Source: Acidobacteriota bacterium
Lineage (GTDB): Bacteria > Acidobacteriota > Blastocatellia > Pyrinomonadales > Pyrinomonadaceae
Direction: 5' to 3'
Assembly: GCA_025463135.1 (NCBI GenBank)
Contig: JAOAPY010000003.1
Coordinates: 1 to 36,126 of the forward strand
Length of the DNA: 36,126 bases
The notes below the pieces were generated by a model. It ran no database searches, was not told the origin of the DNA, and saw nothing but the letters and a program-made list of their open reading frames with translations. Positions 1 to 36,126 of this stretch are shown here, in pieces. The translations under genes and the position numbers were made by a program. The first letter of the stretch is position 1, and every line of letters starts with the position of its first letter.

Positions 1-358
1 CTAACTGCCCTCAGGGTAGTGGGTTAGTTTCGCAGCAACTGTCCGACAAACTTTAGTTTGTCGCGGCGTTACGACAAGCTATTTAGTTTGTCGCGGCGTT
101 ACGACAAGCTAAAGCTCATCGGACATCAAACTGACCCACTACCTGCCCTCAGGGTAGTGGGTTAGTTTCGCGGCAAATGTCCGACAAACTTTAGTTTGTC
201 GCGGCGTTACGACAAGCTAAAGCTCATCGGACATCAAACTGCCCCACTACCTGCCCTCAGGGTAGTGGGTTAGTTTCGCAGCAACTGTCCGACAAACTTT
301 AGTTTGTCGCGGCGTTACGACAAGTTAAAGCTCATCGGACATCAAACTGACCCAATAC
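1..358. repeat. Tandem array of 108-nt hairpin-forming units
   Basis: Three consecutive units begin at 5, 143 and 251, each opening with CTGCCCTCAGGGTAG. Units 2 and 3 are 108 bp; unit 1 is 138 bp because of an internal 30-bp duplication. Within unit 2, three nested complementary arm pairs are visible: 154-168 with 236-250, 179-184 with 227-232, and 189-201 with 210-222 around the loop CGGCGTTA. The whole unit could therefore fold as one long interrupted hairpin of about 97 nt. The first bases of the window look like the end of a further unit, so the array probably continues upstream. It is non-coding and ends 143 bp before the lipase gene. Its function is unknown; a REP/MITE-like element or a structured transcript are both possible. 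Confidence 0.9.
52..111. repeat. Perfect 30-bp direct duplication inside the first hairpin unit
   Basis: Positions 52-81 and 82-111 are identical over 30 bp and abut exactly. The duplicated piece carries the apical stem-loop (TTTGTCG, loop CGGCGTTA, CGACAAG), so unit 1 has two tandem apical hairpins instead of one. This accounts fully for its 138-bp length against 108 bp in the other units and suggests recent slippage or unequal copying. Confidence 0.9.
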
Positions 359-501
359 CTGCTCTTGGGAGTCTCTTGCGCCGCTTTCGGTTTTCGTTAT
401 AACCTCTACAGCTTCTTGGAATTGACACCTCAAGCTCAAGTGGGAACAGCCGACTGTCGGCATTCAGCTCAACGTCTACCTTTCAGATAGGAGAACCTCA
501 A

Positions 502-1824
502 ATGGCAAGCACACCTACGTCAATACCTTTCACTCTTCTAGTCGAGGCGACCAACAACGTCACTCAGTCTCCTCCACCAGCGCCCTTTGATGCGGGCATG
601 GCCTATCTTCTGGGCCAATGTTGCAGTCTAACGTATTCACAGTTTGATCAGGATTCAATTAGTACAACAGATTTCTCCGTCTTTAGTCTTCTTGGCTCGC
701 TGCAGGGGTACACGATAAGCGCTTCCAATTTACAGCCGTTCACCGCTTCTGAGGCGAATGAGCCAGGCCCCACCACTGGAGACGTTGGCGATTATTATCA
801 AGTGATGGCTGGGTTCGCCGTACGGTTGACGTTGACTCCACCCAACAACGGCAGTCCTCAGGACATAATTGTTTTTGCCCTGCGCGGCACGCGGACGTGG
901 GATGAATGGCTCGACGATGCCGACGGTTTTCCCGTCCCCTTCGCGGGCATCACCGGACTTGCTGACGGTCTTGGATCAGTGCACGCAGGTTTCTATTCGT
1001 TCTATACAATTGGAACTGACGGCCACGTGGCAGCAAGCGGTGAAGAGCTAAGTAGGAATATTAGTCAGCGTGCTCCCGGCTCGATTGCGGCTCAAGTGGC
1101 AGAGTATGTTACGAGCTTCCCATCTAAGCTTCCGACTTATGTGACCGGGCATAGTCTGGGTGGAGCCGTGGCGACGCTGTGTGCGCTCGATCTCGCCTAT
1201 AACTTCGGCCAGAGCTATTCCGAACTATACATGTATAGTCTTGCGAGTCCGCGTGTCGCTGTGGGTATCTCTGATTCGTTCGGTATTCCGCTTCCCACGC
1301 TGGGTAATCAGCAGGGGTTCATTTCGAATTACCAGATTTATGTCCCGAATAATTATCAAATCGTCCACGCCGCTGACATCGTGCCCATACTTGGTCCTTT
1401 AGTTACCAATGTTGGTCCATTGATCTTGAGTTGCGCCCAAATCACAGATCCATATCAAGTCGCGGGAAGTGGGGCGACGGCAACGGCAACTATCGCCAAT
1501 GGCGCGGTTACCGGGATTACCACCAATAACGATAAATACACAGGCTATCTCAGTGCGTTTCCACCGAGGGTAGGATTGTCAGGAGGTGGTGGAGTTGGGG
1601 CTACCGCAAAGGCTTCGGTGGACTTATTAGGATATCTCAGCTTCGCTATTACCAACCCGGGCTCCGGCTACACGTCCGCGCCAAACGTGGAGATTCTCAC
1701 GAGCGGATCGTTCTCTCAAAATGTTGTAAACTTTTGTGCCCAGACTGGAGACATCGGCGGTAATCATGCCTGTGTGAACACCTACGTTCCTTATCTGTTG
1801 GCACTGGCGAATGATTTTCAATAG
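502..1824 (+). CDS. Class 3 (fungal-type) lipase family protein
   Basis: 440-residue alpha/beta hydrolase of the Lipase_3 family, expected to cleave ester bonds of acylglycerols. The nucleophile elbow GHSLGG lies at residues 216-221 (Ser218). Typical flanking blocks are ALRGTRTWDEWLDD near 126-139, VHAGF near 160 and YSLASPRV near 245. The likely catalytic Asp is Asp292 in HAADIVPI, and His422 in GGNHACVNTY is the candidate His. Between Asp and His, residues about 320-405 form an inserted Gly/Ala/Thr-rich segment containing NPGSGYTSAPNV, a repeat type known from bacterial surface and phage-tail proteins. No signal peptide is obvious. The start is supported by AGGAG at 488-492. The gene stands alone, converging on the VWA gene. 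The lipase fold is clear; the substrate is unknown. Confidence 0.88.
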   Translation: MASTPTSIPFTLLVEATNNVTQSPPPAPFDAGMAYLLGQCCSLTYSQFDQDSISTTDFSVFSLLGSLQGYTISASNLQPFTASEANEPGPTTGDVGDYYQVMAGFAVRLTLTPPNNGSPQDIIVFALRGTRTWDEWLDDADGFPVPFAGITGLADGLGSVHAGFYSFYTIGTDGHVAASGEELSRNISQRAPGSIAAQVAEYVTSFPSKLPTYVTGHSLGGAVATLCALDLAYNFGQSYSELYMYSLASPRVAVGISDSFGIPLPTLGNQQGFISNYQIYVPNNYQIVHAADIVPILGPLVTNVGPLILSCAQITDPYQVAGSGATATATIANGAVTGITTNNDKYTGYLSAFPPRVGLSGGGGVGATAKASVDLLGYLSFAITNPGSGYTSAPNVEILTSGSFSQNVVNFCAQTGDIGGNHACVNTYVPYLLALANDFQ

Positions 1825-1937
1825 CTACGCCTGGGGCCGCACGCATCCTGCGTGCTGAGGTTGGATTGATAGTCCTATCCATTGCAGAGAGGAACTAGCG
1901 CCACTACAGCACGACAGAGGGGTGCTGTCCCAGGAAT

Positions 1938-3095
1938 TCAATTCTTACCGTTTTCCCCTGGCGGGGTTGCGGTTGCGATGTAGCTATCTCGCGCTCGGAC
2001 CACGAGATTGGGAACGCGGACGCGGACCTTGATGTCGCGCTTTTCACCGGCGTGCACCTGCCCTTTCGGGTAATAACCCAAACTGTATTGTCGTCCCAGT
2101 TCGTCCATAATCGCACCGAATGATTGCTGTATGTCGACCAACGTGTCCGCATTGTATAACCGGCCGCCCGTCTCGTCTGCCAGGGTGCGGAGATAGCCGG
2201 CGCCGATCGCGTACTCCTTTTCCATTTTGACCTGCACGCGCGCGCGGATTTTGGGATCCACAATCTGGCCCAATCTTTCGGGAAGCTGCGGGAGGGTGTT
2301 GTACTGTACGGTATAGATCATCACATCCGATTCGTCGGCGTCGTGAAGGTTTTTCTTTCGCGAGCCGCGGGTGCTGCCCTGGTCCACTCCATCCGTCAAG
2401 AGAACCACTGCCTTGCGTCCAGGAATTGAGGCAAGCCGCTGATTGAGGACGGTATCGACCGTATCGTAGAGAAGCGTGCCGTCATTTACCGCATCCAAAC
2501 GAAGCCTGACCTTACGCAGTTGACTTACCGTCACCGCTTCCGTAAGAACATTGATCTTCCCGTCAAAGGAAATGAGGAGCAGCCGATCGTTCGGACGAAG
2601 ACGAGCAATGAAAGCATTAGCAGCGGCGCGTATTGCCTGCAGCCGTGTTTGCGTTGAGCCGCTAACGTCCAGCAACAAGGCGACTGTGAAGGGCTGTTCG
2701 ACCGAACCAAAATAGCTGAGTTGCTGTTCCACTCCGTTTTCATAGATCACAAAGTCGTCCTGTCGGAGACTGCCGATGAAGCGACCATTGCGATCCATGA
2801 CCTGGGCCGGTACCGTGATGAGACTGGTGCTGACTCGCACAATATCTTCATCGCTAACTTCGGGCGCAGCCAGGGCATGCGGCTGCTCAGAACCGTTCGT
2901 GCTCTCGGCCGCCAACATCGATGCCGCACTCAATTTCCTCAGGATAGGTGGGGGCGGCGCCGCGCCGAGAATATTGGTAGCGCCCCTCAATATTGGAGAC
3001 ACTGTCGGGGAATCGGGCACTGTCTGCGCCGTTGCGGCTTGACTAAACACACAGGCACAGATCAGGGCCACGAGCCCGGATAAGATCGTTCTCAT
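1938..3095 (-). CDS. VWFA-related Acidobacterial domain protein
   Basis: Exported von Willebrand factor A protein resembling the acidobacterial TIGR03436-type family. I prefer the ATG at 3095, which gives 385 residues beginning with a clear signal peptide (hydrophobic TILSGLVALICACVF, then ATAQ) and has GGAG nine bases upstream. An in-frame TTG at 3146 would add 17 residues without a better SD. The VWA domain carries an intact MIDAS motif DVSGS at residues 143-147 after VALLL, and VLLTDGVDQGS further on. The C-terminal part (KVRVRVPNLVVRARDSYIA) matches the family's usual ending. The role is unknown: a secreted or periplasmic metal-dependent adhesion or binding module is the family inference. 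It converges on the lipase gene. Confidence 0.88.
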   Translation of the reverse strand: MRTILSGLVALICACVFSQAATAQTVPDSPTVSPILRGATNILGAAPPPPILRKLSAASMLAAESTNGSEQPHALAAPEVSDEDIVRVSTSLITVPAQVMDRNGRFIGSLRQDDFVIYENGVEQQLSYFGSVEQPFTVALLLDVSGSTQTRLQAIRAAANAFIARLRPNDRLLLISFDGKINVLTEAVTVSQLRKVRLRLDAVNDGTLLYDTVDTVLNQRLASIPGRKAVVLLTDGVDQGSTRGSRKKNLHDADESDVMIYTVQYNTLPQLPERLGQIVDPKIRARVQVKMEKEYAIGAGYLRTLADETGGRLYNADTLVDIQQSFGAIMDELGRQYSLGYYPKGQVHAGEKRDIKVRVRVPNLVVRARDSYIATATPPGENGKN

Positions 3096-3232
3096 AAGCG
3101 GGGACTCCAGGTATTGCACTGCCCGGTAGAGCATCTTTCGGGCCAAGTGCGTTGACAGTTACGTTCGCTTATGAGAAAGAACTAAAGCCACGAACATCCC
3201 AGCTTTGCAGCGACGGCAAACTCCTGCCTTTG

Positions 3233-3255
3233 TTTGGAAAGCGCACTTGTGCGCC
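3233..3255. repeat. Dispersed palindromic repeat GCGCACTTGTGCGC, copy 1
   Basis: The core GCGCAC-TT-GTGCGC (3241-3254) is a perfect inverted repeat with a 2-nt centre. Including the upstream TTTGGAAA it matches a second intergenic copy at 32299-32321 at 21 of 23 positions. It lies between the divergent VWA and HDAC-like genes and could be an operator or part of a dispersed element. Confidence 0.55.
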
Positions 3256-3380
3256 CCCGTCTAAGAAATCAGGCTTCATGTGAACAGCAGACGGATAAGC
3301 CGCTTTCTAAAACAAGAGACGAATTATTTTAAACAGGACGGTGGGACAAATTGGGACTGGTCGGGGATAATTGACCCGGC

Positions 3381-4325
3381 ATGAAGGTCTCTTACACACC
3401 GCGCTATTACGCAGACATCGGCGAGGGCCATATATTTCCCATTCGAAAATTTGAGTTGGTGCGCGATCGATTGCTGCTCGAGGGGACACTCACAGCTGAC
3501 GACCTGGTAGAACCCGAGCTGGCGGCGCTCGAGGATGTCCTGTTGGTCCACACTGAAGACTACGTGTCGCGCCTCTGTCATGGCCAATTGACACCCAGGG
3601 AAATTCGACGGCTGGGATTGCCGTGGTCCCCTTCTCTGGTGCAGAGGTCTTTCTATGCTGTGGGCGGGACGATAGCCGCCAGTCGGTCTGCCCTGGAACT
3701 GGGTTTCGGATCGAATTTGGCCGGTGGTACCCATCATGCGTTTGCGGACCGCGGCGAAGGCTTTTGTGTATTGAATGATGTTGCTGTCACTATTCGGGTC
3801 TTACAGCGCCAGGGTCTGGTCCAGCGAGCCGCTATTGTTGATTGCGACGTTCATCAGGGCAATGGCACGGCCACCATTTTCGCCGGCGACAGAGACGTCT
3901 TCACCTTTTCTATCCATGGCGCAAAGAACTATCCTTTGTTCAAAGCACAATCGACCCTTGACGTCGAATTGTCTGACAACACAACCGACGATGAGTACCT
4001 GAAGATCCTGGCTGAACAGCTGGATCACGTGCTTCGGCATGAGCCTGACATTGTCTTTTACCTCGCCGGCGCCGACCCTTACTCGGGAGACAAGCTGGGT
4101 CGACTGGCGCTTTCAATCGCCGGCTTGAGAAAGCGCGACGATGATGTCCTGCAGGCGTGTTATGAACGCGAGCTGCCGATCGTCACGGTGATGTCAGGTG
4201 GTTATGGCGAGCAGATCAGTGATACCGTGGAGATTCATTGCAATACCATTCGCTCCGTGCGCAACATTTTCGAACCTGAACGGCAAGCAAACACAAATAT
4301 GGGATTGGCCCACACCTCTCAATAA
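3381..4325 (+). CDS. Histone deacetylase family (AcuC/HDAC-like) zinc hydrolase
   Basis: 314-residue arginase/deacetylase-fold protein predicted to remove acyl groups from lysine or small acylated amines. The family's active-site features are all present: tandem His118-His119 in GGTHHAF, metal ligands in IVDCDVHQGNGT (Asp154/Asp156/His158), the second Asp at 232 in AGADPYSGD, and the catalytic Tyr275 in SGGYG. The N-terminus (YTPRYY, GHIFPIRKF) also fits full-length members. No Shine-Dalgarno is seen; a GATAAT lies ten bases before the ATG, so a very short or absent leader is possible (inference). It is followed 67 bp downstream by mtgA with no functional link. The physiological substrate cannot be told from sequence; bacterial relatives act on acetyl-CoA synthetase or polyamines. 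Confidence 0.9.
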   Translation: MKVSYTPRYYADIGEGHIFPIRKFELVRDRLLLEGTLTADDLVEPELAALEDVLLVHTEDYVSRLCHGQLTPREIRRLGLPWSPSLVQRSFYAVGGTIAASRSALELGFGSNLAGGTHHAFADRGEGFCVLNDVAVTIRVLQRQGLVQRAAIVDCDVHQGNGTATIFAGDRDVFTFSIHGAKNYPLFKAQSTLDVELSDNTTDDEYLKILAEQLDHVLRHEPDIVFYLAGADPYSGDKLGRLALSIAGLRKRDDDVLQACYERELPIVTVMSGGYGEQISDTVEIHCNTIRSVRNIFEPERQANTNMGLAHTSQ

Positions 4326-4392
4326 AGTTGAGCAGCGCAGCAGCTGATCACCGCGGCGTCTGCGAGCGGCCCAAAGCAAATGAAAAACCACG

Positions 4393-5160
4393 ATGAGAGC
4401 GCGAAGAATTCTTAAGATGATCTTACTGATACTGGCCGGGCTGATACTCGGCGGACTCGCGTACCAGGCAATCATGTTTGTGCGCGTTGCGCGGCTGAGT
4501 TCCCGGAATCCAACCTCAACCTCGCTGATGCTGGCCCGCGTACAGGAAGCCCAGGCGAAAGGTCAAACAGCGGTGCACGCCCAAGTATGGGTGCCTCTGG
4601 ATCGAATTTCACCGAACTTACAGCGGGCGGTACTGGCCGGGGAAGACACCAACTTCGCCACGCATCACGGTTTTGATTACGAAGCTATCCAGAAGGCCTG
4701 GGAGCGGGCCCAGCAGGAAGCCCAAAAAGAGGCGAAGAAAGAGGGCGATGACGAACCGGGCTGGTTTCCAGACACATCTGCTTTTAAACGCGGCGCGTCG
4801 ACCATCTCGCAGCAACTTGCGAAGAACCTTTATCTGTCGTCGCAGCGATCATTCCTGCGCAAGGGACAGGAAGCGATACTCACGATCTTCCTGGAGCGCG
4901 CGCTGTCAAAGCGGCGCATTCTGGAGATTTATTTGAACGTTATCGAGTGGGGTGACGGAATTTATGGCGCAGAGGCCGCGTCGCAGCACTATTTCCATAA
5001 ACCTGCAGCGGCGTTGAGCGTCAATGAGGCGGCATTTCTTTCAGCCATGATTCCCAATCCGCGAACGGTCTTGAATCCTCAGGTGAATCCGCGGCGGGTA
5101 GCACGCAGGCAGCGAATTATTCTTCGTGGCATGCCTTACGTAAAACTGCCCGACAAGTGA
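4393..5160 (+). CDS. mtgA: Monofunctional peptidoglycan glycosyltransferase (GT51)
   Basis: 255-residue inner-membrane enzyme that polymerises lipid II into glycan strands. A single N-terminal membrane anchor spans about residues 8-30. The GT51 motifs are in order: LAGEDTNFATHHGFD at 81-95 with catalytic Glu84, GASTISQQLAKNL at 134-146, the KGQEAILTIFLERALSKRRILEIYLN block at 157-182 (in two parts, with the second acidic residue near Glu168), and AAFLSAMIPNPRTVLNP near the end. No transpeptidase domain follows, hence the monofunctional type. Between the first two motifs is an Ala/Glu/Lys-rich stretch (about 104-132) some 15-20 residues longer than in proteobacterial MtgA as I remember it. It runs toward the minus-strand nuclease-like gene. 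Confidence 0.92.
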   Translation: MRARRILKMILLILAGLILGGLAYQAIMFVRVARLSSRNPTSTSLMLARVQEAQAKGQTAVHAQVWVPLDRISPNLQRAVLAGEDTNFATHHGFDYEAIQKAWERAQQEAQKEAKKEGDDEPGWFPDTSAFKRGASTISQQLAKNLYLSSQRSFLRKGQEAILTIFLERALSKRRILEIYLNVIEWGDGIYGAEAASQHYFHKPAAALSVNEAAFLSAMIPNPRTVLNPQVNPRRVARRQRIILRGMPYVKLPDK

Positions 5161-5207
5161 GTTGTCGAAGCTATCATCAGATCAGAAGGGTGTGATGCTG
5201 CGCCTGG

Positions 5208-6326
5208 TCAGAATTTGTCGATCGATAGCGAGCCAAGGAATTCCAAAACCTGCGGATCATTTTCAGTCCCGTTCAAAACGCCAAGTAGGTAGATCTCCAG
5301 ATCGTCTCCGTGACGTCTTGTGAACACGCGAATGAGCCCGGGTGTATCCGGCCCCGTGATGTTGTATTGCCAACCTGCATAGGGACCAAGCTTTACCGCA
5401 TGGTGGCGTTTCGCTTCGTACTTTACGTCACTCGAGAATTTATTTCGTCCAGCCTCCAAGCCAGCCACCAGGCCATTGGTAATATCCTCGACGATCACCT
5501 CGTCCGTTCTGCCATTGACTGGACCCTTGCCCCAGAGAACAAGATATGCCGCACTCCCTCGCTGGCCGCTGCAGTAGTTGACCTCGGCCATCTTTCCATC
5601 GAGCGTCGGCCTGGTTGAGCCTGCGTCATAAGCATCGCCGGGTACCAGCACTGAGAACTTTCCGCCTTTTGGAGCGAGAGTCTTCCATCCCGGATCCAGT
5701 GAGCTGCGGCGCCGGCTGAGAGGCGATCTGGCAATCGTTCCACTACGTAGTAGGTCGGTGCTCGAGAGCGATGAGCGATCTGACTTCGTCCACTCAGTGA
5801 TCGGACTAGCTGCAAGCTTCTGACTGATTTGTTGTTCGCGTCGGAACTCCCACGGTGTCACCGGGGATTTATCTCGCCATAGACCGCGTGCCTCGCTACG
5901 CGCCGCTCTTTCACTATCTACGTATGTTTCTCGCTCAGTATCATTCAGATCGGTCGCCTCTCCCTTGTTGTACCAGGCCACGCCATCCCGAATCATCTGC
6001 GCGCCAACGTCCATATCATCCAGTACTACGCGGCATCGCAAATAGCCGTCCGGTTCGAGACCAGAGCATCGCGCCGTTACATATTTGCCGGAAATCAGTT
6101 GAGAGAGATGCTGTGCAGCGACGTCGGCGTATACCTGGCCCTGGGCGGGCGCAGCAATACCGGCCAGCTTGACCTTTAACGGGTGAACCACACTGATGAT
6201 CGTAATTCGTTCGCCGTCAAATACGTCAACTACCTTTCCATGTAAAGGCGAAGCGCTACCCTGAGTTGAAAGACTCAGCGGTAGCGCCAGCAGAAAGAGT
6301 ATTCGGAATATGCGAGGAGACTTCAT
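5208..6326 (-). CDS. Secreted SNase-fold protein, probably catalytically degenerate
   Basis: 372-residue exported protein. A signal peptide (RILFLLALPLSLSTQGSAS) is followed by a staphylococcal-nuclease-like OB fold at about residues 28-150: HGKVVDVFDGERITI, VKLAGIAAPAQG, YLRCRVVL, MIRDGVAWY. Compared with active thermonucleases, the TPE segment carrying the general-base Glu reads APA here and the preceding Arg is Lys, while the second Arg (YLRCR) is kept. Nuclease activity is therefore doubtful. The C-terminal half (about 215-372: GWKTLAPKGGKFSVLVPGD onward) is a separate domain I do not recognise. It is 60 bp downstream of the roadblock gene on the same strand and might be read from the pil transcript. 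Confidence 0.78.
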   Translation of the reverse strand: MKSPRIFRILFLLALPLSLSTQGSASPLHGKVVDVFDGERITIISVVHPLKVKLAGIAAPAQGQVYADVAAQHLSQLISGKYVTARCSGLEPDGYLRCRVVLDDMDVGAQMIRDGVAWYNKGEATDLNDTERETYVDSERAARSEARGLWRDKSPVTPWEFRREQQISQKLAASPITEWTKSDRSSLSSTDLLRSGTIARSPLSRRRSSLDPGWKTLAPKGGKFSVLVPGDAYDAGSTRPTLDGKMAEVNYCSGQRGSAAYLVLWGKGPVNGRTDEVIVEDITNGLVAGLEAGRNKFSSDVKYEAKRHHAVKLGPYAGWQYNITGPDTPGLIRVFTRRHGDDLEIYLLGVLNGTENDPQVLEFLGSLSIDKF

Positions 6327-6386
6327 GTGCGTCTTCAGACTTCTTTCTGATGATGTGGGCTGACAGTCCCGCAGGGACCATAATGG

Positions 6387-6752
6387 TCAGACAGTAAACT
6401 CCCTGGCCAGTTGCAGCTCTGCTTTTCTTAACTCAAACCGGGCGCGTCCAAGGTTACCCTCCGGATTCAGCGCCAGGACAATAAAATAATCGCGGCTGAG
6501 CAATCGCATTACCACTGTAGAGTCGTCAAGCGATACGACCAGCTCTCGTAAATTGCCGAGGCCGAGGTCCGTTCCAGTTCGCTGGGCACCGCGAACTAAT
6601 GACGTAAACTCGGCCGCCGCAATATCGAGATTTGCATCCTTACCGTCTTCGGCAAGAACCTTCTCAACCGCGATGCCGTCGGTTCCCATGATGAGCGCAC
6701 CGAGGCTTCCCTCGATGCGTTCAAGTATGGTTTCCAGCAGTTCCTTAAACAT
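6387..6752 (-). CDS. Roadblock/LC7 domain protein (MglB-like)
   Basis: 121-residue single-domain protein of the roadblock/LC7 superfamily, small dimeric regulators of Ras-like GTPases; the bacterial prototype MglB controls MglA and pilus polarity in myxobacteria. Family features are the N-terminal helix MFKELLETILERIEG, the strand GALIMGTDGIAVEK, the helix AAEFTSLVRGAQR, then LGNLRELVVSLDDSTVVMRLLSRDYFIVLALNPEGNLGRARFE (in successive strands and helix). AGAGG lies five bases before the ATG, and the gene begins only 12 bp after pilQ, so co-transcription is very likely. No MglA-type GTPase lies in this window. The domain call is good; the link to pilus polarity is inferred from position. Confidence 0.85.
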   Translation of the reverse strand: MFKELLETILERIEGSLGALIMGTDGIAVEKVLAEDGKDANLDIAAAEFTSLVRGAQRTGTDLGLGNLRELVVSLDDSTVVMRLLSRDYFIVLALNPEGNLGRARFELRKAELQLAREFTV

Positions 6753-6764
6753 GTCAACCTCTAT

Positions 6765-8699
6765 TTACTGGTGATCGCCACCAGGCTTTTGCGTCGGCGG
6801 CGACGGGTTCGACTGGTTCGAGGGGTTTTGCGCCGGCGCCTGTTGCTGAGTCGGCTGTACCGGTGCTGTGTTGCTCGGCGGATTGCCCAATGGCACTGGT
6901 TGCGGAATGGTAACCGTGCGGTTTCCGGTTCCGACCACTGAGGTGGTGGGCTTACCCTGATAGTCAGGGCGATAGATCCGCGGAGTTATGAAGAACAGGA
7001 TCTCGTTCGACTGGCGCGTTATCAATTTGCGCTTGAACAAATTGCCCAGCACTGGAATGCTGCCGAGGCCCGGCGTGCGGTTCTGGATTTCATTCTCGTT
7101 CTCTCCCAGTACGCCGCCCACGACGGTCGTACCACCATCCGGAACCAACACTTCGGAAGACATGCGCTGAGTATCAATACCCGGCGTACCGTTAATCGCG
7201 ATAGCCGTGTTGACGCTGTTATTCTCGGCAACAATTCGCAGGATGACAGTACCCGCATCCGTGATCTGCGGGGTCACCGACAAGCGTAGCGGGACGGAAA
7301 CGAACGTGGTCGTGAAGACCAGAACGCCGCCGGTACCACCAGCGCCGGTTTGCGGTGTAACGACAGGTATTTGCTGACCACTTTCAATCTGCGCCGGACG
7401 GTTGTTAAGCGCCGTGACCCGCGGGGTCGCGATGATTTTTACCTGGCCCTTGCTTTCGGCGGCGGTGATCAGCGCGCTGATTTGCGCCGTGCCAATCATA
7501 CCCGTGGTTAAGCCAATTACCGTACTTGGGAGATTGGCTCCCAACGCGCCAGACGGATCCAGAATTCCCTGGGGAATACCCGAAGGTCTGAGACCTATTG
7601 TATTTGCCGAGCCGCCGGTCGAGTTGGCGAGTGGCGACGGTTTTGCCGTTCCGAATCCAGCGGTAGCGCCGGTAGCCGTATTGAGGGCCAGAGCATTTAG
7701 CTGAAAACCGAGATCGCGACTAAAACTCCGGTTCGCTATAACGATGCGGGTCTCAATTTCGACCTGCGGTTCGGGTTGATCCAGCAGAACCACGAGCTGG
7801 CGTATCGAATCAATATTTTCCTTCACGTCGGTGACGATTAGGGTGTTAGTGCGCCCGTCAACCTCGACGCTGCCGCGCCGTGAGAGCCGGCGTTGAATGA
7901 TCGGCAGGATACCGAGGCTGGCATCATTGGAGCGAATCGAGTTGGCGCCGCCGTTGTAGGCTTCCTGCATGTACTGTGAATCTCTGCCAAGGCCGCCGGT
8001 GAACACCGCTGTTCCGCCCGAAGCCCCGTTCAGACTCTCCAAAGCACGCGCGTAGTTCAGACGAATGATCTCCGTGACCAGGCCCGAGGCATCGAGACGC
8101 GATTCTTTCAATACCTTCTGAATGTCTGATTCTTTCGCAAGCACCTCGGTGGTGGCGACTCTCAGAATGTTGCCGCTGACTTCAACGCCGAGGCGATTCG
8201 CTTTCAAAACTGCATCCAATGCTAAATTCCAGGGCACGTCCTGAACATTGACGGTTACAGAAACTCCGGTAACCGACTTGTCGATTACGAAGTTGATACC
8301 GTATTGCTCAGTGATGTAGTTCAAAAGGTCGCGAATATCCGCGTTCACGACGTTCAGGTTGATTGGTTCTCCAACAAATCCTGATTCACCGTAGTGCTGG
8401 CCCTGGTCCGGCTGCTGCCGTCCCGGAGAGGCGACAAGCGCAGGACGCGGAGTTGGTGACGGCGAAGCCATCGGCTGCTGAGCTGTGGCTGCACTCGCCG
8501 CTGTGGTGCCGGCAGTTGAGCTCACGTCCCTCACCACAGCCGCGGGGACTGTAACTAACGTCGCCTGGCGGGACGCTGGGTTGGTGATTGTAGGTGGTTC
8601 TTTTGGCGTAGCCACCGCCAGCACGCCATAAAGGCATACCTGAAGCAGGACGAGCGTTGTCCGCCTAATGGCTGTTGAGAATCGAGGCTGATGAAGCAT
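6765..8699 (-). CDS. pilQ: Type IV pilus secretin PilQ
   Basis: 644-residue outer-membrane secretin through which the pilus exits. N-terminal hydrophobic export signal (TLVLLQVCLYGVLAVA), a Pro/Ala/Thr-rich spacer to about residue 110, then the secretin/TonB N-terminal domain (112-182: NLNVVNADIRDLLNYITEQ, WNLALDAVLKANRL). An N1-type domain follows with the RRGSVEVDGRTNTLIVTDV segment. The C-terminal secretin core contains VEIETRIVIANRSFSRDLG, VPLRLSVTPQITDAG, VPDGGTTVVGGVLGE, TPGLGSIPVLGNLFK and ILFFITPRI. No AMIN domain is visible, and the tail from about 590 is Pro/Gln/Asn-rich. An excellent SD (AAGGAGGGG) precedes the ATG. It is separated from pilP by 223 bp, unusually wide for this cluster. 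Confidence 0.95.
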   Translation of the reverse strand: MLHQPRFSTAIRRTTLVLLQVCLYGVLAVATPKEPPTITNPASRQATLVTVPAAVVRDVSSTAGTTAASAATAQQPMASPSPTPRPALVASPGRQQPDQGQHYGESGFVGEPINLNVVNADIRDLLNYITEQYGINFVIDKSVTGVSVTVNVQDVPWNLALDAVLKANRLGVEVSGNILRVATTEVLAKESDIQKVLKESRLDASGLVTEIIRLNYARALESLNGASGGTAVFTGGLGRDSQYMQEAYNGGANSIRSNDASLGILPIIQRRLSRRGSVEVDGRTNTLIVTDVKENIDSIRQLVVLLDQPEPQVEIETRIVIANRSFSRDLGFQLNALALNTATGATAGFGTAKPSPLANSTGGSANTIGLRPSGIPQGILDPSGALGANLPSTVIGLTTGMIGTAQISALITAAESKGQVKIIATPRVTALNNRPAQIESGQQIPVVTPQTGAGGTGGVLVFTTTFVSVPLRLSVTPQITDAGTVILRIVAENNSVNTAIAINGTPGIDTQRMSSEVLVPDGGTTVVGGVLGENENEIQNRTPGLGSIPVLGNLFKRKLITRQSNEILFFITPRIYRPDYQGKPTTSVVGTGNRTVTIPQPVPLGNPPSNTAPVQPTQQQAPAQNPSNQSNPSPPTQKPGGDHQ

Positions 8700-8922
8700 T
8701 TTCCCCTCCTTAAAGGGAACTGCTGGACATTACTGCCACGCGCTAACGCTCATTTGCCTCGCAGCAAGAAAGCGCGCGCCGCACTGTGCCGTAATGGCCG
8801 GAGTGGATTGTCAAACTGCGCACGGTCCCTTATTGAAACGGTTCTCAGTAAGTTGCGCGCGTGGAGATGCTTTGGATTTGCTCACCCGTTGATGAGTCAA
8901 CACCAAAGCTTGAAAAATCTGG
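8700..8922 (-). other. Long spacer between pilP and pilQ
   Basis: 223 bp without a coding candidate inside an otherwise tight operon. On the minus strand it contains a TTGACA (after GCAGT) but no convincing -10 at normal spacing, and ends in the strong pilQ SD. It may hold a promoter or a regulatory leader for pilQ, but nothing specific can be identified. Confidence 0.4.
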
Positions 8923-9582
8923 CTAGGGTTTGTCCGGGGGAGAGGGCTTGTCCTCGGACTTCTTTTCCGACTCCGCACCTTCTTTGGCAACGGGAGCGAT
9001 TTTGACTGCTGCCAAAGCTTCGGCCGAACTCTGTTGACGCAGGGCTTTCATCTCAACCGTTCGGTCGTGTCGCCCATCGGTCCACAAAAGATCGCGTCGA
9101 AACACCAGGCGTGTGTCTTCAATGGCGACGAGCTGGCCATCGTAGAGTTGCTCGCCGGGATAAATTACGTAGGACAGCTTGATCGGAGTCGCTTCGACGA
9201 TCGCCGCGTATCCCCTGGGAGTGCGAGTTATTCCCATCACCTGAATCTCGCTCAATAACAACGCGGTGGTCGGCTTAGGCGCCGGCACGTGCGCACTCAT
9301 GGCTGCCTGTTTCTGTGCTTTGTAGCGATCGATGCGCTCCTGCAGCGACGGCGGTAAGACCGGCAGACCGGCAATCGCTTTCTTCGCAGCCGCCAGAGGG
9401 ACTCCCTTGTACTGTGCAAATGGGTCACGCCCGCCACGGGGTACTTTCTTTGCCGGAGCCTCAGTCTTCCTGGGGGCCTTATCGGGCTCCTGGGCTTGTG
9501 CGGTCAGGCGTGAACCGAGCAAGACCGACAGCACTAAGGTTAAGCTTACGAATCCGTATTTGATTGCTTTAGCGTGATGCAT
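8923..9582 (-). CDS. pilP: Type IV pilus assembly protein PilP
   Basis: PilP links the inner-membrane PilMNO complex to the PilQ secretin. With the ATG at 9582 (GAGAG eight bases upstream) the product has 219 residues. Upstream in-frame ATGs at 9597 and 9609 lack an SD. The N-terminus is an export signal (YGFVSLTLVLSVLLGSRLTAQA). A Lys/Pro-rich linker leads to RDPFAQY, the usual PilP entry motif. The C-terminal beta domain includes SEIQVMGITRTPRGYAAIVE, YVIYPGEQLYDGQLVAIE and TRLVFRRDLLWTDGR, matching the PilP periplasmic fold. I see no lipobox Cys, unlike many proteobacterial PilP lipoproteins. The Ala/Lys/Glu-rich C-terminus (from about residue 180) is not conserved. Confidence 0.88.
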   Translation of the reverse strand: MHHAKAIKYGFVSLTLVLSVLLGSRLTAQAQEPDKAPRKTEAPAKKVPRGGRDPFAQYKGVPLAAAKKAIAGLPVLPPSLQERIDRYKAQKQAAMSAHVPAPKPTTALLLSEIQVMGITRTPRGYAAIVEATPIKLSYVIYPGEQLYDGQLVAIEDTRLVFRRDLLWTDGRHDRTVEMKALRQQSSAEALAAVKIAPVAKEGAESEKKSEDKPSPPDKP

Positions 9583-9631
9583 AGTGATTACTCTCATTGA
9601 AAGCGTCATGGTTGAACAAACTTGATGGTCG

Positions 9632-10294
9632 TTATTTGGGCTGGGCGCCGGGCGCGGGGGCGGTTGCCTGACCGACTCCCGCGGGTTTCGGGGGGGCCTG
9701 CTTCTGGAGTTTCTCTGCTGAGACGTAATAGGCCGTCATGTCGAAGGTCGCATTCACAGTCTTGCCTGCGCTCAAATCCTTGGCAGCTTCTACAGTGTTA
9801 GCCATCTGCGTGATATTGAAATTCGTGATCGAGACAATCCGCTGGTAGTGGGCCATCTGATCAAAGAACGATCGCAAATTCGCAAACGAACTGGTCAGGT
9901 CCACCTGGATATTCTTGCCACTGTAAAAATCCTGCTGTACGTCGTCCTTTGGCAGAAACTTTTGCACCGAAAGGCTCGTGTTATGGGCTCGGTCCTGAAC
10001 ACCTTGCAAGACGACTGTCAGTTCACGCTGCTCGGGCAACAGTGCTTTCAGCTCTGCGTATTCTTCCTGACGCGCCTGATACACTTTGCGAAAATCGCTC
10101 AGACGCTGCTGCGCGATCTGCGCCTGCGCATTACGCGGCAGCAGTTCCGCAATCTTGACGTTCAGCTCTTTAGTTTCCTTGCGCGTGCCGCGAGTTACGA
10201 AGTAGAAGAACCCCATATAAAGCGCGATGGCGACGCCGCCAAAGATCGCGAGCCGAACGTACCAGGGTTGTGTTTGCAAGTTACCGATCTTCAT
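9632..10294 (-). CDS. pilO: Type IV pilus assembly protein PilO
   Basis: 220-residue inner-membrane protein that dimerises with PilN to form the alignment platform. One transmembrane helix spans about residues 14-34 (VRLAIFGGVAIALYMGFFYF), followed by a periplasmic coiled coil (36-95, with the LLPEQRELTVVLQGVQDRA block typical of PilO) and a ferredoxin-like C-terminal domain (NIQVDLTSSFANLRSFFDQM, RIVSITNFNI, NATFDMTAYYV). AAGGA seven bases upstream of the ATG supports the start. The Pro/Ala-rich last 20 residues are a flexible tail. It lies 64 bp after pilN and 49 bp before pilP, in the conserved M-N-O-P-Q order. Confidence 0.92.
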   Translation of the reverse strand: MKIGNLQTQPWYVRLAIFGGVAIALYMGFFYFVTRGTRKETKELNVKIAELLPRNAQAQIAQQRLSDFRKVYQARQEEYAELKALLPEQRELTVVLQGVQDRAHNTSLSVQKFLPKDDVQQDFYSGKNIQVDLTSSFANLRSFFDQMAHYQRIVSITNFNITQMANTVEAAKDLSAGKTVNATFDMTAYYVSAEKLQKQAPPKPAGVGQATAPAPGAQPK

Positions 10295-10358
10295 ATCTTG
10301 TCCTTTGAACTGAAGTTCTGTGCCTGGGAGATGGGTTAGGTATTAGGCAGTATTACTA

Positions 10359-11081
10359 CTAGTTGTTCTTTGCCACTGTAGTCGCGGGCGCCGCCGGCGT
10401 TGTGCTCGCCGTCTGGCTGGGTTTGACGCCGGCGTAGTTGCACTTGACCGTGAAGTTTATGACTTCCGGCTTGAGCCATGCGGGCGCGTCCCTGGTCGAT
10501 TGAACCTGGCCAGTAGCGGTATTACTCACGGTCATCGCAGTAAGACCCTCAACCTTTTCTTTTTCTCGCAGCGTTTCAATGTGTAGGTCCGTGAACAAGC
10601 CGGAAGAAAATTCCAAACTCTGTCCAAAGCGGGTTACCGCAGCTTCATTGGGCGATTCACCTGAGATGGTTATCTCGCTGCCCTTCTGCGCAATACTCTT
10701 CAGATATAAGCCCGGAACCTGATCGAAGCGCTGCGTTATTTCTCGCAACACTGCTCCGGGTCCTTGCTGTGACGCTTTCAACTTTTGGATTGCGTCAATG
10801 CGAACCTGAATGTCCTGGGTCTTGGTCTTCAGTTCCTGTTGTTCTTTTTCGACGGCCAGCATTTCCCGGTTGATGCGTTGCTGCTTGTCGAGTTCCACCT
10901 GGGCGGCCGAGTGCGCTGAGTGAGCGCTGGTATAGTCATAGCCTGCGCCGAGCACCAGCAGGGCGCCTACGGTTAAAGCCAGCAGCATCGTCTGGATGCG
11001 AGGACTGGTAACCCTTTCCTCCATCATGGCGGCTCCACGCGGCGTATCGGTAATGGAGTCAAGAAGATTTATCTTTATCAT
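10359..11081 (-). CDS. pilN: Type IV pilus assembly protein PilN
   Basis: 240-residue bitopic membrane protein partnering PilM in the cytoplasm and PilO in the periplasm. The first residues, IKINLLDS, match the PilM-binding INLLP-type peptide of PilN. A transmembrane helix spans about 31-49 (TMLLALTVGALLVLGAGY), then a coiled coil (55-100, rich in Glu/Lys/Gln) and a C-terminal alpha-beta domain (VPGLYLKSIAQKGSEITISG, FTDLHIETL). The last 25 residues are Ala/Thr/Pro-rich. The ATG shares one base with the pilM stop codon (TAATG), so the two are translationally coupled. Confidence 0.92.
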   Translation of the reverse strand: MIKINLLDSITDTPRGAAMMEERVTSPRIQTMLLALTVGALLVLGAGYDYTSAHSAHSAAQVELDKQQRINREMLAVEKEQQELKTKTQDIQVRIDAIQKLKASQQGPGAVLREITQRFDQVPGLYLKSIAQKGSEITISGESPNEAAVTRFGQSLEFSSGLFTDLHIETLREKEKVEGLTAMTVSNTATGQVQSTRDAPAWLKPEVINFTVKCNYAGVKPSQTASTTPAAPATTVAKNN

Positions 11082-12142
11082 TACGCGTCAACTCCTCTCA
11101 GCGCGAGTCCTACAGCAACCACCATCTCGGGAACTACTTCGCGCATGTAATCCGGATCGAATCTTCTGGCGTCCACCTGTATTTCCTTGAAGGGGTCGAA
11201 AAACTCGACCGGCAGTTCGAATCGTTTGGCTAAGTACTCTGACAGACCGGGCAGCTTTGAGCCGCCACCGGAGAAAAGTATTTTCTTGATTGCCGATTCC
11301 CCGTCTTCAGCAGTAGCTCTGTAAAAATCCATCGTCTTTTGAATTTCAAGGGCCAGGATGTCTGACACGCTTTCGATAATGGGTTGAATGTCTCGTCCCT
11401 CAACACCTTCAGGTAGCGGCATACCGCGTTTCACAGCTTCTGCTTGTTCGAAGGTCAGTCCCAATTCTCTCTGCAACAGGCTCGTATACTGATTGCCACC
11501 TACCGAAGCGTCGCGAGCAAAAACCGAACGGGTGCCGTTCAGAATATTGATATTCATGGTTGCCCCGCCGATGTTCAGCAGCGCCACGACATCGCCTGGG
11601 GCCGGTCGATAGTTGACTTCGTAACAGTTCTGGAGGGCAAAGGCGTCGACATCGATTACAACGGGGTTCTTGCCGGCAAGTTGAATTGCCTGTTTCACGT
11701 TGGCAATCTTGTCGCTCTTGCAAGCCGCCATCAGGACCGCAACCGATTCACTCGAGCTGCCCGTAATGTGGTAATCAAGATTAACGTCGGCGATGTCAAA
11801 GGGGATGTGCTCTTCCGCGTGCCAGCTGAATGACTCGTGCAGTTCTGCCTCGCTCATGGGCGGCACCACGATGTTCTTGACGATTACGGAATGTCCGCTG
11901 ACGCCGGCGGCCACTCTCGTTGTCTTAATCTTATGCTCATTGAAGATGCTGGAGATGACGTCAGAGACGTTGTTGAGCTCCATAATTTGTCCATCGACAA
12001 TGGTGTCTGTTTGTAAATTCTCAAAGCCGAGATTTACAAGCTGGAGAGTGCCACCTTTCCGTTGCAGTTCGACTGCTTTTACGGAACTGGAACCGATGTC
12101 CAGACCTACCAGATTGTTTTTGCCAATACCTTTTTTAAACAT
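11081..12142 (-). CDS. pilM: Type IV pilus assembly protein PilM (actin-like ATPase)
   Basis: 353-residue cytoplasmic actin/FtsA-fold protein that binds PilN and couples the pilus motor to the inner-membrane complex. The phosphate-1 loop region is LVGLDIGSSSVKAVEL (residues 11-26). The second nucleotide-binding segment is ALLNIGGATMNINIL near 188-202, and ILFSGGGSKLPGLSEYLAKR (near 288-307) is the adenosine-binding motif. The sequence HESFSWHAEEHIPFDI fits the PilM 1C-domain. It is the first gene of the minus-strand pilus operon, followed by pilN with a TAATG overlap. A weak GAGG lies about 12 bases before the start. Confidence 0.95.
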   Translation of the reverse strand: MFKKGIGKNNLVGLDIGSSSVKAVELQRKGGTLQLVNLGFENLQTDTIVDGQIMELNNVSDVISSIFNEHKIKTTRVAAGVSGHSVIVKNIVVPPMSEAELHESFSWHAEEHIPFDIADVNLDYHITGSSSESVAVLMAACKSDKIANVKQAIQLAGKNPVVIDVDAFALQNCYEVNYRPAPGDVVALLNIGGATMNINILNGTRSVFARDASVGGNQYTSLLQRELGLTFEQAEAVKRGMPLPEGVEGRDIQPIIESVSDILALEIQKTMDFYRATAEDGESAIKKILFSGGGSKLPGLSEYLAKRFELPVEFFDPFKEIQVDARRFDPDYMREVVPEMVVAVGLALRGVDA

Positions 12143-12892
12143 GATCTATTTGTTCCTCGAAATCAGTTGAGAACGCAGGCGATGTAATCTCCGTAGACGA
12201 AGGCGGGCTTTGCGCGCTCTTGATGGTCGGAGTTTCAAAACTGTCGGTTGGGCGGGAGCTTTCTGAGTATTCAATGGGATGTACCTGCAAGCAGGAAAAG
12301 CGGTTGGGCCGTAGAGGCTTCACTGTTGAGACATCGGTCATGACCGAGGCGCATCTGCTCGAATGATCGAGCACGCTCCGTCCTGTCGAGTGATGTCGTG
12401 ACAGACTGTCAAAGGAAGGAATCGAAGCCTATCTTCGGTAACCCAGCCAAGTTGGACTTGCTGCCGCCCAACTCCCGTGGCTTTGCGACCTCCGCTCACG
12501 CGAAGTGTGCCATTTATCGATTAGGTTCAAAGAGACGCGAGTTACTTTGCGATCAAGTACCGGTCAAGAGGCTCAAGGGCGAGCACTCCTACGTTGTGAG
12601 CGCAATGGCCCTAACGCGATACTGAGATTACATGACGACCTAAACAATGTCAACCCATATTTTGCTTTGTTTAACTCTTCACCTTGTTGAGGATATCTGC
12701 ATTAGAACAGATTTGCTGGAACCTGCCCGCCTGTGTTTTGGAATCGGCGGACGGGTGTTCCTGGAATCCGAGGAAAGGAAAGCAGCAACTCATTCGGGCG
12801 CCACCAGCTTGGTGATTGGGGTCTTGAAGGGTGTCCGGATTTGTAAATGAAACGACCCTTCTGCCGCCTGAAAGCAAGTAAGGACTATCCCG
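12143..12892. other. Long intergenic region upstream of pilM
   Basis: 750 bp between pilM and the acyltransferase gene, both on the minus strand. Short open frames exist in several phases, but none has an SD, conserved motif or sensible composition, so I call none. It must contain the pil operon promoter. A TTGACA on the minus strand at 12407-12412 has no good -10 partner. A perfect 14-bp palindrome lies at 12334-12347. No terminator for the acyltransferase gene is evident. Confidence 0.5.
12334..12347. promoter_or_regulatory. Perfect 14-bp palindrome TCGGTCATGACCGA
   Basis: The sequence is its own reverse complement over all 14 bases, the form expected for a dimeric regulator site. It lies 192 bp upstream of the pilM start in the presumed promoter region. 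No regulator is known from this window, and a chance palindrome cannot be excluded. Confidence 0.3.
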
Positions 12893-13696
12893 CTAGTCGG
12901 CGGCCGTCTTAATCTTTTCAGTCTTGGTCTTGACGGTCCTGGCCGGCACACCGACCTTAATGTGGTAGGGTTCAATGTCAGCCGTGGCTACCGCTCCAGT
13001 ACCCAATAAAGCGTTCTCTCCAATCTGCACTCCGGCCAGCACCGTCGCGTGATAAGTGATTCGCGCCCCATCGCCAATCCGTGTAACGCGATTGTAGACC
13101 TTATTGATGTCGTCCAAATCGTGAGTATGTGAATAGATGTTCGCATAGTCGGAAATAGAGACATTGTTGCCTATTTCAATGCCGCCACGATCGTCCAGCA
13201 ATACATTTCGATGAATGACCACGTTGTCCCCAAATGAAAGATTGTACCCAAATGACCACTCGACATTTTGCCAACACTTAAAGTGCTCTCCGACTTTTCG
13301 AAAGATCAGAGGCGCGAGCATGCGGCGAAAGCGATGGCCCAGCAGTGCGTTGCGACCCAGGGGTAACTGATCGAACATCTGCCATAGCCAAATAAACGGT
13401 TTGCGTTCCAAATAAGCACTGGCATCTATCTCTGAATAGTATTCAGGCTCAGTGGTGACGTTTCGCGGATCAAGGGTATGCGCCAGCGAGCGAGCGGCCA
13501 AAGGCAGGCTGGTAACATCCGGAAGTCTTTCGTGATCAGATGCCGGCTGACGGCCGAAATACAATTGATACAACGTGTCCCGCACCACGTCGTTGGGATC
13601 CTGGCGACCATCAGTCAACGCGCTGAAAAGCTTTTCGAGGAACTCCGTGAAGTCACTCTCCGCCTGGGGTTGCGCTGTCAGTTTCCGATAGACCAT
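12893..13696 (-). CDS. Left-handed beta-helix (hexapeptide) acyltransferase
   Basis: 267-residue protein whose C-terminal half (about residues 130-255) is a hexapeptide-repeat acyltransferase: FGDNVVIHRNVLLDDRGG, IEIGNNVSISDYANIYSH, RIGDGARITYHATVLAGV, QIGENALLGTGAVATADI, VGVPARTVKTK. The His in SHTHD is the likely catalytic base. Such enzymes acetylate sugars or antibiotics, often for surface polysaccharides, and work as trimers. The N-terminal 120 residues (KLTAQPQAESDFTEFLEKLF onward) are not a hexapeptide repeat, and I do not recognise them. It is divergent from the single-pass protein gene. The acceptor substrate cannot be assigned. Confidence 0.82.
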   Translation of the reverse strand: MVYRKLTAQPQAESDFTEFLEKLFSALTDGRQDPNDVVRDTLYQLYFGRQPASDHERLPDVTSLPLAARSLAHTLDPRNVTTEPEYYSEIDASAYLERKPFIWLWQMFDQLPLGRNALLGHRFRRMLAPLIFRKVGEHFKCWQNVEWSFGYNLSFGDNVVIHRNVLLDDRGGIEIGNNVSISDYANIYSHTHDLDDINKVYNRVTRIGDGARITYHATVLAGVQIGENALLGTGAVATADIEPYHIKVGVPARTVKTKTEKIKTAAD

Positions 13697-13844
13697 CTCT
13701 TTGGTTCTGCCTTTGACGGAATGCGTTCACTCTTTCCGACGTGCCGGTGACTGGGCCAAAGTATCACAGCGAAGAATTCGCTTCAATCGTAACCGGGAAC
13801 AAGCGTTGTCGAGTCTTCGGCGATGGTCGTCTTGCTCAGGTGCC

Positions 13845-15593
13845 ATGCTTAAAGTTACGATGCCGGGCATAATGCGCCGACTCCTTCGGTTGTTCGTCAT
13901 CATCATTGCTCTCTTCCTGATTGCCATTCTATGGTTTTGGTGGAATCGACCGACGCCAGTCGACATGGCTGCGAATGTACCTGCCGATTCTTTAGTCTAT
14001 CTCGAGGCGAACAGTCTGACGGACGTCGCCTCGGCAGTCTCAGAAACCGAAACCTGGCAAAGCGTAGCTACGCAAATTGGTTTCTCCGCGACTAAAAGGC
14101 CAAATGATTGGCTGACATATTTGATCAGAACAACGGGACTTGGCTCCACGCAAGCTGTCATAGCGGCCCGTTCCCAGATCGCGTTTGTTATGCTCAATCT
14201 AACTGCCGCGGGCAATGGTGACGCGCTGGAATTCAAATCGCAGGCTGCACTCGTTGTCGACACCCATACATCTGCGGCACGGGTCAAACCGGTAGTGGAA
14301 AATGCGATCGGTACACTTACTACGCGAGTGTATCTTCACCCAAACATTGAACGTGTAACAATTGAAGGTAGCGAACTCACCAGATGGATTTCTCCCGATG
14401 GCCAACGGCGAATTGTCATGGCGGTGGACGGTTCAGTGGTCGTCATCGGCAACGAAGAGCAAGCGGTGTCCGCATGTCTGGCGGCGCGTCACGGTCAGCG
14501 GCCGAGCCTGTTGCACAATACGGAACTCGACGCAATGCGAGCCCGGCTGAAGGCGAACGAGGCACTTGCGTTTGGGTATGTCTCAGCTGCTAATGCCGCG
14601 CGCCTTGTCGCTGCGGGCGCTCCTATCCTGCTCGGCAGGCTGCCTCAATCTGAGCAGCTTCAGAAACTGCTCGCCGTGGGTGCTGCGAACCTCCTCGGCA
14701 ATGTCGGTTGGAGTGCGCGGTCCTTTAAGGGTGGGATCGAAGATCGTTATTTGATCGACCTTAAGCCTGAGGTTGCGGCTCGATTGCAGGCAACCTTCCT
14801 GAGTTCTGAGCAGCACGATCAGGGCGCCTGGGAATTTGTGCCGGCCTCGGTCGATTCAGTGACGAGCTATAACATTCACGATCCTTCGGCAGCCTGGGAC
14901 TCGTTCAATGCGGCGATTTCTTCGCACCTTGATGTTCTCTCCGCAGTGGTCTTCACGACTGCGTTCAGGGCAGTCCTTGCGCCTTACGGCATAGACGAAC
15001 CCGACAGCTTTCTTAAGAGCATTAAACCTCAGGTGTTGACGGTACGCACAGATCTTCGGTCGGAACGCGCCACAGTTATAGCCCGAATCGGAAACGCAGA
15101 GGCGCTGCATCAGTTTGTGTCTCGACGATTTGGCGGCCACCCTCGTCTTGAAAAAGTCGGCCCTGACGAGATCGTGATTTCAGCTGACGAAAGTTTGGCT
15201 GCGAGCTTCGTTGATGATTACTTCCTATTAGGAGAGCCGGAAGATGTTCGTCGCTGCCTTACGGCACGGGCTACGCATGCTGCGATCACTTCGGTGCCAT
15301 CCGGCGAGCATCGTCTAAGGCACTATCTAGAGCAGCCCAGCACCGCCAACGTTGTTACCTTTGCCAAAGAATCCGAACGTGCGCGCGCTTTCATCGCGAC
15401 TGTTGCTGTGTTCCGTGGGACGCGATCGCAGTTGCCCAGCGCAATCGATGGCGTAATCGCAGCTTTACCCTATGCAGTTACGGAAACTACTCTGGGCGAC
15501 AATGGTTTTGAGCGAAGGACACGGTCCGCCTTTGGGCAGTTCGCCTCTCTCGTTTCATTTCTCACACCTGAGCCTGCTGGTCCGGCTCCATAA
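13845..15593 (+). CDS. Membrane-anchored protein of unknown function (DUF3352-like pattern)
   Basis: With the ATG at 13845 the product has 582 residues. An open frame reaches back to 13701, but that part is Arg-rich, lies before the membrane anchor and overlaps the promoter zone of the divergent gene. The ATGs at 13860 and 13872 are also possible starts. A single N-terminal transmembrane helix (LLRLFVIIIALFLIAILWFWW) is followed by a large periplasmic region starting NVPADSLVYLEANSLTDVASA. This 'P-A-D-S-x-x-Y' opening and the alternating pattern resemble DUF3352-type proteins, but the match is from memory and weak. No catalytic motif is visible. It is followed 27 bp downstream by rdgB and may be co-transcribed with it. 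Confidence 0.7.
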   Translation: MLKVTMPGIMRRLLRLFVIIIALFLIAILWFWWNRPTPVDMAANVPADSLVYLEANSLTDVASAVSETETWQSVATQIGFSATKRPNDWLTYLIRTTGLGSTQAVIAARSQIAFVMLNLTAAGNGDALEFKSQAALVVDTHTSAARVKPVVENAIGTLTTRVYLHPNIERVTIEGSELTRWISPDGQRRIVMAVDGSVVVIGNEEQAVSACLAARHGQRPSLLHNTELDAMRARLKANEALAFGYVSAANAARLVAAGAPILLGRLPQSEQLQKLLAVGAANLLGNVGWSARSFKGGIEDRYLIDLKPEVAARLQATFLSSEQHDQGAWEFVPASVDSVTSYNIHDPSAAWDSFNAAISSHLDVLSAVVFTTAFRAVLAPYGIDEPDSFLKSIKPQVLTVRTDLRSERATVIARIGNAEALHQFVSRRFGGHPRLEKVGPDEIVISADESLAASFVDDYFLLGEPEDVRRCLTARATHAAITSVPSGEHRLRHYLEQPSTANVVTFAKESERARAFIATVAVFRGTRSQLPSAIDGVIAALPYAVTETTLGDNGFERRTRSAFGQFASLVSFLTPEPAGPAP

Positions 15594-15620
15594 TTTGCTC
15601 GGATTGGAACTGAAAGAACT

Positions 15621-16265
15621 ATGGATAGTGGACCTAAGCTGAGACTTTTGCTGGGCACTTACAATGCGGGCAAGGCGGTCGAGATATCCAGCCTGTTAAG
15701 TGATCTAAATATTGAATTCTTAACGCTGCGAGATTTTCTGCAAGCGCGAGTGGTCGAAGAATCGGGTGACACCTATGAAGAGAACGCGATCCTCAAGGCC
15801 CGGGGCTACGCACGCCAGACCGGCATTTTGACGTTAGCCGACGATTCGGGGCTGGAGGTTGACGCATTGGGTGGTGCGCCAGGTGTTTTATCTGCTCGCT
15901 ATGCGGGCGCAGGCGCTTCAGATGGTGAGCGAATTGAACAACTCCTAAAAGAGATCCGCAGAATTCCTGGCGCCGCCCGCACTGCACGCTTTGTGTGCGT
16001 CGTGGCAGTGGCGGACTCTGCCGGCAAACTCATGAAAGTGGAACGCGGCACTTGTGAAGGAACCATAACTAACATAGCCCGCGGCAGCAATGGCTTCGGC
16101 TATGACCCAATCTTTGTGCCCCATGGATTCGACTCTACCTTCGCGGAGCTGCCGTCTGAGACAAAGGACCTGATCAGCCATCGCGCCAGGGCGCTGCACG
16201 CCATGCAACCTTTCCTGGCGAGATTGATTAGCCGCAACTTGACCCGTGGCGACGCAAACTCTTAG
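15621..16265 (+). CDS. rdgB: XTP/dITP diphosphatase (RdgB/HAM1 family)
   Basis: 214-residue house-cleaning enzyme that hydrolyses dITP, XTP and other non-canonical purine triphosphates to the monophosphate plus pyrophosphate. Diagnostic blocks: LLLGTYNAGKAVEI (10-23; TxNxxK substrate loop), SGDTYEENAILKA, LADDSGLEVDALGGAPGV (about 73-90, with the metal-binding Asp pair), ARYAG, GSNGFGYDPIFVP (about 153-165) and the terminal SHRARAL motif. The length is normal for the family. The last Asp/Ser residues and the TAG stop overlap the -10 of the following tRNA-Pro promoter. The gene is separated from the unknown membrane protein by 27 bp. Confidence 0.95.
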   Translation: MDSGPKLRLLLGTYNAGKAVEISSLLSDLNIEFLTLRDFLQARVVEESGDTYEENAILKARGYARQTGILTLADDSGLEVDALGGAPGVLSARYAGAGASDGERIEQLLKEIRRIPGAARTARFVCVVAVADSAGKLMKVERGTCEGTITNIARGSNGFGYDPIFVPHGFDSTFAELPSETKDLISHRARALHAMQPFLARLISRNLTRGDANS

Positions 16266-16268
16266 AAT
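16239..16268 (+). promoter_or_regulatory. Sigma-70-type promoter of tRNA-Pro
   Basis: TTGACC at 16239-16244 and TAGAAT at 16263-16268 are separated by 18 bp. Transcription would start near 16276, about 26 bases before the tRNA. The TAG stop codon of rdgB is the first three bases of the -10 box, so the promoter is embedded in the coding end. Confidence 0.65.
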
Positions 16269-16298
16269 CATTCGCAACCCTGCAAGGCACCATGAACA

Positions 16299-16380
<82 letters not shown>

Positions 16381-16399
16381 ACTCTGAACGGACAGAGCT

Positions 16400-16436
16400 G
16401 AAAGAGGCTGCCATTCCTGGCGGCCTCTTTCATTTC
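16400..16436 (+). terminator. Rho-independent terminator after tRNA-Pro
   Basis: The inverted repeat GAAAGAGGCTGCC (16400-16412) and GGCGGCCTCTTTC (16419-16431) forms a 13-bp stem with one wobble and a 6-nt loop. The stem's own 3' TTTC and the following ATTT provide the T-rich end. Confidence 0.75.
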
Positions 16437-16578
16437 CACCTACCTGCCAGGCCGCACCCATCAAAGAAAGAGGAAGCACAGTTCTAATCGTCGTTTCCTG
16501 ACTATTCAACGTCCGGAAGCGCAGCATTACGAATAAGGAACCTCGGCGGCGGCCCCGTCCTGCCGGGTAAGGAGCAGT

Positions 16579-17355
16579 GTGGCCAACAACAGTCGTTCAC
16601 ATCGACCTCTCCGGGGTCTACAAATATTCCTAGCGATTGTCATTCTGGCCTCGGCCTCGTTCATCAACGCAGAGACGCCTTACTCAGAAAGAGTTTCCGC
16701 CGAAAAGCTTTCCGTATTGAAAAGAGCTGTAGTAATCATCACGACTGTCGACAAACAAGACAAACCGTTGTTACAGGGCAGCGGGTTCTTCGTTAGGTCC
16801 GACTGTATCGCGACCAACATGCATGTCATTAAGGACGCAGGTCAGATTCGCATCACGACCTTTGCCGGCAAAACAAGCACCATACAAAGCGTGATAGCTA
16901 CGAATGAGAAAGACGATCTCGCTTTATTGAAGGTCGAACGCTATGAGTCAGACGATATCCTCGAGCTGGAACGTGCTACACCCGTCGAAGGCGAAACGAT
17001 TTTAGTACTCAGCAACCCGCAGGGTTCGCCCTGGAAGGTTACCCGCGGCCGGATGGGCCTGCTTTGGGCCTTCGGGGGGTTCAGCGGTCGCTTACAAATC
17101 AGCGCGACAATCTCTCCGGGCAGCAGCGGTGGACCTGTTCTTAACGAACAAGGGCGCGTCGTTGGCATAGCCGCGATGCATATCCCAAGCGAGGAGGACC
17201 TCAACTTCGCAGTGCCTGTTGAGAGCTTGAAGGCGCTCCTCCAGTCGTCAACGAATCTGTCAACAAACGTGCAAGTATCATTACAAGGTTCAGGACTGCC
17301 CACACATCCGAGGAACCTATCGAGTGCTAAGCGATCGCCTACCGTCAGCTATTGA
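16579..17355 (+). CDS. Secreted trypsin-like serine protease (HtrA-type, no PDZ)
   Basis: 258-residue chymotrypsin-fold protease. The GTG start is set by AAGGAG at 16569-16574. The N-terminal signal is LQIFLAIVILASASFINAE (14-32). The catalytic triad is visible: His82 in ATNMHVI, Asp113 in KDDLALLKV and Ser183 in PGSSGGPVLN. The order and spacing fit DegP/HtrA-like proteases, but the protein ends about 75 residues after the Ser with a Ser/Thr-rich tail and has no PDZ domain. It may be soluble in the periplasm or exported. It stands between the tRNA-Pro terminator and the HU gene; no partner is evident. Confidence 0.88.
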   Translation: MANNSRSHRPLRGLQIFLAIVILASASFINAETPYSERVSAEKLSVLKRAVVIITTVDKQDKPLLQGSGFFVRSDCIATNMHVIKDAGQIRITTFAGKTSTIQSVIATNEKDDLALLKVERYESDDILELERATPVEGETILVLSNPQGSPWKVTRGRMGLLWAFGGFSGRLQISATISPGSSGGPVLNEQGRVVGIAAMHIPSEEDLNFAVPVESLKALLQSSTNLSTNVQVSLQGSGLPTHPRNLSSAKRSPTVSY

Positions 17356-17556
17356 TACATCAATCTGAATGAATCTTCTTTCATCAGAGTCGATTGGTCA
17401 GACCAGCCGCGTCGCGTTCGAGGTCGAACGGCAAAACCTAACTTTTTCTGCGTGAATGCGCCTGAAACTTGCGATTTGGAGAGACTTTGGGCCTCGTGTG
17501 TGATATACCTCTTCCCGTTAGTTTTCAACTTATTGGCGGAGGTACCACACTAGAAA

Positions 17557-17865
17557 ATGGCGACTGCAACTGGCAAGAAGCGCATGACTCAATCCGAAGT
17601 AATTAACCATTTCGCGGAAAAGACCGGAATGAAGCGCGCACAAGTGAAGGAGTTCTTCGAGGAGATCTCTAATTTGGCTGCTTCAGAAGTCAAGACGAAC
17701 GGCGAGTTCGTTCTTCCTGGTTTCGGAAAGCTCGTAAAGTCTGAACGAAAAGCTCGTGAGGGGCGGAATCCGGCGACTGGCGAGACAATCCAAATCCCGG
17801 CCAAAACCACATTGAAGTTTCGCGTGGGTAAAGGAATGAAGGATACTGTTCTACCCAAAAAGTAG
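17557..17865 (+). CDS. HU family DNA-binding protein
   Basis: 102-residue histone-like protein. The fold elements are clear: MTQSEVINHFAEKTGMKRAQVKEFFEEI (helical dimerisation core, residues 10-37, in one run of two helices), GEFVLPGFGKL and KSERKAREGRNPATGETIQIPA, the beta arm with the conserved Arg-Asn-Pro intercalating tip. VGKGMKDTVLP closes the fold. The family dimerises and bends DNA without strong sequence preference. The N-terminus has nine extra residues, partly basic. GGAGG (17536-17540) lies upstream of the ATG at a longer than usual distance, and a hairpin terminator follows. It has its own 200-bp upstream region, consistent with an independent, well-expressed gene. Confidence 0.95.
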   Translation: MATATGKKRMTQSEVINHFAEKTGMKRAQVKEFFEEISNLAASEVKTNGEFVLPGFGKLVKSERKAREGRNPATGETIQIPAKTTLKFRVGKGMKDTVLPKK

Positions 17866-17895
17866 ATCGATCTTCGCTTCTTCGCCTTAATTCCT

Positions 17896-17951
17896 GGCGC
17901 CGCTTACAGGTTCACTACTTCGTGGACACTGGGGCGGCGCTTCCGTTTTTT
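17896..17951 (+). terminator. Probable terminator after the HU gene
   Basis: GCGCCGC (17897-17903) pairs with GCGGCGC (17934-17940) over a 30-nt loop that is itself partly self-complementary. A run of six T follows at 17946-17951. Confidence 0.55.
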
Positions 17952-18085
17952 CCAACCAATACTCAATAATGTTTGCGCGAATTGGTTTTCCCGCCAACTT
18001 TCCGAAAAGGGTCTCAAGCTATAATCGAGAGAGTGGAAACACTGATCGCCGATTGAAAGGGATTCCGGCGCGAAAGCCGAACTAA

Positions 18086-19090
18086 ATGGTTGTCAAATCC
18101 AGTACGGTCCATCCTGCTCGTCGCCAAAGGCCTGCAACCCTTGCGCGAGCTTCGGCGAAAATCAGACCTATAACTATTCCACGTGACGTTAACGACGTTG
18201 AGCTGGAAATTGGGGATCGCCGCGTAAAGCTGACAAATCTTAATAAGGTTTTTTGGACGCATCCGGCTATCACCAAGCGTCAACTGCTCCAGTACTACGC
18301 GGACGTCGGGCCATCTCTGCTACCACATCTACAGGACCGGGCGATGGTAATGAAGCGCTATCCCAACGGCGCGGCCGGCGAGTTCTTTTTCATGAAACGA
18401 GCGCCACAACCACGACCCGATTGGATTGAAATCTGCTCAATAACCCACCCTTCAAGTAATGTAATTGATTTTCCCATAATCCAGGATCTCCCTTCCCTTC
18501 TCTGGGTGGTCAATCTGGGTTGTATTGACTTAAACCAATGGTATGCGCGATGTGACGATGTCGACCGGCCCGATTATTTGCATTTCGATCTTGATCCTGT
18601 TCCGGGGGCGAATTTCGATCGGGTCAGGGAGACGGCCCTGGTGGTGCGTGACGCTTTGTCAGCGCTAAAGATGCCGAGCTATGCCAAGACGACCGGGTCC
18701 AAAGGAATCCACGTCTATGTTCCGATCGTGCGTGGGCCAACTCAAAAGGAGGTTTGGTCCGTGGCAAAGGAACTTGCGCGGATACTGGAATCAACGCATC
18801 CGAAGCTGATTACGGCCGAGTATAAGATTGCCAAGCGCCCGCGGGGCAGAGTGCTGGTGGACTACAATCAAAACGCCTGGGGCCGAACGTTGGCGTCTGT
18901 TTACTCTGTACGGCCAAAACCCGAGGCAAGTGTGTCTACACCGGTGAGGTGGGAAGAAATCGAAGCAGGAATAAAGATTGAGGACTTTAGGCTGGACAAC
19001 GTGCCGGCAAGGCTTCGCAAGCTTGGTGACCTCTGGAAGCCAATAATTGCCGCGCGCGGCCGTTTTCATTTGGGCCGCTATTTGGCCTGA
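18086..19090 (+). CDS. ligD: Stand-alone LigD polymerase-domain protein (AEP primase superfamily)
   Basis: 334-residue protein matching the polymerase/primase module of the NHEJ ligase LigD, which adds ribonucleotides at double-strand breaks. Key parts: LTNLNKVFWTHP (49-60), YYADVGPSLLPHL, GFFF-like GEFFFMKRAP (98-107), the metal-binding HFDLDP (166-171), and TTGSKGIHVYVPI (202-214) with the conserved Ser-Lys-Gly-His. The C-terminal part (RPRGRVLVDYNQNAWGRTLASVYSVR in one block) is also typical. There is no ATP-ligase or phosphoesterase domain, and neither Ku nor a ligase lies within the window. The basic N-terminal 35 residues are extra. No clear SD precedes the ATG. Confidence 0.92.
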   Translation: MVVKSSTVHPARRQRPATLARASAKIRPITIPRDVNDVELEIGDRRVKLTNLNKVFWTHPAITKRQLLQYYADVGPSLLPHLQDRAMVMKRYPNGAAGEFFFMKRAPQPRPDWIEICSITHPSSNVIDFPIIQDLPSLLWVVNLGCIDLNQWYARCDDVDRPDYLHFDLDPVPGANFDRVRETALVVRDALSALKMPSYAKTTGSKGIHVYVPIVRGPTQKEVWSVAKELARILESTHPKLITAEYKIAKRPRGRVLVDYNQNAWGRTLASVYSVRPKPEASVSTPVRWEEIEAGIKIEDFRLDNVPARLRKLGDLWKPIIAARGRFHLGRYLA

Positions 19091-19150
19091 GATCTTTTGC
19101 AATCGGTAAGAGGTTCAAAGCTAAACGGCCACCTGGTCGTCGTGTGCAGA

Positions 19151-21574
19151 TCAAGCTGAAATAGCCATATAAAAAGTCTGCAAAACGCTGGTCATCCAAA
19201 ATGCAGAAGCCGGCGTGGATAGGACTTGCAAGTGTTCCACCGTCACCCAGCCACTCACACCAGCATCGAAGGCAATGTGACAGTAGACCCGAGGGGAAGC
19301 TGTGTCGTTGACGCAGGCTTGATCGAGGGTGCCACGCGACGCAGTGCCCTGAGTACCCACGGCCCCATAATTTATTGATGGGCCGGATCTCACGAAGACG
19401 CCGTTGATGTCCATGGTTACTCTCGATCCAATGGGTGGCCCCAAACCAGGGGTTGGCGTGGGAGTTGGCGTCGGGGTGGGAGTTGGCGTCGGCGTGGGAG
19501 TTGGTGTCGGCGTTGGCGTGGGAGTCGGCGTAGGAGTTGGCGTTGACAGAACGACCAAATGATCAACGGTCAACCAGCCACTGACTCCGGCATCGAAGCC
19601 AACATGACAAAATACTCTGGGGGAAGCAGGATCGTTGAGACACGACTGATCAACTGTGCCACGCGACGCAGTGCCCTGTGAACCCATTACAGAATAATTT
19701 ATTGACGGGCCAGATCTGATGAACACACCATCGATGTCCATTCTTACTCTGCTCCCAATTGGCGGCCCTAAGCTCGGAGATGGGGATGGGGTGGGGGTTG
19801 GTGTCGGAGTTGGTGTTGAAGTTGGAGTTGGTGTCGGAGTCGGAGTTGGAGTCGGCGTTGGCGTCGGTGTTGGCGTTGATAGCACCACCAGGTGATCTAC
19901 CGTTAACCAACCGCTCACGCCCGCGTCGAAACCCACATGACAAAATAAGCGGGGCGAAACTGGATCATTCATACATGACTGATCAACCGTCCCGCGGGAT
20001 GCGGTCCCCTGAGTACCCACAACCCCGTAATTTATTGAAGGACCAGATCTGATGAATACACCATCGATATCCATACTCACCCTGCTCCCAATGGGTGGTC
20101 CCAGGGCGGGATTCGGCGTCGGTGTAGGCGTCGGATTGCCGACCGGGATGGTGACTGAGATGTCAACGAACCGGGGAGTCGTTCCTCCAGTTACCGTGGG
20201 ATTAATCTGAACACCATTAGGGTCTGTAAACGTCTGTCCGATCAACAAAGGCGCGTCAGTAAAGCCTCCCGCTGAACCGGGAGTCATATCGAGGAGCTGT
20301 AATCCTCCCCAGTTTATCAACAGCCCTGACAGTCCGTAGGTCGCGTTCTGTCGGTATTCTATCCAGTAAGTCTTACCCTGATATCCGGCAACCTTTAGCC
20401 CGTAATATCTCCCATTCGTGACCGAAGTCTCTGCGTCATGAGCATATATCCGATAGGTGCCTGAGGCGGCTGCGGTCTGGAAACTGGCATCCGGGAGCCA
20501 GCCCACCACATTCTTATGATAAATACTGTAATTGGCAGTGATCTGTTCAGTGCCGAAGACATCATAAGGATCACCATTCGGAACTGCTGAGCCCGCTGTT
20601 CCAAACACCGTGTTGTCTCTACTCAACCAGGCATCAGCGCGCGCGCCCATAGGGAAATAGAAATCATCTATGAATCCCTCAACGCCGTATGGCTGATTCA
20701 GGATGTTTGTCGGCTCCAACCAACTATACGCGGCACGGCCAATGTTAGATCCCTGGTAAGAACTAAACACGCCATAGAACTGAGGGATATAGACTATATC
20801 CAGGTCATAGGTGGCGTGGTCATACCCCAGGTTCGCGGCTAGCGCATGCGCGTCAGCCAAAACGGTCGTGGTCCGAGGCGGGTGAGCATTGTAATACGCC
20901 GTCGTCTGCGGCAGTGTAACCGTAGGCCCAAGGGTCCAATCAAATGAAAACAGGCCGTACGAGTATTTGAGAAAGTCAGCGTTTGCTGTACCTGCGCTCC
21001 AGTCCAGGTTGGCATTGGTAGGCAAGGCACCGCCCGGATCGTCGGGAAATCTGGCTCGGATAAACAACAGGCGTTTATGACCGCTGGCATTCGTATTTGG
21101 CAATGCGCTTACGCCATTGAGTGGTGTATTGATGTTAAGCACTTGCGCGCTGCCCTCTGCGCTGATCGAGAGGAGACCGCTGTTGCTGAGGCTGTCGTAA
21201 TTGCCAAGCCGGCCTCTGATGGTAAGAAGACCCCCGCCGTTGTAGATTGAGCCGGCTTTAATCAAAGCGCCGTCGATGAAGAGCGAGCCGGCGTTGGTCA
21301 GGTTGCCACCGGCATTGATTTTTAGTGTCCCACCAAAGTTAATGGACACGGATGTTCCTGGTGTAATCGCACAAACGCTTCCAGCAGTGATGTCGACCGT
21401 GTCTCCGTAATTAACGACTGTGCCTGGATAACCCGGGCTCCAAAAGGCGGAGTCCGTCCACCGACCAAGGCCGTTGAAGGTGTAGTTACTCGCAAATGCC
21501 GCTGGTGTCGCTAGCAATAAGAAACATACTGAAATCAAAGTTTTCAAGAGGAAAGATCCGGGGGCTATTATCAT
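19151..21574 (-). CDS. Secreted M11-like protein lacking the zinc motif, with three SH3b domains
   Basis: With the ATG at 21574 (signal MIIAPGSFLLKTLISVCFLL) the product has 807 residues; an upstream start at 21652 would add 26. Residues from about 30 to 125 are Gly/Asn-rich and beta-helix-like. The central region (KRLLFIRARFPDDPGG, GDPYDVFGTEQ, YSIYHKNVVGWLPD, SGTYRIYAHDAETS, KTYWIEYRQNATYGLSG) resembles gametolysin-type M11 peptidases, but no HExxH motif occurs anywhere, so proteolysis is unlikely. The C-terminus has three near-identical SH3b domains (GVFIRSGPSINYG...GWLTVDHL type) separated by Thr-Pro linkers. SH3b domains usually bind cell wall. It probably acts outside the cell as a binding protein. 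Confidence 0.75.
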   Translation of the reverse strand: MIIAPGSFLLKTLISVCFLLLATPAAFASNYTFNGLGRWTDSAFWSPGYPGTVVNYGDTVDITAGSVCAITPGTSVSINFGGTLKINAGGNLTNAGSLFIDGALIKAGSIYNGGGLLTIRGRLGNYDSLSNSGLLSISAEGSAQVLNINTPLNGVSALPNTNASGHKRLLFIRARFPDDPGGALPTNANLDWSAGTANADFLKYSYGLFSFDWTLGPTVTLPQTTAYYNAHPPRTTTVLADAHALAANLGYDHATYDLDIVYIPQFYGVFSSYQGSNIGRAAYSWLEPTNILNQPYGVEGFIDDFYFPMGARADAWLSRDNTVFGTAGSAVPNGDPYDVFGTEQITANYSIYHKNVVGWLPDASFQTAAASGTYRIYAHDAETSVTNGRYYGLKVAGYQGKTYWIEYRQNATYGLSGLLINWGGLQLLDMTPGSAGGFTDAPLLIGQTFTDPNGVQINPTVTGGTTPRFVDISVTIPVGNPTPTPTPNPALGPPIGSRVSMDIDGVFIRSGPSINYGVVGTQGTASRGTVDQSCMNDPVSPRLFCHVGFDAGVSGWLTVDHLVVLSTPTPTPTPTPTPTPTPTPTSTPTPTPTPTPSPSPSLGPPIGSRVRMDIDGVFIRSGPSINYSVMGSQGTASRGTVDQSCLNDPASPRVFCHVGFDAGVSGWLTVDHLVVLSTPTPTPTPTPTPTPTPTPTPTPTPTPTPTPTPGLGPPIGSRVTMDINGVFVRSGPSINYGAVGTQGTASRGTLDQACVNDTASPRVYCHIAFDAGVSGWVTVEHLQVLSTPASAFWMTSVLQTFYMAISA
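19205..20105 (-). repeat. Three SH3b-coding repeats with (Thr-Pro)n linkers
   Basis: Within the M11-like gene, about 230-bp units at 19205-19440, 19540-19770 and 19875-20105 are strongly similar in DNA (for example CCACGCGACGCAGTGCCCTG occurs in two of them). They are separated by G/T-rich minisatellites (19441-19539 and 19771-19874) built from GTTGGCGTCGGC-type hexamers that encode Thr-Pro on the minus strand. A shorter linker precedes the first domain. The near-identity suggests recent duplication or ongoing homogenisation. Confidence 0.85.
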
Positions 21575-21934
21575 TACTTTAGTTCTCACACTTCTGATTA
21601 ATGAATCACAAATGGATCCGCGATCGGTAGTCGGATCTCTTTGTAGTCCCAATCCATGACGAGCCTATCCGTAAGAAGCCTCTAATAAGACATAGAAAAG
21701 GCATCCGACGAAGAGTCTCATCGACAGATCGTGCCGTTCAATGAGAATTTTTTATTATTGGAACAAAGGCTAGGCCTGCCGGGAACGGGAATCGCAGCGA
21801 CTTAATGTACTAGCGCGGCGACCTTGCGTGGGCTATTCTCATCCAATCTTTAAAATTCTTAAGCCCTCAAATGTCGAGTGGCTTTATGTTCACCTTGCCG
21901 GGCAAATTTGTGTGCTTCTAAGAGCTGCACTTAA
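21575..21934. other. Intergenic region between the M11-like gene and tRNA-His
   Basis: 360 bp, partly leader or alternative N-terminus of the M11-like gene (to 21652). The rest is AT-richer than its surroundings with a run of A/T at about 21745-21760. I see no coding sequence, clear promoter pair or terminator. Confidence 0.4.
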
Positions 21935-22012
21935 TGGGGCGGCTAGTGGGACTTGAACCCACGACCTCTTGATTCACAGTCAAGCGTTCTAACCAACTGA
22001 ACTATAGCCGCC
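21935..22012 (-). tRNA. tRNA-His (anticodon GTG)
   Basis: 78 nt including encoded CCA. The 5' end carries the extra G(-1) opposite C73 that is specific for tRNA-His (G + GCGGCTA paired with TAGCCGC + C). The anticodon arm CTTGA-CTGTGAA-TCAAG gives GTG, and the T arm is GTGGG-TTCAAGT-CCCAC. It lies 32 bp downstream of the intron-containing tRNA-Arg on the same strand and is probably co-transcribed. Confidence 0.97.
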
Positions 22013-22044
22013 ACAAAACCAGGAAATCTTTTTAGAAGTAGTAT

Positions 22045-22374
22045 TGCCCCCGGCAGGACTCGAACCTGCGGCCCTCTGCTTAGCTTCCAGCATCAAGTTT
22101 CCCTGACCTCCCAAAACGCGGGGTTGCTGGCTGGACTATATCTTGGACATCTCAGTCCCGACCCGTATAGTCTCTGAGGATCCCACCCGAAAATACAGAG
22201 CGGTTTCCTGCGGATTACCCAATCCTTCCGGATTGTTACTCCACCTGAGAAGTACCGAAGGCTCTAAGGGCGTTCCCGCATATGGGGTCGTCCACTCAAT
22301 GGGTTCCTGATAAGTCTTCCTTCCCCATTAAGGCTCCTACAAGGCAGATGCTCTATCCACTGAGCTACGGGAGC
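22045..22374 (-). tRNA. tRNA-Arg (anticodon TCT) interrupted by a group I intron
   Basis: Exon 1 is 22374-22341 (34 nt: acceptor GCTCCCG, D arm GCTC-AGTGGATA-GAGC, TCTGC, CTT). Exon 2 is 22083-22045 (39 nt: CTAA, GCAGA, GGGCC, T arm GCAGG-TTCGAGT-CCTGC, CGGGGGC, A). Joined, they make a 73-nt tRNA with complete stems (one U-G pair in the acceptor) and loop CTTCTAA, i.e. anticodon UCU for AGA/AGG. The junction after U34 and an intron ending in G are uniquely consistent with group I splicing. CCA is not encoded, unlike in the neighbouring tRNA-His and in tRNA-Pro, and must be added post-transcriptionally. Aminoacylation of AGA/AGG decoding depends on splicing unless a second copy exists elsewhere. 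Confidence 0.93.
22084..22340 (-). ncRNA. Self-splicing group I intron in tRNA-Arg(UCU)
   Basis: 257-nt intron with no ORF. Paired core elements seen by eye (plus-strand positions): P3 22285-22289 with 22160-22164 (GACCC/GGGTC); P4 22276-22280 with 22209-22213 (TGCGG/CCGCA); P7 22166-22172 with 22134-22140 (GACTATA/TATAGTC); P8 hairpin 22145-22158; P9 22087-22092 with 22125-22130. A GGAA-capped hairpin at 22220-22235 lies in the P5 region, a candidate GNRA tetraloop receptor contact. The 5' exon ends in U and the intron ends in G, as required. A possible internal guide GGGG (22323-22326) pairs with the exon CCUU, with CUUA beside it complementary to the 3' exon UAAG (P10). P1 is short as I read it. 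The type is closest to IC-like tRNA introns of cyanobacteria and proteobacteria. Confidence 0.92.
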
Positions 22375-22399
22375 ACACATCCGTTTTTGCTGGCGGGTG

Positions 22400-22430
22400 A
22401 TGTTAGCATGCGAACAGGTCGAAAGGTCAA
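22400..22430 (-). promoter_or_regulatory. Probable promoter of the tRNA-Arg/tRNA-His unit
   Basis: On the minus strand TTGACC (22430-22425) and an extended -10 TGC-TAACAT (TAACAT at 22405-22400) are separated by 19 bp. The expected start is about 20 bases before the tRNA-Arg 5' end at 22374. The spacing is wide, but the TG extension compensates. Confidence 0.5.
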
Positions 22431-22480
22431 CCGGGACGCAGGTACATACCTGAGGCGAAACTAAAACACGGCACTTACCG

Positions 22481-22518
22481 CAAAATAAAGAGACCGCTGG
22501 TTTGGACCGGCGGCCTCT
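22481..22518 (-). terminator. Rho-independent terminator of the 122-residue gene
   Basis: On the minus strand AGAGGCCGCCGG (22518-22507) pairs with the complementary arm 22500-22489 with wobbles, forming a 12-bp stem around a 6-nt loop, followed by TTTATTTTG (22488-22480). It lies 29 bp after the stop codon of the upstream minus-strand gene. Confidence 0.8.
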
Positions 22519-22546
22519 AGGTCAAATTTCGAATTGGAAAGATGGC

Positions 22547-22915
22547 TTAAGCGGCCCTCGGGCGCTCCGCTGATTCCGCAAAAACGCGTCTGCCATTTAT
22601 CGCATCGTCGATGATCTCACGGACGGCGGACGTATCAGGATTAACATCCATACGGTCGCAGGCACGCAAGTGCCGCACAATGCCTTCATTCGCAATCTGT
22701 TGTGCCACACCGGTCAATTTTGAATACCGACGGGCCTGAATATGGTCGATTCTGAGAAGCCGCTCATCCAGCGGCAGGTTTTTACCGAAAGTCACGATTG
22801 CTATATCTCCTCCATAGAACTCGGAAAAAGACCGAGTATTTGATTTCAAAACTTTAGATGCTTTGCTGCCATATTGGGATGCAGTTTGATTGCAAAACCC
22901 ATACTTGTCTCTCAC
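22547..22915 (-). CDS. Unrecognised 122-residue protein
   Basis: Begins with GTG preceded by GGAGG about ten bases upstream. A perfect TATAAT stands about 55 bases further upstream and a strong terminator follows, so this is a complete single-gene unit and almost certainly real. I recognise no domain. The protein is soluble, mixed charge, with FGKNLPLDERLLRIDHIQARRYSKLTG in the middle and a likely helical C-terminal half (VREIIDDAINGRRVFAESAERPR) reminiscent of a small DNA- or protein-binding regulator, but that is only an impression. It has one Cys near the N-terminus and one near residue 85. It is divergent from the small gene at 23313 and stands next to the tRNA unit. Confidence 0.75.
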   Translation of the reverse strand: MRDKYGFCNQTASQYGSKASKVLKSNTRSFSEFYGGDIAIVTFGKNLPLDERLLRIDHIQARRYSKLTGVAQQIANEGIVRHLRACDRMDVNPDTSAVREIIDDAINGRRVFAESAERPRAA

Positions 22916-23312
22916 CAGAGCGGTTCCTCCGCTTCAGGTTGCCAATAATCATGCTCAGCAAAACTTCGAATTATACAGAAGAGACCTCGAAAACAAAAGA
23001 AAAATTTTTAGGCCGGGCTAATAGCGGGAGGCCGTCGGGATCGGTGAGGGTCAACCTCTGTTATAGCAGAAGTTAGCGGAAGCTTGCGGGAGACGCCGTT
23101 TGTCGTTGCCCCGAAGCAACGTTGAATGAGTCAAGTATTTCATTGCCGTTGAAACCGGGTGAGAATGGAGATTCGGGACCGATCTTTAACCGACTTGAAC
23201 TCCCCGGCAAAGTGACGCAGTACCCGCAGGACCCCTTCTGGCTAATCACCAGTAAATTGGCTAGACTTCGCCCAGCCTTTTTCAAAAGCAGCGAAACGAT
23301 AGGAGTTCGACG
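22916..23312. other. Intergenic region with divergent regulatory signals
   Basis: 397 bp between the orphan 122-residue gene (-) and a small hypothetical gene (+). It contains the minus-strand promoter at 22970-22998 and a 6-bp-stem hairpin at 23104-23121 (CGTTGC, loop CCCGAA, GCAACG). Open frames on both strands here lack SD sequences and are not called. Confidence 0.5.
22970..22998 (-). promoter_or_regulatory. Promoter of the 122-residue gene
   Basis: A perfect -10 TATAAT on the minus strand (22975-22970) with a weak -35 TTTTGT (22998-22993) at 17-bp spacing. The expected start lies about 48 bases upstream of the GTG codon. Confidence 0.6.
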
Positions 23313-23579
23313 ATGCCTGACGAGCAAAGAACAGCAAATAATTCCCAGACCTATTTGGTGGATGCCGACGAGTTTAGCTTTGAAACAATCGATCAAAATA
23401 ACGGGCAAGCGACGGTCATACGTTTCCGGATGGAGGATCCGCGTTATCACGCAGGGGATATGCTCCTGGTTCTCTCAGGGAGCGATATACGCTTTCACGG
23501 CATGATTGGCAGTCTGCAAGAGGGATGGGCTACGGCTTCGGATAACCGCGGCTCTCTGCTACCAGCGACCGTTCAGTAA
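23313..23579 (+). CDS. Small hypothetical protein (88 residues)
   Basis: The start is well supported: GGAG seven bases before the ATG. The product is acidic and soluble, opening with MPDEQRTANNSQTYLVDADE and with a beta-rich middle (ATVIRFRMEDPRYHAGDMLL, then LSGSDIRFHGMIG). I recognise no family. It ends 8 bp before the convergent VWA-like gene. Antisense and +1-frame open frames covering the same DNA lack SD sites, so this is the preferred reading. Confidence 0.55.
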   Translation: MPDEQRTANNSQTYLVDADEFSFETIDQNNGQATVIRFRMEDPRYHAGDMLLVLSGSDIRFHGMIGSLQEGWATASDNRGSLLPATVQ

Positions 23580-23587
23580 ACCGCCGC

Positions 23588-24565
23588 TTAACGGATGTGC
23601 CCGCTCGGATAGCTCAGCTCAATTCCTGGCGTCAACGACCGAATCTGCAGGCGGTGAAAGCCCTTGCGTGGGTGAGTCGAGAGAAACGTCACGGCAAGCT
23701 GTTTTTCAAGAATCCCATTCAAATCCTTGAGAAAAGGGTCAAAGCTCACGGGTGCGCCAGTTCCCTGAAAGAAGGCTTTGCCACCTGTTTCGCTCGAGAG
23801 TCTTTCCAAAGCACTCTGCGCATTGCCAATCAAAAGGTGGTTGTCGCTTTGGCTCAGGATGATGCTGGGAACGAAGAACGAATAGACGGCAACAGACCTG
23901 CGCTGCGCCTGGTTTATCGCCCTCTGTAAATCAAGACTTTGCCCCGCCGAACTCGAGTCTACTCCCCGGGAAATATCCAGACCATCCGAAACAAGCAGCA
24001 TTGACCGGCGTCCGGACGGTTGAGATTCAAATCGATTGGTTCCTTCAATAACTTCAACATAGGGGTTATAAGGTGAAGCCGAAGCGACTCCCAGCGGGAT
24101 TCGTAGCGCACGAGCGGCCTTTTCAAGATCATTAGTGAACCGCTGACGAATCTCAAGTGAGCCAGTTCTAATGTACCCCACCATCACGCGAGAGCCTGCC
24201 GGCAGATGGCGAATGAATTCGCCTATGGGTTTGATCTCATTAGCAGCTGACGAGACCAGGTCATCCTGGATAAGGACGGCCAGTGTGATGGGAGAATTGG
24301 TTGAGATCGCGCGGATGGATAACAACGTTTGGGGCTCGCCGTCTTCACTTATGTTTAGGTCCAGCAACTGCACTTCTGGTCCGGGCTTGCTGTGAACTTT
24401 GATGCCTACCGGAATCGTCACTGGCTTTGCGGTGCCGGTCGGTTTCTTTTTGTCTCCATCCCCCTGCGGCCGTCCTCCTGCTCGGGCCGGGCTGGAGGAA
24501 GCGACCACGCCGAGCGCACAGATTACTAAGACTAATGCCAGTAGCACCAATTTCCCACTCTTCAT
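23588..24565 (-). CDS. VWFA-related protein lacking the MIDAS motif
   Basis: 325 residues from the ATG at 24565, which follows GAGGAG at ideal distance and starts the signal peptide (KLVLLALVLVICALGVVASS, then PARA). A longer open frame reaches 24829 but has no export signal and overlaps the divergent gene. Features of acidobacterial VWA proteins are kept: VQLLDLNISEDGEPQTL, a VWA-like Rossmann layout (ITLAVLIQDDLVSSA, GRRSMLLVSDGLD) and a C-terminal YPSGH. The DxSxS metal-site motif reads QDDLVSS, so MIDAS-dependent metal binding is doubtful. Probably periplasmic or exported; ligand unknown. It converges on the small gene at 23313. Confidence 0.8.
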   Translation of the reverse strand: MKSGKLVLLALVLVICALGVVASSSPARAGGRPQGDGDKKKPTGTAKPVTIPVGIKVHSKPGPEVQLLDLNISEDGEPQTLLSIRAISTNSPITLAVLIQDDLVSSAANEIKPIGEFIRHLPAGSRVMVGYIRTGSLEIRQRFTNDLEKAARALRIPLGVASASPYNPYVEVIEGTNRFESQPSGRRSMLLVSDGLDISRGVDSSSAGQSLDLQRAINQAQRRSVAVYSFFVPSIILSQSDNHLLIGNAQSALERLSSETGGKAFFQGTGAPVSFDPFLKDLNGILEKQLAVTFLSTHPRKGFHRLQIRSLTPGIELSYPSGHIR

Positions 24566-24713
24566 AAGTCTCCTCGAATCAAACGCGGCAATTCCGACAC
24601 TGTTTCCCAATTGATCCACACACACTTTGCCGCCACTGGCGCGGCTGTATCTGAAGGGATAAGATTGTTTATCAAAACAGATTTTGGAGCAAGTGCGCCA
24701 TCGTACTGACGAT

Positions 24714-25490
24714 ATGCCCCCACCAAACTCAGATGGAAAGCTTACAGCGCGTGATAAGACTATGGCGCGGCTGGTAACCTGGCTACCATGGCTGACCTTC
24801 CTCGGCGTCAGCTTACCTGCTCCGATCATCTTCCTGCTGCTCTTCGTTGCTTCGAGTACGACCGAATCCGCCGCTGTTTACCTTTTCCTAACTCTTCTGG
24901 GAGCGGCACTTGGCGCCGGCGCGGCGATTATCCTGCTCCTGGTCTTACTCTTCTATCGCAAGCGATGGCTCAAAAGACTGCGCGATAGATTGGCGTTGGA
25001 TGGTATCACAGCTTCCGAGGTCCAGTGGTTCATACCCGAATTGACTACTGCCGAACGTCAGACCCTCAAACAGATGCAAGCTCGCAGTCCGCTCCTGGCA
25101 GATGCATACTCCGAAATCCTCGCGACGCGGCTTATGGCGACCAGACTGTTGAGTCGCGCCAAGCGCGATCTCCTGCTGGTTGAGCGACGCCTGAACCGTC
25201 TGGCTCTGATTCAAGGGGCCAATACCACTGCTTTGAGAGATGAACTGCGAGAAGATCAGGTGCGTCTCGGAAATACCAGACGTGAGGCCGCGGCTCGACT
25301 TGCCGAGACGCAAGCCAGAATGCAGATGATTGAAGCGACAGCTAGTCGTGACCTAAGCCACGGTGATACATACGCTATGCTGCAACGCCTATCCGCGGCG
25401 CAACAACACCTGCCCCTGACTATTGAAATGGCCCAAATCGAGAGGCGAGCCCTTGAAGAAAGCGAAGCGGAGACTAATCAAGTTTCCTGA
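24714..25490 (+). CDS. Two-TM protein with cytoplasmic coiled coil, unknown function
   Basis: 258 residues from the ATG at 24714. A TTG at 24684 is in frame, but its SD is no better. Two transmembrane helices lie near residues 24-46 ([20 protein letters not shown]) and 56-83 ([26 protein letters not shown] in two parts), then a basic [11 protein letters not shown] stop. The rest is mostly helical with heptad-like Leu/Ala spacing ([35 protein letters not shown]), suggesting a coiled coil. No catalytic motif is seen. Its 3' end overlaps the convergent AlkZ-related gene by 17 bp. It is divergent from the VWA-like gene, and shared regulation is possible but unproven. Confidence 0.75.
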
Positions 25491-26283
25491 GCCGGTACAC
25501 ACCCGGTGCCAACCGCACCGCGAATCCTTCGTCAACCAAAGCCCAATTCCCCAGTCCGGCGTCCGGCGCCGAAAGGCCTGTGACACTAGCCAACTCTCCG
25601 CGCAGCGTCATCCCCGCACCGCTCAAAAAAGTGCGAGCTATCTCGCGCAAGGCACTCTCTCGATCAACGGTTTCGGCCAGCTCTTCAGGGAAACGGCCTT
25701 CCGCCAGCGTCCAGATGTAGGTGAACTTTGGTTTGTAAATAACTTCTGAAGGAATGATTTTAAATGTGCGCTGTAGCTCATCCATAGATCGTAAGAAACG
25801 CGCACGGTCGGTTATGCGACTCGCGTCCTGCAAGTCTCGGGTGCCCATTTCCCATTCGCGGCGCATTACTCTTAACACCGCCCGAGATTCGGGAGATAAC
25901 AGCGAGCCTTCACTCTTTTTTGGTATTCCCCATACGGAATGAAAGTAAGGAATCAATCTTCGCGAAAGAAAAGTTGCCCGCCCCCTGGCAAGCTTGCCGT
26001 AAAAGACTTTTCCGCGACTCATGATTTCATCCTTTAGCACCCAGGTCAGGCTGCTCTCAGGATCTTTCTGAACATTGCGCGGCAGATGAGCGTCACGTCT
26101 GCCGCATACCGCAATGAAGAGGGACGGACCCGGGCGGCGAGAGTCCGTCAGTGTCGAGCAGAAGCCAATCGACTCTGTGAACTGTTCCGCGGCGTTAACG
26201 TCCTCGACTTTTCGGTCCGGCTCACGACGCCACCATCGATCACGATGGGTCTCAATATCTTCGGGCAACAAACCTTCGCGCAT
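25474..26283 (-). CDS. AlkZ-related winged-helix protein
   Basis: 269 residues. The sequence pattern ([105 protein letters not shown]) resembles AlkZ-related proteins, relatives of the YcaQ/AlkZ DNA glycosylases built of winged helices. This is recalled similarity, not a search. The first 30 residues ([20 protein letters not shown]) are outside the conserved part, and the ATG has no SD; an internal ATG at 26022 has a good AAGGA but would remove conserved segments. Any glycosylase activity is unproven. It lies just downstream of a strong terminator, so it needs its own promoter. Confidence 0.6.
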
Positions 26284-26299
26284 AACGATTCAGAAAGCG

Positions 26300-26348
26300 A
26301 AAAAACAGCGGCAGGATTAGTCCGATAGTATGGACCAACCCTGCCGCT
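26300..26348 (-). terminator. Strong rho-independent terminator of the Gly-zipper gene
   Basis: Arms 26332-26348 and 26307-26323 pair over 17 bp (two G-U wobbles) with an 8-nt loop. On the minus strand the stem is followed by G and TTTTTT (26305-26300). It lies 26 bp after the stop codon of the gene ending at 26374. Confidence 0.92.
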
Positions 26349-26373
26349 TCGTACAGGTCTAGTTCTGGCTAAT

Positions 26374-27921
26374 TTATCGATTTGGCCCTGTGGTCCGGAT
26401 GGTAATCTCCGTTCCCCGTGGCAGATCCAGATCGTTGCGGCCCTGAACGTAGACTGATCCAGCCCCGCCACCAGCGCCGACCACTGCACCGATAGCTGCG
26501 CCCTTTCCACCACCGGCAATCGCACCGATGATTGCACCCACGGCTGTTCCAATCGCCGTGCGCTGCACAGTTTTTTGGGACTGGCTGTCCTCCTGAATTG
26601 CGCCTTCATTGTCGATCTTTGCCGAATCACCATTTGGCATTCGCACAGAATCCAGGATTCCGGCGAAGCGATAGGATTGACCCTCTCGCAGGCGGATGCG
26701 GTCAAAACTGAAAGTAAGTTCCGACCGACCGGTTACCCGACCGCTACGCTGAATATTTGAAACGTGTCCTTCAATGACCGCGCCTGCGTATTGTGTGGGC
26801 GAGCGGACAGTAGCGGTAAAGGTGTCACCATCTCGAGTCGTACTTGTCGAGATGGGATCATTAAGTTCGGCTACAACCGTCTCGCCATTCCGCAAAATAA
26901 ACTCGCCGTTATTTTCTACCGACGGAATATTTTGAGGTCCACTGAATACGTCGAATTGGGCTACGTCGGCGGTCTTCTCATAGAAACTCTGGATTTCGAT
27001 CGGAGTATTCAAGCCTTCCGCGTAAACACGTCGCGTTACTCTCAGTCCCCCATTGTCAACCGGGCTGAAGATAACGTTGAACTCAGTATTTCTGTCGCCG
27101 GTAGTCGTGACAGTCAGTTGGTTTCCGGTGAGCTCGCTTCGCACTCGAATCGTGCGACCACTATTTGTGGTTTCGGTCTGCTCGCGGCCATCAGCTTCGA
27201 AACTGACCTGCGCCGCCCGCGTGGAAGCCAGCGTTACCGTGCGACCGCGGACATCGATGGCAATTTGATTAGGTGGATCCAAACGCCTCAGCAATTGCTC
27301 GCGTCGCTGTTGCCGGTCCTGGTAAGGCAAGGATCGCAAGGCCCTATCGATCGCAATGCCCGGATCTTCAGTACGCGTCGAATCGAGGCGATATGTGCCA
27401 GTCAAACGAAAAGCTGAGGGAGGATTTCGATAGCCCCGATTACCACGACCAGTTTGCGTCCAGGTAAGCCCATAGGTTCTGGCCAACTCATTCAAGTCTA
27501 CTTGCAGGTTAGACCAATAACGCTCCGTTTGAGCGTCCCCGCTGCGTCGACTTATGAAATTACCCAACTCGCTCGCCCGGTCAAGAATTTGTTGGGCGTC
27601 AGCCGCCGTTGCTTCACGCTGGTTGAGTCGCAGACGAAACTGCTGCACACCCTCGCTTAAATTTGCCAGCAATGTGCCCGGATCATTTTGTTCGCGTGAG
27701 TTGTACACCGGTCGCTGGTCGCGATTGTTGGAGACCGGATTACGATTTGGCGTAGCCGTAAGACTATTCCGCAAAAGGTCTATCCGATCATCAATACGAC
27801 GCAGAAGTTGCCTTACCCCCTGGGGATTGGTCTGCGTCCCGCTGCGTATCTGCGCCTGTTCCGATACCGCAGCCATTGTTAAGAGCAGCGCCAGTCCCAT
27901 TAGTCTTCTAAATACATTCAT
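26374..27921 (-). CDS. Exported glycine-zipper protein of unknown function
   Basis: 515 residues from the ATG at 27921, which follows GGAGGG by seven bases and begins a signal peptide (RRLMGLALLLTMAAVSEQAQ). A region rich in Arg/Asn/Gln (about 25-170) leads to a beta-rich middle with ATSTRAAQVSFEADG-like segments. The C-terminus has an RSPTQYAGAVIEGHVS domain, then a Gly-zipper (AIGTAVGAIIGAIAGGG, AAIGAVVGAGGGAGSVY) and DLDLPRGTEITIRT. This C-terminal architecture occurs in acidobacterial and other envelope proteins and is thought to insert in or pack against membranes. Catalysis is not suggested. It is divergent from osmC; the strong terminator marks a single-gene unit. Confidence 0.8.
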   Translation of the reverse strand: MNVFRRLMGLALLLTMAAVSEQAQIRSGTQTNPQGVRQLLRRIDDRIDLLRNSLTATPNRNPVSNNRDQRPVYNSREQNDPGTLLANLSEGVQQFRLRLNQREATAADAQQILDRASELGNFISRRSGDAQTERYWSNLQVDLNELARTYGLTWTQTGRGNRGYRNPPSAFRLTGTYRLDSTRTEDPGIAIDRALRSLPYQDRQQRREQLLRRLDPPNQIAIDVRGRTVTLASTRAAQVSFEADGREQTETTNSGRTIRVRSELTGNQLTVTTTGDRNTEFNVIFSPVDNGGLRVTRRVYAEGLNTPIEIQSFYEKTADVAQFDVFSGPQNIPSVENNGEFILRNGETVVAELNDPISTSTTRDGDTFTATVRSPTQYAGAVIEGHVSNIQRSGRVTGRSELTFSFDRIRLREGQSYRFAGILDSVRMPNGDSAKIDNEGAIQEDSQSQKTVQRTAIGTAVGAIIGAIAGGGKGAAIGAVVGAGGGAGSVYVQGRNDLDLPRGTEITIRTTGPNR

Positions 27922-28291
27922 CGTCTTTCCCTCCAGTATCCTGCGAGCCAGAATCAAACTTCTCTCCTGTAAACCGATTGTTTTCGTTCAAGTGTTTTGA
28001 AGCTTATTAGCGGGAGAACCAATAACCTTTCAACCCGCGTGCCACCGAACTCTCAGTCTAGAGACTGACCTCAAATAAACTGTCAAAGGGTAAACAATGT
28101 TATTTTGAAGGCTGGAATGCCTCGTATTTTCTGAGGTCCAGAACACGAGCTCCGCCCGCACGGTTCAAATAGAGTACGCGTTTGGGACAAGGTGTACGGC
28201 AACGTTACGAGCATCAGAAACTCCAAACAAGAGGCCCGCACCTCTTTGCGCACAGGGCCTATGTTATTCTCAACTCGGAGGCGCCCAGGAA
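27922..28291. other. Intergenic region between the Gly-zipper gene and osmC
   Basis: 370 bp containing divergent promoters. No -35/-10 pair stands out on either strand. Just before osmC, AGGCCC and GGGCCT (about 28231-28260) form an inverted repeat across CGCACCTCTTTGCGCACA, possibly an operator or leader hairpin. No coding candidate with an SD is present. Confidence 0.4.
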
Positions 28292-28720
28292 ATGACGGAA
28301 GAAGATAACAAGGCACTTATTCACTATGCCGGGAACGATTTTTTTATCGGCTTAACACCAACGAAGCACGCCCTGACGCTGGACACTGACCATGATCGCT
28401 CTGCGGCGCCCACCCCGATGGAGTTGCTGCTCATTGCCTTGGGTAGTTGCACGGCCGTTGATGTCATCAGCATCCTGCAAAAGAAACGCGAGCAGGTTAC
28501 CGACTATAAAGTTGAAGTCCGTGGCGAGCGACAAACAGATCATCCACGAAGTTTCAAGCGCATGGAGGTGACACATATAATCACGGGCAGGAATGTCTCG
28601 CCCAAATCCGTTGCCCAGGCGATTGAACTCTCGGAGACAAAATACTGCAGCGTCGCAGCTACCCTGCGACCAACTGTGGAAATCGTTTCGCGCTATGACA
28701 TCATCGAAGTACCGTCATGA
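28292..28720 (+). CDS. OsmC/Ohr family protein
   Basis: 142-residue member of the OsmC family, thiol-dependent peroxidases or related redox proteins. The two family Cys are in place: Cys53 in LIALGSCTAVDV and Cys119 in SETKYCSVAATL. The N-terminal strand block and PTPMELLLIALG are typical of the YhfA-like subgroup. GGAGG upstream of the ATG is spaced at about ten bases, with a closer AGGAA. The stop overlaps the next gene's start (ATGA), so the lytic transglycosylase gene is translationally coupled. The actual substrate (organic hydroperoxide or other) is not determined by sequence. Confidence 0.92.
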   Translation: MTEEDNKALIHYAGNDFFIGLTPTKHALTLDTDHDRSAAPTPMELLLIALGSCTAVDVISILQKKREQVTDYKVEVRGERQTDHPRSFKRMEVTHIITGRNVSPKSVAQAIELSETKYCSVAATLRPTVEIVSRYDIIEVPS

Positions 28721-30201
28721 GGATTTCTGAAGTCAGCCAAATGCCCGGAGTGATTGTCAGTTCCCTGCTGTTGACGCTAAGCGTTATGAAAGTGGGAGCT
28801 AGCCCACTTCCCGCCCCTGGTTTGCCCTTACGCATTACTCCCTCGACTGTCTTTCAATCGGCGAGCGATGGCAGCCTGGCTGCCGTTCGTCAAAGTGATC
28901 GGCTCGTACGCACGCCTGGCGGCAAATTGTCCAGGCTGCCGGCCAGCGAACATTTGCGGCGCGCCAACATCTACATGACCAATAGGGCCTTCGCCGAAGC
29001 CCGTGAACACTGGGAGGCCCTGCTTGGCTTTTACCCGGAGGACCCTGGTATTCCGTCGGCGTTACTTGGTATTGGCCGCTCATACTTTCAAGAACGCCGG
29101 TACCAGGAAGCTTTCTCGGTCTTTGATCGGCTCCGCAACGCATACCCGCAGACAAAGGATGGACGTGAGGGGTTGAACTTCAGTGCCGCGGCCGCTTTGC
29201 GTATGGGCCAACCGGCCGAAGCCGCGGAACGATACCGCCTGTACGTAACTCAATATCCCGACGGCGAGCGCGCCGACAGCGCTCATCTCAACCTGATTGA
29301 CGCCCTCCGCGAGGTTGGTCGTCCAAAAGAGGCGGTGCAATGGATCGCTCGCACGCGGCAGCGCTTCGCGAACCAGCCGACAGAAGTGAATGCACTGTTT
29401 GCCTATCTCCGTCTGGACGTTGCTGAAGGAAATTGGAAGCATGCGATTGCGACCGCCGAAGAACTCAGCAACAGGCGATTTCAAAAAGGAGTGTTAACGA
29501 CAACCTCCGAGGTTAGTTACCTTAAGGCCTACAGTCTGCAGCAGGCGGGACGTACAGAAGAAGCTATCGCCGCCTATTTGAGCATTCCGGAAGGAGTGGA
29601 TTCATATTATGGTTGGCTGGCAACTGATCGATTACAGAGTCTTATCGATGACCAGCGCCGCCCGCTGGTGAACCAGCGCTCTGAACGCGTCGGTTCCCAG
29701 ATAGCACTGGTGGCAAGTACTTATCCCGCGCCCTATCGAGAAGCAATTCTGCGCACTGCGCGTACAAGAAAACTCGACCCCCGTTTTATTCTTGCGATCA
29801 TGAAACAGGAGAGTGTTTTTCGACCGCAGGCGAAGTCCCCTGCGGGCGCCCGCGGATTGTTACAACTGACTTTGGATGCCGCTCAACGTTATGCGGCGAG
29901 TGCCGGACTCAATACGCTGAGTGAGAATCAGCTCTATCGGCCAGAGACTTCAATCGTGGTCGGAGGCGAGTATCTTGCCGAGCTAAGCCGGCTGTTTCCC
30001 AACCAGCTCGAAGCGGTTGCCGCCTCGTATAATGGAGGCGAAGACAACGTGGCGCGCTGGGTGAAACGATCCAAACAAAAAGATCCCGGCGTTTTTACCG
30101 CCGAGATCGGATTTGACGAAACAAAAGCGTATGCGCAAAAAGTGATGGCTAACTATCGCGCCTATCGACAACTCTACACCGCCGACCTCAACCGTAGGTG
30201 A
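28717..30201 (+). CDS. Soluble lytic murein transglycosylase with TPR-like repeats
   Basis: 494-residue exported enzyme that cleaves peptidoglycan between MurNAc and GlcNAc. The N-terminus is a signal-like segment (MPGVIVSSLLLTLSVMKVGAS); either the ATG at 28717 or that at 28741 may start it. Residues about 80-300 are TPR-like helices (FAEAREHWEALLGFYPEDP, YQEAFSVFDRLRNAYPQTK, AAERYRLYVTQYPDGERA). The SLT domain follows from about 338: IMKQESVFRP with catalytic Glu365, SPAGARGLLQL, and AVAASYNGGEDNVARW. This is the Slt70-like layout but shorter. It overlaps osmC by four bases and ends just before a REP-like palindrome. Confidence 0.93.
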   Translation: MRISEVSQMPGVIVSSLLLTLSVMKVGASPLPAPGLPLRITPSTVFQSASDGSLAAVRQSDRLVRTPGGKLSRLPASEHLRRANIYMTNRAFAEAREHWEALLGFYPEDPGIPSALLGIGRSYFQERRYQEAFSVFDRLRNAYPQTKDGREGLNFSAAAALRMGQPAEAAERYRLYVTQYPDGERADSAHLNLIDALREVGRPKEAVQWIARTRQRFANQPTEVNALFAYLRLDVAEGNWKHAIATAEELSNRRFQKGVLTTTSEVSYLKAYSLQQAGRTEEAIAAYLSIPEGVDSYYGWLATDRLQSLIDDQRRPLVNQRSERVGSQIALVASTYPAPYREAILRTARTRKLDPRFILAIMKQESVFRPQAKSPAGARGLLQLTLDAAQRYAASAGLNTLSENQLYRPETSIVVGGEYLAELSRLFPNQLEAVAASYNGGEDNVARWVKRSKQKDPGVFTAEIGFDETKAYAQKVMANYRAYRQLYTADLNRR

Positions 30202-30212
30202 ACGAGTGAGAT

Positions 30213-30283
30213 CTTGTCAGTAGCACCTGCGTTAGCGGGTGGGTTCTTGTTAGTCTCGGGCCAATTCAGGTGGTACTGACAAG
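30213..30283. repeat. REP-like palindromic element between convergent genes
   Basis: A 71-bp element with 17-bp imperfect terminal inverted repeats (CTTGTCAGTAGCACCTG left, CAGGTGGTACTGACAAG right). Its left half carries CACCTGC-GTTA-GCGGGTG, a small hairpin; the right half lacks the matching GCGGGTGG part, so one unit looks truncated. It fills nearly the whole gap between the convergent lytic transglycosylase and hypothetical genes, and may end transcription in both directions. A related copy is at 36025. Confidence 0.8.
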
Positions 30284-30288
30284 TCACG

Positions 30289-31203
30289 TTAAGGCTCTGG
30301 GCTAAATCGCCTGTCTTCAAATCCTCTCGCGTCTTCGCGTCGCTTTAAACTATCAGGCCGTTGATATACCCGCGGCAAGATTCCCAATCTCACCAGCCCC
30401 TGATAAAACTCATAACGAATCGTCACATCAGAGAACGGCCGAGATTCCAACTGCATATTCACCCAACGGACATCATTCGAAACTGATCGTCCGATACCTG
30501 TCGCTGCCGATTCATCGTCCGGCGCGGGGTACGACTTCCTTCGGCTGTCTTTGCTTTCGGCTACTGTTGGCGCATCCGCACCGCGATTGCTCGACGCGCC
30601 GTTGTCTTCGTAGGTGGGTTGCCCCGAACGCGGCGATGGCGGTGGCACGACTCGGACCGGAACAGGCTGGCGCTCGCGGAAGAAGACCGCCGAAATTACC
30701 CCCAGATTCGCAGTCTGGCCCAGCTTCGCGCCATACGAATCCCGCTCAGTGGTGAAATAAAAATGGCGCGCGCGCGCGGTACTGACCTGCCAGCCGCTGA
30801 TGTCGATCGTTTCATATGGTCCCATCACCCACTTGCTGGCATCCCAGGCTGTCGTGTGTTTGGCGTCAATGGTGTTCAACCCGTCGACTGATAAGGCCAC
30901 CGCAACGCGGAAAGGAAACGGATTGCGAAGGCGCAATTCATACTCGCGTCCCTCGAGGGCCTCGACGTAGGTGCGGCCCCGGGCGGCGTACTCATCCAAA
31001 GGTCTGCCGTTCATTAATACCTGCACGTCAAATTCAGGCCTGATAATGTCAGGCCGATCAGGAGATTGAATTTGCACTGTCGTGCTCGGAACCAGCGGCG
31101 CCGCACTAGCCTTTGGCCGCCCGGTTGAATATATGAAACCGCCGGCCAGAAAAGTACTCAGGCCGGCCACCGCCAACAGTAAGAACTCCTTCTTCACCTT
31201 CAT
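30289..31203 (-). CDS. Signal-anchored hypothetical protein
   Basis: 304 residues from the ATG at 31203, preceded by GGGAG. A longer frame to 31245 has no membrane signal. The hydrophobic N-terminus (FLLLAVAGLSTFLAGGFIY) is a signal peptide or anchor. Next come PEFDVQVLMNGRPLDEYAA and the beta-rich YELRLRNPFPFRVAVALSVD, a segment type seen in proteins that describe their own length-like 'legacy' domains; I do not recognise a named family. Residues about 200-260 are a Ser/Pro/Asp-rich linker. The C-terminus (SRPFSDVTIRYEFYQGLVRL) forms a second small domain. No catalytic motif is evident. It converges on the lytic transglycosylase across the REP-like element. Confidence 0.72.
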   Translation of the reverse strand: MKVKKEFLLLAVAGLSTFLAGGFIYSTGRPKASAAPLVPSTTVQIQSPDRPDIIRPEFDVQVLMNGRPLDEYAARGRTYVEALEGREYELRLRNPFPFRVAVALSVDGLNTIDAKHTTAWDASKWVMGPYETIDISGWQVSTARARHFYFTTERDSYGAKLGQTANLGVISAVFFRERQPVPVRVVPPPSPRSGQPTYEDNGASSNRGADAPTVAESKDSRRKSYPAPDDESAATGIGRSVSNDVRWVNMQLESRPFSDVTIRYEFYQGLVRLGILPRVYQRPDSLKRREDARGFEDRRFSPEP

Positions 31204-31533
31204 TGCCCACGTCTCCCTTCGCTGAAATATTTCCGCGACCAGCATGGGAACGCTTCGGCTCGCCGATTCTTGCGCCCGGCTGATTGGAGGAGAAGTCTTT
31301 TATTTGGTGCGTTGAACGTCATCAACGTTCCACTTGCCCTTTTGCGGGGTTTTTCTGCAGATACCAATTGGGGTAACGCTTATGGAATTATCGATTGGTC
31401 CATCCAGGCTTTTTGATATTGAGTAAAATGCGCCTTAAAGGCTACAATACCGCGCCAGGTTCTTCCCCAAATTGTTTTCGCATTTATTCGCTGGAAGGCG
31501 CAGCTCTGAAAACGCGCCATGTAGGAGAAGCTG
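31204..31533. other. Intergenic region upstream of the methyltransferase
   Basis: 330 bp between divergent genes. It contains GAACGT-CATCA-ACGTTC-type dyad symmetry at about 31313-31330 and AT-rich sequence at 31408-31430 that could be the methyltransferase promoter. No coding sequence is supported. Confidence 0.4.
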
Positions 31534-32184
31534 ATGGAGTATGTACTGACCGCGACCAAGACCGAAGCGCGCGCCGGATCCTACTATGACAAGATTTGGC
31601 GGCTTTATGATCTTACCTTTAAGCTCAACGGGTATGGGCGGTCGTTGGATCAGTATTTCGCCTCTCATCCACCACCGGTTTCGCGCGGCTCAAGCATCCT
31701 CGATGCGGGTTGTGGCACCGGGTTGTTGACGCTGGCTCTGCTACGCGCGGTGAATTTTCCTGTAAGTATCACTTCCCTCGATTTGTCAGCCTCGTCAGTG
31801 ACGGCCACACGAAAAGCAGTGGCCCAAAGCGAAGGCCGCCGGAGCGATGTAAATTTCATGCAAGGCAACGTTCTCTCGCTTCCCTTTGCCGACAATTCAT
31901 TCGACTTTGTGGTTACCTCAGGCGCGTTGGAGTACATGCCGCTTGAAGACGGGTTAAATGAATTGGCGCGTGTAATCACACCCAGAGGCCACCTTTTACA
32001 TCTTCCAGTCCGCCCTTCACTGACCAGCACGATGCTCGAGATCGGGTTTCGCTTCAAACACCATTCACCCAGGGATGTGATGCAGAAAACCGCACATCAC
32101 TTTAAGGTGGTGGACCATTTCAAATTTCCTCCATTGCAGGCCATTGGCTGGTCCAAGACTGCGCTGCTGGCGCAAAAGATCTAG
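31534..32184 (+). CDS. Class I SAM-dependent methyltransferase
   Basis: 216-residue methyltransferase, Methyltransf_11/25 type. Motif I is ILDAGCGTG at residues 55-63, followed by SLDLSASSV (post-I acidic residue), GNVLSLPFADNSFDFVVTSG (motif II-like, with the usual 'D-x-S-F-D' run) and ELARVITPRGHLLHLPVRPS (motif III/IV). AGGAG nine bases before the ATG sets the start. The N-terminal YYDKIWRLYDLTF resembles methyltransferases acting on lipids or quinones such as UbiE-like enzymes, but the substrate is not determined. It stands alone, divergent from the hypothetical membrane protein. Confidence 0.85.
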   Translation: MEYVLTATKTEARAGSYYDKIWRLYDLTFKLNGYGRSLDQYFASHPPPVSRGSSILDAGCGTGLLTLALLRAVNFPVSITSLDLSASSVTATRKAVAQSEGRRSDVNFMQGNVLSLPFADNSFDFVVTSGALEYMPLEDGLNELARVITPRGHLLHLPVRPSLTSTMLEIGFRFKHHSPRDVMQKTAHHFKVVDHFKFPPLQAIGWSKTALLAQKI

Positions 32185-32298
32185 TCCCAGGTCTCATCAA
32201 TCCCGCCCAAAGACAGGTCTATCCGCGAGCCGCACTGAACCCGGTTTGTCGAGTGGATAATAAATCCGCTGTGCCGAATTTCATCAAAAACGGTTCCG

Positions 32299-32321
32299 TT
32301 TAGAAAACGCACTTGTGCGCC
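32299..32321. repeat. Dispersed palindromic repeat GCACTTGTGCGC, copy 2
   Basis: Matches the element at 3233-3255 at 21 of 23 positions, with core CGCAC-TT-GTGCG. It lies in the gap between the methyltransferase and the thioesterase. A shorter relative (AAAAGCGCACTT) is at about 34024-34035 upstream of the alcohol dehydrogenase. Confidence 0.55.
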
Positions 32322-32414
32322 TTACGCGTGAAGGTTCAAATCAAGTTGAATGTTGCGTGCGTTGAGCGCACGAGCGCGCTCTCCTGAAGTCCGGGACACC
32401 AGCGGCGGTCTCAT

Positions 32415-32855
32415 TTATTGCTTTGGCAGCAAACGCTGCAGCGCCTCACGGATGGAGTGTGGTATTGGGACTGGCCGCCGCGTTTCCCGATCGACAAAGA
32501 CGTGAACAAAGTACCCCATGGCCGCAGCAAATGTTTCGCCGTCCTTGAAAATCGAGAGTTCATAACGAACACTCGAATTACCCAGGTTGCCTACCCGTAA
32601 TCCGACCTCGATCACTTCCGGAAAAGCCAACGCCTGCAGGTACTGGCAATGCGATTCTGCTGCAAAGCCAATGACCCGGCCTTGGGTGATATCCAGTCCG
32701 CCCTCCGCGATCAGATACTGGTTGATTGCGGTGTCAAAGAATGCGTAATACAGAGCGTTGTTGACGTGTCCGTAGACGTCATTATCCATCCAGCGAGTGG
32801 ACAATGTCAGAAAGTGAGGATACTCCGCGCGTGTAATTTGTGGTTTAGCGGCCAT
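32415..32855 (-). CDS. Acyl-CoA thioesterase (4HBT hotdog family)
   Basis: 146-residue hotdog-fold thioesterase of the YbgC/FadM/4-hydroxybenzoyl-CoA type. The signature [20 protein letters not shown] (residues 21-40) contains the active-site Asp (24 or 26) and the HVNN helix. [20 protein letters not shown] and [18 protein letters not shown] complete the fold. The likely reaction is hydrolysis of an acyl-CoA thioester in the cytoplasm. The gene starts 14 bp after the alcohol dehydrogenase stop, so the two probably form an operon, which would suggest a role in fatty-acid or aromatic-acid turnover (inference). Confidence 0.9.
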
Positions 32856-32869
32856 CTATTTTCCAGGCG

Positions 32870-34000
32870 CTAAGCGAAGCTGATCAACTGGCGTACAGCC
32901 TGGGCCTGGGCCAGGCGATCAAATCCTGTGTTGATCTCGTCGAGTCGCAGAGTATGCGTGTGCAGTTTATCGACCGGCAGTATTCCAGCCTGGTACATCG
33001 AAATGTAGCGCGGAATGTCACGGCGCGGAACCGAGGATCCCATGTACGAGCCTTTGATCGTGCGCTCTTCTCCGACAATACTGAGTGCGGAGACGGAAAA
33101 CATTTTATTTGGAGTCGGCAGTCCTATAGCGACGGTTGTACCGCCGCGCTGGGTGGCGAGGTAAGCCTGAATCAATACACTCTCGCTACCGACACTCTCG
33201 AATGCATACTCGGCGCCGCCTTGTCCCAACTGCTTGATGGCCGCAACCGGATCGTCCTGACGAGCATTGATGGTATGCGTAGCGCCCGCTTCGCGCGCAA
33301 GTTCCAACTTGTCCTCGACCAGGTCCACGGCAATTATGGGATAGGCGCCCACCGCACGCGCGCCCATCACGGCGCTAAGGCCTACTCCACCGAGGCCGAA
33401 AACAGCAACCGAGCTGCCCGCCTCGACCCGCGCGGTATTGACGACCGCACCCACACCGGTCATTACCGCGCACCCAAAGAGCGCAGCCTTATCAAGCGGC
33501 AACGATCTGTCGATCTTTACCAACGACTCCTGCGCCGCGACCGTAAATTGTGAGAATGCTGAAACACCGAGATGATGACTGCAAACGCGCGCCTGTCCAT
33601 CGGTAAAGCGGCGCGCACCACTGAGCAAGGTGCCGTCGATATTCGCTTGTACCCCGGGCTCGCATAAAGCACCGCGTCCCACGGCGCAATAGAGGCAGCG
33701 TCCGCAGACTGGGACCCAGCTAAAAACTACGTGGTCATCGGCCACAAACTCAGTAACCCCAGGACCCGCTTCCCGCACAATCCCGCTGGCCTCGTGACCC
33801 AGGACCATTGGGAGTGGACGCGGCCGAGAGCCGTCTACAACAGAAAGATCAGAATGGCACAAGCCCGCGCTGACTATTTCGACCAGGACTTCGCCAGGGC
33901 CCGGCCCATCCAGGGAAATGTCGTCGATCACAAACGGCAGGCTCTCAGAGTAAGGCGACGCAGCGCCCATCTCGTACAACACAGCGGCTCTCGTTTTCAT
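32870..34000 (-). CDS. Zinc-dependent alcohol dehydrogenase (MDR superfamily)
   Basis: 376 residues from the ATG at 34000; an open frame to 34033 has no support. Medium-chain dehydrogenase oxidising alcohols or aldehyde adducts with NAD(P). Catalytic zinc ligands: Cys48 in GLCHSDLSV and the His69-Glu70 of GHEASG. The structural zinc site is Cys99, Cys102, Cys105, Cys113 in CGRCLYCAVGRGALC. The Rossmann motif is VAVFGLGGVGLSAVMGARAVG, and Asp in VDLVEDKLELAREAG favours NAD over NADP. The sequence resembles the class III/NDMA-type group, but the substrate is open. The thioesterase gene follows closely. Confidence 0.93.
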   Translation of the reverse strand: MKTRAAVLYEMGAASPYSESLPFVIDDISLDGPGPGEVLVEIVSAGLCHSDLSVVDGSRPRPLPMVLGHEASGIVREAGPGVTEFVADDHVVFSWVPVCGRCLYCAVGRGALCEPGVQANIDGTLLSGARRFTDGQARVCSHHLGVSAFSQFTVAAQESLVKIDRSLPLDKAALFGCAVMTGVGAVVNTARVEAGSSVAVFGLGGVGLSAVMGARAVGAYPIIAVDLVEDKLELAREAGATHTINARQDDPVAAIKQLGQGGAEYAFESVGSESVLIQAYLATQRGGTTVAIGLPTPNKMFSVSALSIVGEERTIKGSYMGSSVPRRDIPRYISMYQAGILPVDKLHTHTLRLDEINTGFDRLAQAQAVRQLISFA

Positions 34001-34375
34001 AGTGATCCTGTCTTCAATCCGGCAAAAGCGCACTTCATAGAATGTCCTTACAAACGGAGAACGACAGATCCCTCGGCGCCTTCACTTAACCGGAACCAAG
34101 CGTATGATCCGCTTGTCGGCGGCGGTTGGAGCCCAGGGAACCTGGAGATTGTCAACGACAGTTTCTACGTGGAAGTTGGCCTGAGTTGATGGTGACCTGA
34201 CATTCTCTTCGCTCCCGATCATCCTAAGTCGAGAAACGGGCCGCTGATGTTTTGCTCTTCTGCTTTCCATTTGGCATTTCTCTCATCAGTCAGTGAAGAA
34301 CGATACCCTACTCTCCAAAATTGCCGTTGATGACCGATGGGAAATGTCCAATGACAAATGAAAGATGAAAAAGAT

Positions 34376-34798
34376 CTACTGCGAGATGTATTCGTGTAAC
34401 AGCTTCAGCTCGTCTCCCTGCTCACTCAATTCCACGCGCAGCAAATCGCGTATCGACAGCATACCCACCCAACGCTCATCGTCGACCACAGGCAAATGGC
34501 GAGTGCCGATGAGTTCCATGCGCTCCAGCGCCTGGTGCGGAGTCTCGTCACAGCGAATGACGGCCCGCAATTCACTCGTCACTTCCCCCACCTTGAGCAG
34601 ATTGGGATCGCGTCGCTGCACCACTACCCTATTCATCACGTCACGTTCAGAAAAGACACCCAGGAGTTTACCCTCGTCGTCGACCACACAGACGGCGCCG
34701 ATGTTCCGAGCAGCCATAAATTCCGCCACCTGCTGCACCGTGGTTGAAGGGTTAACTGAATACGGCTCGCGGTCACGGATGACGTCTTTGATTAACAT
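34376..34798 (-). CDS. CBS-domain pair protein
   Basis: 140 residues from the ATG at 34798, which has GGAGG 11 bases upstream. Two tandem CBS motifs: residues about 1-60 (MLIKDVIRDREPYSVNPSTT, ARNIGAVCVVDDEGKLLGVF, SERDVMNRVV) and 65-128 (VGEVTSELRAVIRCDETPHQ, TRHLPVVDDERWVGMLSIRDL). Such stand-alone pairs bind adenosine nucleotides or SAM and regulate partner proteins as dimers. No fused effector domain is present, and the partner is unknown. It is co-directional with the radical SAM gene, 78 bp downstream of it. Confidence 0.9.
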   Translation of the reverse strand: MLIKDVIRDREPYSVNPSTTVQQVAEFMAARNIGAVCVVDDEGKLLGVFSERDVMNRVVVQRRDPNLLKVGEVTSELRAVIRCDETPHQALERMELIGTRHLPVVDDERWVGMLSIRDLLRVELSEQGDELKLLHEYISQ

Positions 34799-34876
34799 CG
34801 TCGCTTCGCCCTCCCGGATAAGAATCAAATTGTGTTGCGGGTGCGGCCATTATAGACAAAGCAGGGTGCTCTGTCT

Positions 34877-35896
34877 CTAGTTGAATAGCGAAGCCTGCGC
34901 GGAAGGTCTGCGAAAAGTATTCCGGGAAGCATCGTGCCGGGGCCGCGCTTTGTTGAAGCCCAGGCGCTCGCAATGAATTCTGAACAATCTCTCAATCGCT
35001 TCCCAATACTGGCCTTTTCCTTTCATGCGCTCGCCAAAAACGCTGGAATTCATTTTCCCTTCACGTGCTTCTCTTATGCGATTCAGGATTCTGTCGGCTT
35101 TGGTGGGTAACAACTCTCGCAGCCGCTGTTCGAAGTAGGGCGCCACACTTCCAGGCAAACGCAGCATGTTGATAAAGGCCTGATTGGCGCCGGCCTGTTT
35201 AGCACGCTTAAGTAATTCAGGAATATCCGTAGTCAATCCGGGAATGACCGGCGCGATTCCGATACCCACCTTGATGCCGGCCGCGGCGAGATCGGCCATG
35301 GCGTGAAAGCGCGCATCAGGCAGCGGTGCGAACGGTTCGACGGCACGCGCAGCTTCGCGGTCGGTGAACGGGATAGTGAAGAAGACCGAAAGGTGCGCCA
35401 CGCGCGCCAGTTCTTTCAAGACATCGAGGTCGCGGCGGATGAGAGCTGATTTGGTAATGATGCCCACCGGCTGCTGGAATTCCGCGCACACCTCCAGACA
35501 GCCACGCGTCAGCTTGTAATTCGCCTCCAGAGGAATATACGGATCCGAAGTGAAGGAAAAGACGATCTCGTCGCCTTTCCATGATGGCTTCATGAGTTCT
35601 TTCCGCAGCAATGCGGGAGCGTGAATCTTGGCGATGATCTTTCTGTCAAAATCGGTGCCCGCGCCGTATCCAAGGTATTCGTGCGTTGGCCGGCTAAAAC
35701 AATAAGTACAACCATGAATACAGCCCCGGTAACAATTGACTGAATGGTCGAAGGAAACATCGGGGCTATTGTTGGTCGAGATAATCGAGCGCGTCGCGGT
35801 CTCTTCAAAGACCTCGAGCTTCGATTCGGGCGGCTCGCCGAGCCATTCAACCGAATGCGTCAACCAGGGATTTGGCGGATTTTCGATGTAGCGCAT
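34877..35896 (-). CDS. PA0069-family radical SAM protein
   Basis: 339 residues. The radical SAM cluster motif is Cys59-x3-Cys63-x2-Cys66 in GCIHGCTYC, with a further Cys55 in NCYRGC. The family hallmark region is [20 protein letters not shown] together with [38 protein letters not shown] and [12 protein letters not shown] also match the spore-photoproduct-lyase-like PA0069 group. The enzyme would bind a 4Fe-4S cluster and cleave SAM; the substrate is not known. It is upstream of the CBS gene on the same strand. No SD is obvious before the ATG. Confidence 0.9.
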
Positions 35897-36024
35897 ATGT
35901 GCAATCTTGTGCTATGTATGCAACAAGGCTAACAGAGTCAGGACATTTTGGCGAGCGTGAAAGATTCCCGGTCGTGCTCCATTAAGGTGTTGCCAAAACA
36001 AGGGGACGGTTCGAAGGCAATGAG

Positions 36025-36126
36025 GTCAGTACCACCTGCGGTAGCGGGTGGGTTGTCGTTGGAGCAGCAATAACGCCGAGAGGATCTGGTTTGCCCAGCG
36101 ATCTTGTTCGGGAGCAGACCCACCCG
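36025..36126. repeat. Pair of inverted REP-like units, cut by the window end
   Basis: GTCAGTA at 36025 leads into the hairpin CCACCTGC-GGTA-GCGGGTGG (36032-36051). The last bases of the window, ACCCACCCG (36118-36126), are the reverse complement of CGGGTGGGT in that unit. A second, inverted copy therefore begins here and runs past the window. The spacer is about 65 bp. This is the intact version of the element at 30213-30283. Confidence 0.75.

Follow-up and report, generated by a model that had tools for sequence, protein, structure and literature searches.

A group I intron within the anticodon of an acidobacterial tRNA-Arg(UCU) gene and its apparent relatives at the same site in other bacteria

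Background

Group I introns are already known from bacterial tRNA genes. The hosts named in the passages cited here are tRNA-fMet, tRNA-Leu(UAA), tRNA-Ile(CAU) and tRNA-Arg(CCU) (PMC4033280, PMC5733544, PMC7717549, PMC1995217 and the tRNAscan-SE 2.0 paper). Four different bacterial tRNA genes were counted as hosts by 2007 (PMC1995217, cited passage), and by 2014 the bearers named were cyanobacteria together with a small number of alpha- and betaproteobacteria (PMC4033280, cited passage). As of 2014 all phage introns lay in protein genes, according to the cited part of PMC3984707. For tRNA-Arg(ACG), tRNA-Gly and tRNA-Lys of cyanobacteria, an excerpt of PMC5733544 also lists "group I introns" with lengths of 22-49 nt, which would seem too small to hold a group I core.

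A close described system is the tRNA-Arg(CCU) intron of Agrobacterium and other alphaproteobacteria, including BbgpI of Bartonella, which likewise interrupts an arginine anticodon as a group I intron and is likewise left unannotated by tRNA finders; in the cited part of the same source, BbgpI self-splices both in vitro and in vivo (PMC7717549). In the excerpt of the tRNAscan-SE 2.0 paper used here, tRNA genes with group I introns are outside the design of the program, and they were noticed as missing fMet or Ile2 tRNAs in 36 genomes. In a search of mainly open-access papers we found none giving tRNA-Arg(UCU) as a bacterial host of group I introns; the title of a 2025 preprint concerns such tRNA introns in Patescibacteria.

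Here we describe such a host. tRNA-Arg(UCU) is a further isoacceptor that carries group I introns across phyla. The locus lies in the window, i.e. the whole stretch of 36,126 nt of acidobacterial DNA that was analysed. The gene very probably gives a precursor of 330 nt, and the intron would excise itself from it as a group I ribozyme. The intron would belong to a mobile family specific for the tRNA-Arg(UCU) anticodon loop, as a member that lacks an endonuclease gene.

Anatomy of the split gene

The window carries on its minus strand a tRNA-Arg(UCU) gene into which a group I intron of 257 nt is inserted behind U34 (Table 1). A previous inspection of the letters by themselves, the sequence-only reading, had proposed two tRNA halves 257 nt apart, and its coordinates proved exact to the base. 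The last base of the first exon is T, the intron has G at either end and the first base of the second exon is C; since a shift of one base alters the product, the exon junction is unambiguous. Once the intron is removed, the joined exons form a 73-mer that ARAGORN calls tRNA-Arg(tct), a full clover-leaf with anticodon UCU and every stem paired, in agreement with the U34/C35 junction and the perfect 73-nt tRNA first put forward. No promoter-like site was found upstream on the minus strand by consensus scan.

Table 1. Coordinates of the split tRNA-Arg(UCU) gene, its parts and its downstream neighbour in the window
Feature	Position	Strand	Evidence
tRNA-Arg(UCU) gene with intron, 330-nt precursor	22045..22374	-	ARAGORN -i: tRNA-Arg (tct) i(36,257)
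5' exon, 34 nt, tRNA positions 1-34, CUU at end (U34)	22341..22374	-	33/34 bases shared with the gene of relative G029 (L040), an orthologue without intron
Group I intron, 257 nt, without endonuclease gene	22084..22340	-	RF00028, 29.5 bits; model R1, 102 bits; only mechanical reading frames, 63-67 codons
3' exon, 39 nt, beginning C35 U36 A37, discriminator A last; CCA not encoded	22045..22083	-	39/39 bases shared with the same G029 orthologue (L040)
tRNA-His(GUG), next gene downstream	21935..22011	-	Default ARAGORN; many relatives also have it beside their tRNA-Arg gene, split or intact
Internal guide UAGGAG: GAG with exon CUU = P1 (U34.G at splice site), UAG with exon CUA = P10	22334..22339	-	P1 invariant, 11/11
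P2 hairpin, arms 22324-22332 and 22295-22303	22295..22332	-	Double-sided changes at 3/9 pairs (11 sequences), 9/9 (118)
P3 5' arm, partner 22159-22163	22286..22290	-	Double changes at 2/5 pairs (11 sequences), 5/5 (118)
P4 (22276-22280 / 22209-22213) around P5 and P5a/P5b extension (about 22224-22261)	22209..22280	-	Double changes in P5a, P5b; P4, P5 invariant in 11
P6 and variable P6a arm	22178..22208	-	Helix reading, alignment
P7 arms 22167-22172 and 22134-22139 (guanosine-binding helix); between them P3 3' arm 22159-22163 and P8 22155-22158 / 22145-22148	22134..22172	-	
P9 (22126-22130 / 22087-22091), inner P9b (22102-22106 / 22093-22097); terminal G of intron = 22084	22087..22130	-	

Structure and covariation of the intron

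The core helices P1 to P9 can be read in the intron, including the P3/P7 pseudoknot, and place it among introns with a group I core. Given this core of a 257-nt intron, an archaeal-type intron, short and cut by tRNA endonuclease at a bulge-helix-bulge motif, need not be invoked. To the pairings P3, P4, P7, P8 and P9, which had been noticed from the letters and are all present, they add P1, P2, P5 with a two-helix extension, and P6. The ends follow the group I rule: the 5' exon finishes with a U and the intron with G, as had been remarked at the outset, and the U pairs with the G of the guide; both the U34.G pair and the terminal G hold in 11 of 11 related sequences. The core motifs may be IC-like, but the P5 extension departs from the minimal form of IC3, the subgroup proposed in the sequence-only reading.

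Covariation was analyzed in 11 window-type sequences, about 81% alike, and in 118 intron cores from several phyla. In the first set 95.7% of the cells are paired, compared to 93.2% in shuffles and 31.9-50.2% when the partners are slid. Pairs changed on both sides number 13, compared to 5.7 in shuffles, and by every one of five measures the covariation is higher than in any of 500 shuffles. This support concerns P2, P3, P5a, P5b and P8. Helices P1, P4, P5, P7 and P9 are invariant in these 11 rows and are therefore neither supported nor contradicted by them; the middle P10 pair, intact in the window, is broken in 8 of the 11. In the larger set P2, P3, P8 and P9b are paired in 92-100% of the cells, compared to 58-73% after shuffling. 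P8 reaches 100%, with double changes at 3 of its 4 pairs, and P9b 99.1%, with double changes at all 5. For P7 the figures are 95.1% paired and 91.8% shuffled, with double changes at 2 of 6 pairs.

Folding of single or aligned sequences did not bring out the pseudoknotted core. In plain folding the strand has an unremarkable minimum free energy (z -1.15, with 13 of 100 shuffles as good). In the RNAalifold consensus of the 11 sequences, the P1 and P7 strands are given other partners; this is expected of a method blind to pseudoknots but lends the core no support.

The guide follows the insertion site. In another family of the class, two introns (L063 and L064) lie two bases further along, after U36, and UUGGA, which matches the U36 junction, replaces UAGGAG.

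Detection of the gene by annotation tools

The sequence-only reading had predicted that ordinary tRNA finders would miss the gene. This is true of default ARAGORN, which reports only tRNA-Pro and tRNA-His in the whole window, and of Rfam at gathering scores, which reports these two and a c-di-GMP-I riboswitch and misses both the split gene and the intron. The prediction does not extend to ARAGORN with introns allowed, which returns exactly the tRNA-Arg gene, as i(36,257), and no other split gene in the window; triplet-shuffled windows (n=20) give 0.05 intron-bearing calls each. Two further observations were made in the window. The riboswitch (12434-12521, minus strand, 52.7 bits) lies upstream of a region with a PilM-type gene (11081-12142), and positions 18086-19090 on the plus strand encode a protein with a LigD primase-polymerase domain (PF21686), a piece of the bacterial end-joining system.

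The group I model RF00028 matches the intron region with 29.5 bits and E 9.2e-6 on 421 bases, over the whole length of the model, and on the whole 6.48-Mb genome it gives E 3.4e-5 as the sole match at E 0.001. The expected group I covariance match was thus obtained, but it falls below the gathering score of 50 bits, so that by the rule of Rfam the window intron is not an RF00028 entry. The cut-off fails the family as a whole, since it is reached by only 1 of 14 tRNA-Arg(UCU) introns tested in bacteria of six phyla (L152, of Aeromonas veronii CECT 4257, 75.5 bits) and by 0 of 7 acidobacterial ones. Standard annotation overlooks most of the tRNA-Arg(UCU) intron family.

A dedicated covariance model, R1, was built from 18 tRNA-Arg(UCU) introns distributed as follows: nine from Omnitrophota, five from Gammaproteobacteria, two from Bacillota, one from Bacteroidota and one from Chloroflexota, phyla being those of the record titles. 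No acidobacterial row was included. R1 matches the window with 102 bits and E 3.7e-32; against the whole genome the intron has E 6.6e-30 and the next best match is nothing better than E 1.18. All 16 further acidobacterial intron loci match, as opposed to 0 of 7 intronless control loci. The window intron thus belongs to the tRNA-Arg(UCU) U34/C35 family, defined here by an R1 match, and the original group I reading is upheld by RF00028, the core helices and R1 together.

Occurrence of the intron in relatives

A whole-gene search of 60 relatives found the full-length intron in three (G009, G030 and G004), with 78-84% identity; in others the exons flank a different insert of 214-718 nt. The nearest bearer, G009, is in the family of the window, and an identical intron occurs in the record Pyrinomonadaceae bacterium BP_18, in line with the acidobacterial host that had been proposed. 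The same insertion, at U34/C35, was found in Acidobacteriota and in other phyla, and the window intron is, to judge from these sequences, one lineage of a same-site family in many bacteria, wider than the earlier reading had it.

An assembly artefact, or tRNA-like halves placed by chance around unrelated DNA, would be another explanation of the split gene, the window genome being a draft of 56 contigs. Independent genomes with the same intron at the same base refute it, further named records agree, and the scarcity of intron-bearing calls in shuffled windows also speaks against it; we give it practically no credit.

A pattern scan of the genome collection for the exact first exon and the guide gave at least 115 stretches, plus 13 viral contigs. 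The bearers include cultured strains of Exiguobacterium, Lysinibacillus and Niastella, while no cultured host of a window-type intron is named among the matches listed. A strict finder, for which the G/CTAA junction is needed, completed the tRNA in 111 of these (at least) 128 and a relaxed finder in 8 more; the remaining 9 of the 128 listed end within 31-658 bases. Some rows are duplicates (L033 = L124; L197, L201, L208 and L209 alike; L198 = L202). Rows of the tree span at least seven phyla by record title (Pseudomonadota, Bacillota, Bacteroidota, Omnitrophota, Acidobacteriota, Chloroflexota and Elusimicrobiota), and introns at U34/C35 are present in viral contigs too. In a careful tree of 112 rows, six long-branch rows having been dropped, the window type forms one clade, which groups with Omnitrophota-type rows and stands apart from the other acidobacterial introns. 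A single acidobacterial clade is not rejected either in a quick tree (p-AU 0.895, the tree constrained to it being even better) or in the careful one (p-AU 0.098), and for this reason we do not claim two arrivals in Acidobacteriota.

Among 162 genomes of the class, the intron pattern is present in 34, the intact pattern in 80, both in 3 (G030, G082 and G141) and neither in 51; the last group may reflect gaps or the strictness of the patterns. Most relatives have a split or an intact gene, rarely both. When 396 genomes were sampled from the phylum, the intron pattern occurred in 5, all among the 47 of the window's class, and in 0 of the 349 outside it.

We also considered whether the cell has another tRNA of this kind. 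Two patterns and ARAGORN were applied to 18 intron-bearing genomes. A second tRNA-Arg(tct) turned up in 11, for the most part inside dense tRNA arrays; the other 7 (G004, G007, G009, G011, G024, G027 and G038), whose assemblies are 78-99% complete (98% for G009, 99% for G038), yielded no further UCU tRNA by these means. The stretch L067 (G000:C9:1-20000) contains 23 tRNA genes for most amino acids, interleaved with RtcB, HNH and Ro60/TROVE-like genes, and holds an intronless tRNA-Arg(tct). An additional tRNA-Arg(tct) without intron is found in the window genome as part of a tRNA array, with rtcB- and Ro60-like genes alongside, so the split gene need not be essential there. That copy, and the middle P10 pair broken in many relatives, would suit a decayed intron in a dead gene, whose structure would persist by recent descent without splicing while the tRNA-Arg(UCU) of the array serves the cell. 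We regard this as highly improbable: P1, P4, P5, P7 and P9 remain invariant and the changes elsewhere are compensated, 12 of the 16 genomes of genus g10 retain the intron pattern, the exons of the window give a faultless tRNA, and for G009, G007 and G038 no other UCU tRNA is there to replace it in the search described.

Endonuclease genes and mobility

The introns collected number 129 (119 distinct) among the matches listed: 74 are at most 380 nt long and 55 are longer. A frame of at least 80 codons is present in 46 of the 55, again among the matches listed. By motif these frames are distributed as follows: 34 PD-(D/E)xK-like, 5 LAGLIDADG, 5 HNH (all in viral contigs) and 2 without class. Pfam searches on representatives gave PF11645 for 3 of 3, LAGLIDADG_1 for 1 of 1 and HNH_3 for 1 of 1. 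The 11 window-type introns, all from Acidobacteriota, measure 257-277 nt and have no endonuclease gene; the window copy has no frame for the intron-encoded endonuclease that marks a mobile group I intron. Searched against 50,697 phage and 72,556 plasmid records, the DNA of window-type introns gave only exon-sized matches (8-12% of the query), hence no mobile carrier of the window lineage was found. The window intron is probably an immobile derivative, inherited by descent.

Proposed splicing

The two-step splicing of group I introns is an established mechanism, and presumably applies to the window intron. Transcription of the gene would yield the 330-nt precursor. Guanosine bound in P7 would attack after U34, whose partner in P1 is a G; once freed, U34 would in turn attack behind the last G of the intron, and the joined exons would form the 73-nt tRNA-Arg(UCU), expected to read AGA and AGG. 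The element itself would have been mobile formerly and would now pass on with its host. The sequences show the gene anatomy, the structure of the catalytic core, covariation, empty sites in relatives and the endonuclease genes of other members; splicing, its independence from protein, the way the introns spread and the loss of their mobility in this lineage are inferred.

An alternative to independence from protein is an intron of group I structure that is not self-sufficient and requires a partner such as a maturase-like synthetase or an RNA chaperone. Some group I introns do need proteins in vitro (PMC3984707, cited part), but the window intron is compact and encodes no protein, and the tRNA-Arg(CCU) intron of Bartonella does without one in vitro according to the passage cited (PMC7717549); we consider a required partner unlikely. 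With the Bartonella intron as a close analogue, self-splicing of the window intron is the predicted behaviour.

Extent of the family

R1 matches 71 of the 162 genomes of the class. The 70 further loci of the class (L288-L357) have various hosts: a CAU tRNA resembling tRNA-Ile2 in 24 cases (after U33), tRNA-Leu(UAA) in 15 (by ARAGORN), tRNA-Lys(CUU) in 11 (after U35), tRNA-Asn(GUU) in 5 (after U35) and 23S rRNA in 4; no host was assigned to 11. In L357 (G024:C491) the R1 match lies inside a putative rtcB (RNA ligase) gene, recognized by eye from the translation.

Observations were also made on viral DNA. Three of the four viral tRNA-Arg(UCU) introns tested (from L197-L209, IMG/VR contigs) exceed the Rfam cut-off. 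L264, L265 and L267 comprise tRNA-Leu(UAA) introns in Agrobacterium phage Atu_ph07 and in a 735-kb phage record, and a tRNA-Arg with a 213-nt intron in Microcoleus phage OR578706. If the viral contigs are those of phages, their tRNA introns would extend the 2014 picture of phage introns.

Taken together, these data incline us to see a large and mostly unannotated group I family in the tRNA-Arg(UCU) anticodon loop. It would span at least seven phyla and phages, with interchangeable PD-(D/E)xK, LAGLIDADG and HNH endonucleases and at least one shift of site accompanied by a matching guide. Acidobacteriota of the Blastocatellia type would be a hot spot, with introns also in tRNA-Lys(CUU), tRNA-Asn(GUU), a CAU tRNA, tRNA-Leu(UAA) and 23S rRNA, and many essential tRNAs would thus depend on ribozymes. 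Where standard tools are used, what appears is a missing tRNA gene and not an annotated intron, which bears on tRNA inventories, completeness checks and predictions of codon decoding. The family also offers a natural series, with and without endonuclease and at the U34 and U36 sites, for testing spread and loss of mobility.

Comparison with known systems

The alphaproteobacterial tRNA-Arg(CCU) intron differs from that of the window in its isoacceptor and in the phylum of its host. It is inserted after the U of CCU, whereas the window intron follows U34. The intron of cyanobacterial tRNA-Leu(UAA) lies between the first and second anticodon bases, as does the window intron. The acidobacterial and phage tRNA-Leu(UAA) introns examined here share this relative position, with guide GAG against CUU; the tRNA is a different one, and the two-helix P5 extension is the window intron's. 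The Azoarcus tRNA-Ile(CAU) intron (IC3) also has an anticodon-loop host, but in a different tRNA and at a different position, the P5 extension again being the window's. We take the P7 segments of the window, AGAGACUA and AUAGUCC, to resemble the P7 of Azoarcus.

As to the Synechocystis tRNA-fMet intron with I-Ssp6803I (PD-(D/E)xK), the PF11645 proteins of sister introns are similar to it in length (150 codons) and intron size (655), as given in the cited part of PMC1995217; the host tRNA is another one, and the window intron is without an endonuclease gene. A phmmer search with one PD-(D/E)xK protein from a sister intron matched no solved structure, and kinship to I-Ssp6803I itself is for that reason not claimed. 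Also near are the tRNA-Arg(UCU) introns of other bacteria, which share with the window intron the same gene, the U34/C35 site and a homologous core; the window lineage is distinguished from them by the lack of an endonuclease gene and by P5 and P9 arms of its own.
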